This document shows, in pieces, positions 1 through 64,000 of a DNA stretch of 64,000 nt. Source of the stretch: an uncultured Acidobacteriota bacterium (GTDB lineage: Bacteria > Acidobacteriota > Terriglobia > Bryobacterales > Bryobacteraceae); the NCBI GenBank assembly GCA_902825945.1, contig CADECY010000001.1, positions 62,001 to 126,000 of the forward strand, in the 5' to 3' direction. The notes below the pieces were generated by a model. That model had not been told where the DNA came from, searched no databases, and worked only from the letters and a program-made list of their open reading frames with translations. A program made the position numbers and the translations under genes. Position 1 is the stretch's first letter; every line of letters begins with the position of its first letter.

Positions 1-210
1 GCCTTCCTGGCGGATCATCACCACCTTGCCATCGGCCGGCGACACCGCGTGCGCGCCCTTCGGAATCTCCCGCTCCGGGTCTCGGAAGAACCATAGGAAG
101 AATCCCGCCAGAACGAAGAACGGAACTCCGAACGCGGGCCGCGCCAAATAAGCCACCGCCGCGCCTCCCGCGAGACACGCCAGCGCGTAGTAGATTCCCG
201 TGATGACCAT
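1..210 (-). CDS. psd: Phosphatidylserine decarboxylase, N-terminal part
   Basis: The reading frame runs off the left edge, so only the first 70 residues are visible. It starts with ATG at 210, three bases after the stop of the preceding gene (kgd), in the same direction. Residues 3-40 are a hydrophobic membrane segment. FFRDPER follows at residues 41-47 and SPADGKV at 57-63, both characteristic of the proenzyme phosphatidylserine decarboxylases that convert phosphatidylserine to phosphatidylethanolamine at the inner membrane. The self-cleavage site that generates the pyruvoyl group lies outside the window. The compact N-terminus suggests the short, archaeal-type subfamily of about 210 residues; this is inference. 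Confidence 0.85.
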   Translation of the reverse strand, partial: MVITGIYYALACLAGGAAVAYLARPAFGVPFFVLAGFFLWFFRDPEREIPKGAHAVSPADGKVVMIRQEG

Positions 211-213
211 CGC

Positions 214-3200
214 TTATTTGGCCGTCTTCCGCCGAACCACGCGATGTTTCTTCACCGGCGCCACGCGATCCTCGGCGAACGCCGACTCGACGATCTCGGC
301 CTGCTCCTGCTCGTGCCGTTTGTACGATCCACCCGCCGGACTCGCGCTCTCGGGCCGCCCGATGTAGCGAATCTTTCGCCGCGACGGCTCGAGCATCGGC
401 TGCACGAAGCTGCGCATGAAACGCCAGATGCCCATGTTCCGCGGCTCTTCCTGCACCCAGGCGACATCGGCCGAGGAGGGATACCGCATCAGGATGTCGT
501 GCACCTGCTGCTTGGGGAACGGATAGATCTGTTCGAGGCGGACGATCGCCACGTGATCGCTCTCGCGCTTTTCCCGCCCCGCGAGCAGGTCGTAGTAGAC
601 CTTGCCCGAACAAAGCAGTACGCGTGATACGCGCTCGGGATTCGAAGCGGACGTTTCCCCGATCACTTCTCGGAACGAACCCGACGAAAGCTCGCCGATC
701 GTCGAAACCACCTTCGGATGCCGCAGCAGGCTTTTCGGCGTGAAAATCACCAGCGGCTTGCGAATTCCGCGATGGTCTGCCCCGCCGTGCATGTGGCGGC
801 GCAGTACGTGGAAATACTGCGCCGGCGTAGTGCAGTTGACCACCTGCATGTTCTCCTCGGCGCACATGGTCAGGAAACGCTCAATGCGCGCCGACGAATG
901 CTCCGGACCCTGCCCTTCGTATCCGTGTGGCAACAGCATCACCACGCCATTCGGCTGACCCCACTTCTGCTCGCTCACGGTGATGAACTGGTCGATCATG
1001 ATCTGCGCGCCGTTGACGAAGTCGCCGAACTGCGCCTCCCACATCACGAGTGCGCGCGGATCTCCGATCGAGTATCCGAACTCGAACCCGAGCACCGCAT
1101 ATTCGCTCAGCGAGCTGTCCCAGACGTCGAACGGCGCCTGATCGTTCGACAGGTGCTGAAGCGGTGTGTACTGGCTCCCGGTCTCGATATCGGTGAGCAC
1201 CAGGTGCCGTTGGCTGAACGTCCCGCGTCCGGAATCCTGTCCGCTCAACCGTACCGGAGTTCCTTCCAGGCAAAGCGTTCCGAACGCGAGCGTTTCCGCG
1301 GAAGCCCAGTCGATGGGCGCGCCTTGCAGCAGTTGTTTGCGCTTGTCGATGAAGCCCTTGAGCTTCTGGTGGAGGTTGAAATCCTCGGGCAGCACCGTGA
1401 TCGCGTCGATCACCCGTTCCAGATCCTCGCGCTCGGCGGCGGATTCCGCACGGAACGAAGCGATCGGATCGCGCGGCGCGATCCCCAGATCCTCGAAGTG
1501 ATATTTCACCGCGTTCTGCCGCGCTTCCTCGAAGCTCTCTTCGAGCTTTGCGGCCATGCGTTTTCGGAGCTTGTCCACCTGCGCGGCCGATACCACGTTA
1601 TCGCGCACCAGACGATCCGCGTAGATCGTACCCACCGAAGGATGATCCTTGATCTTGCGATACATCAAGGGCTGCGTGAAGCTCGGATCGTCGCCCTCGT
1701 TGTGACCGTGGCGGCGATAGCAGATCATGTCGATCACGACATCTTTCTTGAACCGCTGCCGGTAGTCATACGCAATCTGCGCCACACGCGCGCAGCCTTC
1801 CGGGTCGTCGCCGTTCACATGGAAAATCGGCGCCTGCACGGTGCGGGCCACGTCGGTGCAGTATACCGACGAACGCGATTCGTGCGGATCGGTGGTGAAG
1901 CCGATCTGGTTGTTGATCACCAGGTGAATCGTGCCGCCAGTGTGGTAGCCGAGAAGCTGGGAAAGATTCAGGGTTTCCGACACGACGCCCTGTCCGGCGA
2001 AAGCCGCGTCGCCGTGCAGCAGCACGGGAATCACGCGCTCACGGTTGACGTCCTTCAGGATCTCCTGCTTGGCGCGGACGATTCCCTCGACCACTGGATT
2101 CACCGCTTCGAGATGCGAGGGATTCGGCGCCACCGAAACCAGCACCTCGCGTCCGGACGCATTGCGATGAACGCCCGTGGCGCCCAAGTGATACTTCACG
2201 TCGCCCGAGCCTTGCGAGCTATCCGGATCGGGGTGGCCTTCGAACTCGCCGAAGATCTGCGAGACGGGCTTGCCCACCGAATTCGCCAGCACGTTGAGGC
2301 GTCCCCGATGTGCCATTCCGATCACGACTTCGTGCGCCCCCCCCTCGGCCGCGCTGCTGAGGACATCGTCGAGAATCGAGATCGCGGTCTCGGCACCCTC
2401 CAGCGAGAAGCGCTTCTGGCCCACGAATCGCGAGTGGATGAACGATTCGAACTGCTCGGCGGCAACCAGCCGGTCGAGAACCTGGACCTTCTCTTCCGCC
2501 GACAACGGCCAGTTGTTGCGCTGCGGCTCCATCCGCTGCTGTAGCCAGGTCTTCTCCTCCGGGTTCTGGATGCTCATGTATTCGCATCCGATCTTTCCGC
2601 AGTACGTCTGCTGGAGCGTCTCGAGAATCTCGCGCAGCGTCGCGACCGGTTTGGGCGCCGCTTCGCCGGTCAGCGCGCCGAGATTGCCGGTGATGAACTG
2701 GCGGTCGAGATCCCAGATCGTGAAGCCATAAGTGGCTGGATCGAGTTCCGGATGATACTGGGGCTCGATGCCGAGCGGATTCAGATCCGCGATCAGGTGT
2801 CCGCGCACGCGATAGGCGTTGATCAACTGCAGGATCGCGGCTTCCTTGGCCACTTCGTTCGCGCGTCCGATTCCGGCCGACATGCCGGGCAGCGCCGGAC
2901 GGTTATCGGCCTGCCATTTCGCCGGATGATAGGGGATCCGGAGTTCCTGGAAGATCTCCTCGTAGAAGCCTTCCTCGCCGGTGAGCAACTGCTGCACGAT
3001 CCCGAGGAACATGCCCGATTCAGCGCCCTGGATCACGCGGTGATCGTAGGTGCAGCCGATCATCATCACCTTGCTCAGGCCGAGCGAGGCGAGCACTTCC
3101 GGATTGGCACCCTGATACTCGGCCGGAAAATCGATCGCGCCAGAGGCGATGATACACCCCTGCCCGGGCATTAGCCGCGGCACCGATCCGAGCGTGCCGA

Positions 3201-3969
3201 CAGTTCCCGGATTGGTCAACGAAAGCGTCGTGCCCTGAAAATCCTCGACCGTGAGCTTCGACTTGCGCGCCCGCGCGACCAAATCGTCGAACTTGGCCAT
3301 GTAGGCCGCGAACGTGAGCGATCCGGCATCCCGGATGTTGGGCACCACCAGCGCACGTCCGCCACCACCGGTAGCGACATCCACGGCCACGCCGAGGTTG
3401 ATCGGCTTGCGAACCACGCGGAACGCCTCGCCGTTCTGTTCGGCGTAGGCATCGTTCATCGCGGGCTGCTTCTTCACCGCTTGCACGATTGCCCATCCGA
3501 GCAGATGCGTGTAGGAGATCTTGCTCTTGCCGGTTACGGTACGGAACTGGTTGATGATCCGGCGATTCTCTTCCATCACCTTGACCGGGATCGCGCGCTG
3601 AGATGTCGCCGTGGGAACGCTCAGGCTCGCGATCATGTTCGCCGCCAAGCGCCCGGGCGCGCCGCGAAGTGGTACTAATTGTTCCGACGATCCGACCGCG
3701 ACGGCTTGCTGCTGCGGTGTGACTGCGGTGTTCGGGGCGACGGCGGCCGGCTCGGCGACGCTAGGGGAGGGCGGCGCCGGTGGGGCAGGGGGCACGGCAG
3801 CGGCCGGTTCGGCTTCGCCCGGTTGAGAGTGACCATTGGCAGGCGGCGCGCCGGCCTTGAAGACGCTCTTCCAGCTCTCATCCACCAGGCCACGGTCGTG
3901 TTGGTACTGCTGGTACAGCTCTTCTTCCAGCCAACTGTTGATATCAGGTGCGGACTTCGATTCAGGCAT
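214..3969 (-). CDS. kgd: Multifunctional 2-oxoglutarate decarboxylase/dehydrogenase E1 with acyltransferase domain
   Basis: About 1251 residues. Residues 8-36 match the short N-terminal segment of 2-oxoglutarate dehydrogenase E1. A Pro/Ala-rich linker follows (about 40-100), then an E2-type acyltransferase domain (about 105-335) and a thiamine-diphosphate E1 domain with a transketolase-like C-terminal half (about 370-1251; GMAHRGRLNVL, HGDAAFAGQG and GPEHSSARIERF are visible). This is the architecture of the mycobacterial Kgd enzyme of the TCA cycle; no lipoyl domain is present. The acyltransferase motif reads DHRVIQGA (309-316), with Gln where classical E2 enzymes have the catalytic Asp of HxxxDG. 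The start at 3969 (MPESKSAP) is chosen over ATG 3990 or 4104 because homology begins there and the longer versions overlap the upstream gene. Three bases separate it from psd. Confidence 0.9.
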   Translation of the reverse strand: MPESKSAPDINSWLEEELYQQYQHDRGLVDESWKSVFKAGAPPANGHSQPGEAEPAAAVPPAPPAPPSPSVAEPAAVAPNTAVTPQQQAVAVGSSEQLVPLRGAPGRLAANMIASLSVPTATSQRAIPVKVMEENRRIINQFRTVTGKSKISYTHLLGWAIVQAVKKQPAMNDAYAEQNGEAFRVVRKPINLGVAVDVATGGGGRALVVPNIRDAGSLTFAAYMAKFDDLVARARKSKLTVEDFQGTTLSLTNPGTVGTLGSVPRLMPGQGCIIASGAIDFPAEYQGANPEVLASLGLSKVMMIGCTYDHRVIQGAESGMFLGIVQQLLTGEEGFYEEIFQELRIPYHPAKWQADNRPALPGMSAGIGRANEVAKEAAILQLINAYRVRGHLIADLNPLGIEPQYHPELDPATYGFTIWDLDRQFITGNLGALTGEAAPKPVATLREILETLQQTYCGKIGCEYMSIQNPEEKTWLQQRMEPQRNNWPLSAEEKVQVLDRLVAAEQFESFIHSRFVGQKRFSLEGAETAISILDDVLSSAAEGGAHEVVIGMAHRGRLNVLANSVGKPVSQIFGEFEGHPDPDSSQGSGDVKYHLGATGVHRNASGREVLVSVAPNPSHLEAVNPVVEGIVRAKQEILKDVNRERVIPVLLHGDAAFAGQGVVSETLNLSQLLGYHTGGTIHLVINNQIGFTTDPHESRSSVYCTDVARTVQAPIFHVNGDDPEGCARVAQIAYDYRQRFKKDVVIDMICYRRHGHNEGDDPSFTQPLMYRKIKDHPSVGTIYADRLVRDNVVSAAQVDKLRKRMAAKLEESFEEARQNAVKYHFEDLGIAPRDPIASFRAESAAEREDLERVIDAITVLPEDFNLHQKLKGFIDKRKQLLQGAPIDWASAETLAFGTLCLEGTPVRLSGQDSGRGTFSQRHLVLTDIETGSQYTPLQHLSNDQAPFDVWDSSLSEYAVLGFEFGYSIGDPRALVMWEAQFGDFVNGAQIMIDQFITVSEQKWGQPNGVVMLLPHGYEGQGPEHSSARIERFLTMCAEENMQVVNCTTPAQYFHVLRRHMHGGADHRGIRKPLVIFTPKSLLRHPKVVSTIGELSSGSFREVIGETSASNPERVSRVLLCSGKVYYDLLAGREKRESDHVAIVRLEQIYPFPKQQVHDILMRYPSSADVAWVQEEPRNMGIWRFMRSFVQPMLEPSRRKIRYIGRPESASPAGGSYKRHEQEQAEIVESAFAEDRVAPVKKHRVVRRKTAK

Positions 3970-4007
3970 GTTCCAGACGTACACTTCCATGATATCGTGG
4001 CAGGCTC

Positions 4008-4541
4008 TCAGAAACGGTGCTCTCGAATCCACGAAAGCACTTCCATCTCGACGCTGAACCCGGCCTCCCCCCGCCGGTACCGCTCTTCCAAATGAAACGC
4101 GCATCGCTCGAGCGGGATCGACTCGTAGCTGCCCCCCTCGAGCAATCCTCGCGCATAGAGCCAGGTAAACCGCGGCACGCCCAGCAGCCGGAACTGCACG
4201 ACATGCACGAGTTCGTGGAACAGCAGCCCCAGCGCCATCGGTTCCCGCGCCGCGATCACATGCCCGAAAGTGATCGCCTCGACGAGCGATACTTGGGGAA
4301 AGCTCAACCCGAGGCGCCGCAGGGTATCGGTCAAGGCAGGCTCGGAAACCGGCAGGGGATCGGACTCGACCACCCTAACCCGCCTCAGATCGGAGGGATG
4401 AAAATAAGGCCGGAGAACCTCCTGATCGTTCGCAATCAACGGGCGCGCCACCCCGCCGAGCCGGCTTCGGTGCACGGCAATGTAAAGTGCCGCCAGCGGA
4501 GTAGCCATAGTGGCGGCGATACTGGCGGCGAGCCGGTTCAC
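4008..4541 (-). CDS. Small putative HExxH metallopeptidase-like protein
   Basis: 177 residues from GTG at 4541; ATG at 4508 is an alternative start. The first 23 residues are hydrophobic and may be a membrane anchor or signal. The sequence HELVH at 109-113 is a textbook zinc-binding HExxH helix, preceded by the hydrophobic run ALGLLF. I do not recognise a named family. No clear third zinc ligand can be assigned, although Glu residues 25-40 positions downstream are candidates. It sits between the response regulator gene (27 bp upstream) and kgd, in the same orientation. It is equally compatible with a DUF4157-like or housekeeping peptidase-like protein. Substrate unknown. Confidence 0.6.
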   Translation of the reverse strand: MNRLAASIAATMATPLAALYIAVHRSRLGGVARPLIANDQEVLRPYFHPSDLRRVRVVESDPLPVSEPALTDTLRRLGLSFPQVSLVEAITFGHVIAAREPMALGLLFHELVHVVQFRLLGVPRFTWLYARGLLEGGSYESIPLERCAFHLEERYRRGEAGFSVEMEVLSWIREHRF

Positions 4542-4568
4542 TCAAAGCCAATTTAGCACCGGGCGCCT

Positions 4569-5339
4569 TCAGAACGCCTTCAGCAGGACATGTTTCAAGC
4601 GGTCACGATAGCTGCGGCTGAGCGTCAGTTGCGTGCCGTCCTGGAGCACCACCTGATAGTCGCCACGGAACCATGGTCGCATTTCGCGGATGCGATCGAG
4701 GTTGACGATCGTCGATCGATGGATCCGCAAGAAGCGGCTCGAGTCGAGCCGTTTTTCGAACGCGTTCATCGTCTCGCGCACCACGTGCGTTTCAGTACCG
4801 CAATGCAGGCAGACATAGTTGTCGGCGGCCTCCACCCAGTCGATGGACGGAGCCTTCACGAGAATCACGTGCCCACCGGTGCGAATCGCAATGCGGCTCG
4901 AATCCGCGCGCCCCTTTTCGATTCCCTCGAGCAGTTGGACCAGTCGCGAATTGATGTCGCCATGCCGGATCAGGGTGATCTGCGACTTGGCGCGCTTCAC
5001 CACGTCTTGAAATCGCTTGCGGTCGAACGGCTTCAGCAGATAGTCGAACGCATGGGCCTCGAACGCACGCAGCGCATACTCATCGTACGCCGTCACGAAA
5101 ATCGTTACCGGCATGTCGTCTGGCGGAAGCTGCTGCAACACTTCGAACCCGGTCATGCCGGGCATCTGCACGTCGAGGAACAGAAGCCGCGGCTTGCGCT
5201 GCTTCATCACCTCGATCGCCTCCTCGCCGTTTCCGCATTCGGCCACGATGTCGAGTTCCGGATCGAGGCATAGCAATCGCCGGATACGGTTCCTCGCCAA
5301 TCGTTCATCGTCAACGATGAGTGTGCTAATCGCCTGCAT
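4569..5339 (-). CDS. LytR/AlgR-type response regulator (REC-LytTR)
   Basis: 256 residues. The receiver domain occupies about 1-125, with acidic residues near the N-terminus (VDDE) and the phospho-acceptor Asp56 in LFLDVQMPG. The LytTR DNA-binding domain occupies about 155-255 and includes the family hallmark RFLRIHRSTIVNLDRI. It should bind direct repeats upstream of target promoters once phosphorylated by its cognate kinase. Its start overlaps the end of the histidine kinase gene by 14 bp, so the two are translationally coupled and almost certainly partners. Targets cannot be read from this sequence. Confidence 0.93.
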   Translation of the reverse strand: MQAISTLIVDDERLARNRIRRLLCLDPELDIVAECGNGEEAIEVMKQRKPRLLFLDVQMPGMTGFEVLQQLPPDDMPVTIFVTAYDEYALRAFEAHAFDYLLKPFDRKRFQDVVKRAKSQITLIRHGDINSRLVQLLEGIEKGRADSSRIAIRTGGHVILVKAPSIDWVEAADNYVCLHCGTETHVVRETMNAFEKRLDSSRFLRIHRSTIVNLDRIREMRPWFRGDYQVVLQDGTQLTLSRSYRDRLKHVLLKAF

Positions 5340-6483
5340 GTGCCTCCCTCCTCCCCAACAGCGGCGGAGCCGGCTGCCCGGACTGCGCCTCTGGAACCGT
5401 GACCGGATCGGCCTCGCGCTGGAATGGCATCACGATTCGAGCGCGCGTCCCTTGATCGGTTTCGCTCAGTTCCATCGACTGGTTCTCACCATAGAGCCGT
5501 TCCAGGCGTCCCCGCGTCGAAGACAGCCCAACCCCTTCCCGCGGGGGCGCGTCCGTCCGGAGCCCTGGCCCGTCGTCAGTTACCGAAAGCTCCAGGCGGT
5601 CTCCCTCGCGCACCGCCGCGATCACCACCCGTCCCCCCGTGACACGCCGCGAGATCCCGTGGCGGATCGCGTTTTCCACCAGCGGTTGCAGAATCAGGTT
5701 GGGCACTTGCGCCATTTCCGTTTCCGGATCGATTCGATATTCCACTGTCAATCGATCATCGAACCTCGTCTTTTCGATTTCCAGATACAGATTCAGAAAA
5801 TCCAGCTCTTCCTTTAGCGGAACCTCCTGCGCGCCCGAGTTGTCGATCGAGCGTCTCAGGAGTTCGCTCAGCCGCGCGATCATCGCCTCGGCTCCCTCCG
5901 GGTCCTCATGGACGAGTTCGGAGATGCTGTGCAGCGTATTGAATAGGAAGTGCGGATCGAGTTGCATCCGCAGCGCCTGAAGCTGCGCCTGCACCAGTTG
6001 CGTCTGGAGTTGAGCGGACTGCACTAGGCTGTTCTGATAGCGCCGGTAATAGTCAGCCGCGAGCACCGCCAGAACAATTCCCCAGTAGATCGCAAACCCG
6101 GCATCGAAGCCCATGCTGATCGAACGGAGCAGCGCGGGCACCGAGAATCCCTTGGCGATGTACTCGGGGGGGCGTGAGGCACCGAGGAAATCCCAGTAGA
6201 TCTTGATCGCGCTGGCAAAGAGCGCCGATCCTCCCAGGTGAATCGCGATGTTGCGCCAGAGGTTCCGCCGGTCGATCGGAAACCGGCGCGCCAGCAACAG
6301 GATGAAAGGCGTGAGCAGCAGCCCGATCGAGGTCCATACCAGCTCGGTCCGGAAGCAGGAACTCCAGGAGTAGGGCTTGGGCAGCAGGGCGGTGCGATAG
6401 TGCAACTGGGCTGCGGAGTACACGGTCTCCACGGTCCAGAAGGACAGGATCAGCCCTGCTTGACGCAATCGTTTCCGGCTCAT
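5326..6483 (-). CDS. LytS-family sensor histidine kinase
   Basis: 385 residues. Four or so hydrophobic segments lie between residues 10 and 143, with no large periplasmic domain, so the sensor is probably the membrane module itself. A short coiled stretch (150-172) leads into the His_kinase motif with His178 in LDPHFLFNTL. The ATP-binding domain follows: N-box LQPLVENAIRHG, G1 box VTDDGPGL and G2-like GVGLSSTRGRL. A GGGAGA ribosome-binding sequence sits 5 nt before the ATG. It is first in a two-gene unit with the LytTR regulator. The 170 bp upstream hold no other gene. Confidence 0.93.
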   Translation of the reverse strand: MSRKRLRQAGLILSFWTVETVYSAAQLHYRTALLPKPYSWSSCFRTELVWTSIGLLLTPFILLLARRFPIDRRNLWRNIAIHLGGSALFASAIKIYWDFLGASRPPEYIAKGFSVPALLRSISMGFDAGFAIYWGIVLAVLAADYYRRYQNSLVQSAQLQTQLVQAQLQALRMQLDPHFLFNTLHSISELVHEDPEGAEAMIARLSELLRRSIDNSGAQEVPLKEELDFLNLYLEIEKTRFDDRLTVEYRIDPETEMAQVPNLILQPLVENAIRHGISRRVTGGRVVIAAVREGDRLELSVTDDGPGLRTDAPPREGVGLSSTRGRLERLYGENQSMELSETDQGTRARIVMPFQREADPVTVPEAQSGQPAPPLLGRREAHAGD

Positions 6484-6655
6484 GAAAATCTCCCGGCCAG
6501 CCCCCAGTGGGATGAACTATCAATAGACGAAGCCGGCGCGATTTTGTTCGTAACAATCGCGCCAGATGCTCCGGTGCGCACCCATTATTTCGCACCTCGT
6601 GGCTGAGACGGTACGAGCCTGAAGCGAAACGGACTCCGGGAGGGGTGAAACGGAC

Positions 6656-7990
6656 CTACGGTGCCAGCGGAATGAACTCGAACCGGTTCACCACCACTTC
6701 GATCGCGCTCTTCACACGTGGCGCCCGGCCCTGAAATAGCCACAGATTCATGCGGACATTTTCTCCACCAGCGGGCGGAATTCCGCTCCGGAAGGTATGT
6801 TCGCGAATGACTTGGCTAGGATTGGCGGGCGTGGCGGAATCGCCGATGACCGAGCGCGCGGTGACGAGCGTGGGGGTCCATAGGAAGCTGTGATTCGTTT
6901 TGGTCAGCCCAGCCGGGATGTAGAAGTCGATCGACTGGCCCGGAGTCGTGTAAGGTTGCACCGCGTAGTCCGCGTTGTAGCCGGACCGTGCGTCGCCCCA
7001 CTTGGAGAACTCGATGTCGATCTCGCGGTAGTAATACGCCGGATCGCCCGTCTTCCACGTGAACAGGCCCACCACCACGTTCGGATCGAAGTTATCCACC
7101 GGTGTATCGAGGTAGAAGCGATAGGTTCCGTGGCCGAACGAGGCGTTGGAGACCACCTCCGTACACTGCCACGTATTTCCGCTCACCGTCATGCGCAGAT
7201 GCAGCCGCCCCGCCGAATCGACCCATACGTTGTTGGTGCTGTCGGAGAATAGATTCGGTCCTGGACCCACTTTCGAGCCGCTGCTCGCCTTCACCCACCA
7301 GTCGTAGCCGGAGAAGCGGATGACACGCTTGGTGGGAGTCACGCCCGCGGGCTGTGTCACCTTGTTCGAAACCGGATCGAAGACTTCGGGAATATCGGGC
7401 GATCCTCCCTCCAGCATCACCGTGCCATCGCCCTGAAGTTCTCCACGGTGGCCGTAGCGGCTGTCGTGCAGGCGCGCTTCGTTCAGGCGCGAACGGCTCG
7501 TAACGGCGTCGTAGATCTCGACCGTGGCGGTGGGCCCATCAGGCGTCTCCCCGCCGGTGAACACCACGGATCCATCGGCAAGCGCGGTGGCTGTATGGTG
7601 AGCTCGGGCGACGGCCAAGGTCCCATGGGAACGCCACTGATCGGCTGCGGGATCGTAGATCTCGAGAGCCGCGGTGACGAAGCCATGAACCGCGCCGCCC
7701 GCAACGAGAATCCGCCCATCCGGCAACACGGTGCACGAATGTCCACTGAGCGGAGACGGCATCGCCGCAAGCTGCCGCGAAACTCCGTTCGCCTCGATCC
7801 GTTCGGCGGAGTTGGTCACGCCCATCGCCGTCTGCCCGCCGAACAGATAGGCCTCGCCGCCGGGCATCACCACCGAACAAGAGCCAGGCGGAACCGTCCG
7901 CCCCGCTCGCAACAGACGGTCCTCGACTGACGCACGATCGCTCGCCAACGCCAGGAAAGCCAACCCGAGAAATCCGATAATTCCGCGCAC
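6656..7990 (-). CDS. Secreted kelch-repeat/GH16-like fusion protein
   Basis: 444 residues. Residues 1-17 form a hydrophobic signal peptide. Residues 35-210 hold about four kelch-type blades, each with a DGxxxxxGG turn (for example LPDGRILVAGG and LADGSVVFTGG). Four blades are too few to close a typical six- or seven-bladed propeller alone. Residues 225-440 look like a GH16 jelly roll, with the catalytic-type motif EIDIEF at 323-328 (Glu323, Asp325, Glu327). GH16 enzymes cleave beta-glucans, agars or carrageenans; the substrate here is unknown. The start is GTG at 7990, supported by a CATAAT -10 element six bases upstream, which suggests a leaderless mRNA. A sulfatase gene lies upstream in the same orientation. 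Confidence 0.75.
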   Translation of the reverse strand: MRGIIGFLGLAFLALASDRASVEDRLLRAGRTVPPGSCSVVMPGGEAYLFGGQTAMGVTNSAERIEANGVSRQLAAMPSPLSGHSCTVLPDGRILVAGGAVHGFVTAALEIYDPAADQWRSHGTLAVARAHHTATALADGSVVFTGGETPDGPTATVEIYDAVTSRSRLNEARLHDSRYGHRGELQGDGTVMLEGGSPDIPEVFDPVSNKVTQPAGVTPTKRVIRFSGYDWWVKASSGSKVGPGPNLFSDSTNNVWVDSAGRLHLRMTVSGNTWQCTEVVSNASFGHGTYRFYLDTPVDNFDPNVVVGLFTWKTGDPAYYYREIDIEFSKWGDARSGYNADYAVQPYTTPGQSIDFYIPAGLTKTNHSFLWTPTLVTARSVIGDSATPANPSQVIREHTFRSGIPPAGGENVRMNLWLFQGRAPRVKSAIEVVVNRFEFIPLAP

Positions 7991-7996
7991 GTCCCG

Positions 7997-8002
7997 ATTA
8001 TG
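7997..8002 (-). promoter_or_regulatory. Putative -10 element (CATAAT) for a leaderless kelch/GH16 mRNA
   Basis: On the minus strand CATAAT is followed by the six bases CGGGAC and then GTG. Transcription would start at or next to the first base of the start codon. The same spacing recurs at several other genes in this window. Confidence 0.45.
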
Positions 8003-8095
8003 CGGCGCAGGCTCGAATCAGGATAGACGTGTATTTCAGCTAGGCCCACCGCAATGAACCCCTATCACCGGGACTTCGCTAGGCGATAGTCCGGC

Positions 8096-9442
8096 TCAGT
8101 AGTCACGGAATGGACCGCGCGGTTCGCTCGCGTCCATCTCCTTGCGCCACGCCTGCCACTTGCCCTGCATCATCGCCGCTACCTCGGGTTTGCTGGAACT
8201 GAGATCGGCGGTTTCGCCCGGATCGGCGGAGAGATCGAACAGCCCTTTGCCGCCGCCGGAGTCGAGCCATTTCCACCGGCCCGATCGCGCGGCCTTGTCG
8301 CCCTGTTTCTGCCAGAACATCTCAGTCCGGGGCGATTTCGCCTTACCCTGAAGCACTGGCATCAGGTCGAACCCGTCGAGCTTCACCTTCGGCAGTGTCG
8401 TGCCGGCGGCCTTGGCGAATGTCGGCAACAGTTCGAGCGTGGTCGCGAATTCGTTCGTCACCTGGCCCTTGGGAATCTGGCCCGGCCACCGCGCCAGCAG
8501 CGGCACCCGATATCCGCCTTCCCAGAGGCTCGACTTGCCGCCACGCAGCGGACCGTTCTTCTTCCCCGTCCCGCCGTTGTCGCTCGAAAACATCACCAGC
8601 GTGTCGTTCTCCTGCCCCCGCGCGCGGACCTCGGCGAGGATCGCCCCCACCGCATCGTCGAGATGCGAAATCCATGCCTTATACAGCGCGCGCCGATCGT
8701 CCTTGTACATCGCCATGTACTTCGGCTCTTCCTGCTGCGCGGACTTGTCGAACGTCGAAGCTCCGTGCGGCGCGTTGAACGGAAGGTAGAGGAAGTAGGG
8801 ATTGCTGCCCGCCTCGCGAATGAAGCGGAGCGCCTCGCGCTGGAACAGATCGGTGGCATGACCCGGCTCCTGGATCCGATCGTTGCCCCGGAACATCGAC
8901 GGCACCCCGTAGCGCGCGTGCGTGTAGTAGTCGATGCCGGTGTTGGCGAAACCGTAGAAGAAATCGAAGCCGCGCTGAAGCGGCAGGAAGCGGCGCGCCC
9001 GCCCGCTGTCCCATTTGCCGATCACGCCCGTCCGGTATCCCGCGCTCTTCATCACTTGACCGATCGTGGTCTCGCGAGTGTCGAGCCCGAGCGTCATTTC
9101 AGGCGAGGTCGCGTAGTTCTCCTCGGTGAACTGGAACTTCCAGTTCACCTCGTTGTTGCGGATCATGTCGTAGAGCCCGTTGCGCTGCGGATAGCGGCCG
9201 GTGAGGATCGCCGATCGCGAGGGTGTGCAGGCGGGCCAGCAGACGGTGAAGTCGGTGAAGCGGACTCCATCCCGTGCGATGCCGTCGATGTTCGGAGACT
9301 TCACGGTCGCGTCGCCGGTGCATCCGAGATCGGCGTAACCGAGGTCATCGGCGAGAATGAAGATGATATTCGGTTTGCGGGTCTGCGCGGGAGCGGCAAG
9401 GGCGGACGCGGCGGAGGCGAGCCATTGGCGGCGGTCGATCAT
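8096..9442 (-). CDS. Arylsulfatase-type sulfatase, secreted
   Basis: 448 residues from ATG 9442. A short N-terminal segment DRRQWLASAASALAAP resembles a Tat-type export signal. The metal site begins with FILADDLGYADLG. The sulfatase signature CTPSR (Cys72) supplies the cysteine converted to formylglycine, and GRYPQRNGL completes the signature. Downstream, FSSDNGG and LARWPG are typical of the arylsulfatase A/N-acetylglucosamine-sulfatase group. It should hydrolyse sulfate esters on polysaccharides or glycans in the periplasm. A start further upstream (to 9547) would overlap the polyphosphate kinase gene and adds no homology. ATG 9451 is a close alternative. The GH16-like gene downstream fits glycan breakdown. 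Confidence 0.9.
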   Translation of the reverse strand: MIDRRQWLASAASALAAPAQTRKPNIIFILADDLGYADLGCTGDATVKSPNIDGIARDGVRFTDFTVCWPACTPSRSAILTGRYPQRNGLYDMIRNNEVNWKFQFTEENYATSPEMTLGLDTRETTIGQVMKSAGYRTGVIGKWDSGRARRFLPLQRGFDFFYGFANTGIDYYTHARYGVPSMFRGNDRIQEPGHATDLFQREALRFIREAGSNPYFLYLPFNAPHGASTFDKSAQQEEPKYMAMYKDDRRALYKAWISHLDDAVGAILAEVRARGQENDTLVMFSSDNGGTGKKNGPLRGGKSSLWEGGYRVPLLARWPGQIPKGQVTNEFATTLELLPTFAKAAGTTLPKVKLDGFDLMPVLQGKAKSPRTEMFWQKQGDKAARSGRWKWLDSGGGKGLFDLSADPGETADLSSSKPEVAAMMQGKWQAWRKEMDASEPRGPFRDY

Positions 9443-9449
9443 GCGGACC

Positions 9450-9455
9450 ATTATC
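9450..9455 (-). promoter_or_regulatory. Putative -10 element (GATAAT) for the sulfatase gene
   Basis: GATAAT on the minus strand is separated from ATG 9442 by the seven bases GGTCCGC. No Shine-Dalgarno sequence is visible, so a leaderless start is suggested. The element overlaps the alternative ATG at 9451, which argues for 9442. Confidence 0.4.
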
Positions 9456-9503
9456 GAACGTGCGCACGCCGCGCGCCAATGGGTGAACTCACCCACTCGG
9501 GCA

Positions 9504-10664
9504 CTATAACACCGGCCGTTCACCCCGTTCGTAGACGACATGAGCACGGCCCACCAGCAGCGGATCGAGCGGTCCGACGGATTCCAGGTTCTTGTTCGTA
9601 TACGGGAGCTTGTGCAGTACGTAGCGCATGGCGTTCAGACGCGCTCTCTTCTTGCAATCCGATTTGATCACGGTCCACGGCGAGTCGGCCGTATCGGTGT
9701 AGAAGAACACCGCTTCCTTGGCCTTCGTGTATTGATCCCATTTATCGAGCGAGGCCAAATCGACCGGCGACAGCTTCCATTGCTTCAATGGGTGCAGCCT
9801 TCTCTCCTGGAACCGCCGGCGTTGCTCATGACGGCTGACCGAAAACCAGAACTTGATCAGGTGGATACCACTGCGGACCAGATTACGCTCGAACTCCGGC
9901 ACCTGCCGCATGAACTCGGCGTACTCGTCCTCTGTACAAAATCCCATCACCTTCTCGACGCCCGCGCGGTTGTACCAGGAACGGTCGAACATGACGATCT
10001 CGCCAGCGGTCGGGAGTTCGGAGACGTAGCGCTGGAAGTACCATTGGCCCCGCTCCACCTCGCTCGGCTTCTCGAGCGCCACCACGCGGGCGCCGCGCGG
10101 ATTGAGGTGCTCCATGAAGCGCTTGATGGTGCCGCCCTTGCCCGCCGCGTCGCGCCCTTCGAACAGGATCACCACACGCTGTCCGGTGGCTTTCACCCAT
10201 GCCTGCAACTTCAGCAGTTCGACCTGGAGGCGGTACTTGTGCCTTTCGTAGTTCTTCCGCGACAGCAGGTTCTTGTACGGATAGCCACCTTCTCGCCAGT
10301 CCGGCGAAAGTTCGTCGTCGCGTTTGCGCAACAGGCCGTCCTGGATCAGGTCCTCTCGCTTGCGCAGCGTCTTGCGGAGCATCGCCAAATCATCGCCGGA
10401 AGCCCCTGCGATCATTGCCTCGAAGCGTTCGAGCAGCGCCGCCCGCTGGGCTTCGGGCTCGGCGGCCACCGCCGCCTCGATTATCTCCGCGACAGCGGCG
10501 GACTTTGCAAACTGTGCCGATTCAGTCGACTGCCGGATCTCGAACGACGCGATTCCGCGCTCGGACTGGACCGGAGCCACGTCGCCCTTCACGGCCGGTC
10601 TCGCGACCGCCGGGGCGCCAATCGCGCCGTTGGGTCGAGTGGAGGTACGAGTGGTTCTGGACAT
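9504..10664 (-). CDS. ppk2: Polyphosphate kinase 2
   Basis: About 386 residues, from ATG 10664 (a TTG two codons earlier is possible). An N-terminal extension of about 125 residues, low in recognisable motifs, precedes the PPK2 P-loop-kinase core. Walker A is GRDAAGKGGTIKRF, the following loop gives PRGARVVALEKPSEVE, and Walker B is FDRSWYNRAGVE. A basic lid region contains QERRLHPLKQWKLSP. One full PPK2 domain suggests class I, which phosphorylates nucleoside diphosphates with polyphosphate. It acts in the cytoplasm in energy and phosphate balance. It appears to be a single-gene unit, convergent with nothing and 38 bp downstream of the isomerase-like gene. Confidence 0.92.
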   Translation of the reverse strand: MSRTTRTSTRPNGAIGAPAVARPAVKGDVAPVQSERGIASFEIRQSTESAQFAKSAAVAEIIEAAVAAEPEAQRAALLERFEAMIAGASGDDLAMLRKTLRKREDLIQDGLLRKRDDELSPDWREGGYPYKNLLSRKNYERHKYRLQVELLKLQAWVKATGQRVVILFEGRDAAGKGGTIKRFMEHLNPRGARVVALEKPSEVERGQWYFQRYVSELPTAGEIVMFDRSWYNRAGVEKVMGFCTEDEYAEFMRQVPEFERNLVRSGIHLIKFWFSVSRHEQRRRFQERRLHPLKQWKLSPVDLASLDKWDQYTKAKEAVFFYTDTADSPWTVIKSDCKKRARLNAMRYVLHKLPYTNKNLESVGPLDPLLVGRAHVVYERGERPVL

Positions 10665-10701
10665 ATTCAACTTAGCGGTGCAATTCGGTTACCATCTCGA
10701 T

Positions 10702-11517
10702 CTATGCCACGATCGCAACCAGATCGAAGACCCGAAGCCCGAGTCCGCGATCACCCTCGAGCATCGAAAGAGCGAGAGCCTCCTCGCGCGAGATGCCCTT
10801 GGTGAACACCCGCCACGCGATCGCTTCGGGCATCTCGACTCGTGCCGTGAAAGAGCCTTGCAGTCCTGCGGCGATCCAGCGTGTCTCCTCGCGCTCGATG
10901 ACCCAACGTCCGCCGCATTCGCCCACGACGTCCAGGCAGACGCGCGATCCCACCGCGGTGGAGGCTTCGCGGTAGGCGTGCGGGAGCCCCCGGGCGAAGG
11001 TATCGAGTACGGGCCGGTACAATTCAGGAGTCATGATCCCCGGCCGGTTCACCGCCAGCCGGATCTGCTGCTGATGGTGCCAGCGCTCGGTCAGTTCCCG
11101 TGCCGTGTCGAACCAGTTCAGTGACTCCGCCTCGCCAGCCCAACTGACGGCGAAGGCGGCTCGCCCCAGCGGGTCGAGCGACTCGTGGAAATCCGCGCTC
11201 TGCTCGCACGTGGTTCGCATCAGGAGGCACAGGATCGACGGGCTCAAACGGCGATAGACGGCGACGCCCTCGGGGTTCAGCCGGTTCACCAGATCGGCCA
11301 CGTCCCGAGCCGCACGGATCTCGACCCGCTCGACAACGCAGCCGTCGCGGACCATCGCGAGCTTCCGGAGCGCGGTGTCGAGCAGATGCGCCGCAACGTC
11401 CCGAACCTTCCAGCCGCGCACGATCGTCGGCAGGTCCCACTCGTGAGGCGCAAGCGATTCCAGCAGTTCGATCAGCTTCTGATCGGTCTTGCGAATGAGA
11501 TGAGCGGTGACGATCAT
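10702..11517 (-). CDS. Maleylpyruvate isomerase N-terminal (MDMPI/DinB-fold) family protein
   Basis: 271 residues from ATG 11517. The ATG overlaps the gluQ stop as ATGA, which indicates translational coupling. The N-terminal half resembles the four-helix MDMPI/DinB fold: [17 protein letters not shown], then [14 protein letters not shown], which carries the typical metal-ligand histidine. Such proteins are thiol-dependent (mycothiol or bacillithiol) isomerases or transferases, but many members are uncharacterised. A frame extending upstream to 11808 is open but lies inside gluQ, so it is not used. It is last in a three-gene overlapping run with gluQ and a nucleotidyltransferase. Confidence 0.75.
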
Positions 11518-12350
11518 TCCTGCTTCCATGCGGAGATCCCCCATTTCCAGAGTGCCCGCAATTCGCCGGTTTCCGGCGGATCGAGTCCGAGAAAGCGCAT
11601 CGCCCGCACCAGTTCCGGCGCCGGGTGTTCCTCGTCGAGCGCCGGAGCCTTCGTCTGTTTGCTCAGCTTGTCTCCGTTCGCATCGCGCGCGATCGGCAGG
11701 TGGAGATACGACGGCGTGGGCACGCCGAGAGCGCGCTGGAGGCAGATCTGGCGTGCGGTCGAATCGAGCAGATCCTCGCCGCGCACGATGTCGGTGATTC
11801 CCTGCCATGCGTCGTCAACGACCACCGCAAGCTGATAGGCCCAGTAACCGTCGGCGCGAAAGAGAACGAAGTCGCCGCAGGTTTCCGAAAGCCGCTCGGT
11901 GCACTCGCCGAGCCGGCGGTCGCGGAATCGAATGGGCTCGGTGCCGGTCCGCAGCCGCCAGGCGCGAGCACCGCGGCCCGGCGGGAGCCCATCGCGGCAG
12001 ATTCCCGGATAGGGACCCTCGCCCGCTTCGCGCCGCGTGCAGCCGCAAGGGAAGGCAGTGCCAGCGTGCTTCAGTGACTCGAGCACCTGCCCGTAGGTAC
12101 CGAATCGCGAGGTCTGATAAACCACCGGACCATCCCACTCGAGCGCGTACCGTTCGAGCGTTCGCAGGATCCGATCGGCGGCTCCCGGAGCGTTCCGGGG
12201 AATGTCGATATCCTCGATCCGGACCAACCATTCGCCCCCACGCGACTTCGCGTCGAGATAGCTTCCCACCGCCGCGACGAGCGACCCGAAATGCAACGGA
12301 CCCGTGGGAGACGGGGCGAATCTTCCTCGATACTGGACGCCTGGCGTCAC
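11514..12350 (-). CDS. gluQ: Glutamyl-Q tRNA(Asp) synthetase
   Basis: 278 residues, the length of a GluRS paralog lacking the anticodon-binding domain. The class I signature appears as [13 protein letters not shown] (HIGH equivalent) and KLSKQ (KMSKS equivalent). A zinc-type cluster, [17 protein letters not shown], sits between them. The enzyme attaches glutamate to queuosine at the wobble position of tRNA(Asp). The start is GTG at 12350, overlapping the upstream stop as GTGA, and its own stop overlaps the next ATG. It is therefore translationally locked into the run with the nucleotidyltransferase and the MDMPI-like gene. Confidence 0.92.
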
Positions 12351-13057
12351 CCGTCCAACAGATCCTCCGCCACCGCGATATCGCCCGGCCGGCCCACGTC
12401 ACGCCAGGCGCCTTCGAGCCCGTGCACGAGCACCCGCAACCCGCGTTCGAGCAACTGCTCCACCGCGCTCGTGACCTCGTACTCGCCCCGCGGCGAACGG
12501 GGCACGCGCGCCATCTCGACGAAGGCGGATTCGCGGAAGCAGTAGGCGCCCGCGCTGTTCCAGTGCGTCGCCGAAGTTCCGATCGGCGGCTTTTCGATAA
12601 TCCGGCTGACCCGGCCCGATTCATCGGCGTAGATCGCGGCGCCCTGCCACGGATCGTCCACCCATTTCGCCGAGAGCACCGCTTCGATATCGGGCGTCAT
12701 CTTCGCCGCCATGGCACGATAGTCCGCTGATTCGGTCAGGATGTCGCCGTAGGTGAGCAAGAACGGGTCCGCCGCCGCGAAATCGCGCCCCAGCAGCGCC
12801 GCACGCGCCGTGCCGTCGATCGTTTCTTGGCGGCGATACTCGATTCGCATCGGATAACCGCGAAAGTGCGCCTCGATCATGTCGGCCTTGTAGCCGGTGA
12901 CGAGGAGCGCTTGCGAAAAGCCCGCCTCGCGCAACCGGTCGAGAATGTGTTCGAGCATCGGCTTGTCCCGTAGCACGATCATCGGCTTCGGCCGGTCCTC
13001 GGTGAGCCCTTCCATGCGCGTTCCGCGGCCCGCGGCCAAAATGATCGCCTTGTCCAC
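12347..13057 (-). CDS. Sugar-1-phosphate nucleotidyltransferase
   Basis: 236 residues with the NTP-transferase fold. [20 protein letters not shown] at the N-terminus carries the nucleotide-binding GxGTR loop and the PKP lysine. YGDILTES supplies the metal-binding Asp. It activates a sugar or alditol phosphate to an NDP-derivative for cell-surface polysaccharide synthesis; the exact sugar cannot be told. The start is GTG at 13057. It is divergent from an MFS gene across only 18 bp and is first in the overlapping run with gluQ. Confidence 0.85.
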
Positions 13058-13075
13058 TTCCTCTATAATCGCTCA
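13058..13075. promoter_or_regulatory. Compact bidirectional promoter with overlapping -10 elements
   Basis: The 18 bp between two divergent GTG starts contain TATAAT (13064-13069) on the plus strand, six bases before GTG 13076. On the minus strand they contain GATTAT (13070-13065), seven bases before GTG 13057. The two -10 elements share five base pairs. Neither side has room for a leader. No convincing -35 is visible on the plus side. Confidence 0.55.
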
Positions 13076-14272
13076 GTGACTTCGAACCGCTGGTGGATCG
13101 TGGCGCTGCTGTTCATCGCCACGACGGTGAACTACCTCGACCGCATTCTCTTCTCCGTTCTGATCCCAGTGATCCGGGGCGAAATGCACATATCCGATCA
13201 GGAGTACGGCTACATCAACGGAGCCTTCCAGATCGCCTATACGATCGGCTTCCTGTTCATGGGCAAGTTCATCGATTCCGTAGGGACACGGATCGGATAC
13301 GCGGTAGCCGTCGCGTGGTGGTCGCTCGCGGCGATGCTGCACACCGCGGCCGGCAGCGGCTTCGGACTCGGATTCTGGCGTGCCATGCTCGGGCTGGGCG
13401 AAGCCGGCAATTTCCCGGCCGCGGTCAGGACGGTGGCCGAATGGTTCCCCAAGGAACAGCGCGCGCTCGCCACGGGCTGGTTCAACGCCGGATCGAATGT
13501 CGCGTCGATGGTCGGACCGCCACTGTTCATCTGGGTTACGGCCAACTGGGGCTGGCGCGTCTGCTTCGTCGCGACGGCCATGTCGGGTCTGCTCTGGATG
13601 ATCCTGTGGCTCTCCACCTATCGCGCGCCGGCCGAAAAGACGGATGGCCCCCGCGAGCCCCAGATCGGCTGGACGGACGCTCTTCGCCACCGGCAAACCT
13701 GGGGCTTTGCGGTCGCGAAGTTCCTGACCGATCCGGTCTGGTGGTTCTATCTCTACTGGCTGCCTCCGTACTTTTACGATGTGCGCAAATTCAAGCTCGC
13801 CGAGATCGCGTGGGCCCTGCCATTCATCTACCTCATGGCCGATTTCGGAAGCGTCGGCGGCGGCTGGCTCTCCGGTTTCCTGATCCGCCGCGGATGGCCC
13901 AACGGCCAAGCCCGCAAGATGGCGATGGGCCTGTGCGCCGCGCTGATGCCGATCGCGGCCTGCGCGGCGCTGGTGGAAGACCGGGTGCTCGCGGTACTGC
14001 TCGTGAGCGTCGCCACGGCGGCACACCAAGGCTGGTCGGCGAATCTCTACACGACCACATCCGACGTGTTTCCCAAGAAAGCCATCGCCTCCGTGACGGG
14101 CATCGGGGGATGCCTCGGCGGACTCGGTGGCTTTCTCTTTTCAGCCGTGATCCCCGGTTACGTGGTCACGCACTTCGGGTACACGCCCGTGTTTCTGACG
14201 ATGGGCACGTTCCACTTGATCGCTCTCGTGTTCGTGCACCGGCTGCTCGGCGACATGAAGCCGGTCGAGTAG
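13076..14272 (+). CDS. MFS transporter, anion:cation symporter (hexuronate-like) type
   Basis: 398 residues with about twelve hydrophobic segments. The N-terminal helix contains the ACS-type sequence TTVNYLDRILFSVLIPVI, followed by the conserved loop in GLGEAGNFPAAVRTVAEWFPKEQRA. Both are typical of the hexuronate/galactonate transporter group in the inner membrane. The substrate is likely a sugar acid or small organic anion (inference). The start is GTG at 13076, directly preceded by the TATAAT element described for the shared promoter. It converges on the next gene with two bases between stop codons; those stops lie in the palindrome AGTAGCGCTACT. Confidence 0.88.
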   Translation: MTSNRWWIVALLFIATTVNYLDRILFSVLIPVIRGEMHISDQEYGYINGAFQIAYTIGFLFMGKFIDSVGTRIGYAVAVAWWSLAAMLHTAAGSGFGLGFWRAMLGLGEAGNFPAAVRTVAEWFPKEQRALATGWFNAGSNVASMVGPPLFIWVTANWGWRVCFVATAMSGLLWMILWLSTYRAPAEKTDGPREPQIGWTDALRHRQTWGFAVAKFLTDPVWWFYLYWLPPYFYDVRKFKLAEIAWALPFIYLMADFGSVGGGWLSGFLIRRGWPNGQARKMAMGLCAALMPIAACAALVEDRVLAVLLVSVATAAHQGWSANLYTTTSDVFPKKAIASVTGIGGCLGGLGGFLFSAVIPGYVVTHFGYTPVFLTMGTFHLIALVFVHRLLGDMKPVE

Positions 14273-14274
14273 CG

Positions 14275-15741
14275 CTACTTGCTGAACACGGCTTGAACCG
14301 ATGTATCGCGTGTCACGGTCACCGTGCAGACCGGATTGACGCCCGAGCAACCACCTGACCAGTTCACGAAGCTCTTCCCCGTTGGCGGAATCGCAGTGAG
14401 CGTCACCGCGGTTCCGTCTGTGAACTTGGCCGAGCACGCTCCGCCGCAGTTCAGGGCGCGGTCATTGCCATTGGGCGTCGCGGTGACGGTGCCCGGATTG
14501 CTGCGGCCCACGGACAACGTGAACTGCGATTTGAACGTCGCTACCGCGGATATCTGGCCGTTCAAGGCGAATGAGCAGGTGGTCGCGGTTCCGCTGCAGA
14601 TGCCGCTCCAGCCGGTGAAGATGGTTCCGCTCGGGGCGGCTGTAAGCGTCAGGACCGTACCGTTCGGGGCGAACGTGGTGCACGCGTTTCCGCAACTGAT
14701 CTTGCCGTTGGCGCCGCTGACGTTTCCGTTGCCGTTCCTGGTGACCGTCAGGGCATCGGGCAGCACGTTCGCGGCGGTGTTCTGCGCGCTGACGGCGTCG
14801 CCGAGTTCACCAGCCGAGGGAGCATTGCAAAGGCCATCGGCGCAGGCGACCTGGTGCGTCAGGGCGTCGTAAGCTCCGGTGTACTTGTAGAGTTCATAGC
14901 GGCGAATCACCGCACGGGTATCGGCCGAGATGCTGCCCTGGTTCTGTTTGCGATTGCGGTTCCGGTTGCCGTTCCCGCCACTCGGAGGAGAAGCCTGAAG
15001 GATGTCCCACGAGACCTCGATCTGCGACAGATCTTCCGGCACCACGGCGGTATTGTCGCTGGTCAATTCATCCGCGGTGACCGTCCTCGGAAGCTGGGTC
15101 TTGTAGATCTTGACCCATTGCGCGTCGCCATAGACTTCCGGAGTTTCCGGCGGCTCGGGCGCTTCCACTTCGGCCACCACCACGGGCGGCGTCGCGATTG
15201 TGACCACCGGCGCGATCGACCACATGGCGAACGGAATCGCGGCGGGTGGCAGCAGCGGCTTCAGCGTGCCGGGCGCGGCGGAGTCGTCCACCAGCCAGTA
15301 TCCGGAAACCTTGGTAATTTTGCCCGCGGGCGTTGCCCGCATCGACTGCCCGAAGTGCTCGCAGCCGGAAACAGTGTACCGGCTCCCGGCTTGATAGCAG
15401 TCATTCCAACTGAACGGCGTCCCCGGCGCGTGTTGCGGCGTGGTCTTGGTGTACTGATGCGTGACGGCATCGTACGGGCTCGAATAGCGGATGGAGACTC
15501 CCGTGGCCGTTTGCGTGACCACCGGATTGCCATAACGCTGGCCCGGCATGGTGTAGTAGAGGTCGCTGGTTTGCGCCCCTTCAATTTGGATTTCGAACCC
15601 GTGGACGTCCTGCCCGGTGTCGTTGACGACGTCAAAGCTCGATAGTGTGCCCTCGACCGTAGCGGTCTGCGCCATCAACATGGATGTTGCGCCAGCCAGG
15701 GCGGTCCCGTAGAGGGCCGCCAGGCGTTTGATTGATCGCAT
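14275..15741 (-). CDS. Secreted protein with two C-terminal InlB-type B-repeats
   Basis: 488 residues. Residues 1-24 form a signal peptide ending at AMAQ-like MLMAQ. The N-terminal 200 residues are an unrecognised beta-rich region with several Cys. The middle contains a short Asn/Arg-rich tract (NGNRNRNRKQ). The last 145 residues contain two copies of the divergent B-repeat: a Gly-Asn-rich lead, CGxxC, then FxGWSGxCSG and a C-terminal Val-rich strand ending in AxF. Cysteine pairs are conserved between copies, which points to disulfides outside the cytoplasm. Function is unknown; such repeats occur in adhesins and surface proteins. An AAGGAG ribosome-binding site lies 8 nt before the ATG, directly behind a strong hairpin. 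Confidence 0.7.
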   Translation of the reverse strand: MRSIKRLAALYGTALAGATSMLMAQTATVEGTLSSFDVVNDTGQDVHGFEIQIEGAQTSDLYYTMPGQRYGNPVVTQTATGVSIRYSSPYDAVTHQYTKTTPQHAPGTPFSWNDCYQAGSRYTVSGCEHFGQSMRATPAGKITKVSGYWLVDDSAAPGTLKPLLPPAAIPFAMWSIAPVVTIATPPVVVAEVEAPEPPETPEVYGDAQWVKIYKTQLPRTVTADELTSDNTAVVPEDLSQIEVSWDILQASPPSGGNGNRNRNRKQNQGSISADTRAVIRRYELYKYTGAYDALTHQVACADGLCNAPSAGELGDAVSAQNTAANVLPDALTVTRNGNGNVSGANGKISCGNACTTFAPNGTVLTLTAAPSGTIFTGWSGICSGTATTCSFALNGQISAVATFKSQFTLSVGRSNPGTVTATPNGNDRALNCGGACSAKFTDGTAVTLTAIPPTGKSFVNWSGGCSGVNPVCTVTVTRDTSVQAVFSK

Positions 15742-15756
15742 TGAACTTGCTCCTTC

Positions 15757-15794
15757 AAAATGAAAACGCGGCGGCCCCTCTGGACCACCGCGTT
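15757..15794 (-). terminator. Strong hairpin with T-rich tail just before the ribosome-binding site
   Basis: On the minus strand a 13-bp stem (15794-15782 pairing with 15777-15765, two G-U wobbles) closes a four-base AGAG loop. It is followed by TTTTCATTTT and then the AAGGAG of the next gene. It has the form of an intrinsic terminator or attenuator in the leader of the B-repeat protein gene. Confidence 0.7.
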
Positions 15795-15839
15795 GATTTC
15801 TAGGACACTGCCCGGACGTGCCCGGAACAGCCTTGGAGC

Positions 15840-15859
15840 AAAATTAGGGATTTTCCCTA
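15840..15859 (-). terminator. Short intrinsic terminator overlapping the oxidoreductase stop codon
   Basis: On the minus strand TAGGGA-AAA-TCCCTA (15859-15845) forms a six-bp stem that includes the TAG stop of the Gfo/Idh/MocA gene and is followed by ATTTT. The stem is short, so termination may be partial. The stronger hairpin lies 50 bp further on. Confidence 0.5.
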
Positions 15860-17020
15860 CAACTGGACCCCGGTATCCACCCATCTGAGGGTCTTGGCGG
15901 ATTTGATCACCGCATCGCACACCTTCTGCGTCTGCAACGCATTCCGGAAGTCCGGCTGCGTCGGCTTGCCCGACTCAATTCCCATCACGAAATCGGCGAG
16001 CGCGTTCAGGAACGTGTGCTCATACCCGATGCAGGTCCCCGGAACCCAGTAGCGATTCATGTACGGATGCTCGGAGTTCGTCGTGTGGATCTTGCGCCAG
16101 CCGGTCACGTGCGACTCGGTCTTTTCGCCCGACTGCAACTGCTTGTACTCGAAGTATTGCAAGTATTCGGGCTCCTCGAGATCGAAGTAGACCGAACCGT
16201 CCTCGCCATTGAGTTCGAACGTGTTGAAGTTCTTCCGGCCGCGCGCGTATCGCGTGGATTCGAAGGTTCCCATCGATCCGTTGGCGAACTCGGCGAGGAA
16301 CATGCACGCATCGTCGATTCCGACCTCCTGCATCTTGCCGGAGACGGCGTGCTTGCGCTTGGTGACGAACGTTTTGGTCTTGGCCACCACGCGCGTGATC
16401 GCGCCGTTCAACCACATCGCGGTGTCGATCGAGTGCGCGAGAAGATCGCCGGTCACGCCCGATCCGGCGACAGCGGCATCGAGCCGCCAGAGCCCGGCGC
16501 CACCTTGCGGTACATCGGGCGAGATGGTCCAGTCTTGCAAGTACGTCGCGCGATAGTGGAACGGCTTGCCGACGCGCCCCTCGTCCACCAACTGCTTGGC
16601 GAGCGCGATCGACGGCACGCGGCGATAGTTGAACCACACCATGTTCGGCACTTTCGCGGACTCGACGGCTTTCACCATCTTCTCCGCCTGCTTGACATCC
16701 ATGGCCAGCGGCTTCTCGCAAACCACCATCTTGCCGTTCTTGGCCGCGGCGATCGCGATGTCGAAGTGCGTGTCGTTCGGCGAGCCGATGTCGATCAGGT
16801 CGATGTCAGGAGAAGACACCACCTTCTTCCAATCGGTCTCCACGCGTTCATAGCCCCAGTTCTCGGCGAACGCCTTCGCCTTTTCGGCATTGCGCGCGCA
16901 GACCGCCTTGAGCACCGGCTTGTGCTGTACCGGGAAGAAATCGGTGAGTCTTTTGTATGCGTTCGAGTGCGTGCGGCCCATGAAGCCGTAGCCGATCATG
17001 CCAACGCGAAGTTCTTTCAT
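15857..17020 (-). CDS. Gfo/Idh/MocA family oxidoreductase
   Basis: 387 residues. The N-terminal Rossmann fold begins with [15 protein letters not shown]. The conserved lysine sits in [11 protein letters not shown]-terminal alpha/beta substrate domain covers about 130-380. Members are NAD(P)-dependent dehydrogenases of inositols, sugars or sugar derivatives; the substrate is not predictable. No export signal is seen, so it acts in the cytoplasm. An AAGGAG site lies 7 nt before the ATG. It follows the sugar-isomerase-like gene by 11 bp, and the two form a likely two-gene carbohydrate unit ending at a terminator. Confidence 0.9.
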
Positions 17021-17031
17021 GTGCGCGCTCC

Positions 17032-17982
17032 TTAGTTGCCGTACTTGGCCACGAGGCCGTCGAGGTACGTCTTACAGGTTTCGGTGGCGGCCCAGGCGTC
17101 GGGCCAGAAGCAGAGGTCGATCGTCCACCAGTCGTGCGACAACCGCGCTGATTTCAGCAACGCGGGCATGATCTCATCGAAGTTCAACAGGCCGAGCCCG
17201 AACGGTGGATGCGCCGATGTTTCATCCTCGCCCTTCGCATCCTTGTGGCACGTATTGTCGGAATCGATCAGATGGATGTGGTTGATGCGCCCTTCGAGCA
17301 TCTTGATGTAGTCCACCTGGTTCGGATAGGTTTCCTTCCCGCCTTCGTGCCGCGCGCCCACCACCGCGACCATCTGTCCGTGACAGGTGTCGTACTGGAT
17401 GCCGAAATTGTCGCGGTTGACAGCGTTGTGAATGCGCACCGCGTCACTCGGCTTGTTGAAGGCAAACCCCGGCTCCACCTCCCACGTCACGTATTGACCG
17501 GCGTCTTTCGCGATGTCGGCGCACTTCTGCCAGGTCTTCACCACCCGGTCCATCGCGGTCGCGTAGTCGATCTCGCGGAGGATCGTGGGCGGCTGGACGC
17601 AATCGACGCGAATCCCCTCGATGCCGAGGTCCGCGCAGAATTCAGAGTTCTTGCGGAACTCCTCGACGTACTTCGATTGATCGTCCGTGTTGATCAGCTT
17701 CTCACCCCACAGGTTCGCCGCGATGCCGCTGAAGCCCATTCCCATCCCGGCCATCCGCGCCTTCAGTTCGGCGCGCTGCGCCTTTTCGGGCATCGCGCCC
17801 GGCCAGTTTTCGTTGGAGCCGTTCGGATTACCCGGATTCGGATGCGGCGGAAATCCGCCCAATTCGACGCCGTCGAACCCGAGCTTCTTGAGGGTCGTGA
17901 GGACCGTGTCGAAATCGATGGGATTCGAACCATATGGGCCGATCGTGTAGGCCCAGGAACCGATGGATGTGCGCTTGCTCAT
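17032..17982 (-). CDS. Xylose-isomerase-like TIM-barrel sugar isomerase/epimerase
   Basis: 316 residues of the AP-endonuclease-2/xylose isomerase-like fold. Conserved metal-site features are visible: WEVEPGFAF, a His/Asp pair in YDTCHGQMV, and [12 protein letters not shown]. Such proteins isomerise or epimerise sugars, inososes or keto-sugar acids. Coupling to a Gfo/Idh/MocA oxidoreductase, as here, is a common catabolic pairing. No signal sequence. The ATG is preceded at 8 nt by AAGGAG. A TATAGT -10 (18031-18026) gives a leader of about 35 nt containing a palindrome that could be an operator. Confidence 0.87.
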
Positions 17983-18007
17983 GGAAGCTTCTCCTTGGAG
18001 GGAACCG

Positions 18008-18057
18008 CGCGAATTTCGCGGAACTACTATAGGTAACGCACCTCGCGCGTTTCGCGC
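18008..18057. promoter_or_regulatory. Two dyad symmetries flanking the -10 of the isomerase/oxidoreductase operon
   Basis: CGCGA-ATT-TCGCG (18008-18020) and GCGCG-TTT-CGCGC (18045-18057) are perfect 5-3-5 inverted repeats, centres 37 bp apart. Between them lies the minus-strand -10 TATAGT (18031-18026). This arrangement fits a repressor binding two operators, for example a LacI/GntR-type factor. Lack of a T-tract argues against a terminator. Confidence 0.35.
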
Positions 18058-18061
18058 AAGG

Positions 18062-18415
18062 CTATCCGGCCATCCGCGTCAGGTATTCATGCAACACGAT
18101 CGCATGGTTGTGTTTTTCGTCCCGAGCCGCGTAGAGCAGAGTCACGGTCTGCCCGCGGCCGAGCGCGAGCATCGGTCCAAGCCGGGCGGGATCGGCATCG
18201 AGTTCGGCTCGGTAGCTGCGCTGGAACTCAGCCCACTTGGTGGGATCGTGATCGAACCACTTGCGCAGGCCCGCGCTGGGCGCCACTTCCTTCATCCAGC
18301 CGTTGATCGAGGCGTTCGCCTTGGAAACGCCACGCGGCCAAAGGCCGTCGATCAGGACACGGACGCCATCGCTCGGGGCGGGGAGCTCATGGATTCGCTT
18401 GGTCCGGAACGGCAC
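18062..18415 (-). CDS. DUF488 family protein
   Basis: 117 residues, the usual length of the short DUF488 group. The family signature is visible as VRVLIDGLWPRGVSK (residues 18-32), then WMKEVAPSAGLRKWFDHDP, FQRSYRAELD, and the C-terminal TLLYAARDEKHNHAIVL. These small cytoplasmic proteins have no firmly established function. The start is GTG at 18415, six bases after a TAGAAT element, so a leaderless mRNA is likely. An internal 74-bp segment, coding for residues 15-39, is duplicated exactly at 29728-29801. Confidence 0.88.
   Translation of the reverse strand: MPFRTKRIHELPAPSDGVRVLIDGLWPRGVSKANASINGWMKEVAPSAGLRKWFDHDPTKWAEFQRSYRAELDADPARLGPMLALGRGQTVTLLYAARDEKHNHAIVLHEYLTRMAG
18300..18373. 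repeat. 74-bp direct repeat, copy A (inside the DUF488 gene)
   Basis: Identical over all 74 bp, and in the same orientation, to 29728-29801. It contains nested inverted repeats. TGATCGA (18304-18310) pairs with TCGATCA (18348-18354). Inside that, GGCGTT (18311-18316) pairs with AACGCC (18326-18331), and CGGCC (18335-18339) pairs with GGCCG (18343-18347). Together these would fold as a three-way junction. Flanking sequence of the two copies is unrelated. Confidence 0.9.
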
Positions 18416-18421
18416 CCCTCG

Positions 18422-18427
18422 ATTCTA
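18422..18427 (-). promoter_or_regulatory. Putative -10 element (TAGAAT) of the DUF488 gene
   Basis: TAGAAT on the minus strand, then CGAGGG, then GTG 18415. The six-base spacing places transcription initiation at the start codon. No ribosome-binding site is needed or seen upstream. Confidence 0.5.
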
Positions 18428-18597
18428 CGCCCGTTGCTGAGTTCGAGCACGCGTGCCCACTCCTTGGCAAAGCAGGCCTGAATTCCGCGCCCCCGGCGGC
18501 AACCCTCGCCGAGCATTCTCGCGCGCGCTCATCGGACCCACCAGCGCGCGCCAGCAAGAGGCGAACGAGAGACCATCGTCTCCATCAACCGGTAAGT

Positions 18598-19455
18598 TCA
18601 GTTGCTCTTCAGTTGCCACTTCTGGCGCGTGTATGCGATGCGAAATCCATGGCGCTCGGCGTTGCGCTGCGATGCACTGCCCGGAGCGGCGCCCATAAGG
18701 GCGAGTTCGCAACCCGCCGCTGCCGCGTACTGCAATCTCGCCTTCAGCAGCGCAAGCTGCGCGCCATTTCCGCGTGCCCTGGGAATCGTGGAGGCACCTG
18801 CCAGATGCGCCACGGAACCGCAGATGCTGAGCGCCCCGGCGGCCACGGGTTCACCATCGAGATACGCGAGCCATGAGGGCGAGTCCTGCTTGTGCGCGAC
18901 GGTGGCGCCGATGTCGAGGGCGAAGTCGAACAATTCGGGTGCCACGTCGGACCAACCCTCCGCGCAGACTCTTGCCCACAGACTGGCTTCTTGTTCGCCG
19001 ATTGCGCGTACGGCGATCCTGGCCGGCATCGATACGCCCTGCGCGGCCTCGTCGCGGGCGGGCCGGTACAAGACGCTCGTGAACTCCACGGGCGTGTAGC
19101 CGCGAGATGCCAGCAGCGCGAACGTGTCGACGCCAGCCAACGGACTCACCTCGTGATTGATCGCGGCTCCCCGCGAGCGGTAGAACTCCTCGATCTCATC
19201 GAGGAGTCCCTCCGTCAGCGGAGGCTCGAAGAGCCCGAGGCCGAAGGTCTGTGTGACGGGGGAGTCAGGCCCGTCGAACATCGCGCGAACACCGCTGAAA
19301 TCCCTCCACTCGGCGCCACGGCCGGGCGAGGCTCTGACGCGGGCATCGACGAAGCGAGAGGAACTGACAGCCTCGGCGCGCTCGAGCCGCCGCGCGAGTT
19401 CGAGATCCGCGAAGAAGGATGGCGCATCAGCGGAGAGAATCTTACCGGTTATCAT
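18598..19455 (-). CDS. GNAT-family N-acetyltransferase
   Basis: 285 residues. The C-terminal half carries the GNAT core. An acetyl-CoA pyrophosphate-binding motif is visible in STIPRARGNGAQLALLKARL, preceded by a beta strand region WLAYLDGEPVAAGALSIC. The end reads RNAERHGFRIAYTRQKW, a typical last helix and strand. The N-terminal half may be a degenerate second GNAT domain. The acyl acceptor is unknown. It starts one base after the stop of the TonB receptor gene in the same orientation, so the two are probably cotranscribed. Confidence 0.82.
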   Translation of the reverse strand: MITGKILSADAPSFFADLELARRLERAEAVSSSRFVDARVRASPGRGAEWRDFSGVRAMFDGPDSPVTQTFGLGLFEPPLTEGLLDEIEEFYRSRGAAINHEVSPLAGVDTFALLASRGYTPVEFTSVLYRPARDEAAQGVSMPARIAVRAIGEQEASLWARVCAEGWSDVAPELFDFALDIGATVAHKQDSPSWLAYLDGEPVAAGALSICGSVAHLAGASTIPRARGNGAQLALLKARLQYAAAAGCELALMGAAPGSASQRNAERHGFRIAYTRQKWQLKSN

Positions 19456-19456
19456 T

Positions 19457-22400
19457 TCAAAACGAGTACTTGATCCCCGCCTGCAACTGCCGCGGATCGA
19501 GGGCCGCGCCGATCACGCCGAATGCTCCCGTGCCGAAACTCTGCCCCGGAATACTGAAGTTGGCGTGGTTGGCGAGATTGAAAGCATCGAGCCGCAGTTC
19601 GAACTTTTGCCGCTCGCTAATGCGGAACACTCGCTGAATGGAGATGTCGAGATTGATGATCCCCGGGCTTTCGATGGGAGCGCGCCCCGCGTTGCCGTAG
19701 CGCAGGCCAACCGGCCGCGCGAATGCCGCCGTATCGAACCAGCGCGTTGGTGTTCGCTCACTTGGTGGCAAGTTCGGGCTCCGCGACAGATCCGGCCATT
19801 GTGACAACGCGCTGCCGGTGTCGATCGCATCGCCGGGAAGCAGCGCCGTGATGAATGAGCCGTCCTGCACGACGGCAATTCCCTGGAACTGCCAGCCGCC
19901 AAGCACCTTGCCCGCCATCGAATCCGTCAGGAAGGGTTTGCCCTTGCCAAAGGGCAGTTCATAACCGGCGGTCAGCACGAGGCGGCGGGGAATGAAAACG
20001 TCGCTGGTGGCCTTGTTGAGGTTCAGCGGCATGTTGATCGAACGTTGCCGCTGTACTCCGAGAACTGCCGAGTTGATCGCCGCGTTGTCCAATCCCTTCG
20101 ACCAAGTAAATGCACCCAGCAGATAAATGCCATCGGAGCCCGGCCGCTTCTGTGCCTTGATCTCGAGCCCGTTGTAGGTCGCATCCACTGACGGCATCGT
20201 CACCCACACGTCCTGAAGCTGCGGAAACGGCCGGCGGGCCTGGCGAGGACCGGTACCGGGCACCGCGTCGTTCACCGACACCGTCTCGAGCCGGTTCGAG
20301 GTGTGCGAGCCTTGATAGCCCAGGTCGATCGAGAAGTCGCGCCGGATCTCGCGCTGGATCGACATGCCCCAGGAGTGTGTGGCGGTGAGCTTCAAAGGCG
20401 TCTCGACGCCGTTGTAGCGGGCGATCGCCGTGGTGGCAAGAGCCGCCGGGAACGGGTCCGAAAGCGAGATGTTCGGAGTCTGGGCGTTGGCGAGGAAGGA
20501 TGCGACTTGCGCGTTGGCGCGAGGTTGATTGCCAAGGTCCTGGAGGATCGCGACGTCCACTTCGTTCGCAAAGATCCCGTATCCGGCGCGGATCACGGTC
20601 TTGTCGTTGGCGCGGAAAGCGAGCCCCACGCGAGGCAGGAATCCGGGCCTCCTCCACTCGATGAGCGGCACGCCGGGTTGGAATCGCCCTGTCTGCCAGG
20701 GCTGCAGTGTCAGATTCTGAACCGGCGCCACGAACGCACCGGCATACGGCTGATAGTTCGACATGAAGCCCGAGCGGTCCTTCCACGCTCCTCGCAATTC
20801 ACCGCGCAGACCGAGGTTGAGGGTCAGCTTGCGGTGAACCTTCCAATCGTCCTGGAGATAAAGATAATAGGCGTTCTGGGCAAAGCGGCCGCGGTTGGAC
20901 TCGCCTCCAGTGCGCGTGGCCGCCGGTGTCCCCAGGAGAAAGTCCGCGAACGCGTTTCCGGAATACCGCGGCTGAAAATCGATTCCCGGACTCGCGCCGA
21001 TGTTATAGAAGTTGTAGTGTCGGCGATACTCGAGGCCGGTCTTGAGAAAATGCCCCTCTCGCTGGAACGAGAAATCGTCCTTCGCCTGCCAGTTGCCGAT
21101 GTGAACCGCTCCACCCGGCGGGCTGCCGCTATCGCCGATCCCCAGGAATCCAGTAACGGAAACGCGGGGCAACCCGCCGCTCGGATTCACCCGGCTCAGT
21201 CCGAGCGCGGGGATCCCGAGTGCCTGCGCCTCGGCCACATGTGGGTTCTTCACGCCGAGGAAGTATGGCCGCCGAAAGAAATGGAACGAAGCCGTGTTGA
21301 CGAAGGCGGCCTTGAACGTGCGCGTGTTGGTGATCTCCTGCGCCCACGTGTCGAGCGGCTGTTCATACGAGAATTCCTGGATCGCATCGGTCAACAGCGT
21401 GATCGCGCTGTTCTGCGCGAAACGGCCGGACCAGCGGTTGTTGTCCGATACGCGCAGGTCCACTCGCGCGATGAACTGCGGATTATCCGAATTCGCCGAC
21501 GAGTTCGGACTGGTGAAGTTCAGCGCGCCCGGAGTGTTAGGCTCGGGCCAAAACTTCAGTAGCCGCTGCGCAATCGGGTTGATGCGCGCCGCTGGAATGA
21601 GATTGCCGGCGAACGGCTGTCCGGTCAGCGGATCGCGAATCGCCGTGGTGAACTGTCCGGCGCGCTGTTGTGCCGCCGGCACGATTCCCGTCAAGGGAAG
21701 AAAGCTGCGGATGAGCTCGTCCTGAAAGGCGAAGAAGAACCATGCGCGGTCCTTGCCTTTGGTGACTTTCGGAATCGTGATCGGACCTCCGAGGGTTCCG
21801 CCCAGTTGTTGGCGGCGGAATGCGGTCTTCGATCGTGCGAAAAAATTGCGTGCGTCGAGCGCGTCGTTTCGTGAAAACCAGAACGCGTTGCCGTGTAGCT
21901 CGTTCGTGCCGCTCTTGGTCACTACGATGATCTGCCCGCCCGGCCGCACGCCCCATTCGGCGCCGTAGAGGCCCGTCTTGACCTCGAATTCCTGCAGTGC
22001 ATCGAGGTTCGGGCGAAACGTCGTCGCTCCATTTCCTTCGGAAATCATGGTGCCGTCGAGATGGTAAACGTTGTCGGCGCGGCTCATCCCGCGGACCAGG
22101 ATTCCCGTCGCGGTACCCGAGGCCACGCCGTTGCCGTAGATGGTGCCACGAGGGGAGACTACGCCCGGAGAGAGCGCCGCCAGCGTGGCGAAATCGCGGT
22201 TGTTCACCGGCAAGCCCACCAGCTTCTGATGGTCGATCACCTGGCCCATGCCCGCGCTTTCCGTATTGAGCAGGGACGCGGCGCTGGTCACCTCCGTGGT
22301 CTGCGACGTTTCGCCGACCTCCAAGGTGAAGTCGACGCGGCCCGTGCTGCCGACCTCGAGCGTGATTCCGGTTTGAAGCTTCGACCGGAATCCCGTGAAG

Positions 22401-22636
22401 GATGCGCGAACCTCGAAGGCGCCCAGCGGAAGGGGGAACACGCGGTAGTCTCCCGACGTGTTGGTGGTGGCGGTGAACGTTTCGTTCGTGGCGGTCTTGC
22501 GGATCGTCACGGTGGCGCCCTGAATCGCGGCGCCACTTTGATCGGTGACGCTGCCGACCATCGTCGCGCGATCGTTCTGCGCGGCCAGTGACGCAGCAAA
22601 TAACAGACACCCAAAAGTCCAGCAAACCGGTTTCAT
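19457..22636 (-). CDS. Oar-like TonB-dependent receptor with carboxypeptidase-regulatory domain
   Basis: 1059 residues. Signal peptide at 1-19 (cleavage near AAQ). A carboxypeptidase-regulatory-like Ig fold covers about 20-110 (GSVTDQSGAAIQGATVTI). A plug domain contains the residues around ILVRGMSRADNVYHLDG, and a long C-terminal barrel ends in KYSF, with the terminal Phe expected for BAM-assembled outer-membrane proteins. These receptors take up large or complex substrates in Acidobacteriota; the ligand is unknown. It is transcribed divergently from the UxuA-like/SGNH genes and followed directly by a GNAT gene. Confidence 0.92.
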   Translation of the reverse strand: MKPVCWTFGCLLFAASLAAQNDRATMVGSVTDQSGAAIQGATVTIRKTATNETFTATTNTSGDYRVFPLPLGAFEVRASFTGFRSKLQTGITLEVGSTGRVDFTLEVGETSQTTEVTSAASLLNTESAGMGQVIDHQKLVGLPVNNRDFATLAALSPGVVSPRGTIYGNGVASGTATGILVRGMSRADNVYHLDGTMISEGNGATTFRPNLDALQEFEVKTGLYGAEWGVRPGGQIIVVTKSGTNELHGNAFWFSRNDALDARNFFARSKTAFRRQQLGGTLGGPITIPKVTKGKDRAWFFFAFQDELIRSFLPLTGIVPAAQQRAGQFTTAIRDPLTGQPFAGNLIPAARINPIAQRLLKFWPEPNTPGALNFTSPNSSANSDNPQFIARVDLRVSDNNRWSGRFAQNSAITLLTDAIQEFSYEQPLDTWAQEITNTRTFKAAFVNTASFHFFRRPYFLGVKNPHVAEAQALGIPALGLSRVNPSGGLPRVSVTGFLGIGDSGSPPGGAVHIGNWQAKDDFSFQREGHFLKTGLEYRRHYNFYNIGASPGIDFQPRYSGNAFADFLLGTPAATRTGGESNRGRFAQNAYYLYLQDDWKVHRKLTLNLGLRGELRGAWKDRSGFMSNYQPYAGAFVAPVQNLTLQPWQTGRFQPGVPLIEWRRPGFLPRVGLAFRANDKTVIRAGYGIFANEVDVAILQDLGNQPRANAQVASFLANAQTPNISLSDPFPAALATTAIARYNGVETPLKLTATHSWGMSIQREIRRDFSIDLGYQGSHTSNRLETVSVNDAVPGTGPRQARRPFPQLQDVWVTMPSVDATYNGLEIKAQKRPGSDGIYLLGAFTWSKGLDNAAINSAVLGVQRQRSINMPLNLNKATSDVFIPRRLVLTAGYELPFGKGKPFLTDSMAGKVLGGWQFQGIAVVQDGSFITALLPGDAIDTGSALSQWPDLSRSPNLPPSERTPTRWFDTAAFARPVGLRYGNAGRAPIESPGIINLDISIQRVFRISERQKFELRLDAFNLANHANFSIPGQSFGTGAFGVIGAALDPRQLQAGIKYSF

Positions 22637-22697
22637 GTGCCCCTTTCGGCGAGCCCGCTATCTTGGATTCTGCTTGCGATGCCTCGTCCTTGGCCGA

Positions 22698-22706
22698 TAT
22701 TATATA
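22698..22706 (+). promoter_or_regulatory. Putative -10 (TATTAT/TATATA) of the UxuA-like gene
   Basis: TATTAT (22698-22703) lies 18 bp downstream of TTGCGA (22674-22679). The overlapping TATATA (22701-22706) is six bases before GTG 22713. Either choice gives a leader of zero to a few bases. Confidence 0.45.
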
Positions 22707-22712
22707 TCCGCA

Positions 22713-23768
22713 GTGATACAGAGCCGGAGAGCAGTCCTCAGCGGCATTGCCGCGTTGGCGGCATCGTCCGCGCGTGGCGCTTCGCCCAGCCGGATGCAGG
22801 TGAACCTGATGGCGAGGGATCTCTCCGATCGAGCCCTTCGCTACGTGCAGCAGATCGGCGCCCGCCACATATACGTCTATTTGCCGCAGATTCCGCAATA
22901 CACCAAGCACGGGTTCCTCACCCCCGAAGACCTGGCCAGCACGCGGAAGCAGGTGGAGCGTTTCGGCCTTCGCATTTCGGGATTTCATCTCGACAGCCGC
23001 GCGTACGCGAACCTGCTTCTGGGCCTCGACGGGTGGGAAAAGGAACTCGACGATATCTGCCGCACCATTGCCGCCATGGGCAGCGGCGGCGTTACTCTGC
23101 TGCTGTTCAATCTGCTCGTCTCGCGCGTGCTGCGCGACAAGCTGTCGCGCGAGCTGCCCGGCCATTACATTGACCCCAACGGCCGCGGTGGTGTGGGTCT
23201 GCAGAGCTATGACGATGCGCGTGCGAGCGCAGTGACGGACGATCCCGCCGGAAAGGTCACTGCGAGCGAGATGTGGGAGCGCATCACACGCTTCCAGAAG
23301 CGGTGCGTACCCGCGGCGGAGCAGGCGCGGGTGCGGTTGTCTCTGCATCCAGACGATCCGCCGGTGGCGAGATTCTGGGGTGCCGAACAGGTGTTGAACA
23401 GTGTAGCTGGACTCGATCGCTACTTGAGCATCGTTCCCAGCGCCTATAGCGGCATCACGCTGTGTCAGGGTACGCTGCAGGAGGCGGGAATCGACGCCGT
23501 TGCCTTCGCGCGGCGATTCGGGAAGCGCGGCAAGATCTTCGAGGCGGAACTGCGTGGAGTCCGCGGCAGGCTTCCGAAATACCATGAGACGTTCATGGAT
23601 GACGGCGACATCGATCTGGTGCCCCTGCTCCGCGCACTAAAAGATGTGGGCTACGAAGGAATGATCCAGGTGGGGCACGTACCGAGGTTCCCCGATGATC
23701 CCGATCGCGCGGTGGCGAACGCATGGTCGGTCGCCTACATCAAGGGAATGCTGGCGGCGATTCAATGA
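22713..23768 (+). CDS. Tat-exported mannonate-dehydratase (UxuA)-like TIM-barrel protein
   Basis: 351 residues from GTG 22713. The N-terminus QSRRAVLSGIAALAAS is a twin-arginine signal, which fixes the start. The mature part resembles UxuA: LSLHPDDPP is strongly conserved, and the C-terminal pattern of a charged strand followed by FMDDGDIDL matches the substrate-site region. Where UxuA has a His-rich HLRN-type strand, this protein reads AELRGVRG, so the metal site may be altered. Classical UxuA is cytoplasmic, which makes export unusual. Its stop overlaps the start of the SGNH hydrolase gene (ATGA), so the two are coupled. Confidence 0.75.
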   Translation: MIQSRRAVLSGIAALAASSARGASPSRMQVNLMARDLSDRALRYVQQIGARHIYVYLPQIPQYTKHGFLTPEDLASTRKQVERFGLRISGFHLDSRAYANLLLGLDGWEKELDDICRTIAAMGSGGVTLLLFNLLVSRVLRDKLSRELPGHYIDPNGRGGVGLQSYDDARASAVTDDPAGKVTASEMWERITRFQKRCVPAAEQARVRLSLHPDDPPVARFWGAEQVLNSVAGLDRYLSIVPSAYSGITLCQGTLQEAGIDAVAFARRFGKRGKIFEAELRGVRGRLPKYHETFMDDGDIDLVPLLRALKDVGYEGMIQVGHVPRFPDDPDRAVANAWSVAYIKGMLAAIQ

Positions 23769-26026
23769 CCATCCGGCATTCCACGCTGCTTGCTTTGTGC
23801 TCCCTCGCCACACCGGCTCTAGCGGCCGAGCGTGATTTCGAAGTTCTTCCCGGCCAGCGAATCCTGCTCAAGGGGGACAGCATCACGCGTGGCTATGCCT
23901 TCGGCAACTACACGGATCCGTCGCCTCTGCGGCGCATCCCCGATATCGGCGCGATGCTGCTGCGGGACAATCTGGCGCGTCCGCCCGCTTTTCTGCGGCT
24001 CGAGAACTACTGGGAAGGCATCGGGGAAGATGGCAAGGCGAAGACCACCGATAGCCTCGCCGCCGAGATCCGGATGAACATCGCGCGCGGAGAATTGCGG
24101 ACGGGCGACTGGCTGATCTTCGAAGACGCTGGTCCGATAGACAAAGCCGTTCATCCGGCTCCATGGCCTTGGACCAAAGACATCTATCAGAACTATCGCA
24201 AACTGCTGCGGGACATGGTGCATGCGGCGGAGAATACGGTGGGGCGCGATCACATCCTGTTCATGACGATGTTCGATTATCAGCCGAAGTGTGGGCAATG
24301 CGGCTGGGATGCGCCGCTCGATGACGGGAAACATTCCGGGAACGATGCGATCCGCGACGAAGCCCGCGAACTCGGCATTCGCGTCATCGACATGAACGCG
24401 ATCATGGATGCGGCTCATGAATACCTCACCAAGCGCGGCTGGGGGCGCGCCGTGGGACCCGATGGAGTTCATCCGAACGTCTACGGGAATTTCGTGATGA
24501 CGGCGGCCATCCTCCGGGAACTGGGCGCCGATGTCTCCAAGTGGAAGATCGGCGCGATTGAGCCACGGCTTGCGCCTGAGTCCGCCGGTGGTGACATCGG
24601 TGAGGTGTGGGGCTTCACCAGAAATCCCGATACGGCGGAGCGGCGCCAGATCGCGCGTGACCTGCGCGACATCGTCGCCGGGCTGCCGCGCGCCGCTGAA
24701 CCAACCGCCACGCGCCTTGGCGGAGTAGGCATCCAGCGAATCGTACATCATGGCCGCCTTCTCGCCACCGCCTCCAGGCAACCCGAAGGAACGTCGAACA
24801 CGGTGATCTATGAACTCGGGAAGATCTTCCAACTCGACCGTTCCCACCTGCTGCTCGTCGCGAGCATGCGGGAACAGGGCGGCCATGACTTCTGCGTAGG
24901 CAATGACGGCTTCGTGTTCGAGACGCTCTCGGACATCGCCGCGGAGAAGGCCATTCCGATCAACCGGCTCGATCCGCACTACAAGCTCGCCGCGAGCGGA
25001 GCACCGGCCGTGCAAGGCCGATTCCCAGCCAGTGGTGGATTCGTCCCGCTCGGCGCCAAACTCGCCGATGGAAAGCCGCACCCTGGCGCAGGCACGGGCT
25101 TCCTGTTCTCGGGCGCGTTGACCTTCCTTCCGGATCGTTCGAACGGACATCCCCAAGCGACGCGAGCCGATCGCACCATCGAGTTCATTCAACTGCGCTG
25201 GGATGGCAAAGCGCTTCACCGGACGGGCCGCGAGTTCGTGGACAAATTCGAAGGAATTGGCGTGGGCCGCGTTCCCCTTTCCAACTGCCTCGAGCAGGAC
25301 AAAGGGTTTCTCTGCCCGTTTCCGGCCGATGACGGGTCGCACATCGTTGTCGTGCGCTTCGATTTCGATGGCAAGCGATGGAAGACCGCGGGAGCGGGCA
25401 AGCCGTTCGGATCGGCGCCTGAGCCGGCTGCAACCGGTGCGGCGTACGTTTATCGCTACCGTGAGACCGAGCCTTCAATCCAGTTCGTTGGTGGACGCTA
25501 CCTGCTGCACACGCGCGGCCGCGATCCGAAAGGCCGCGTCTATTCTTCGGCGGACGGCCTGAACTACACGCTGGCCTTCGATCATCCGAATCACACCGTG
25601 CCGCAGGTCATGAATCAGGGCTTGGATGGTTCGCTCTACATCTCGACCAACACGGGTCCTGGTTACCTTCGCAATCCGTTGCTCGCGTTTCCGGTAGAGG
25701 GTGAGCCGCCGGCTAACAGTGGAACACCCAGCGGTTCGGGCGGCGACCGGCTCCGTCTTGCGCGTGTTCCTCCAAAGCTCGGCGCGCCGCTGGTGATCCA
25801 CGACGAGAAGGGGCTGCGCGATCCGAAGGGCAAGGAAGTTCCCTTCGCCGACCACGGTGTCGGAGGCAGCTTCCTGGTGGCCGGCAAGTGGCGTCACCTG
25901 TTTCTCTATCGGGTCTGCGACCTGCGCGAGACCAATGGCGAGGGCCTGGGTCCGCAACCCCACACCGGGCTCTATCTCGCGGAGATGGAGTACAGCCGCG
26001 TCACGAGCGTGCCTTTCCGGTTCTAG
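23765..26026 (+). CDS. Secreted SGNH/GDSL hydrolase with large C-terminal beta-rich domain
   Basis: 753 residues from ATG 23765, overlapping the preceding stop. Signal peptide at 1-20 (LLALCSLATPALAA). The SGNH domain spans about 22-270: block I GDSIT holds the nucleophilic Ser, and block V DGVHPN holds the catalytic Asp/His. The remaining 480 residues are beta-rich, with repeated GGxxLxxxRGRDPKGRV-like strands reminiscent of sialidase/BNR-type propellers, but I cannot assign a family. A role in deacylating or processing plant or microbial polysaccharide is inferred. It ends tail to tail, overlapping by 4 bp, with the sialate O-acetylesterase gene. Confidence 0.75.
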   Translation: MTIRHSTLLALCSLATPALAAERDFEVLPGQRILLKGDSITRGYAFGNYTDPSPLRRIPDIGAMLLRDNLARPPAFLRLENYWEGIGEDGKAKTTDSLAAEIRMNIARGELRTGDWLIFEDAGPIDKAVHPAPWPWTKDIYQNYRKLLRDMVHAAENTVGRDHILFMTMFDYQPKCGQCGWDAPLDDGKHSGNDAIRDEARELGIRVIDMNAIMDAAHEYLTKRGWGRAVGPDGVHPNVYGNFVMTAAILRELGADVSKWKIGAIEPRLAPESAGGDIGEVWGFTRNPDTAERRQIARDLRDIVAGLPRAAEPTATRLGGVGIQRIVHHGRLLATASRQPEGTSNTVIYELGKIFQLDRSHLLLVASMREQGGHDFCVGNDGFVFETLSDIAAEKAIPINRLDPHYKLAASGAPAVQGRFPASGGFVPLGAKLADGKPHPGAGTGFLFSGALTFLPDRSNGHPQATRADRTIEFIQLRWDGKALHRTGREFVDKFEGIGVGRVPLSNCLEQDKGFLCPFPADDGSHIVVVRFDFDGKRWKTAGAGKPFGSAPEPAATGAAYVYRYRETEPSIQFVGGRYLLHTRGRDPKGRVYSSADGLNYTLAFDHPNHTVPQVMNQGLDGSLYISTNTGPGYLRNPLLAFPVEGEPPANSGTPSGSGGDRLRLARVPPKLGAPLVIHDEKGLRDPKGKEVPFADHGVGGSFLVAGKWRHLFLYRVCDLRETNGEGLGPQPHTGLYLAEMEYSRVTSVPFRF

Positions 26027-27387
26027 GGCGCCGGAGTGGGCGGGCGCGGCGGAACCGGCACGGGACCGAAGGTGGGCGCCCCCATTCCTGCTTCGTCACG
26101 AAGGTTGGCGGCAGGATCCATGCCTTCGCCATAGCGCAGAAACAGCGGCTGCGGAATCGGCCACTGGTGGTTCACTTCGAGGATCACTTCATTGCCCGGC
26201 TTCGGCGGAATCCAGGCGCGATAAATCACCCGGCGAAGTTTCTGATCCTGATCGTACAGGCCGAAGCCGAGCAGCCTTCCCTGCGCGGTGAGCGCGCCGT
26301 TCACTCCGCTGAATCGGACACGCAGGCGGCGATCGGAATCCCAACTCGCGGACTCGAATCGCGGGCCCGCTTGCACGCCTGGACAGTCACGTGCAAACAG
26401 ATTCCCGCAAGCTAGGTTCGCAAGCCGCCTTCCCAATTCGCGGAGCCCCGCGGTGTTGATGTGAACGGCATCCTCGAGTTCTAGATCGATCGCGGCGGCC
26501 AGGCTCGAGTGCGGGACGGTCAATTCCGCCTGACGCTGCGCCTCGCGCACGGTGTTCCACCCGCGCTCGTTGCGCGGAGGAGGTTCCTCGTTCGACGATC
26601 GCCCGAGTTGCACGAAGTAGAACGGCAGCTCGGGATCACCCAGATCCTGCCGCACGCGGCGGATGAAGCTTTGGAACTCGGCAAGGTACCGCGGCGCGCG
26701 ATCATCGCGGCAATCGGCCTCGCCCTGATACCAAAGCACGCCCTTCACACGTCCGCCCGCCGCGCGAAACTGCTCGAGCATCGGTGTGTAATAGTCTTTC
26801 GGGCCGCCTCGATTCAGATCCGGATGCCATTCCCAAAGAGATGTCGCGCCCACGGCGGTAGGCACGAGACCAACGGGCACTCCCGTGCGCCGCACCATCT
26901 CCTTCGCGAACGGAAGCCCGAGTCCGGCACCCACCATTGTGCCCTTGAAGCCCATTCGCTGTTCGTGAATCGGCTCTTTCGCGACCTCCCATCCAACTTT
27001 GGGCCGCAATACGTGGACCCGCTCGTCCGGTGCCTCGATAGCCTCGAGATTGGCGCGCCCCACCATGTTCGACTGTCCAGCGAGAATCCACAGATCGCCA
27101 ACGAGAACGTCGTCCACGGTGCGAGCCGGCCCGGCGCCGCGGACGTCGATTCGGTACGGTCCGCCAACGGGAAGATCGAACTTGGCCGAACGATCCGCGC
27201 CGCAGCGAATCACGGCGTTCTCCAGCCCCGGCAGTTTGCCATTCGCTCCGGAAACATCCACACGCAAGTCGTCCGTGCATGGGAGGGATGCGGTACCGGC
27301 CGTGGCGTTGGTCCGTTGAATGACCTGGTGTCCGGACAACCCAAGAAGTGGATCAGCGGCGAGCGCCAGGACGCAGAGCTTGAACAT
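26023..27387 (-). CDS. Sialate O-acetylesterase-type (SASA) esterase, secreted
   Basis: 454 residues from ATG 27387; a TTG at 27411 would add eight residues before the signal peptide. Hydrophobic signal at 1-18. The catalytic Ser lies in AGQSNMVGRANLE, typical of the SASA family. GVLWYQGEADC marks the second conserved block, and AVHINTAGLRELGRRLA near residue 330 supplies the Asp/His block. It removes O-acetyl groups from sialic acid or, in plant-polymer degraders, from other acetylated sugars. It fits with the neighbouring SGNH hydrolase and MFS transporter. A perfect inverted repeat lies 7 bp upstream of the ATG. Confidence 0.85.
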   Translation of the reverse strand: MFKLCVLALAADPLLGLSGHQVIQRTNATAGTASLPCTDDLRVDVSGANGKLPGLENAVIRCGADRSAKFDLPVGGPYRIDVRGAGPARTVDDVLVGDLWILAGQSNMVGRANLEAIEAPDERVHVLRPKVGWEVAKEPIHEQRMGFKGTMVGAGLGLPFAKEMVRRTGVPVGLVPTAVGATSLWEWHPDLNRGGPKDYYTPMLEQFRAAGGRVKGVLWYQGEADCRDDRAPRYLAEFQSFIRRVRQDLGDPELPFYFVQLGRSSNEEPPPRNERGWNTVREAQRQAELTVPHSSLAAAIDLELEDAVHINTAGLRELGRRLANLACGNLFARDCPGVQAGPRFESASWDSDRRLRVRFSGVNGALTAQGRLLGFGLYDQDQKLRRVIYRAWIPPKPGNEVILEVNHQWPIPQPLFLRYGEGMDPAANLRDEAGMGAPTFGPVPVPPRPPTPAP

Positions 27388-27393
27388 CGTCAA

Positions 27394-27412
27394 GTTGAGA
27401 GGATATCTCAAC
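27394..27412. promoter_or_regulatory. Perfect inverted repeat upstream of the esterase gene
   Basis: GTTGAGA-GGATA-TCTCAAC is a 7-5-7 perfect dyad located 7-25 bp upstream of ATG 27387. It lies between the divergent esterase and MFS genes and has the size of a typical repressor operator. Confidence 0.4.
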
Positions 27413-27592
27413 GGAAGCGTATTGCGCGGAGTTGCCCGGATCCAGCGAAGTTCGCCTAGGCCGGAAGTTACCGCGATCTACCGGCGGCCCCTGCATGATC
27501 ATGATCGCGCCAGGATACCAGCGCCATCCTGATACCATCGACAGGGGTAGCGCCGCAATGACAAACAATCGGTCTCTCGAGGGTGCCAGCTC

Positions 27593-28813
27593 ATGATCGA
27601 ATTCCGCTGGAAACTCACGGGCCTGCTGTTCTGCTGCGGTGCCTTGAACTACGCCGATCGCGCCGCAACTTCCGCCGTCTTCCCTCTGTTCCGCGCAACC
27701 CTCGGTATCACCGACCTGGAAATCGCAGCGGTCGGATCGCTGTTTCTGTGGGCCTATGCGCTGGCCTCTCCGCTCGCGGGAGTCCTGGCTGATCGCTCCT
27801 CTCGAAGCCGCCTCGTGGTGATCAGTCTGGCATCGTGGAGCATCATAACCGCTTGCACCGCCATGGTCACGACCGTGAACCAACTGTTGTTGACGCGTGT
27901 CCTGCTCGGGCTGGCGGAGGCCCTGTACCTGCCCGCCGCAATCGCACTGATCGCCGATCATCACGGACCCGGCTCGCGCGCCTCCGCCATCAGCGTTCAC
28001 ACCGCCGGATTGAGCGCGGGACTCGTCGCGGGCGGCACGCTCTCCGGTTACCTCGGTGAACACTACGGGTGGCGGATTCCGTTCTTATCGCTGGGAACCG
28101 CCGGGATCCTGCTCGCGATCGGCTGCGCGCTTTGGCTGCGGGACGGCACCTCCGAACGGCCCGCGCCCAAGGACTCGCCCCTACGCGGATTCGGGGATCT
28201 GTTCGCGACTCCCAGCATCGCCCTGCTCGTTTCCGCCGCCATGCTCTCCGCCGCGGGCATGAACATGTTCACCAACTGGCTCCCGCTGTATTTCCGCGAG
28301 AGTTACGGTCTCAGTTTGGCGAGCGCGGGGTTTTCGGGAACCTTCCTCGTTCAATTCTCAGGAGTGCTCGGCGCACTGGCGGGCGGTTTCACCTCCGACC
28401 GCGCCGCGCGAGTGTCGAAACGGCGGCGGATGCTACTCCACAGCGCAGCCTTCGCGTTTTCCGCGCCGGCGCTGGTGCTCTTTCTGTCGCGCCCGGCTCT
28501 TGCCATCCTCGCGGCGTGCATCTTCCTGTTCGGCCTGATGCGGGCGGCCGGAGTCGCCAACGAGAGCCCCCTTCTGTGCGACCTCCTCGAACCACGCAAA
28601 CGTTCGAGCGCGATCGGGCTCATGAACGCGACCAATTGTCTGGCGGGCGGCGCCGGGATCTTCGCCGCCGGCATTCTCAAGACTTCGCACGGGCTCGACA
28701 CGGCCTTCGCCGGAATCTCATTGCTCATGCTCTGCGCCGCGTCGCTGTCCTTGATCGGATACCTGTTCTTCCTCGAACGCGACCTGGCACGCGGGGACGT
28801 CGCGGCAGTTTGA
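27593..28813 (+). CDS. MFS transporter
   Basis: 406 residues with about twelve hydrophobic helices. The first loop reads NYADRAATSAVFPLFRATLG, and the loop between helices 2 and 3 carries the MFS motif A-like GVLADRSSRSRLVV. GLAEALYLPAAIALIADHHGPGSRA resembles the ACS and sugar-phosphate antiporter groups. It is an inner-membrane importer of a small solute, probably a product of the nearby esterases (inference). The ATG at 27593 has a weak GAGGG about 10 nt upstream. It is followed after 12 bp by the PhyH gene on the same strand, but that gene has its own promoter-like element. Confidence 0.88.
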   Translation: MIEFRWKLTGLLFCCGALNYADRAATSAVFPLFRATLGITDLEIAAVGSLFLWAYALASPLAGVLADRSSRSRLVVISLASWSIITACTAMVTTVNQLLLTRVLLGLAEALYLPAAIALIADHHGPGSRASAISVHTAGLSAGLVAGGTLSGYLGEHYGWRIPFLSLGTAGILLAIGCALWLRDGTSERPAPKDSPLRGFGDLFATPSIALLVSAAMLSAAGMNMFTNWLPLYFRESYGLSLASAGFSGTFLVQFSGVLGALAGGFTSDRAARVSKRRRMLLHSAAFAFSAPALVLFLSRPALAILAACIFLFGLMRAAGVANESPLLCDLLEPRKRSSAIGLMNATNCLAGGAGIFAAGILKTSHGLDTAFAGISLLMLCAASLSLIGYLFFLERDLARGDVAAV

Positions 28814-28819
28814 TATGAT
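28811..28819 (+). promoter_or_regulatory. Extended -10 (TGATATGAT) for the PhyH gene
   Basis: TGA followed by TATGAT (28814-28819) is an extended -10. It overlaps the MFS stop codon region and ends six bases (CGTCCA) before GTG 28826. The string from -10 to start nearly equals the one before the 13076 gene. Confidence 0.5.
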
Positions 28820-28825
28820 CGTCCA

Positions 28826-29617
28826 GTGTCCACGGAAGAACTCCACGCCCGGTTCGTCCGCGATGGCTTGTGTTTCGTCGAGGACGTGATCGATCCTGGC
28901 GAGATCGCAGCGGTCCGTGACAGTGTCGCGCGCGATGTTCGCGCGCACTCGCTGCTGCCACCGCCACAGGGCTATGTGCCCGGATTCCTGCGGTTCAATC
29001 AAGCCCTCGCGCCATGGCTCGCGTCTGCTCGCGTGCTCGCCGTGATCGAAAAACTCTTCGGACCTCATTCGCGCATCTCGATGGTCACCGGAAGTATCAA
29101 CGGACCTGGCATTCCGCGCGGAGACCTGCATGCCGACTGGCCCTACAACCAGAAGAATGCCTCGCACATTCCCGCGCCCTATCCCGGCTCGACGATCCAT
29201 GTGCTCACGATGTGGATGCTCACCGACTTCACGCACGACAACGGCGCCACGATCATCATTCCCGGTTCGCACCTCCAACCCGACCATCCGCGCAAGGGCA
29301 GTGGTATCGATCCGAAGCAGCCATATCCCGGTGAACAGCGCCTGGTCGGCAAGGCAGGCACGGTCGGCATCCTCGACACGCGTACTTGGCACGCGATCGC
29401 GCCCAACGTGACAAACGAAGAACGGATCGCGGTGATCGTCCGCTATGCGCCATGGTGGCTCAATCTCGATCCTCTGAGGCCGGGAACCATCGACCGCGCC
29501 GATATCGTAGAGGCGAATCAGGGAGTGGAGTCACCTGTCCCGCCGTTGCCGCGTGATGTGTTCGACCGGTTGCCAGTGGAGGTCAAGCCGCTGCTTCATT
29601 ATTCGGTCGAACAATAG
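28826..29617 (+). CDS. Phytanoyl-CoA dioxygenase (PhyH) family oxygenase
   Basis: 263 residues with the Fe(II)/2-oxoglutarate double-stranded beta-helix. The iron-binding HxD is in GDLHADWPYN, and the distal His is in DTRTWHAIAPNVT. The adjacent MVTGSINGPG and TIIIPGSHLQPD segments are family-typical. It hydroxylates an unidentified small molecule using 2-oxoglutarate and oxygen in the cytoplasm. The start is GTG at 28826, supported by an extended -10 only six bases upstream. It is the last gene before a 239-bp spacer that contains the duplicated DUF488 fragment. Confidence 0.88.
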   Translation: MSTEELHARFVRDGLCFVEDVIDPGEIAAVRDSVARDVRAHSLLPPPQGYVPGFLRFNQALAPWLASARVLAVIEKLFGPHSRISMVTGSINGPGIPRGDLHADWPYNQKNASHIPAPYPGSTIHVLTMWMLTDFTHDNGATIIIPGSHLQPDHPRKGSGIDPKQPYPGEQRLVGKAGTVGILDTRTWHAIAPNVTNEERIAVIVRYAPWWLNLDPLRPGTIDRADIVEANQGVESPVPPLPRDVFDRLPVEVKPLLHYSVEQ

Positions 29618-29727
29618 GTGCGCGTGGCCCGAAGGTTCGGCTATTGCAATCGCCGGCACTGAAACCCACTGTTGTGCAGTCGCATGCATACTCCGGTACC
29701 TCGGCCAGGATCCCGTTAATTGTTTAT

Positions 29728-29801
29728 CCGTTGATCGAGGCGTTCGCCTTGGAAACGCCACGCGGCCAAAGGCCGTCGATCAGGACACGGACGCCATCGC
29801 T
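29728..29801. repeat. 74-bp direct repeat, copy B (orphan DUF488-gene fragment)
   Basis: An exact copy of 18300-18373, located in the 239-bp spacer between the PhyH gene and the 217-residue hypothetical gene. No further DUF488 homology continues on either side, so it is not a decayed whole gene. The bases just beyond it contain CTAGC and GCTAG arms (29800-29824) and stops in several frames. The spacer otherwise shows nothing recognisable. Confidence 0.9.
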
Positions 29802-29856
29802 AGCTGCTAACTAAGACTAAGCTAGTGCGCTTTCCCGATCAAGCGGGGCCGCGCAA

Positions 29857-30509
29857 TCAAGGCGCGATCTCGTGGAACACGTTACCGCCAACTGTAACCC
29901 CGTCGGGCAGGTGGCCGCGAATTGCATCCAGATGGGAAAGGCCGCAGATGACCAAGACCCGGCCTCCCTTGTCGGAAAGCATGACCGTGTCCACCTCATT
30001 GCGGACCGACTGGATCATGTGGTACTCCCGAACCATATTCCAGGCTCTGGCATAGATGTTCTCCAGCATCGTGTTGCTGTCCACCGCAATGCCCCAAAGA
30101 CACGGGCCGTTGATGTCGATGTGCTTGATCGTAGCCCTCTCATGCCGACCGATGTCTATGTTCCGGTACGAGACTTTGTGCTCATCTGCAAGTCGCTTGG
30201 CGAATGACGGGGACTCGTTGTCACCGGCCTCTTCCAGTACCGCTGCACAAAGGGAATGTCTAACCTCCTCCGTGATGATCCGCTGATAGCGTTTTTGGCG
30301 GGTTTCATCGCCGTTAAGTTCGGTCCACTGCAGTGTGTGGTAGACACCGACGAGCGTAACGTGGACCCGCGCAGTCGGCCTGATCTGGACTTGAAGTATT
30401 CCCGAGTCGGCGCACTGAATCGTTTCACACACTTGCCGACGAACCTCCGCAACCGTTGCCGTATCCCATTTGGCGAGGCCTTCGTTTAGCTCTTTCGCCA
30501 GATCATCCA

Positions 30510-30510
<1 letters not shown>
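29857..30510 (-). CDS. Hypothetical protein, atypical composition, coupled to the DUF1501 gene
   Basis: 217 residues. No signal peptide or membrane segment. I do not recognise a named family. Possible functional residues include LVGVYHTLQW (about 53-62), the acidic AVLEEAGDNES, NIDIGRHERA, a MVREYHM stretch, and the C-terminal VLVICGLSHLDAI. The last recalls the closing Gly-x-x-His loop of TraB/GumN-like or related hydrolase-like proteins, but the resemblance is weak. Its codons and bases look less GC-rich than the neighbours. Its ATG overlaps the upstream TAA as TAATG, so it is translated with the DUF1501 protein. It adjoins the orphan 74-bp repeat, which suggests acquisition by recombination. 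Confidence 0.65.
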
Positions 30511-31916
<1,406 letters not shown>

Positions 31917-31922
31917 TCTCAT

Positions 31923-34900
31923 CTACTCCTTGGTGATCGTTTCGTCGAGGTTGAGGAGGACGCGGCTGACGATCGTCCAGCTTGCGGCTTGCGCGGGTGT
32001 GGCTCCGGCGGGGAGCGCGGGCGGGCTCTTCGGATCTTCGGCGGCTACCTGCCACGGATTCGCTGAAGCGGTTTGGAAGCGGGTCAGTTGCTTCCCGAGG
32101 AGTCCGAGCATTTCGTCCTTTTCGGCGGGCGAGGGCATGCGCGACACGACCCGGCGGAACGCGTAGACCAGCTTGTCGGCGTCGGACTTGCCGCCTTCCT
32201 TCAACGTCTTGAAGGCGAGGGCGCGGGCCGTCTCCATGAACATCGGCTCGTTCAGCGTGGTGAGGGCCTGCAGCGGCGTGTTCGAACGGGAGCGGCGGAC
32301 GCAGGCGAAGTCGCCATTCGGCGCATCGAAGGTCTGCAGCATCGGATAGGGGACGCTGCGATAGCGGAAGGTGTAGAGCGCGCGGCGGTAGCGGTCGGCG
32401 CCTTTTTCTTCTTTCCAGATCTTGGGGCCATAGCTTGTCGGTGGAAGGAAGAGGAAGTCCGGCGCGGGTGGATAGACGGACGGTCCGCCGACTTTGGCGT
32501 TGAGCAGGCCGCTAGCCGAGAGCGCGATATCGCGCACGATTTCGGCTTCCACGCGGAAGCGCGGGCCTCGTGCCAGCATGCGATTGAACGGATCCTTCTG
32601 CTGGAGCTCTTCGGTGACGCGCGACGATTGCTTGTAGGTGTTCGAGGTGACGATGGTGCGGTGGAGCTTCTTGAGGCTCCAGCCGTTGTCCATGAAGTCG
32701 ACCGAGAGCCAGTCGAGCAGTTCGGGATGCGAGGGCGTCTCGGCCTGCTTGCCGATGTCCTCGCTGGTGGCGAACAGGCCCGTGCCAAAGTAGTTCTGCC
32801 AGACGCGATTGACCAGCGTGCGGGCGACGGTGGGCGAGTTGCGGTCGGTCAACCAGCGGGCGAAGGTGAGCCGATTCGCAGGCGCCTTTTCCAGTTCTGG
32901 TGTGAGCTTGTGCAGGAACGCGGGCACGCCCGGCGTGACGGCGCGCACGGGCTTGAGGAAATCGCCCCGCATCAGGATGCTGGTGGAGCGGGTCTGATCG
33001 CGCTCGTTCAACACGAGCTGCGTCGAACCTTCGGGATGCTGCTTCCAGACCACCTCGATCTGATCGTTCGCCGCATTCCATTCGGGCACGGTGGTGCGGA
33101 AATAGCCGAAGACCGCTTGTTCCTGCTCCGGCGAGCGCTGGTCAGCGGGTACGTTCTCGATGATCTCGCGCACGATCTTGGGTAGCGGGTCCGCTTCTGG
33201 CGCGTCGCTACCGGTGATCGACAGACGCATGCGGCCGAGGTTGTGGTTCTGGTTGTCGTCACTGTTCCAGCCGCCGTGTTTCTGGCTGAGATAGAAGACC
33301 ACCGTCGCGCCTTTGGCGAACTCCAGCGGCTTTTCGGGCATGAAAACGGCCTTGCGCGGCTGGTTGCGGCGATAGGGGCCGATATCCAGACCCCAGGCGG
33401 TTTCGTCCTTGCCATCGATCGCGTAGGCGATGGGTCCGGTGACGCGCTTCTTGTCGGTCTTGTCGGAATAGATCGTGTCGAGCGGCTTCTCTTCGGGATT
33501 CACGTCCGCGGTGGCGCGCACGATTTTGATCTTTTTCGGCTTCTCGGTGGAACCCGCTTCGGCCACGGCGACTTCGAACTCGGTGAGGGCGCCAGTGCCG
33601 AGGATGGAGCGGCCGGGTCCGCCGCGCGGAAGGTTCGGGTCGTTGAGCAATTCGAGGCGGAATCCGGTGATCCGGGTGAGTTTCGTCTCGGTGGTGAACT
33701 GCGCAGTGTGCTTGGTAGGTGCGTATCCGGCGGCGAGGAAGGAGCCATCCTGCATCGGCAGATACTTCTGTCCACCGGTCGAGATATCGTCGACCGAAGG
33801 GCGAACTACCTGCCAATCGGGCTGCCCCTGTTTGACCCGCGACTCCCATTTCGCCATCCGCTCTTTCCAATCCGCGTTTCGATGTTGCAGATCACCCTCG
33901 ATCTCACGAACCTTCGCGAACATTTCAGCGCGTTTTTGTTGCTCCTCCGGAGTGTAGACGGTGACGTTCGCTTCGTGCGAATTGTTCAGGAACGCGAAGA
34001 CCTTGTAGTACTCTTCCTGCGTCAGCGGATCGTACTTGTGGTTGTGGCACTGCGCGCATTGGATGGTGAAGCCGAGCATCGACTTGCCGATCGCGTCCAT
34101 GCGATCGAACATCGCCTCCATGCGGAACTGCTCGGGATCGATTCCGCCTTCCTCGTTGATCATCGAATTGCGCAAAAAGCCCGTGGCGACGATTTGATCC
34201 TGCGTGGCGTTGGGGAGGAGGTCGCCAGCCAGTTGCTCGGTGAGGAACTGGCTGTACGGCATGTCGTTGTTGATCGCGCGGATCACCCAGTCGCGATAAA
34301 ACCAAACCCAGCGCTGCTTGTCCTTTTCGAAGCCGTCGGAATCGGCGTATCGTGCCGAGTCGAGCCAGTGGCGCGCCCAGCGTTCGCCGTAATGAGGTGA
34401 CTGGAGGAGGCGGTCGACCTGCTTGTCGTAGGCATTTCGGCTCTTGTCTTTGAGGAAGGCATCAACCTCCGCGGGCGTGGGCGGGAGTCCAGTGAGGTCG
34501 AGACTGAGGCGGCGCAGGAGCGTGGTCTTGTCGGCCACCGGAGAGGGCTTCAGCGATTCCTTGTCGAGTTTGGCGAGCACGAATCGATCAATGGCGCGAT
34601 TATCCGCCCACTTGGCCTCGCTCACGGTTGGGAGTGGGGCCTTGACCGGCGCGACGAAGGCCCAGTGCTTCTTGATTTCGGCCGATTGCGCGCCGATGCT
34701 GTCCGGCCATTCGGCTCCGCTATCGATCCAGGCTTTGATTTTCGCGACTTCGGCCGGGTCGAGCGGCTTGCCGCCCATCGGCATCCGCGCTTGACCGCCC
34801 GCGCCGAGGATCCGCTGGAGCAACAAACTCTCGTCCGCCTTGCCGGGCTGCAGCAGCTTGCCCGACACTCCGCCTTTGATCGCGGCGGCTTTGGCATCGA

Positions 34901-35051
34901 GGCGGAGTCCGCCGAGTTGCTGCTTGGGGCCGTGACAGCCGTAGCAGGATTTCTCGAGGACGGGGACGATGTCGCGCGCGAAATCGGGCTTGGTTTGGGC
35001 AGCGCAGACAGCAGCCAGCGCGACCGGCAGGAGGATTCGGATCTGGGACAT
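31923..35051 (-). CDS. PSCyt1-DUF1549-DUF1553 cytochrome-domain protein
   Basis: 1042 residues. Signal peptide at 1-19 (LLPVALAAVCAAQT). A single heme c site, CYGCH, lies near residue 37 in the PSCyt1 domain, followed by RMPMGGKPLDPAEVAKIKAWI with the likely axial Met. DUF1549 spans about 130-350 (RRLSLDLTGLPPTPAEVDAFL; YGERWARHWLDSARYADSDG). A carbohydrate-binding-like insert sits in the middle, and DUF1553 fills about 700-990 (NRVWQNYFGTGL; RRSRSNTPLQALTTLNEP). It is exported to the periplasm. The stop TAG directly precedes the DUF1501 gene, which confirms the classical pair. The long DUF1549/DUF1553 proteins abound in Planctomycetes and Acidobacteria; biochemistry is unknown. Confidence 0.92.
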   Translation of the reverse strand: MSQIRILLPVALAAVCAAQTKPDFARDIVPVLEKSCYGCHGPKQQLGGLRLDAKAAAIKGGVSGKLLQPGKADESLLLQRILGAGGQARMPMGGKPLDPAEVAKIKAWIDSGAEWPDSIGAQSAEIKKHWAFVAPVKAPLPTVSEAKWADNRAIDRFVLAKLDKESLKPSPVADKTTLLRRLSLDLTGLPPTPAEVDAFLKDKSRNAYDKQVDRLLQSPHYGERWARHWLDSARYADSDGFEKDKQRWVWFYRDWVIRAINNDMPYSQFLTEQLAGDLLPNATQDQIVATGFLRNSMINEEGGIDPEQFRMEAMFDRMDAIGKSMLGFTIQCAQCHNHKYDPLTQEEYYKVFAFLNNSHEANVTVYTPEEQQKRAEMFAKVREIEGDLQHRNADWKERMAKWESRVKQGQPDWQVVRPSVDDISTGGQKYLPMQDGSFLAAGYAPTKHTAQFTTETKLTRITGFRLELLNDPNLPRGGPGRSILGTGALTEFEVAVAEAGSTEKPKKIKIVRATADVNPEEKPLDTIYSDKTDKKRVTGPIAYAIDGKDETAWGLDIGPYRRNQPRKAVFMPEKPLEFAKGATVVFYLSQKHGGWNSDDNQNHNLGRMRLSITGSDAPEADPLPKIVREIIENVPADQRSPEQEQAVFGYFRTTVPEWNAANDQIEVVWKQHPEGSTQLVLNERDQTRSTSILMRGDFLKPVRAVTPGVPAFLHKLTPELEKAPANRLTFARWLTDRNSPTVARTLVNRVWQNYFGTGLFATSEDIGKQAETPSHPELLDWLSVDFMDNGWSLKKLHRTIVTSNTYKQSSRVTEELQQKDPFNRMLARGPRFRVEAEIVRDIALSASGLLNAKVGGPSVYPPAPDFLFLPPTSYGPKIWKEEKGADRYRRALYTFRYRSVPYPMLQTFDAPNGDFACVRRSRSNTPLQALTTLNEPMFMETARALAFKTLKEGGKSDADKLVYAFRRVVSRMPSPAEKDEMLGLLGKQLTRFQTASANPWQVAAEDPKSPPALPAGATPAQAASWTIVSRVLLNLDETITKE

Positions 35052-35151
35052 AGGGGTCCGATAACAGGATATCGCGGCAGCGGGGTGGGTGCGGCTGCGG
35101 GCTGGTTGCGCGGAACCGTCGTGGCGCGGTTTGGGGATTGGACGGCGCGGG

Positions 35152-36123
35152 TTAGGCGCCCTTCAGCGAGTGGCGCAGCTGGGGCAGGTTGCCGAAGTGG
35201 GCTTGGAACACTTTTTCGGGCTCGGCGTACCCCTTGAGAGTGGCCATGCGCGGCACGAACAGCCGGGCCGCCGCGGGAAGGTGCACGAAGGCGCCATAGG
35301 TTTGCTGGCCGATGACGAGGTCGGCATCGAGCTCGCGCGTGGAGGTCTCGAGGCGAAACGCTTTGTTCACAGCGTCACCGAGCGCGGTGAAATCGGCGAC
35401 CGCGGCGCTGCCGAGATTGCCGGTGGACGCCTGTCCAGTGTTGATTCCGGCGCCAACGCGGATCGGGTAGGGAAGCGGGAACCGCGTGTGAAGTTTGGAG
35501 GCCAAATCCTCGACCTTGATCAGTCCATCGATGACACGCGCGAGTTCAGCGGGTTCCGGCACCATGCCGCGGTGCAGCCAGACTGCCATGATCGCGTCAC
35601 CGATGTACTTCTGGGTCCAGCAGCCGAGATCCATCAGCAGCGATCCGGACTCCTGAAAGAAAGCCGCGAACGTGCTCGAGAGCGTGCTCTCATCCACCTG
35701 TTGAGCGAGCACCGTGTAGCCGCGAACATCGACGACGAGAACCGTGATGGTGCGGACCGACAGTGCACACTGCGTGTCGCCGATCTCGCCGATCTGTTCT
35801 TCTTCCTCGGCGGTTTCCGGCCGGCGTTCAGCTTCGTTATGGAAGATGATCTCGTGATCGCCCACCACGACGAGGTCTCCATCCGACAAGAGCGTGGGGG
35901 CCGTCACCGGGCGGCCGTTGAGTACGGTTCCGTTGCGGCTGCCGAGATCGCTGAGGTAGAACTGCCCATTCATCTCATGGATGATGGCATGGTTGCGAGA
36001 GACGTTGAGGTCTCCGGGGAAGGGGATGGAATTGGAGCCGCTGCGCCCGATCGAGACTCGCCCGTTGAGGATCGGGACCTTTTGCGGTCCGGCGGCCAGC
36101 GTGAGTTCGAGGTAGGCGGCCAT
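35152..36123 (-). CDS. FHA domain-containing class III adenylate cyclase
   Basis: 323 residues from ATG 36123. The FHA domain occupies about 15-95 (GRVSIGRSGSN; VSRNHAIIHE; LGSRNGTVLNG), a phosphothreonine-peptide reader. The class III cyclase domain spans about 120-290. The first metal Asp is in VLVVDVRGYT, and the substrate Lys and second Asp are in TQKYIGDAIMAVW. FTALGDAVNKAFRLE supplies the adenine-contacting Asp and the transition-state Asn and Arg. All catalytic positions look intact, so cAMP synthesis is expected, possibly gated by a Ser/Thr kinase. It starts one base after the stop of the metallo-beta-lactamase-fold gene. Confidence 0.9.
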   Translation of the reverse strand: MAAYLELTLAAGPQKVPILNGRVSIGRSGSNSIPFPGDLNVSRNHAIIHEMNGQFYLSDLGSRNGTVLNGRPVTAPTLLSDGDLVVVGDHEIIFHNEAERRPETAEEEEQIGEIGDTQCALSVRTITVLVVDVRGYTVLAQQVDESTLSSTFAAFFQESGSLLMDLGCWTQKYIGDAIMAVWLHRGMVPEPAELARVIDGLIKVEDLASKLHTRFPLPYPIRVGAGINTGQASTGNLGSAAVADFTALGDAVNKAFRLETSTRELDADLVIGQQTYGAFVHLPAAARLFVPRMATLKGYAEPEKVFQAHFGNLPQLRHSLKGA

Positions 36124-36124
36124 G

Positions 36125-36967
36125 CTATGCTCCGCGCCTCGCGGACAAACTGATGGTCCATCCTTCCCGGGCCGCCGCCACTTCCTTGAAATGGCGCTTG
36201 GCCTGCGCCACGACATGCTTCATCTGCTCGTCATCTCGCTCGGGGGCGTGATGGAAGAGGATCAGCCTCTTTGCCCGTGACGCGGTGGCGACGCGAGTCG
36301 CCTCGAGCCAGGTGGAGTGCCCCCAGCCCACCCGCTGGGGATACTCTTCGGGCGTATAGTGCGAGTCGTAAATCAGGATGTCCGTGTCGCGGGAGGCTCG
36401 GATGAGTCCGTCATCATACTCGGCGACGCCATGCTCATGGTCCGAGCCGTAGACGATCGAGCCCTCCGGGGCGTCGAGACGGTAGCCGGAAACTTTGTCG
36501 GAATGGTGGAGCGGAATCGGTGTCACGCGCACGCCGTCGATGGTCAGGCCTTCGCAGGGGACGTAGTGGTAGAAGTTCTGAATGTCGGGCAGCCGGACCG
36601 GGAAGTAGGGCGTCGCCATCTGACCGGCCAGCACGGCTCTCAGGCGTTCGACTGGTTCGGTGGAGTAGAAGTTCACGGTCGTACCCGCGTGGTAGATGGG
36701 CGCGAAGAAGGGCAGACCCTGGATATGATCCCAGTGGAAATGGGTCAGCAGAACGTGGATGACTCCGGCCCGGCCGCCGGACTCCCGCATGATTCGATTG
36801 CCGAGGAGGCGGATTCCGCTGCCCGCGTCGAGGATCAACGTAAAGTCTTCACCGCGGTTGACTTCCACGCACGGCGTATTCCCGCCAAAGCCGAGATTTC
36901 CAGCGTCCGGAGTCGCAACAGACCCGCGAACACCCCAAAAGGTCAGACGCAGCCCTGTCTTTCGCAT
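36125..36967 (-). CDS. Metallo-beta-lactamase-fold hydrolase (candidate cyclic-nucleotide phosphodiesterase)
   Basis: 280 residues from ATG 36967; GTG 36979 adds four residues. The metal motif LTHFHWDHIQGLPFF (HxHxDH) is intact. Further ligands are expected from GSDHEHGVAEYDD, LIYDSHYTPEEY and GWGHSTWLEA, with a closing LFHHAPERDD. It belongs to the broad hydrolase group that includes phosphodiesterases. Its gene is separated by one base from an adenylate cyclase gene, and I infer a role in degrading cAMP or a related phosphodiester. An extended -10 (TGTATACT, 36997-36990) lies about 20 bp upstream. Confidence 0.8.
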   Translation of the reverse strand: MRKTGLRLTFWGVRGSVATPDAGNLGFGGNTPCVEVNRGEDFTLILDAGSGIRLLGNRIMRESGGRAGVIHVLLTHFHWDHIQGLPFFAPIYHAGTTVNFYSTEPVERLRAVLAGQMATPYFPVRLPDIQNFYHYVPCEGLTIDGVRVTPIPLHHSDKVSGYRLDAPEGSIVYGSDHEHGVAEYDDGLIRASRDTDILIYDSHYTPEEYPQRVGWGHSTWLEATRVATASRAKRLILFHHAPERDDEQMKHVVAQAKRHFKEVAAAREGWTISLSARRGA

Positions 36968-37056
36968 TCTTGCCGCCACGCACTAGAAAAGTATACACCG
37001 CCATGACCGGCCGACACATCTGATATTCGGTAAACTCCTGAAAGGAGAATCGGCGG

Positions 37057-37707
37057 ATGTATCCCAAAGGTTTCGACCAATTTCAACAGACCCGCGCGGA
37101 AACGTTACGTATGGCGCACGAAATTTCGGCCGGGGAGTGCGCCGCCCGGCCGGCGGCCAATCAATGGTCGCCCGGAGAGATTCTCGACCACCTGATCCTC
37201 TCGGAGAAGCTCCACCGCAACTCGTTTGCCGAGATGATCGCGCTCGACCGGGCCGGTAAGCGTCCTGTGATCTATCGGACGCTCAGCGAGCTCGATACCT
37301 CGGTTTTCGGATTTCCGAAAGAGCTGCTCCCGCTACTCAGCATTCCTCTGATGACGTTCAACATGTTCGTGCCCGCCGGAGTGCGGGAGTACTTCGTCCG
37401 GAACCGGATTCTGCCCGCCAATAACCCGAGAGCCTCCGAACCTGCCCCGGACCGGCCGCTCGCCGGACTCATCGAGGATCTCGAACAGTCGATTCGCGAG
37501 ACGGAAGCTCTGTTCGCGTCGAATCCGGACGCCAACTACCGGCGTATGCGGATTTGCCATCCGATGCTGGGCAACAACGACGTCACCGGCCTGATTCGCA
37601 TCCTCGATTTCCACGAGCGGAGACATCAGGATCAGTTTCGAGGGGTGGTGGCCAGCCTCAAGGCTCAGGGTCCGGTGAGTACCACTCTCGCTTCCCCTTC
37701 CCGGTAG
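37057..37707 (+). CDS. DinB-family protein
   Basis: 216 residues. A four-helix DinB fold with the three expected metal-ligand histidines: ILDHLILSEKLH (first helix pair) and FHERRHQDQF near residue 190. DinB proteins are putative metal-dependent thiol transferases or hydrolases induced by stress in Bacillus; the substrate is unknown. An AAAGGAG ribosome-binding site lies nine bases before the ATG. It is divergent from the MBL-fold gene. A frameshifted remnant of a second DinB C-terminus lies directly downstream (37770-37855). Confidence 0.85.
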   Translation: MYPKGFDQFQQTRAETLRMAHEISAGECAARPAANQWSPGEILDHLILSEKLHRNSFAEMIALDRAGKRPVIYRTLSELDTSVFGFPKELLPLLSIPLMTFNMFVPAGVREYFVRNRILPANNPRASEPAPDRPLAGLIEDLEQSIRETEALFASNPDANYRRMRICHPMLGNNDVTGLIRILDFHERRHQDQFRGVVASLKAQGPVSTTLASPSR

Positions 37708-37726
37708 GACGGCCAGCGTCACGGAA

Positions 37727-37759
37727 CCGGGAGATCTCCTCCTCGATGTGTCCGTTGGC
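37727..37759 (-). pseudogene. CRTAC1 gene fossil (ANGHIEEEISR fragment)
   Basis: Read on the minus strand this encodes ANGHIEEEISR, a segment conserved in CRTAC1/ASPIC proteins and present in the intact gene at 38699-40354 (around 39220). Synonymous differences from that copy show it is an old or paralogous fragment. Nothing recognisable of the rest of the gene remains here. Confidence 0.55.
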
Positions 37760-37769
37760 CATTGCCGGG

Positions 37770-37855
37770 CTGGTCCGGATTCACCTCCACGAGCGCAGCG
37801 GCATCAGGAGCAGTTGCGGGAAGTGGTGGCGAGTCTGCGTGCTCACCGCGAGGAA
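37770..37855 (+). pseudogene. DinB C-terminal gene fossil, frameshifted
   Basis: The sequence encodes GLVRI-HLHER and then, after a two-base insertion relative to the intact gene, HQEQLREVVASLRAHREE. It parallels GLIRILDFHERRHQDQF and VVASLKAQ at the end of the intact DinB gene 150 bp upstream. It has no start and runs into the 3' end of the convergent hydrolase gene. Confidence 0.6.
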
Positions 37856-38625
37856 GCGGCCATTTTGCGCTGGGCCAACAGCCACGCGGCGAACTCGGGA
37901 TCTCCGTAGGCTTTGTCCCACGAGTTGTGTCCCACCCCTTCGTACTCGGTGTATTTCACGCCGCTTCCTAGGGCTTTCAACGCGCTCGTCATCTCGCGAG
38001 AAAGTTCCGCGGGCACAGTCTTGTCGTCCGCTCCGTGGAACACCCAAACCGGCATCTTCGCGCCGATCTTGCGAGCCATTTCTTCGTTGGTGGGAAATTC
38101 GGATTCCTTCAGTCCGAACCGCTCGAGGAGCGGCTTCGGCAACGCGACGCCGCCGCAGATGGGCGCGATGGCGGCGAATCGGCCGGGCTCCCGGCCCGCC
38201 AGATGCCAAGTGCCGAATCCGCCCTTGGAGAGTCCGGTGAGGTACACCCGGTCGGGATCGGCGTGGAACTCCCGCATCGACTTGTCAAGGGCGGCCAACG
38301 CTTGATCTTGCTCGATTGTGTCGGTCCACCAGCGCTTCGGGCTCGACTGCGGCAACACGGCGATCGCCGGAAAACGCTCCGGATTCTTTCGGATTGCCGC
38401 GGGAAGACCGATGAGCGTTTGGGTCAAGCCATTGTCGCCCGACTCGCCGGCGCCGTGCAGGAACAGGATCACGGGCCAGGCGCGATCCGCCCGATAGTCG
38501 CGCGGGACGTAGACCTGGTAGCGGAACAGTTGTCCGTTCACGCTGACTTCCCGGTCGAGGAAACCGGTCTCCGCGGCAAAGGAGATGGCGGTGAACAGGA
38601 GCGGCAACAAGGCTCGGATGCGCAT
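37843..38625 (-). CDS. Secreted alpha/beta hydrolase (PHB-depolymerase/esterase-like)
   Basis: 260 residues. Signal peptide at 1-18 (ALLPLLFTAISFAAET). The alpha/beta-hydrolase triad is visible: nucleophile Ser in LTGLSKGGFGTW, Asp in FHGADDKTVP and His in GVGHNSWDKAY. WPVILFLHGAGESGDNG provides the oxyanion-hole region. It resembles the short feruloyl-esterase/polyhydroxybutyrate-depolymerase group and should act on an ester substrate outside the cytoplasm. A TACACT element seven bases before the ATG suggests a leaderless mRNA. It follows the CRTAC1 operon in the same direction but has its own promoter-like element. Confidence 0.85.
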   Translation of the reverse strand: MRIRALLPLLFTAISFAAETGFLDREVSVNGQLFRYQVYVPRDYRADRAWPVILFLHGAGESGDNGLTQTLIGLPAAIRKNPERFPAIAVLPQSSPKRWWTDTIEQDQALAALDKSMREFHADPDRVYLTGLSKGGFGTWHLAGREPGRFAAIAPICGGVALPKPLLERFGLKESEFPTNEEMARKIGAKMPVWVFHGADDKTVPAELSREMTSALKALGSGVKYTEYEGVGHNSWDKAYGDPEFAAWLLAQRKMAASSR

Positions 38626-38632
38626 GGAGAGT

Positions 38633-38638
38633 AGTGTA
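38633..38638 (-). promoter_or_regulatory. Putative -10 element (TACACT) of the esterase gene
   Basis: TACACT on the minus strand, seven bases (ACTCTCC) before ATG 38625. No ribosome-binding site is visible. Confidence 0.4.
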
Positions 38639-38698
38639 GCGCCGGTCAGCGCTCGAGAAGCCTAATTCAATGCCCTGAACCGGGCGTCCGCCCACCCA

Positions 38699-40354
38699 TT
38701 ACGGCACGGCGACAGCGGCCTTCGCTCCCTCTTCGACCAAGTACGTCTTGTTGACGTCAACCGCCGGCAGGTTCTGCTTCTCCCCGCTCGGCCAGATCAC
38801 CTCGATCGCGTCGACCTTCTTGTCCTTCGCCAAGCCGAACGTCAACACGCGATCGCTCTGCGAACAATAGCTCGAGCCGCTGCGAACCGCGAGCCACTGC
38901 TGTCCACCCGCCGATTTCACCCGGACCACCGCCCCGAATCCGTCGCGATTCGACTTGGTGCCCTTCGTCTGGATCCGGACCCAGTTGTTCTGATTGCCGC
39001 CGTCGTTGCGATACAGATACGCCGGACCCGCGTTGGTCGACATCAACAGGTCGAGATCGCCGTCGCGGTCGAAATCGGCGTAAGCGGCGCCGCGCGCCAC
39101 GATGGCGCGATTGATCGCCGCGCCGACCTTGGCGTTCACATGATCGAACTTGCGGTTGCCGAGATTGCGGAACAGCAGCGGATTCTGCGCGTACTTGACG
39201 CGAGGCTGCACGCGCGAGATTTCCTCCTCAATGTGTCCGTTGGCGACGTAGATGTCGAGATAGCCGTCGTTGTCGTAGTCCCAGAAGAAGACGCCGAACG
39301 CGAGGTAGAGGAGGCTGATGCGCCCGATGTTGTTGGCCGGAGCCTCATCGACGAAGAGCCCCGTGCCCTCGTTGTGATAGAGGCCGAGCATCTGGTTCGA
39401 GAAGTTTCCGACGAGGAGGTGCGCGCGGCCCGAGCGGTCGTAATCCGCCGAGTCGACACCCATGGCGCCACGAGCCGTTCCGTCTTCACCGAAGGCGACA
39501 CCGGCAGCCACGGCGACATCGCTGAACGTTCCGTTGCCGTTGTTCTTGTAGAGTTTGTTCGGCTGCGTGTCATTGGCAACGAAGATGTCGGGGTAGCCGT
39601 TGCCATCGATATCGAGGATCGCGATGCCGAGCGATTTCGAGGTCGGATCGGCGACACCGGCCTTCTTCGACGCATCCTCGAACTTGCCGCCACCGAGGTT
39701 GCGATAGAGCTTCGACGAGGTACCCTTGTACGATTCCGGCGTGCAATACGACTTGGTCTGCCCGTCGAGCGAACACCAGAGGTCGCCCGCTTGGGTCCAC
39801 TTGACGTAGTTGGCGACGAAGAGATCGAGCTTGCCGTCGCGATCGTAGTCGAGCCAGGCGGCGCTGGTGGCAAAGTCGATGTTGGCGATGCCCGCGGCTT
39901 TGGTGGTGTCGGCGAACTTGCCGTTGCCGAGGTTGCGGAACAGGCGGTCACCTTCCATCGCGGTGATGTAGAGGTCGATGTTGCCATCGTTGTCGTAGTC
40001 GCCGGCCGCGACGCCCATCCCCTGCATCTCGATCATCAGACCGGCTTCCTGAGTCACTTCGGTGAAGGTGCCGTTCTTGTTGTTCTTGTACAGCGCCGGA
40101 TACGACTTGCGCGGGCCCGGACCCCAGTTTTTGCCGTTGACGAGAATGATGTCGGGCCAGTTGTCGTTGTTGTAGTCGAAGAAGGCACAACCGGAACCGA
40201 GGGTTTCCGGCAGGTACTTCTTGCCGGCCTTTCCGGCGTTGTGTTTGAACTTGATTCCCGCCGCGGCGGTGACATCGGTGAACTGGACATTGGTGGCGGG
40301 TGGCGCGGCGGCAAACAGGAGCGCGGCCGGCGCCATCAGGAACGCAAGCTTCAA
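38699..40354 (-). CDS. CRTAC1 family protein (FG-GAP/VCBS propeller plus ASPIC/UnbV)
   Basis: 551 residues. Signal peptide at about 1-18. VCBS/FG-GAP blades with DxDxDG calcium loops (DYDNDGNIDLY, DYDRDGKLDLF, DIDGNGYPDIF, DYDNDGYLDIY, DFDRDGDLDLL) cover about 55-430. A C-terminal ASPIC/UnbV domain (about 450-540) has GFGAVVRVKSAGG and VIWPSGEKQNLPAV. Such proteins are exported, calcium-stabilised and probably bind ligands or partners. Its start overlaps the multiheme cytochrome gene by 4 bp (ATGA). It is the last gene of the seven-gene operon. The specific role is unknown. Confidence 0.88.
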   Translation of the reverse strand: MKLAFLMAPAALLFAAAPPATNVQFTDVTAAAGIKFKHNAGKAGKKYLPETLGSGCAFFDYNNDNWPDIILVNGKNWGPGPRKSYPALYKNNKNGTFTEVTQEAGLMIEMQGMGVAAGDYDNDGNIDLYITAMEGDRLFRNLGNGKFADTTKAAGIANIDFATSAAWLDYDRDGKLDLFVANYVKWTQAGDLWCSLDGQTKSYCTPESYKGTSSKLYRNLGGGKFEDASKKAGVADPTSKSLGIAILDIDGNGYPDIFVANDTQPNKLYKNNGNGTFSDVAVAAGVAFGEDGTARGAMGVDSADYDRSGRAHLLVGNFSNQMLGLYHNEGTGLFVDEAPANNIGRISLLYLAFGVFFWDYDNDGYLDIYVANGHIEEEISRVQPRVKYAQNPLLFRNLGNRKFDHVNAKVGAAINRAIVARGAAYADFDRDGDLDLLMSTNAGPAYLYRNDGGNQNNWVRIQTKGTKSNRDGFGAVVRVKSAGGQQWLAVRSGSSYCSQSDRVLTFGLAKDKKVDAIEVIWPSGEKQNLPAVDVNKTYLVEEGAKAAVAVP

Positions 40355-43149
40355 CGGGAACCTCCGGCGGAGACGATGGCGGGCTCGGAGCCCGGCTTTT
40401 TCGGTGCGGCGGGTTTGGAGACAACGCGCATGTCCACCGACTCATGATCGTGGATCTGTTGGCGCTCGTTGTTATCCTCGGGACTCGCCTGGCGGCGCAC
40501 GTTGGTGATCGATTGCACCGACTCTTCGATCTTGAAGCGCTTGAAGAGCTTCTCTTCGCGGGCCGCGTTCTCGTTGTCGTTCAAGCCGCGATAGCAGAGC
40601 ATCTTCGTGTAGTGCATCTGCACGTCTTCGCAGTCGACATCCTGCACCGCGTCGAGCGCCTTCAAAGCTTCCTTGTATTCACGCTTCAGGAACAGGATGC
40701 GCGCGAGCTGATTCTGCACCACGCGGTCGCGCGGATGTTGCGCCGTCACGGTTCGCAGGGACTGGATCGCACCATCGTAGTCGCCATCGGCCTTCTGCGC
40801 GAGCGCCTTGAAGTAGTAGGCGCGGGCGAGCTTGTTGTTGATCGAGAGAGCCTTGTCGAGGTAGGGCTTCGCCTCGTCGGTCTGCCCCTCCTGGATATAC
40901 GAGCGCGCGACGTTGATCCAACCGTCTGCGTACTCGGGCTCGGCCTCGGTCACCTTCTTGAATCCGTACTCGGCCGCCTTGAGATCACCTTGCAGCAGCA
41001 GCCCGATACCCCAGTCGTTCCAGCGCTCTCGATACTTCTTGTCGACGACAGGCTTCCACTCCGTGGTGCCCTTCCCGACGTTGAGATACGAAGTGGCACT
41101 GGCGATGGTGACGATCGGCAGGTCCGGAATGCGGTCCTTGATGATGCCGGAGACATTCTTCGGAATGCTGGTCTTTTCGAAAGACCACTTGCGATCGTCA
41201 TAGTTCGGACCCACGTTCTTGTCGCTCGCATCGGGCTGTCCCGCGTAGGCGAACTGCGTGTAGTAGTGGGTGAACTTGCGGTAGTTCAGCTTGGCCGTCA
41301 TCTTGATCCGGCCCTTGGCGTCCTTCGGAATTTTCACGCGGTAGTGGACCACGTCCGCGGCGCCCGGTGGGATCAGGTGCACGTAGAGCATCGTTCGGCT
41401 CTGCCAGGCATTGCGTTTGTTGATCGGATTGCCGTGCTCGTCCAACTGGTACGACTTATAGAAATGCGCGCCGCCCTCCACGGGGCCCTTGCCGCCCTCT
41501 TCCACCATTCCGCTCCAGTAGACCGTCTTGCCGCTCTCGTCTTCGCCTTTCAGTTCGAGCCAGACATCGAATGCGTCCACCGTTCCGCCGGGGAAGAAGT
41601 GCCCGACCTTCCGGGTCCGAACCACGACGTCGAGGCGCACAGTGTCGCCGGGGTTGAACACCGGCTGCGCGACATCGAGCGGCGCGGCAATCTTTCCGAC
41701 TTCGCGGATCAGCACTTGTCCGGTTTGTTCGGCTTCCTCGCCCACCGCGAACATCGTCGCGGCCTGCTGCGAATCACCCGAGCGGCGCCGCATTTGCGGC
41801 TGATTCTTGTCTTCTTCGACCGGCGAAGCCGCGAAGATATCGACGGTGATGATGCCGTCCTTTAGGAACTTCTCAGTGGTTTCGAGCTGTTCTTTGTCGC
41901 CGTTCGCCGTGGGAACCGCGGTATTCGCGCCCGGGAATCGATGGCTGTGAACCTGTCCGTTCACGTTGCCGAAATCCTGCGAGGGGACCATCGGCATGTG
42001 GCAGTCGACGCACGTGGAGGACTTCGGCGGATAGTAGAACGAGCGCGCGCCTTGGCCGGAAACGCCCGACGCTTGCCAGTTGTCGTACTCGTTGAAGCCG
42101 CGGAACCAACGGAAGTTGTTCACCGGAACGTCGAGGTGGACCTTGTGGCAGGAGGAGCAGAACTCCGATGGGTCCTTCTTCATGAACGGCTTGATGAACG
42201 AGCGGCGATGCGCTTCGGGAGCGGTCTTCACCACGTAGTCATGCACGAACTTCATGAGCGGATTCTTGCTGGTCGCGAGTTCGTGCAGCGGCGGATACTC
42301 CATCGTGAAGCTGCCATTGCCGGCCGTGTTCGCCACCTTCGAGATGGAGTGACACGACATGCAGCCTAGTCCGTTGTGGGCTTCGGGCGTGTCGATCTGA
42401 TCCTTGATCGGCTTGTCGAAACGGCCGTTGAAGAAGACGGCGTGATCGTGGCATCCGGCGCACCACTTGGAAGGCTTGGTGCCCACGACATCCTGCATGT
42501 ACTCGATCGATTTCCGATAGAACTGGTTGTTGAACGACGCATGGTGGTGCATCGAACTGTTCCACTGATCGTAGGCGTCCTTGTGGCACTCGGCGCAGCC
42601 CTTCGAATCCATGAAGAAGTTCGAGGGGATGATTTCGCCCGTGTTGGTTACCGATCCGGACGGGAAGAACGGACTCTTCGGTCCCCCTCCCTCCTCTTCC
42701 ATGCTTACCGGAACCATTTGCGGATTCTTGATGCGATGCGTCGGATCGGGGAAGAGCTTCTCCTTCGCGAATCCGCCGAGCCCGATCACGAGCGCGAGAG
42801 CGGTGGCGGGAATCGCGCTGCCGATGGCTTTGCCGGGCGCCGACTTCCATGCCCAGATTGCCGCGAACGCAGCCACCACACCCGCGACGATGTGGAGCAT
42901 CACCAGCCACTGATTCGGCCGGATGGCGCCCATCTTGGCGAGCGCGAGCCCACTGACCAGCACGATCGCCAAGGGCGCGATCGCCTTGCGGTTCTCCTTC
43001 AAGAACATCATCGCCAGCACGATCAGTGCTCCGCCCACGATGTGAGCGAGGATGTTCGTGATGTAGAACATGTTCGGGTCTGGGAAGCCCCACAGGTATC
43101 CGGAATTGATCAGAAGCAGGACAAAGGCGATGGAAAGCAGTCGATGCAT
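40351..43149 (-). CDS. Membrane-anchored five-heme cytochrome c with C-terminal TPR array
   Basis: 932 residues. Hydrophobic segments between residues 1 and 128 suggest four or five membrane helices. Five CxxCH heme sites follow at 185-189 (CAECH), 230-234 (CAGCH), 263-267 (CMSCH), 331-335 (CSSCH) and 380-384 (CVDCH), with extra His residues (HHH at 201-203, HSHRF) as candidate axial ligands. A beta-rich domain covers about 440-700, and TPR-like helices 735-870 (AKPYLDKALSINNKLARAYYF). The layout resembles cytochrome c554-type electron carriers fused to a membrane module and a protein-interaction array. It lies between a TPR/FG-GAP giant (5 bp) and a CRTAC1 protein (4-bp overlap). Confidence 0.85.
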   Translation of the reverse strand: MHRLLSIAFVLLLINSGYLWGFPDPNMFYITNILAHIVGGALIVLAMMFLKENRKAIAPLAIVLVSGLALAKMGAIRPNQWLVMLHIVAGVVAAFAAIWAWKSAPGKAIGSAIPATALALVIGLGGFAKEKLFPDPTHRIKNPQMVPVSMEEEGGGPKSPFFPSGSVTNTGEIIPSNFFMDSKGCAECHKDAYDQWNSSMHHHASFNNQFYRKSIEYMQDVVGTKPSKWCAGCHDHAVFFNGRFDKPIKDQIDTPEAHNGLGCMSCHSISKVANTAGNGSFTMEYPPLHELATSKNPLMKFVHDYVVKTAPEAHRRSFIKPFMKKDPSEFCSSCHKVHLDVPVNNFRWFRGFNEYDNWQASGVSGQGARSFYYPPKSSTCVDCHMPMVPSQDFGNVNGQVHSHRFPGANTAVPTANGDKEQLETTEKFLKDGIITVDIFAASPVEEDKNQPQMRRRSGDSQQAATMFAVGEEAEQTGQVLIREVGKIAAPLDVAQPVFNPGDTVRLDVVVRTRKVGHFFPGGTVDAFDVWLELKGEDESGKTVYWSGMVEEGGKGPVEGGAHFYKSYQLDEHGNPINKRNAWQSRTMLYVHLIPPGAADVVHYRVKIPKDAKGRIKMTAKLNYRKFTHYYTQFAYAGQPDASDKNVGPNYDDRKWSFEKTSIPKNVSGIIKDRIPDLPIVTIASATSYLNVGKGTTEWKPVVDKKYRERWNDWGIGLLLQGDLKAAEYGFKKVTEAEPEYADGWINVARSYIQEGQTDEAKPYLDKALSINNKLARAYYFKALAQKADGDYDGAIQSLRTVTAQHPRDRVVQNQLARILFLKREYKEALKALDAVQDVDCEDVQMHYTKMLCYRGLNDNENAAREEKLFKRFKIEESVQSITNVRRQASPEDNNERQQIHDHESVDMRVVSKPAAPKKPGSEPAIVSAGGSR

Positions 43150-43154
43150 GGTCG

Positions 43155-46100
43155 TCAGGGCCTCCCGGCCAAGGGTCGAATCAAGCGGAGCGCCGGCCGT
43201 GTGTTGAACGTGCGCTGGTAGTCCTGGTGGGCCGGATCATTCGGATATTGTTCGGTGGAAGGATACGGATAGCTCCGCATTCCGTGGAAGGGCAGCGGGC
43301 CGACAGAACTCGAATACGCCGTGTTTGCGTCGGCGTCTTTCGCGTAGCCGTCGAAAAAGATCAGGAACTCGCGCATCCAGCCAGCGGGCAGAGCGGGAAG
43401 CTTGGCGGCGTCGAACTCGAGCTTCACTTCGTCACCCGCGCCCATCACGAGGAACTGGTCGTCGATCTCACCGAGCAGGCTGCTCACGCCGCCGTAGCGT
43501 GTGTAGAAACCGGGCGTCGGGTTCCACATCGACGTGGGCTTCACCGAGTGATAGTCGAAGTGTTCGGGCTGCTTACGTTCGGGATGGACCTTCACCGCCG
43601 AGAATCCGCGGAAGTCGAGAGCGGCGGTTGCAGGGAGCATTTCGGAGAGCTTCACACGCGGGTCACGAGCGTTCTCGCCGAGGAAGGCCTCGTCCCAATA
43701 GACGGCCATGCTCGTGACGATCCGGATGTCGCGCGACTTCGAGCGCCACTTGCCGCGCAGATCGACAGCGATCGTCTTGGGCTTTCCCGCGGGCATTCCC
43801 ATGTCGTCGATCACGGTGACCCACCGTCCGGCAGTGTCCTTGACCTGCAGCGACGGAGCAGCGAGTCCGCCCTTCTTGGTCTGTGAGGAGGCGACGAACG
43901 TCGAACCGTCGGCCCAGTCCACCCAGCCGTGCAGGAATAGCACCGGATCGGCAACGCTTTCCGGGAACGACAGCGTCAGCGAGTGTTCAGACGCGCGGCC
44001 GTTGATGTCGCGCTCGAAGGCGTCCGGATAGCGGCGGTCCCGCGTCAACACGAGGTCACGCACATCGGCTCCGGTCTGGTCGATCGCGCGCGTGGGAGAA
44101 ACGCGCTGCTTCACGCCGAAAAGGCGGAAATCCGGGAACAGCGGCGCCTTGAACTTGTCGTTGGTGAAGATCTCTGTGTCGCGCGGATGATCGACGGCGA
44201 TCAGCTTGATCTGGTCGATGTAGGAGACCTCGCGAAGCTCTTCGGTGACGCGGATCTCGTACTTTCCATCGGGACGCAGGCGAAGCTGCTCGGGCCGGAT
44301 CTGCACGTATTCGTCGTGATCCACGGGGAAGAAGTTGCCATCACCGAGTCCGGCTCCGAGCGGAGCCACGCCCAGTACGTCGGAAATGAACTCGAACTTC
44401 TCGCCGTTCCAGGTGAAGATCATCGGGCAGGAACCGGAGAGCCGTTGCGCTTCCTTGAAGGTGTAGGCGCCGCCCGCCTTCTGGTTCATTTCGTTCTGGA
44501 TGAGTCCGTTCGGCCAGGTGATACGGATCGTCTCGGCCGTGGGGCTTCCGGGTAGTGCGAAAACCATCGGCACACCGCGATAGATCTTCTTCTGATAGAA
44601 GCGCCCGGCTTTCACTTCGACGCGCGCGTCGGGCGCGAGCTTGATGTTCTTGACGCCGGTGATCCCGATGCGGATCGACGGATTCTTCGTTGCGGTGGAG
44701 TTCTTCAGGAGTGTCGCGTTGCCGTCAGCGGCCACTGCGATCACGTCGGTCAGGTTGTCGCCGGTGAACTCGCCGGTGATGATCCCCATCGCGTCCACCA
44801 CGCCCTTCACGCTGCCCGCTTCCCATTGCAAGCCGCTCTTGTGGATCTGCATCGCTTTGCCCGCGAGCATGTCACTGCGGCCGCGGTTTTGGAAATCTGC
44901 GAAATAGACGGCACCCGCGCCCGCGCCGTGCGCGACCTTCGGTCCGGCTTCGAGCTTGCCGTGGTGATTTTCGAGGAACTGAATGCCGTCGGGTCCGATC
45001 GCGGCGACATCGAGGAAGCTGTCGTGGTTGAAATCTTCCACCTGCAAGCGGCCGTTCAGGGCCACCGGAAGCGGAATCGCCTCGTACTTGCCCATCTTCT
45101 TGTCGCGATAAAGAACGCCGGGCTTGCCTTGATAGGCGATCACGATGTCGAAGCCGTTGTCCTCGCCGGTTTCGAGCACCGCCGCGTCGAAAGCGTTGCC
45201 CTCGGCGAACGGAAACGCCTGCTCCGCCCATGTGCCGTCGCCGTTGTTCCGCATGAGTTGCGATTTCGCGCCGAGCAGGATCACGTCGAGGTCGTAGTCG
45301 TGATCGAAATCGACGAAGGCGCAGTGGTTGAACGTGCCACCCGCGAGCGGCTTTACTTCGAATGTGCCCTTCTTGTTGGCCGCGAGCGACGCGCCGTCCG
45401 CGGTGATCAGGCAGAGGTCGGTGAGGGTATCGTTATTGAAGTCGCCTGGATTGCCCGCGCGAGCCGCGGGCAAGGCGGACTTGGTGAAGGCGGCCCCGCC
45501 GTTGGTGAATAGGGCCGAACCCTGCGCACCCACGAGCACGAAATCGAGCTTGCCATCGCCGTTCGCGTCGAGCGGCTGCGCTCCGCTGGCAGCCCCGCCG
45601 AGCGCACCGGCCGGAGACGCCGTGAAGCTGACTTCCACAGGCGCCACGCCGGGTTCGCTCACCGCCGGGATCTCTTCGAGCAGTTCGGCGTAGTACGACC
45701 AGTCCATGTCTTCCGACAGTCCGAGCGCGGCCATGCGCTTTTTGATGTCGTTGAACGTGGCGAGTTCACGCTGAGCGTCGGGCGTGCGTCCCGCCGCGCG
45801 ATAGGAATTGTAGAGCTGGAAGTGCGGCGCGGCGAGCGTCGAGTCGAGCTTGGCGGCGGTTTCGAACTCGACCATCGCTTTGTCCTGCGCGCCCTGCAGC
45901 TTGTGCAGCATGCCGAGATTGAAATGGGTCACCGGCTCAGTTGGGACTCGCTTGGCCATCTCGGTGAACTCGGCCATGGCGCGGTCGAAGTCGCCTTCCT
46001 TTTTATAGACGATTCCGAGATTGAAGAACGTGTGGGGAAGGCTCGGGTTCGTTTTGCGGGATTTCTCGAGCCACGTCACCGCCTGTTTCACGTCACCGGC

Positions 46101-46325
46101 CCGCAACAGCGCCAAACCGTAGTTCAACTGCTCGCGCGCGGAGTCCGGATTCAGATCGAGGGCCTTTTTGAACTCTGCGGCGGACTCCTTCTGCGTGGTC
46201 GGATTTTCGTAGAAGGCCTTGCCGAGGTTGATGTGACGGGTGAGTTGTTCGTTCTTGTTATCCGCGGAACGGACAGCCATTACCAATCCCAGGCAGGCAA
46301 AGGCGAACGCGATCGGCTTTTTCAT
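43155..46325 (-). CDS. TPR/FG-GAP giant with unrecognised C-terminal domain
   Basis: 1056 residues. Signal peptide at 1-20. At least five TPR units cover about 25-210 (for example PDSAREQLNYGLALLRAGD). VCBS-like blades with weaker calcium loops (DANGDGKLDFV, DFNNDTLTDLC, DFDHDYDLDVI, DFNHDSFLDVA) span about 240-540. An ASPIC-like strand region (VEVKAGRFYQKKIY, ITWPNG) follows at about 570-630. The last 420 residues form a separate, probably beta-rich domain that I cannot name, beginning at CPMIFTWNGEKFEFISDVLG. It is exported, and probably a scaffold binding partners through TPRs. It lies 12 bp after a CRTAC1 gene and 5 bp before the cytochrome gene. Confidence 0.82.
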   Translation of the reverse strand: MKKPIAFAFACLGLVMAVRSADNKNEQLTRHINLGKAFYENPTTQKESAAEFKKALDLNPDSAREQLNYGLALLRAGDVKQAVTWLEKSRKTNPSLPHTFFNLGIVYKKEGDFDRAMAEFTEMAKRVPTEPVTHFNLGMLHKLQGAQDKAMVEFETAAKLDSTLAAPHFQLYNSYRAAGRTPDAQRELATFNDIKKRMAALGLSEDMDWSYYAELLEEIPAVSEPGVAPVEVSFTASPAGALGGAASGAQPLDANGDGKLDFVLVGAQGSALFTNGGAAFTKSALPAARAGNPGDFNNDTLTDLCLITADGASLAANKKGTFEVKPLAGGTFNHCAFVDFDHDYDLDVILLGAKSQLMRNNGDGTWAEQAFPFAEGNAFDAAVLETGEDNGFDIVIAYQGKPGVLYRDKKMGKYEAIPLPVALNGRLQVEDFNHDSFLDVAAIGPDGIQFLENHHGKLEAGPKVAHGAGAGAVYFADFQNRGRSDMLAGKAMQIHKSGLQWEAGSVKGVVDAMGIITGEFTGDNLTDVIAVAADGNATLLKNSTATKNPSIRIGITGVKNIKLAPDARVEVKAGRFYQKKIYRGVPMVFALPGSPTAETIRITWPNGLIQNEMNQKAGGAYTFKEAQRLSGSCPMIFTWNGEKFEFISDVLGVAPLGAGLGDGNFFPVDHDEYVQIRPEQLRLRPDGKYEIRVTEELREVSYIDQIKLIAVDHPRDTEIFTNDKFKAPLFPDFRLFGVKQRVSPTRAIDQTGADVRDLVLTRDRRYPDAFERDINGRASEHSLTLSFPESVADPVLFLHGWVDWADGSTFVASSQTKKGGLAAPSLQVKDTAGRWVTVIDDMGMPAGKPKTIAVDLRGKWRSKSRDIRIVTSMAVYWDEAFLGENARDPRVKLSEMLPATAALDFRGFSAVKVHPERKQPEHFDYHSVKPTSMWNPTPGFYTRYGGVSSLLGEIDDQFLVMGAGDEVKLEFDAAKLPALPAGWMREFLIFFDGYAKDADANTAYSSSVGPLPFHGMRSYPYPSTEQYPNDPAHQDYQRTFNTRPALRLIRPLAGRP

Positions 46326-46337
46326 CAGCTATCCAGG

Positions 46338-48068
46338 CTAGCGCTTCTTCATGGGGGTGACCTTGGCGGCCCCGCCCTTCACTTCCTGCACGTGGACCGC
46401 TGTGTTCGCGGCCACGGCGATCTTCTCCTTGTGGCCGTCGGGCCACCGAATCTCGATCGCATCGGCCTTCGCCGCGGTGCCCAGCCCGAAGTGCAGCCGG
46501 AGCGTGCTCTGGCCCGAATAGCCGTTGCCGCCGTCCACTTCCCGCATCATGTTCAAAGCGCCGGCCTTCACGGTCACGCGGGCGCCCACGGCGTCCCGAT
46601 TCAGCTTGGCGCCCTCGAGCTTCAACTGGATCCAGTTGCCCGCGCCCTGTGCCTCGCCGTGATAAAGCAGTGCGGGCTGATCGGCGTTGGTTTGGTAGAA
46701 ATCGAGCTTGCCGTCGCTGTCGAAGTCGGCCACCGCGACCCCACGGCCGTCGAGATCGTTGTCGACTCCGGCATCCGCCGAGATGTCCTTGAACACCTGT
46801 CCGCCCACGTTCTTGAACATCACCTTCTTCTGGAATCCGCTCCACGTCATGTTGCCGATGGCCGGCCACGACGCGAGCTCCTGGAATTCCATCTTCGGAG
46901 AGATGATCGCTTCGAGCAATACTGGAATGTAATTATCCTTGCTGCGGGAGCGCAGCCCGTTGGTGGCGAAGATGTCGAGCCAGCCGTCGTTGTCGAAATC
47001 GCCGAACTTGGATCCCCAGCCCCAGAGCGTGTTGCAGGTATTGGTCTCCTTGGAGACATCGCTGAAGGTGCCGTCGCCGTTGTTGTGCCACAGCATGTTG
47101 CACTCTTTCATGTACTCGTCGGTGATGTTGGTGACGTAGATGTCGAGGAAGCCGTCGTTGTCGTAGTCGCCCACTTCGGCGTTCATGCCCTTGCGGGTAT
47201 CGAAGCCGCCCATCGCCTTGGTGGTCACTTCGGTGAACGTGCCATTGCCGTTGTTCCAATACATGCGATCGGTGCCGTAGTCGGCCGCGATGTAGATATC
47301 CTGCCAGCCGTCGTTGTTCAGGTCACCGTGGCCGAGGTCGAGCGTCCAGCCAGTGTGTTTGGAGAATCCGGCCTTTTCGGTCACCTCGGTGAAGCTGCCG
47401 TTGCCGTTGTTGTGCCACAGCGTGACGCCGCCGCCGTTCACGGCGTTGTCGAGATCGTTCGGAAGCACCTTGGTGGTGGTCAGTTCGATGAGGCTCACCG
47501 GCTTGAAGTAGTTGCCGAACATGACATCGAGCCAGCCGTCGTTGTCGTAGTCGAACGAGATCACCGCGATCGAATTCCCGAACTTGTTGAAGCCGGTGGA
47601 CGCGGTGACGTCCTTGAACTTGCCGTTGCGCTCGTTGTGATACAGGATCGGCGTGCCGAAGCGGGCGACGAGGAGATCGCGCCAGCCGTCGTTGTCGTAG
47701 TCGAACCACATCGCGTCGGCGCAAATCGACTTCGGGTCGTTGCCGCCGGTCACGCCAGCTTCCGCCGCGATATCCGTGAACTTCAAGCCGCCGTCGTTGC
47801 GATAGAGACGATGCTTGGTCCCCTTGTCGGAGTTGACGACAAAGAGATCATCATCGCCGTCGTTGTCGAAGTCGCCCACCGCGGACGCAGCGCCGCCGGA
47901 GGTGAACATGCCGAGCACGTCGCCATGCTTGCCCTCGAACTTGCGGGTGGCGTGAACGTTGCGGACCCCGGCCTTCTCGCCGATCTCGGTGAACTTGATC
48001 CGGCTCTGCAGCCCGTTGAACGCCAGCGCGGTGATTCCCAGCGCGAAAAGGATGAAAGTGCGTTTCAC
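46338..48068 (-). CDS. CRTAC1 family protein (FG-GAP/VCBS propeller plus ASPIC/UnbV)
   Basis: 576 residues. Signal peptide at 1-17. At least seven calcium-loop blades are recognisable (DFDNDGDDDLF, DYDNDGWRDLL, DYDNDGWLDVM, DLNNDGWQDIY, DYDNDGFLDIY, DFDNDGWLDIF, DFDSDGKLDFY), consistent with a closed propeller. The ASPIC/UnbV domain (about 475-560) contains VGARVTVKAGAL, STLRLHFGLG and IRWPDGHKEKI. It is similar along its length to the 48800-50530 product, so the two look like tandem duplicates. A TPR-protein gene lies 9 bp upstream and the TPR/FG-GAP giant 12 bp downstream. Confidence 0.9.
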   Translation of the reverse strand: MKRTFILFALGITALAFNGLQSRIKFTEIGEKAGVRNVHATRKFEGKHGDVLGMFTSGGAASAVGDFDNDGDDDLFVVNSDKGTKHRLYRNDGGLKFTDIAAEAGVTGGNDPKSICADAMWFDYDNDGWRDLLVARFGTPILYHNERNGKFKDVTASTGFNKFGNSIAVISFDYDNDGWLDVMFGNYFKPVSLIELTTTKVLPNDLDNAVNGGGVTLWHNNGNGSFTEVTEKAGFSKHTGWTLDLGHGDLNNDGWQDIYIAADYGTDRMYWNNGNGTFTEVTTKAMGGFDTRKGMNAEVGDYDNDGFLDIYVTNITDEYMKECNMLWHNNGDGTFSDVSKETNTCNTLWGWGSKFGDFDNDGWLDIFATNGLRSRSKDNYIPVLLEAIISPKMEFQELASWPAIGNMTWSGFQKKVMFKNVGGQVFKDISADAGVDNDLDGRGVAVADFDSDGKLDFYQTNADQPALLYHGEAQGAGNWIQLKLEGAKLNRDAVGARVTVKAGALNMMREVDGGNGYSGQSTLRLHFGLGTAAKADAIEIRWPDGHKEKIAVAANTAVHVQEVKGGAAKVTPMKKR

Positions 48069-48077
48069 GGTTGTTCG

Positions 48078-48803
48078 TTACTTCCAGAGGTCGATCAGAT
48101 TGGTGTCGACCCGCTTGTTCGGATCGTAGGCGTCGGTGATGGCCGCGTTCAACTCGTCGGGAGTCTTGGTGAGCCGGGCCTTCAGGAGTGCGTTGTCGGG
48201 AAATTGCTTGGCGCCCTCGGCCCACATCGCCTTGGCGCGGTCGAACTCGTCGTTCTTCCAGTAGCCGTCACCGAGCGAGAGGTAGGAGCGCGAGTGATAG
48301 TGCTGCTTCTTGACGGACTTCTGCATCTGCAAAGCCTTTTCGAGGTCGGCGATGCCGAGCGGCATGCGCTTGAAGATTTTCGGCCAGAACAGGTAGGCGT
48401 TGCCGCGGGTGTAGAGCGCGATCCAGGTGGGTTCGATCTCGATCGACTTCGAGAAGTGCCCAAGCGAAGTGTTCGCCAGCAGCACCTGCGTGATGGAGCC
48501 CGCGACCGGGATCTTGTCGACGTAGGCGAAACCGAGGTTCAGATAGAGGTACGGCGACTTGGCGTTCTCGGCAGCGAGCGCTTCGAACACTTTGATGGCG
48601 CGATCATGCTGCTTGGAGGCGATCACCGCCATACGGTACTCGCTTCCCCATTTGACGCTGTTCGGCTCGGACTTCAACTGCTGCTCGAGGATACCCAGCG
48701 CTTTGTCGTAGTCCTTGGCCGCGAGCGGCGTGGCGTAGTCGGGATCGGCGGCGCGCAGCATTCCGCCCGCCAGCAGGGTCAGGGTGAAAACGGTTCTCAT
48801 CAT
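48078..48803 (-). CDS. Exported TPR protein
   Basis: 241 residues. Signal peptide at 1-17 (TLTLLAGGMLRAADP). The rest is helical, with TPR-like pairs: AKDYDKALGILEQQLKSEP, EYRMAVIASKQHDRAIKVFEAL and FDRAKAMWAEGAKQFP. It is a small periplasmic or outer-membrane-associated adaptor. Its start overlaps the preceding CRTAC1 stop by 4 bp, and the next CRTAC1 gene follows after 9 bp. Sandwiched between two paralogous propellers, it probably mediates their assembly (inference). Confidence 0.78.
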   Translation of the reverse strand: MMRTVFTLTLLAGGMLRAADPDYATPLAAKDYDKALGILEQQLKSEPNSVKWGSEYRMAVIASKQHDRAIKVFEALAAENAKSPYLYLNLGFAYVDKIPVAGSITQVLLANTSLGHFSKSIEIEPTWIALYTRGNAYLFWPKIFKRMPLGIADLEKALQMQKSVKKQHYHSRSYLSLGDGYWKNDEFDRAKAMWAEGAKQFPDNALLKARLTKTPDELNAAITDAYDPNKRVDTNLIDLWK

Positions 48804-50510
48804 TTCGCCTTCGGGGTCCAGACGGACGGCTTGCCGCCCTCGGAAATCTTGTAAATCTTGTTCGAAGCCAGGGCTTCGAAGGTTTGCTTTTCGCCGCTTG
48901 GCCAGCGGATCTCGACTTTGTCGGCCTTCACCGCATCCGCCATTCCGGCGTGCACCGCGAGCGTGCTTTGGCTCGCGAATCCATTGCCGCCATTGACGAA
49001 GTGGGAGGTCGTGCGGCCGCCCGCGGTCACTTTGACCACCGCACCCACGGCCGCGCGGTTCGACTTGCGGCCTTCCAATTGGAACTCGATCCAGTTCCGC
49101 ACCGGAGCGGTATTGCGGTAGAGGAACGGCTCGGAGTTGGCGTTGGACACCAGCATATCGAGCCGGCCATCGTGATCGAAGTCGGCGATCGCGATACCGC
49201 GGCCGTCCTTGGTCGAATCGATGCCGTGTTGCGGAGCGGTGTCCTTGAAAATCTGGCCGCGCTGATTGTGGAAGAGGCGCTTTTTCTGGTATCCGCTGAG
49301 GCTCTTGTTGCCCATCGGAGGCCAGTTGCGCGCATCGGCGAAGTCGATATTCGGCTTGATCACCATGTTGAAGATGTCGGGCACGTAGCTATCCTTGCCT
49401 GCCGACACCCAGCCGTTCACAACGTAGATATCCTGCCAGCCGTCGTTGTCGTGATCGAAGAATTTCGCCGCCCAGCCCCAGCCGGTGTCATAGACATTCA
49501 ACTCGCGGCTCACGTCGGTGAAGGTGAGGTTCCCATTGTTCTTCCACAGGAAATTGCCTTCGCGCATGTAGTCGTCGGTGATGTTGGTGACGTAGATGTC
49601 GAAGAAGCCGTCGCCGTCGAAATCGCCCCAGTCGGTGTTCATCCCCTTCTTGGAGTCGATTCCGATCGCCTTTTCGGTGATGTCCTGGAACGTTCCGTCG
49701 CCGTTGTTGAGGAAGAAGCGATCGGTACCGAAGTCGGCGGCCACGTAGAGATCGTCGTCGCCATCGTTGTCGGCGTCGGCGTGGCCGAGGTCGAGTGTCC
49801 AGCCGTGAAGCACGAGCCCGGCCTGCTTGGTGGCATCGGTGAAGTGGCCCTTGCCGTCGTTGCGATAGAGCGTGAGCCCGCCACCGTTGTTTGCCGTTTC
49901 GAAGCTTTCCGGGAAGAATCGCGGGGTTTTCGGGTCGAAGATATCGATGGGCTGGAAGTAGGCGCCCACGAACAGATCGAGATCGCCATCGTGGTCGTAG
50001 TCGAAGGCGATCGAGGTGATCGCGTTCGAGTATCCGCTGATGCCCGATTGCTTGGTCACGTCGCGGAACTTGCCACCGCCGAGGTTCTCGAAGAGCAGGC
50101 TGTGCCCGAAGCGGACCAGGAACAGGTCCTGTTTCCCGTCGGCATTGAAGTCGAACCAAAGTGCATCGGCTGATGCATTGTTGGCGTCATTGCCAGTGCC
50201 GAGGCCGGAGCCTTCGGTTACGTCCGTGAACGTGAAATCGCCGTTGTTGCGATAGAGCCGGTTCCTGCCGGTCTTCGACGAGTCGGTGAGGAAGACGTCT
50301 TCCCAGCCGTCGTTGTCGAAGTCCGCGACCGCGGCCGAGGCGCCGAGCGCCGTGTAGCCCGACATGATGTGGGCGTACGGATTCTCGAAGGCGCGGTTGG
50401 TGTGCTTGAACCGGATCCCCGCCTTTTCGGTGGCATCTTCGAACCACTTCGGGCCGCCACCGTTGGCGGCGGCAAACAGCGATCCGGCGGCGATCGCGGC
50501 GCACAAAGCT

Positions 50511-50530
<20 letters not shown>
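48800..50530 (-). CDS. CRTAC1 family protein (FG-GAP/VCBS propeller plus ASPIC/UnbV)
   Basis: 576 residues. Signal peptide at 1-20 (LCAAIAAGSLFAAANG). Blades carry calcium loops DFDNDGWEDVF, DFNADGKQDLF, DYDHDGDLDLF, DADNDGDDDLY, DFDGDGFFDIY, DHDNDGWQDIY and DFDHDGRLDML. The ASPIC/UnbV domain (about 475-555) contains VGAVVKVTAGGR, STLAVHAGM and IRWPSGEKQTF. It has the same length and blade order as the 46338-48068 product. Its start overlaps the upstream 776-residue CRTAC1 gene by 20 bp. Confidence 0.9.
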
Positions 50531-52841
<2,311 letters not shown>

Positions 52842-53053
52842 TAGAATGTGAGGTTTGCGCAGGCCGCAGGCGGCGGCTCCACGCTCTAAATAGACAGCGG
52901 CCAGTACTGTATTTGCATTATGGATGGGCCGGGCGGCCGGGCGGGTGCTCGCTATCCTCCCTACATCTCAGGCCATGTGTCAGCGGCTACCCTAGTCCCA
53001 AACGCAAAAGTAGCTTCAAAACATGTCCGCCACGCGGTAAAATTTCAAGAAGC
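52842..53053. promoter_or_regulatory. Divergent control region, CRTAC1 operon / TonB receptor
   Basis: 212 bp without a gene. On the plus side TAAAAT (53038-53043), preceded by GG, lies 10 bases before GTG 53054. On the minus side no clear ribosome-binding site is seen and TATTTA (around 52890) is only a weak -10 candidate. A shared region would coordinate the two units. Confidence 0.35.
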
Positions 53054-56000
53054 GTGTTCTTGCAACTGAGTTTCATCTTGGTCCTGACCGCCGCCACCTT
53101 GGCGGCTCAGACCACCACCGGGCGTTTCACCGGTTCCATCCTCGATCCCTCGACTTCGCGCGTGCCGAATGCGGCGGTCCGCGCGGTGAACGAGGCCAAC
53201 GGCTTCCGTCTCGAGACGAAATCCGGCCCGCAAGGCCAATACGTTCTGCCGCTGCTGCCGATCGGCCAATACCGGATCGAGGTTGAGGCGGCGGGCTTCG
53301 CCAAGGAGATCGTCACAGGATTGTCGCTCCAGGTGGATCAGACGCTACGCATCAATATCCAGCTCCAGCCGGCAAGTGTCGCGCAGGAGGTTACGATCAC
53401 CGGGCAGCCTCCGTTGGTCGATACCGAGTCCGGGTCGAAGGGCACGGTCATCGAGAACAAGCGCATCGTCGATCTGCCGCTCAACGGGCGCCAGTTCCTC
53501 GAACTCGCCAAGCTGACGCCCGGCGTCACCCAGAATGCGGGCGGATCGCTGCGCGCCGAGTTCACCGGGAACCTCGCCGGACCGGCGATCACCGTCTACG
53601 GAGCCCGCGAATCAGACAACTTCTACTCGATCGACGGTGTTTCGGCGAACGATCGCTTCTACAACTCGCCCACCGTGCTGCCGTCGGTCGACGCGGTGGC
53701 CGAGTTCAAGGTGCAGTCGTCGAGCTACTCGGCCGAATCCGGCGGCCAGGGCGGCGCCAACATCAACATGCAGATCAAGTCGGGCACGGACAAGGTGCAT
53801 GGCTCGATCTTCCATTTCTTCCGCAACAACAAGCTCGATGCCCGGAATCCGTTCGATCTGCTGAGCAGCAAGACTCCCGGATTCCAACAGAACCAGTACG
53901 GCGCGACGGTGGGCGGTCCGATTCAAAAGTCGAAGACGTACGGATTCGCTTCATGGGAAGGACTGCGGATCCGCAAGACGGTGACACAGCTCCAGACCGT
54001 GCCGACACTCGCCATGCGAACGGGTGATTTTCGCGAGATCCGTGCACCGGGCGCCGCGATCGGCCGTGTGATCGATCCGCTGACCAACCAGGAGTTTGCG
54101 ACTCAGAACGTGATTCCCGCCGGCAGGATCGATCCGACCGCGCGCCGCCTGCTCGACCTGATCCCGCTGCCGAATCGCGGCAATGGCGTCTCGCTCAACT
54201 ACATTGCGCAGCCCAAGGAAGAAAACACCACCGATCAGGGGATCGTCCGTATTGACCGTTACTACAACGACAAGGATCGCGTCTACGGGCGCGCGGTGAG
54301 CGCCAACGCGGAAGGTTTCAGTCCGCTGGGGACGCGGAACGTGCTCGGAAATCCGCGTGCGGCGATTCCGGGCTTCGGCAACTTCATCGGCCTGAACAGC
54401 CGGAACGGCGCGATCGTCTGGACTCGGACCTTCAGCTCCCGGCTGCTCGGCGAGGGCCGTCTCGGATACAACCGGGTCTCAGGCGGGCAGCTTCCCCAGA
54501 ACTCGGGAAACAACTTCGCGCGCGACGCGAATCTGCGGGGTATTCCGGACCTGAAGCCCGAATATCGCGGCTTTCCGCGCTTCTCGATCGCCGGCTATCC
54601 CGAGTTCGGCGATATCGAGTTCAACATCGTGCGCCGGAACAACGAATACTCGGGTGAGTACGTACTTTCCTATGTGCGTCCGCGCCACGCCTACAAGCTG
54701 GGTGGATTCTACCGGCGGGTACAGTTCGCGCCACAAAGCTTCCAGATTCCGCGCGGCCAATACCAGTTCGGCGGCGCGACCACGGGTGCATTCTCCGGCA
54801 ACGCGCTGGCCGATTTCCTGATGGGCCACCCCGACACGGTGAACCTCGCAACGATCGACGAGGGCTACATGTCGGGCAACGAGTACGCGTGGTTCGCGCA
54901 GACGGATTGGCGCGCGTCACAAAAGCTCACGATCAATCTCGGCATGCGGTACGAGTTCTTCGGCACGCTGCACGAGAAGTACGACCGCCTGTCGACCTTC
55001 GATCCCGCCACGCGTACGTTCATCATCTCGAGCCACGACGGTAAACCGGCGGACCCGCGCTTCGTCATCCCGGTCTCCGGCTACAGCCAGAAAGAAATCT
55101 CGGTCACGAATCCCGCGGGTACGTTCCGGTTCCCAGTGAAGACCACCGAGGAACTCGGGCTGCCCCGCGGCATCATCAACAACGATCGCAACAACTGGGC
55201 ACCGCGCTTCGGCTTCGCCTTCGATCCGTTCGCCAACGGGCAAAACGTGATCCGCGGCGGATACGGCATCTTTTACTCACGCCCGATGTACTCCACGCGA
55301 GCCCTGCTCGGCACCCAGCCACCCTATTCGAATCGCTTCCAGCGTCAGTTCGCCAACGCGGGCACGGCCGCCGCGCCTTCGACGATCGCCAACGCGGCGT
55401 CTTCGTTCCCGACGCCCACACTGATCAATACCAGTCAATTCCCGGATGTGAACTTCCGCACCGGCTACGTACAACAGTGGAACCTCACACTCGAGCGCGC
55501 TCTGCCCGGCAACATGCTGCTGAGCGTGTCGTATGTGGGCTCGAAGGGAACCAGCCTGTTCAGCAATCGGCTCTACAACTATCCGCGTCCCGGCGCCGAA
55601 CTCGGCGGAAACGTGCCCGCCAATCGTGGCGCGAATCCGAACATCGGCATTCCCGGCGGACCCACTGGCTTCACGGGCGGCCCGCCGCCCGAGATCCGTG
55701 TGCAAGGTCCGGCGTTTCTACGCTTCGACGCACTGCCCGAGTCTCCCGGTCTTTTCTACACGTTCCAGATGACCTCGAACGGCTTCTCGAACTACCATTC
55801 GGGCAGCGTGCGCCTCGAGAAGCGCTATGCCAAGGGCTTGACGCTCGACTCGAGCTACACATGGTCGAAGTCGCTCGACAACGATTCGCTCGGGATCCCG
55901 GTGGCGGATTCGTCGTCGAGCGATCAGAACCCGTTTGACAAGTCGTTCGAGAAGGCCCGTTCGTCGTTCGACGTGCGGCAGCGCTTCGTCGCGAGCTTCG

Positions 56001-56596
56001 CCTATGACCTGCCGCTCGGCAAGAGCGTCATCGGCCGCGATTGGCAACTCGGCGGCATTATCACGGCGGAGACCGGGCTTCCATTCACCGTGAATCTGAA
56101 CGGCGACTACTACGGCATCGGGTCGAGCCGACGCGGCCGGCCGGATCTCGCGGGAGATCCGAACAGCGGAACCCGCACGGCGGAACGATGGTTCAACACT
56201 TCCGCGTTCGTGCTGCCGCCGGTTGCGGTGACGTCATTCCCGTTTCTGTTCGTGCCGGGCCCGGATTTCCTGCGCCGCACCCCCACGCCGCTCGGCACAT
56301 TCGGCAACGCAGGGCGCAACATCGTCGATTCCGACGGCGTCGCCACCGCGAATCTGTCGCTGCTCAAGAGCTTCCGCGTGCGCGAGCGCGCCACGGTGCA
56401 GTTCCGCGCGGAGGTGTTCAACATGCTGAACCATGCCAACTACGGGTTCCCGAATCGCGAGTTCCTGGTGCCGCCGGCGCAGGTGGTCCTGAGTCCGGCA
56501 TGGGACCGGCGGACGCTGAACCCGGACTTCGGCAAGATCTCGAACACGCGAATCGATTCGCGGCAGATCCAGTTCGCGATCAAAATCCTGTTCTGA
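53054..56596 (+). CDS. Oar-like TonB-dependent receptor
   Basis: 1180 residues from GTG 53054, chosen because a signal peptide (VFLQLSFILVLTAATLAAQ) begins there. The open frame continues upstream without homology. The carboxypeptidase-regulatory domain is at about 20-110 (GSILDPSTSRVPNAAVRAV). The plug is at about 130-260 (LPLNGRQFLELAKLTPGV; YSIDGVSANDRF). A large outer-membrane barrel ends in FAIKILF, with the C-terminal Phe. It imports or binds an unidentified ligand with TonB energy. It is divergent from the CRTAC1/cytochrome operon. Its stop codon is one base from that of the convergent methyltransferase gene. Confidence 0.92.
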   Translation: MFLQLSFILVLTAATLAAQTTTGRFTGSILDPSTSRVPNAAVRAVNEANGFRLETKSGPQGQYVLPLLPIGQYRIEVEAAGFAKEIVTGLSLQVDQTLRINIQLQPASVAQEVTITGQPPLVDTESGSKGTVIENKRIVDLPLNGRQFLELAKLTPGVTQNAGGSLRAEFTGNLAGPAITVYGARESDNFYSIDGVSANDRFYNSPTVLPSVDAVAEFKVQSSSYSAESGGQGGANINMQIKSGTDKVHGSIFHFFRNNKLDARNPFDLLSSKTPGFQQNQYGATVGGPIQKSKTYGFASWEGLRIRKTVTQLQTVPTLAMRTGDFREIRAPGAAIGRVIDPLTNQEFATQNVIPAGRIDPTARRLLDLIPLPNRGNGVSLNYIAQPKEENTTDQGIVRIDRYYNDKDRVYGRAVSANAEGFSPLGTRNVLGNPRAAIPGFGNFIGLNSRNGAIVWTRTFSSRLLGEGRLGYNRVSGGQLPQNSGNNFARDANLRGIPDLKPEYRGFPRFSIAGYPEFGDIEFNIVRRNNEYSGEYVLSYVRPRHAYKLGGFYRRVQFAPQSFQIPRGQYQFGGATTGAFSGNALADFLMGHPDTVNLATIDEGYMSGNEYAWFAQTDWRASQKLTINLGMRYEFFGTLHEKYDRLSTFDPATRTFIISSHDGKPADPRFVIPVSGYSQKEISVTNPAGTFRFPVKTTEELGLPRGIINNDRNNWAPRFGFAFDPFANGQNVIRGGYGIFYSRPMYSTRALLGTQPPYSNRFQRQFANAGTAAAPSTIANAASSFPTPTLINTSQFPDVNFRTGYVQQWNLTLERALPGNMLLSVSYVGSKGTSLFSNRLYNYPRPGAELGGNVPANRGANPNIGIPGGPTGFTGGPPPEIRVQGPAFLRFDALPESPGLFYTFQMTSNGFSNYHSGSVRLEKRYAKGLTLDSSYTWSKSLDNDSLGIPVADSSSSDQNPFDKSFEKARSSFDVRQRFVASFAYDLPLGKSVIGRDWQLGGIITAETGLPFTVNLNGDYYGIGSSRRGRPDLAGDPNSGTRTAERWFNTSAFVLPPVAVTSFPFLFVPGPDFLRRTPTPLGTFGNAGRNIVDSDGVATANLSLLKSFRVRERATVQFRAEVFNMLNHANYGFPNREFLVPPAQVVLSPAWDRRTLNPDFGKISNTRIDSRQIQFAIKILF

Positions 56597-56597
56597 G

Positions 56598-57452
56598 CTA
56601 CTCCGGCTTCACTCCGCAGTAGCGAACGACGCGGACCACCTCGAGCCCGAAATCCGAACGGGCCATCGGTTCCTCGTAGCGGACCACGCGGAGGCCGGGG
56701 AACAACTTCGGCAACTCTCCCGTGTCGAAGACGACCCCTCCACCGATCGCGCGGCCCTCGGTGGCATCGCGATGCGTGCCCTCGATGATGACTACGCCGC
56801 CGGGCCGCAACGCGCGCTCCACGCGCTCGGTGAGTCCGCGTGCTCCAACGTAGCTCAACAGGATCAGATCCCAGCGGTCCTGTCCGAAGTCGAACTCGTC
56901 GATCGCCTTGATTTCGGTCGCGAGCCTCAGTCCGAGACTCTCGGCCGTGGATCGCGCCAGCGCGACCGCCTTCTGGGCGGGGTCGAAACCGGTGACCTGC
57001 CATCCTTGCTGAGCGAGCCAAATTGCGTTTCGGCCTTGGCCCATTCCCACATCGAGGGCCGTTCCTGCCTTGCGGCCTTTGGTCATCTCCACAAGGAAAG
57101 CGTTGGGCTCTGTATTGAACCTCGGCTTCGGACTGGTGAGTATCCGGTTCCAGCGTTGGATCTCCGCCCGTTTTCCCTCGGATCTGATGGCCGAAATCTG
57201 CTGACCGGCGTCCTCGGATGTCCGCCCACTCCGGATCAGGTGCGCCCGGTACTTGTCGAGGACATCTGGGGCTTGTTGTTCGGTTGGCGGAAGCTGGGTA
57301 TGCCAGAATCGGAACCGCTCATACGCCTGCTCCGCCGGCGGCAGGGACGCAATGCGTTGCTCGAGTTCCGCGGCGTTCCTCGGGATCGCCGGACCCTGCG
57401 CCAGAGCCGTGACGCAAACGATGAGCGCGAACGCACCGGGCGTATGGAACAT
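56598..57452 (-). CDS. SAM-dependent methyltransferase, possibly exported
   Basis: 284 residues from ATG 57452. The first 19 residues (FALIVCVTALAQ) look like a signal peptide, which is unusual for a SAM enzyme. The class I fold begins at about 130 with motif I ALDVGMGQGRNAIWLAQQG, then GFDPAQ and WDLILLSYVG, with RPGGVVIIEGTH as the post-motif strand. The substrate is unknown. The open frame extends to 57749, but that upstream part belongs to an unrelated Uma2 gene remnant. ATG 57452 has a TACAGT -10 exactly six bases upstream. Confidence 0.82.
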   Translation of the reverse strand: MFHTPGAFALIVCVTALAQGPAIPRNAAELEQRIASLPPAEQAYERFRFWHTQLPPTEQQAPDVLDKYRAHLIRSGRTSEDAGQQISAIRSEGKRAEIQRWNRILTSPKPRFNTEPNAFLVEMTKGRKAGTALDVGMGQGRNAIWLAQQGWQVTGFDPAQKAVALARSTAESLGLRLATEIKAIDEFDFGQDRWDLILLSYVGARGLTERVERALRPGGVVIIEGTHRDATEGRAIGGGVVFDTGELPKLFPGLRVVRYEEPMARSDFGLEVVRVVRYCGVKPE

Positions 57453-57458
57453 CCCATC

Positions 57459-57487
57459 ACTGTAGAACCACTCGAACAGGTCCGCAA
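57459..57487 (-). promoter_or_regulatory. Promoter of the methyltransferase gene
   Basis: TTGCGG (57487-57482), a 17-bp spacer, then TACAGT (57464-57459), then six bases to ATG 57452. This is the best-spaced promoter in the window and predicts a leaderless mRNA. It lies inside the Uma2 remnant. Confidence 0.5.
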
Positions 57488-57641
57488 CGGGGAGAGCGGA
57501 ACCGGGAAGCAGGTCATCAGTGAGGACGCCGCCGACCGCCATCTTGCGCGGCTGCGAATCAGGGTAGTAGATGTCAACGCACTTGCGTTGCGGATCGGCC
57601 ACCCCCACGCGACGCGTACCGTGTGCAGGCAAAACTCGACC
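57468..57641 (-). pseudogene. Uma2-family endonuclease C-terminal remnant
   Basis: The minus strand encodes GRVLPAHGTRRVGVADPQRK, followed by CVDIYYPDSQPRKMAVGG and VLTDDLLPGSALPVADLFEW. This is the last third of a Uma2-type PD-(D/E)XK-fold protein: the VxxVDPxxxxVxVY strand and the LPGFxLPVxxLF ending. The upstream catalytic part is missing, and the frame runs on into the methyltransferase gene without a stop. It is a truncated gene, now serving as promoter DNA. Confidence 0.65.
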
Positions 57642-57970
57642 TTCTCGGCTAAACCGGCGCTCTGATGCCGAGAGGCGGCGAAGATCGTACGGCGGACGAA
57701 CCGGTGATGCCACTCCATCATGAGAGGGCCAACCCCAGGGCCTCTTCATGCGGCGTCATCGGGTCGCGAGGCGCGTCTGGCCCGTGCTGTGATTCACGCT
57801 GCACGCTGGCTACTCCAGCGGTACGCCGCGCACGAATTCGCACCGGTCACGTGTTCGAGGATAACCCCCTCGACGGCTGGTGAGGATGTTTGCCGCGAGC
57901 GAACCAGGGATCCGGTGAGTAGCCACTCGCCCGTCTCCTGAGCGAAAGCCCAGCGCCAGGCGGCCTTCGG
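57642..57970. other. Gene-less stretch
   Basis: About 330 bp between the Uma2 remnant and the phosphodiesterase gene. Open frames here are short and show no homology that I recognise. The sequence may hold further decayed coding DNA. No terminator with a clear T-tract was found. Confidence 0.4.
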
Positions 57971-59542
57971 CTACCGCAGCATTTCCTCGAGTACGCGCCC
58001 CACCGATCCCGCCGGAGTCTCGATGTCGAGCATCGTCGCCAGCGTCGGCGCAATGTCGTTCGGCGCAATCCGGCGATGATAGCGGCCCGGCTTCACTCCC
58101 GGGCCCATGAAGATCACCGGCACGTGTGCGTCATAGTTGAAGGGCGCGCCATGAGTGGTGCCCGTACCCTTTTCACCCAGCCAATAGGGATCGATCACGA
58201 CATAGAGATCGGCGGCGCGGGGCGCGAAGAATCCGTTGCGCATGCGGACATCGATGTCGTCGCCCGACACCTGTCCGGACGCCAGTTGATCCCATGTGTA
58301 CACACGCTGAACGTGATCGTAGCGGCGAATCAGGTCCGCCACTTCCCGCCGCACGCGAGCCGGGTCGAGGCGCCGCGCGAGGATCACGCCTCGATTCAAG
58401 TAGATCGTCTGCAAGCCCTTCGTGTCGAACCAGGGGCCGTTTCCGTACCGGCGCGACAACTGTCCCTCGAGATCGGCGATAATCCCGCTGCCATCCATGC
58501 GTCCGCCCGGCATCTTGCGCTTCACGTTCTCCTCCGGAACCGGTGCGACTCCGTGATCGGCCGACAGCACCACCAACACGTTCGCCATGCCGACTTTTTG
58601 ATCGAGGAACTGGAAGAGCTTACCGAGCAGCCGGTCGGTCCGGATCGAGATATCGCGCACGCGAGGCGAATCCGGGCCCACTTCGTGGCCAACGTAGTCA
58701 TTCGAGGAGAAGCTGATCGCGAGCACGTCCGGCAGAGGCCCGTTGCCTTGCCCCAGCTTTTCGGCGAGCACGGCCTTCTCGGCGAAGTCTTCGACCAAGT
58801 CATTGCCAAACGGCGTGCGCTGCATCTCCTTCCAATAGTTCTCGCTCGCTTCCTTGGCCATCGTCACGAAGGGGGCGCTCTTGGGATTGTCGATCGGTGT
58901 CCAGGCAGCGCCCATGAACTTGTCGGCCGCGCGCGACTGGTTGAATTGACTCGCCCAGGCGGGGAGCTGGCCATCCTTGAAGTAGTACGTGCTGGACACG
59001 AAATTGCCGGTCTTGTTGTCGAACCAAAAAGCGCCATCGGCCATATGGCCAACAGGCAGGATCGCGCTGCGATCCTTCATCGAAATGCCGACCGCCTTGG
59101 ACTTGCCGCGGCCCGCCATTTTCAGCTCGTCGGCGATTGTGCTCACCGCCATCCTGCGCGGAGACGCCGCTTCGCCAGTAGCTCCGATCAGTTTCTCGGC
59201 CAAGTCGGACACGCTCGTGACGGTCTTGCGGCTCTTGCGGTCGAACCAATCATTGCCGATGATGCCGCTGACGGCCGGGGTCGCGCCGCTCATGAATGTC
59301 GAATGCCCGATCGCGGTGACGGTATAGCCGTGGATGTAGAAGGCATTCGTGAAGACAGCGCCTTGCGTGAGCATCCTCGACAGGCCGGCGTTGTACTGAT
59401 CCCGGAACCGATGCAAGTAGTCGTATCGGAACTGATCGACGATAACGCCGACCACCAGTTTCGGCTTCCTGGGTGCCGGGGTCACTTGGGCGGGGGCGAG
59501 TGTGGTGAGAAGAAGGGCGCAAACAGCGGACCTGCGATGCAT
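57971..59542 (-). CDS. Alkaline-phosphatase-superfamily phosphatase/phosphodiesterase, secreted
   Basis: 523 residues from ATG 59542. Signal peptide at 1-19 (AVCALLLTTLAPAQ). The first metal Asp is in VVGVIVDQFRYDYL. The nucleophilic Thr lies in YTVTAIGHSTFMSGATPAV, typical of the type I phosphodiesterase/PafA-like group. Further metal sites include SFSSNDYVGHEVGPDSP and LSADHGVAPVPEE. It hydrolyses phosphate mono- or diesters in the periplasm. The open frame continues upstream of 59542 without homology. A TACCCT element, extended by TGG, is seven bases before the ATG. Confidence 0.9.
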   Translation of the reverse strand: MHRRSAVCALLLTTLAPAQVTPAPRKPKLVVGVIVDQFRYDYLHRFRDQYNAGLSRMLTQGAVFTNAFYIHGYTVTAIGHSTFMSGATPAVSGIIGNDWFDRKSRKTVTSVSDLAEKLIGATGEAASPRRMAVSTIADELKMAGRGKSKAVGISMKDRSAILPVGHMADGAFWFDNKTGNFVSSTYYFKDGQLPAWASQFNQSRAADKFMGAAWTPIDNPKSAPFVTMAKEASENYWKEMQRTPFGNDLVEDFAEKAVLAEKLGQGNGPLPDVLAISFSSNDYVGHEVGPDSPRVRDISIRTDRLLGKLFQFLDQKVGMANVLVVLSADHGVAPVPEENVKRKMPGGRMDGSGIIADLEGQLSRRYGNGPWFDTKGLQTIYLNRGVILARRLDPARVRREVADLIRRYDHVQRVYTWDQLASGQVSGDDIDVRMRNGFFAPRAADLYVVIDPYWLGEKGTGTTHGAPFNYDAHVPVIFMGPGVKPGRYHRRIAPNDIAPTLATMLDIETPAGSVGRVLEEMLR

Positions 59543-59549
59543 CTTCGAA

Positions 59550-59558
59550 AGGGTACCA
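59550..59558 (-). promoter_or_regulatory. Putative extended -10 (TGGTACCCT) of the phosphodiesterase gene
   Basis: TGG followed by TACCCT (59555-59550) on the minus strand, then seven bases to ATG 59542. TACCCT is a weak hexamer, partly compensated by the extended TG. Confidence 0.35.
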
Positions 59559-59643
59559 AACCACGGGACCGCCGCGCGGGAATGTCGTGCGGCGTGCAGG
59601 AGTCTAGGCCGCACTCCCGGAGGCCGCCGCGGGCGATGCGCGG

Positions 59644-60096
59644 CTACTGGCCAACGATCGCGCCCGCTCCCTGAATCTGGTAAATGGTCGTTCCGCCTTT
59701 GACGGACTTCGGGTCGAACTTCCGCCCCTGCTCTTCCGCCTCGTGCTTGGCTCGCGCGATTGCCTGCTCGCGGGTCAACTCGAACTTCATCAGTTTTCCC
59801 TCGGCCGTCGCGATCTTTCCGATGCTCTCCTTCGGGAAAACGATATCGCCGTCGTTCACCTTGACACGAATCAGCGCGTTCGACACCGGATCGACGAGCG
59901 CCATCCAGCATCCCGCCATCTGGCAGACCTCGGTGACCTTACCCTTCACCTGAACTGTTTTCCCCACGAACTCCGCGGGCTCGGCAAGAATCGCGCCGAT
60001 CGGCACCGGCTGCGAGAGTGTCAGGGGCTTGCCGAGTTTCAGGGCGGCGGCGGGCGCGGTCATCGCGATAAGTGAACCAAGGAGTAGGCGCAACAT
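59644..60096 (-). CDS. Small exported DUF4920-like/OB-fold-like protein
   Basis: 150 residues from ATG 60096. Signal peptide at 1-19 (LLLGSLIAMTAPAAA). The core resembles the OB-fold-like DUF4920 group: FVGKTVQVKGKVTEVCQMAGCWMAL, with the Cys pair C-x4-C, then IRVKVNDGDIVFPK. The C-terminus is Lys/Glu rich. It may bind a metal or participate in redox or cofactor handling through the Cys pair (inference). It is divergent from a DoxX-like gene, sharing about 50 bp of control region. A longer start at 60147 is possible but would place the signal peptide 17 residues inside. Confidence 0.68.
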   Translation of the reverse strand: MLRLLLGSLIAMTAPAAALKLGKPLTLSQPVPIGAILAEPAEFVGKTVQVKGKVTEVCQMAGCWMALVDPVSNALIRVKVNDGDIVFPKESIGKIATAEGKLMKFELTREQAIARAKHEAEEQGRKFDPKSVKGGTTIYQIQGAGAIVGQ

Positions 60097-60145
60097 GATC
60101 CTGTGCGAATTATCGCATGCGGCCGGGTGAGATATCATGAGCGGC

Positions 60146-61333
60146 ATGGATGCGGCCCGCCGTGCCGGTTTTCGCTACTTTAGCGCCTATTTCCTTCTCT
60201 ACATCTTCCTGCAAGGCTGGAGGGCACCAGCGGTCTGGGTGGCACAGCGATTCTTCGATATCAGGATCACCGTGTTTCCGGCGGGCAGCGGAGATACCAC
60301 GTTCAACTACGTGCAAGTGCTTTGCTTCGCGGTGGCGGCGGCCATGATCGCCGCCATCTGGACCCTCGCGGACCGGCGCCGCGACTACGCGACCCTTCAC
60401 GAATGGGTCCGTCTGTTGCTGCGATACACCCTCGCGGGGGCCATGCTCGGCTACGGCATGGTCAAGGTGGTCCAGCTCCAGTTCCCGCCCGTCGATCCGG
60501 ACCGGCTGTTGCAGACCTACGGCGAGACCTCGCCGATGCGCCTGCTCTGGACCTTCATGGGTTACTCGAAACTCTACAACCTGTTCGCGGGGCTGGGAGA
60601 GGTGATCGGGGGCGTCCTGCTGTTCGCGCGGCGCACAACCACACTCGGTGCGCTGATCGTGGCCGCCGTGATGTCGAACGTGGTGGCGCTGAATTTTTCC
60701 TACGACGTGCCGGTCAAACTGTTTTCGATGCATCTGCTGGCGATGGCAATCTTTCTGATCCTGCCCGATACCCGGCGTCTGTTCGACTTGCTGGTACGCA
60801 ATCGCGCCACTGTGCCCGGCACCCGCCCGGACCTGTTCACCCGCCCGCGCTGGCGGCTGGCAGCCAACGCCGTGAAGGCCGTTGTGATCTGCGCGATGCT
60901 CGGTGGAAGCGTCTGGACGACCCGCAGCCGCTACCAGGAAGAGACGGCGAAGCCGCTTCCTCCCCTGCATGGCGTGTGGGAAGTCCGCGAGTTCGAGCGC
61001 GACGGCAAGATCTACCAATATCCCGAAGCGCACCACCTGATGTGGAAGCGCCTGGCCGTGAACCGTTATTACGCGCGTCTCATCACACTCGGCGGCAGTT
61101 CGTTCCGCTACCAGATCAGCCTCGCGGGTGACAGGATCGCATTCAAGCAGTTCGGAGAGAACGAATCGGAGCAGTCGCTGAAGCTCGTCCGGGACGGCGA
61201 CAAGGCGATCGAGATTTCCGGCATGTTCGATGGGGAACGGCTTCGAGTGAAACTGACCGCCGAACCGCTCGACAGATTTCTGCTACTGGGGCGCGGTTTC
61301 CACTGGATCAACGAGTACCCGTTGAACCGCTAG
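60146..61333 (+). CDS. DoxX-like integral membrane protein
   Basis: 395 residues from ATG 60146; ATG 60137 is three codons earlier. Five to seven hydrophobic helices are visible over 1-230, including FSAYFLLYIFLQGW, VRLLLRYTLAGAMLGYGMVK and LLFARRTTTLGALIVAAVMS, reminiscent of DoxX-type redox-associated membrane proteins. The last 130 residues are a soluble, beta-rich domain (PLHGVWEVREFERDGKIY) like that of lipocalin or DUF-type folds. Function is unknown. TATCAT lies seven bases before ATG 60146. The next gene follows after 23 bp. Confidence 0.7.
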   Translation: MDAARRAGFRYFSAYFLLYIFLQGWRAPAVWVAQRFFDIRITVFPAGSGDTTFNYVQVLCFAVAAAMIAAIWTLADRRRDYATLHEWVRLLLRYTLAGAMLGYGMVKVVQLQFPPVDPDRLLQTYGETSPMRLLWTFMGYSKLYNLFAGLGEVIGGVLLFARRTTTLGALIVAAVMSNVVALNFSYDVPVKLFSMHLLAMAIFLILPDTRRLFDLLVRNRATVPGTRPDLFTRPRWRLAANAVKAVVICAMLGGSVWTTRSRYQEETAKPLPPLHGVWEVREFERDGKIYQYPEAHHLMWKRLAVNRYYARLITLGGSSFRYQISLAGDRIAFKQFGENESEQSLKLVRDGDKAIEISGMFDGERLRVKLTAEPLDRFLLLGRGFHWINEYPLNR

Positions 61334-61356
61334 CGCATGCTACGCTGTCTGGCGAA

Positions 61357-62427
61357 ATGCCTGACCACACGGTTTCCCGCCGCCAACTCTTGACCCTCCC
61401 GCTCGCAGCGCCTCTGTTCGGCGCCAGACCGAAAACCACGGTCGAAATCCGTGGCGATCAGTTCTGGGTGAACGGACAGCCCACCCACAAGGGCCGGACC
61501 TGGGAGGGCCACAAGATCGAGGGCCTACTCATGAACTCGCGGATGATCCAGGGGGTCTTCGACGACGAGAATGCGGAAACCGCGGTCCGATGGAAATACA
61601 AGGACACGGGAAAGTGGGACGCCAATCGCAACACGCGCGACTTCCTCCAACAGATGCCGGTCTGGCGCAAGTACGGTTTGGTCTCGTTCGTGATCGGTTT
61701 GCAGGGTGGCAGCCCTGAGGGTTATTCCAAGGCGCAGCCGTGGCATAATTCCGCATTCACCCCGGATGGGGAGCTTAAGCCCGCCTTCCTGGGGCGATTG
61801 AAGAAAATCCTCGATCGCGCCGATCAACTGGGTATGGTTCCGATGGTGAACTACTTCTATTTCGGTCAGGACCAACGGTTTACGGGCGCGCCCGCCATCC
61901 GCAAAGCCACCGAAAACGCCACCCATTGGATCCTGAAACAGGGCTATCGGAACGTGACCGTTGACGTGGTGAATGAGTCCAACAACCGCTCCTACGATCA
62001 TGACGCTTTGCGCGCGGCCAATGTCCACGAGTTGGTCGAGCAGGTGAAGGGGATTCAGCACGAGGGCCGCCGGTTGCTCGCAAGCACGAGCTTCAACGGC
62101 AATACGCTGCCTACCGAAAAGGTGGTGGAGGTATCTGATTTCGTTCTCCTGCACGGCAATGGCGTAAAGGATCCTGCCCGGATCAAGGAAATGGTTCGGC
62201 AGGTGCGCGCGATGAAGAGTTATCGCAAGACGCCGATCGTGTTCAATGAAGACGACCATTTCGACTTCGACAAGCCGGCCAGCAACATGCGCAGCGCGAT
62301 CTCAGAGTACGCGGGCTGGGGCTATTTCGATCCCGAAGGCTATCAAAGCGTGCCCGTGAACTGGGGCCTCGACACGGACCGTAAGCGTGGATTCTTCGAA
62401 TTCCTGAAGCAGGTGACCGGCCCATGA
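61357..62427 (+). CDS. Tat-exported glycoside-hydrolase-like TIM-barrel protein
   Basis: 356 residues. The N-terminus TVSRRQLLTLPLAAPLFGA is a twin-arginine signal. The mature protein reads as a (beta/alpha)8 barrel, with ANRNTRDFLQQMPVWRKYGL, then LGMVPMVNYFYFGQD and YRNVTVDVVNESNNRSYDHD, where Asn-Glu resembles the acid/base pair of clan GH-A, and IVFNEDDHFDF as a candidate nucleophile strand. It is probably a periplasmic glycosidase or sugar-binding relative. Its stop overlaps the start of the Gfo/Idh/MocA gene (ATGA), indicating coupled expression in a sugar pathway. Confidence 0.72.
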   Translation: MPDHTVSRRQLLTLPLAAPLFGARPKTTVEIRGDQFWVNGQPTHKGRTWEGHKIEGLLMNSRMIQGVFDDENAETAVRWKYKDTGKWDANRNTRDFLQQMPVWRKYGLVSFVIGLQGGSPEGYSKAQPWHNSAFTPDGELKPAFLGRLKKILDRADQLGMVPMVNYFYFGQDQRFTGAPAIRKATENATHWILKQGYRNVTVDVVNESNNRSYDHDALRAANVHELVEQVKGIQHEGRRLLASTSFNGNTLPTEKVVEVSDFVLLHGNGVKDPARIKEMVRQVRAMKSYRKTPIVFNEDDHFDFDKPASNMRSAISEYAGWGYFDPEGYQSVPVNWGLDTDRKRGFFEFLKQVTGP

Positions 62428-63440
62428 AGCCGATGCGGGGCGGCCTGATCGGCTGCGGGTTCTTTGCGCAATTCCATATCGAAGCATGGCGCCGGATTCC
62501 AGGCGTCGAACTTGCCGCCGCGTGCGACCCCGACATCGATCGCGCGAGTGACGCCGCCAAGCGCGCCTATGCGAGCGCGGACGAGATGTTGCGGCACGAG
62601 CAGCTCGACTTCGTGGATATCGCCACACGGCCGGACTCGCATCTCGAGATGGTGAAGCTGGCTACGGCGAACGGCGTTCCCGCGATTTGTCAAAAACCCA
62701 TGGCGCCGAGTCTCGACGACTCGATCTCCATGGTGGAGACAGCCCAAAAGGCCGGTGTGCCTCTGATGATCCACGAGAACTGGCGCTGGCAGCCCTGGTA
62801 TCGTGTGATCGCGGCGCGGATTCGGGCGGGTGACATCGGGCAGCCGGTGACATATTGCCTCCGGATCCGGAAGAACGATGGTGGCGGCACCGAGCCCTAT
62901 CGGCTTCAGCCCTACTTCCGGGTGATGCCGAAGCTGCTGATGTTCGAGACGATGATCCATCCGGTCGATACCGCGCGGATGTTGTTCGGCGACATCGCTT
63001 CAGTCTTTGCCCGCGCCCGCCGGCGCAATCCGGCGATTGCGGGGGAAGACGCCTGCACGATGACGCTCACTCACGGCAGCGGGCTGGACGGTATCGCCGA
63101 CGGGCACCGGTTCCTCGACTTGACCGCCGACAGTCCGCCGCTCGGAGACGCATTCTTCGAAGGTGACCGGGGCTGGTTGCAGGTAGCGGCCAACGGTGAC
63201 GTTTTCGCCAACGGCGAGCGGATCTGGCAGAACACCGTCAAGGAAGGCTATCGCGGCGACAGCGTGCGCGCCACGCAGGCACATTTCATCGATTGCCTTC
63301 GCGCGGGTCTGCCTTTCGAGACGCGTGCCGCCGACTATCTGAAGAGCTACGCGGCCGTGGAGGCCGCTTATCGCAGCGCGAAAGAGGGACGCGCGGTGAA
63401 GATCGAAGAGGTGTTGCCCGGTGCGAATCACGATTCCTGA
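62424..63440 (+). CDS. Gfo/Idh/MocA family oxidoreductase
   Basis: 338 residues. The Rossmann motif is GLIGCGFFAQFHIEAW. The EKP motif appears as ICQKPMAPS, with Gln replacing Glu but the catalytic Lys retained. A C-terminal substrate domain covers about 130-330 (MFETMIHPVDTARMLFG). It acts on an unknown sugar or cyclitol with NAD(P). It overlaps the glycosidase-like gene upstream by 4 bp. The start of the polynucleotide kinase gene overlaps its last 20 bp. Confidence 0.88.
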   Translation: MKPMRGGLIGCGFFAQFHIEAWRRIPGVELAAACDPDIDRASDAAKRAYASADEMLRHEQLDFVDIATRPDSHLEMVKLATANGVPAICQKPMAPSLDDSISMVETAQKAGVPLMIHENWRWQPWYRVIAARIRAGDIGQPVTYCLRIRKNDGGGTEPYRLQPYFRVMPKLLMFETMIHPVDTARMLFGDIASVFARARRRNPAIAGEDACTMTLTHGSGLDGIADGHRFLDLTADSPPLGDAFFEGDRGWLQVAANGDVFANGERIWQNTVKEGYRGDSVRATQAHFIDCLRAGLPFETRAADYLKSYAAVEAAYRSAKEGRAVKIEEVLPGANHDS

Positions 63441-64000
63441 TCTTTCCCTCGTCCTGCTGATCGGCCCCGCCGGATCTGGCAAGACCGCGTTCGCTCGGGC
63501 ACACTTCAAGCCGACCGAGGTGCTCTCGATCGAACAAGCCCGCCAACTGGTGGCCGATGACGCGGTGGATGCCTCGGCCAACGACGACGCGTTCGCCGCG
63601 CTGAGCTATCTCGCCATGCGACGGCTGGCCGCCGGGCGGCTCACCGTGATCGACGACCGGCACCTGAATCCGCACACACGCCGGATGCTGCTCGGGCTGG
63701 CTCAGGAGCATCACGTGATTCCGGTAGCGATTGCCTTCAACTTGCCGGAATCGGTGCTGCACCAGCGGAACCAAGGCCGCGCGGGAGAGAAGCTTGCCCC
63801 TGATGTGATCGCGCAACAACATGTCGCGATGCGGCACTTGCTCGCCACCCTGCCTCAGGAGGGCTTCCGCCATATCTACGAGTTCCTCTCGCAAGAGGAG
63901 GCCGGCACGGTCGAAGTAGTCCGCCAGGCTCTGTGGAACCGGCGCCCCGCCGATCATGGCCCGTTCGACATCATCGGCGATGTTCACGGCTGCTATGACG
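63421..64000 (+). CDS. pnkp: Polynucleotide kinase-phosphatase, N-terminal part
   Basis: 193 residues visible before the window ends. The start is GTG 63421, overlapping the preceding gene by 20 bp. The P-loop GPAGSGKT (15-22) begins a kinase domain whose lid region contains HQRNQGRAGEKLAPDVI. At the right edge FDIIGDVHGCYD opens a metallophosphatase domain (calcineurin-like). This kinase-then-phosphatase order is that of bacterial Pnkp, the end-healing enzyme of RNA repair, which in other bacteria also has an adenylyltransferase domain and partners with Hen1. Those parts lie outside the window. Confidence 0.8.
   Translation, partial: MRITIPDLSLVLLIGPAGSGKTAFARAHFKPTEVLSIEQARQLVADDAVDASANDDAFAALSYLAMRRLAAGRLTVIDDRHLNPHTRRMLLGLAQEHHVIPVAIAFNLPESVLHQRNQGRAGEKLAPDVIAQQHVAMRHLLATLPQEGFRHIYEFLSQEEAGTVEVVRQALWNRRPADHGPFDIIGDVHGCYD

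Follow-up and report, generated by a model that had tools for sequence, protein, structure and literature searches.

A putative shared promoter in the 18-bp gap between divergent MFS transporter and nucleotidyltransferase genes of an uncultured Acidobacteriota bacterium

In the 64,000-nucleotide stretch of DNA analysed here, referred to as the window, a gene for an MFS transporter and a gene for a sugar-1-phosphate-type nucleotidyltransferase diverge from GTG start codons that are separated by just 18 bp, a spacing stated in a preliminary description of this DNA and confirmed from the sequence and its open reading frames. This raises the question of how both genes may be transcribed, i.e. whether each of them has a promoter of its own or whether both depend on the short gap between them. 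We consider it probable that the gap is a bidirectional sigma-70-type promoter and that both of its mRNAs are leaderless (0-1 nt).

The gap, its flanking genes and the two -10 boxes

In both genes the GTG is the sole in-frame ATG, GTG or TTG codon from the upstream stop codon to a point three to five codons inside the gene (Table 1). Among the matches listed (25 of 43 and 25 of 35) no NCBIfam model reaches its cut-off for either protein, and function names finer than Pfam level were therefore dropped for both. From the "MFS importer" of the preliminary description the MFS assignment can be kept, based on the MFS_1 match, whereas import is a putative function, and the "sugar nucleotidyltransferase run" turns out to be a single nucleotidyltransferase gene followed by a tRNA-synt_1c gene. 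The product of the latter is presumably GluQ-like, judging by its size, and the gene is probably co-transcribed with the nucleotidyltransferase gene on one minus transcript. Among its named relatives, the six most similar to the nucleotidyltransferase (58-71% identity) come from MAGs labelled Acidobacteria, Acidobacteriales or Bryobacterales. Elsewhere in the window, at 9504-10670 on the minus strand, a gene for a PPK2-family polyphosphate kinase adjoins a sulfatase gene (8096-9547), which is an ordinary arrangement.

Table 1. Coordinates of the locus and of three further compact divergent pairs; positions without a prefix are those of the window.
Feature	Position	Strand	Description
Intergenic gap, proposed complete shared promoter core	13058..13075		18 bp between the two start codons; sequence TTCCTCTATAATCGCTCA
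MFS transporter gene	13076-14272	+	GTG start, 398 aa; MFS_1; top NCBIfam match TIGR00893 2A0114 does not reach its cut-off
Sugar-1-phosphate-type nucleotidyltransferase gene	12347-13057	-	GTG start, 236 aa; PF00483
tRNA-synt_1c protein gene	11514..12350	-	4-bp overlap with the nucleotidyltransferase gene
-10 box TATAAT for the MFS gene	13064-13069	+	6 bp ahead of GTG
Putative -10 box GATTAT of the nucleotidyltransferase gene, in reverse orientation	13070-13065	-	7 bp ahead of GTG; -11A and -7T present, -12T absent
Predicted plus transcription start	13076	+	G of GTG, leader 0 nt; from the 7-bp step after the -10 box
Predicted minus transcription start	13058	-	A one base ahead of GTG, leader 1 nt; from spacing
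Compact divergent pair	C2:75329-75346 (L073:15329-15346)		18-bp gap if the minus gene starts at TTG, with ATG directly after; TAGAATA; TAGAAT/TATTCT overlap
Compact divergent pair	C4:52734-52754		ATTATAAT; flanked by genes for an amidohydrolase and for a 516-aa protein with no Pfam match
Compact divergent pair	C2:128021-128049		ATTATAAT; overlapping boxes

Warman et al. (2021, Nat Microbiol) are reported to have described bidirectional promoters in bacteria whose two directions share a -10 element. The two boxes in the gap overlap by five bp, as had been noted before (common base pairs 13065-13069), and the predicted starts, placed 7 bp beyond the final base of either box, are 18 bp apart. The -11A and the -7T of both directions fall on the same two base pairs, i.e. 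13065 (A on the plus, T on the minus strand) and 13069 (T on the plus, A on the minus strand), which is one of the features of Warman-type promoters. Moreover, owing to the base pair at 13058 the plus direction has a T at -18. In the minus direction both -12T and -18T are missing, and GATTAT matches the consensus at 4 of 6 positions. A TANNNT motif 6-8 bp ahead of the start codon is found for the plus gene (gap 6); at the minus gene GATTAT, with a gap of 7, has A2 and T6 and no T1. Within 12800-13300 no -35 element and no sigma-70 hexamer pair matching at 9 of 12 positions or better was detected, and no operator-like inverted repeat spans the gap, the matches listed being TTCGAA at 13081-13086 and four others, inside coding regions.

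If the gap works in both directions, one near-symmetrical -10 element without a recognisable -35 would form the entire promoter. Polymerase bound one way would melt TATAAT and start at the G of the MFS GTG, polymerase bound the other way would use GATTAT, with the same two base pairs as its -11A and -7T, and start at or one base ahead of the nucleotidyltransferase GTG. The two orientations of polymerase would be mutually exclusive in occupancy, and both leaderless mRNAs would be translated without a Shine-Dalgarno site.

TATAAT has 16 copies in 464 kb of the genome, both strands included, which corresponds to a chance of about 0.0002 for a plus-strand copy in a given 18-bp gap. TATAATC occurs once in the window, with 0.77 copies expected per 64 kb, so that the 7-mer alone is unremarkable and its position is what counts. 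In this respect it is relevant how -10 boxes are placed in the rest of the genome, and leaderless-type spacing is common there. In the whole assembly the distances from TATAAT to RTG, counted from 2 to 20 bp, are most frequent at 6 bp (19 of 144); 10 and 12 bp are also well filled (14 and 13), i.e. short leaders occur too. Among sites with a gap of 5-8 bp, 38/43 lead into an open reading frame of at least 80 aa with a codon score above 5, a result reached by 1579/5000 random ATG/GTG codons, codons inside genes included. A simple script called 319 genes in the 464 kb (0.69 per kb, some being missed), and ahead of these genes TA.AAT is found at gap 6 in 7 cases vs 1 for the reversed motif and at gap 9 in 8 vs 2, whereas the looser TA...T is enriched at gap 6 (24 vs 12 in the control) and falls below the control at gap 9 (16 vs 21). 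Coding open reading frames that diverge leftward within 10 bp of the box are found in the window and at C2:38930, C37:35800, C40:48615 and C4:52741/52744, the last being a single site entered once per strand; at C158:9005 the distance is 22 bp.

Conservation in the family

Orthologues of the minus gene were searched in 237 genomes of the family (E<=1e-60) and are present in 70; together with L151, a truncated copy adjoining an MFS orthologue, this gives 71 loci. In 26 of them, the window included, the MFS gene diverges within 500 bp, in the other 45 it does not. The 26 divergent pairs are spread over 11 genera and are thus not independent of each other. In the genus of the window, two other genomes were searched and the pair is kept in neither: the orthologues lie on different contigs in G001, and in G002 the minus gene has no orthologue that reaches E<=1e-60.

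The plus side is conserved throughout. TATRAT is kept in all 26 divergent pairs (25 TATAAT, one TATGAT), and in every one of them it is followed by an in-frame MFS start codon after 6 bp (7 loci), 7 bp (16 loci) or 8 bp (3 loci), some loci having further MFS start codons downstream of the one counted. When the anchor is shifted by multiples of 3, only 0-5 of the 26 loci have a start at these distances. On the minus side the nucleotidyltransferase start lies 6-8 bp from the reverse box in 15/26 loci and 9 bp from it in three, i.e. at 6-9 bp in 18/26, the window included; the remaining distances are 12 bp (2 loci), 21-22 bp (2 loci), 44 bp (3 loci) and 0 bp (1 locus). For L035, L036 and L041 the distance was counted from a TTG, with an ATG also present at 0 bp, and in L049 a TTG lies 6 bp and an ATG 9 bp from the box. 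As the shifted-anchor control gives 0-12 of 26 here vs 15 at the true position, with counts of 12 (+18) and 6 (+15) for anchors that fall within the gene, the nucleotidyltransferase-start distances are weaker evidence than the MFS-start distances. Nine relatives in the genera g56 and g59 likewise have a gap of exactly 18 bp, with GATTAT exactly 6 bp ahead of an ATG. In L042 the nucleotidyltransferase ATG directly abuts GATTAT, so that the box cannot serve this minus gene, which needs another promoter; its MFS gene keeps TATAAT 7 bp ahead of a GTG.

The bidirectional leaderless promoter put forward in the preliminary description has thereby gained the geometry, the 26 pairs in 11 genera and the leaderless spacing of the genome in its favour, and the case for the plus gene is strong, whereas that for the minus gene is weaker, given a box that agrees with the consensus at four positions, the missing -12T and the contradicting arrangement of L042.

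The reverse direction and rival explanations

Since the plus box is so well kept, the question narrows to whether the reverse face is more than its mirror image. An unlikely, yet the most serious, rival holds that the promoter works one way, i.e. that TATAAT drives the MFS gene only, giving a leaderless transcript, that the nucleotidyltransferase gene is transcribed from a promoter of its own within the 5' region of the MFS gene, and that GATTAT is a by-product of the symmetry of TATAAT. The base after TATRAT is consistent with this, being C in 25 of the 26 divergent loci, G in one and never A, so that the reverse -12T is absent from all 26 and selection for a consensus reverse box is not visible in this register. 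Likewise, another site or a leader is needed in L042 and in the three loci whose starts lie 44 bp from the box. The -10 box is, moreover, also kept where the MFS gene has no divergent neighbour: TANNNT stands 5-9 bp ahead of an in-frame start in 14/26 such loci, namely in 13/18 of the closer ones (57% identity or more) and 1/8 of the distant ones, and is absent in 12/26.

Several observations argue against a one-way promoter. The region searched around the gap holds no promoter-like sigma-70 site for the separate promoter, and in 18/26 divergent loci the reverse start lies 6-9 bp from the box. A Shine-Dalgarno sequence directly abutting the start codon is too close for normal function, and this is the situation of AGAGGAA, which abuts the GTG. 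A further contrast comes from a position just outside the plus box. An A two bases ahead of it, creating a reverse TATAGT or TATACT (CATAGT in L039), is found in 20/26 divergent loci, whereas such a reverse box is present in 1/14 MFS loci that have a box but no divergent neighbour (Fisher p 3e-5, calculated over loci; the 14 compared are those of the 26 with TANNNT at 5-9 bp, the other 12 being left out). Tallied by genus, the divergent loci have the A in 7 genera, lack it in 3 and are mixed in 1. The rarity of this box in non-divergent orthologues suggests selection on the reverse side. The window itself has a T at this position and thus belongs to the 6 divergent loci without a TATAGT/TATACT-type box.

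It is much less probable that the region is bidirectional with the minus gene using something other than GATTAT, i.e. either another register, e.g. TATAGA (13067-13062) with its unusual start distance, or an activator-dependent site or regulator in the 5' region of the MFS gene. Relatives do vary in register, and TATAGT, the counterpart of TATAGA, fits four of them, L037, L047, L049 and L151, in which the start is 6 bp away. In the nine g56/g59 loci this register puts the start only 3 bp away, so that it does not explain all loci, and in the window TATAGA was rejected as the minus box, as it lies only 4 bp from the GTG and has no -7T. The short palindrome TTCGAA might be read as an activator site, but with 6 bp it is common by chance. 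It is very improbable that TATAAT matches by chance and that the gap drives transcription of neither gene, as the near-expected number of TATAATC copies in 64 kb is outweighed by a box conserved in all 26 pairs at a fixed distance to an in-frame start. We therefore retain the shared two-way promoter as the preferred explanation.

Compact divergent pairs and known systems

The window pair is one of several compact pairs. Among 47 divergent neighbour pairs called in the 464 kb, four have called gaps of 18-29 bp, i.e. the window and the three further pairs of Table 1. All four contain overlapping boxes, and three of them have a strict TANNNT on both strands, with box-to-start limits of 4-12 bp that were chosen after the four pairs had been seen; 16 pairs with gaps under 18 bp or overlapping genes were left out, their start choice being uncertain. 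Random stretches of 18, 21 and 29 bp pass in the strict form, i.e. including the reverse -12T, in 28, 53 and 54 of 20000 cases (0.1-0.3%), and in the relaxed form, which does not require this T and which is the form the window needs, in 280 (1.4% for 18 bp), 415 and 97 of 20000. The next divergent pair, with a 32-bp gap, has no overlapping boxes. In the C4 gap the palindromic ATTATAAT (L081:12739-12746, C4:52739-52746) provides a TATAAT on either strand, at 5-8 bp from the starts, and this gap is thus more symmetrical than that of the window. The product of the minus gene at C2:75329-75346 has a Wzt_C domain.

Over the 237 genomes CAY-N6-TATAAT-N6-RTG has 116 matches vs 25 for the reversed pattern. 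However, with CAY moved to 15 bp there are still 88 matches vs 35, the 6-bp form being 1.3 times as common, so that much of the excess of the 6/6 form reflects one-sided leaderless spacing. Of 20 sites sampled systematically from the 116, 12 have a coding open reading frame downstream and 3 have one on either side, by codon scores trained on the genome of the window. In view of the 15-bp control and the 3/20 two-sided cases, we do not claim that sites with exact 6/6 spacing form a large class across the family. What we would tentatively propose, with somewhat more doubt than confidence, is that leaderless expression lets divergent pairs in this family reduce their whole regulatory region to a single -10 element (18-29 bp) that both genes share, both of its faces being under selection, and that the window pair is one old example, found in 11 genera, in which each start codon would be placed by a promoter that also serves the neighbour.

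Searching the literature, we found no start-site map for Acidobacteriota among the matches listed, and no description of a doubly leaderless bidirectional promoter in open-licence papers, which is weak evidence of absence. The two components of such a design are each known. The shared -10 geometry occurs in E. coli and Salmonella (PMC12825309, PMC10268837, both as excerpted): opposed starts are 7-25 bp apart and mostly 18, a spacing at which -7 and -11 coincide reciprocally, and a -18T helps (excerpts of PMC10268837). In E. coli 18 bp is likewise given as the commonest start-to-start distance, and as these promoters have a low basal activity and show little interference as long as transcription does not rise, competition between polymerases is not to be assumed (excerpts of PMC12825309). 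Leaderless genes, in turn, have TANNNT about 12 bp ahead of the start in bacteria and were found in 3/3 Acidobacteria genomes, at 13.3% on average (Zheng et al. 2011, PMC3160421, in the parts available).

Like the leaderless TANNNT genes of PMC3160421 and, for Deinococcus-Thermus, PMC12340547, as far as excerpts of both describe them, the plus gene of the window has its first T about 12 bp upstream and no clear -35; in contrast, single genes are treated there (the main text of PMC12340547 uses neither "bidirectional" nor "divergent"), and the minus box of the window has no first T. With Warman-type promoters the gap has in common the overlapping -10 boxes, the reciprocal -7T and -11A, the 18 bp between the predicted starts and the plus -18T. 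It differs in the missing reverse -12T and reverse -18T, in starts that are predicted from sequence, in transcripts of protein genes that are predicted to be leaderless with 0-1 nt, and in start codons that flank the promoter core. If both transcripts are real, the 18 bp would be a two-way promoter of very small size, serving two protein genes whose mRNAs have next to no leader, and the locus would be a clean natural construct for studying the competition of opposed polymerases and the use of leaderless GTG codons in Acidobacteriota. The gap thus looks like a real case of a known kind, the bidirectional -10 promoter, here with both transcripts predicted to be leaderless, i.e. a combination of two already known designs.
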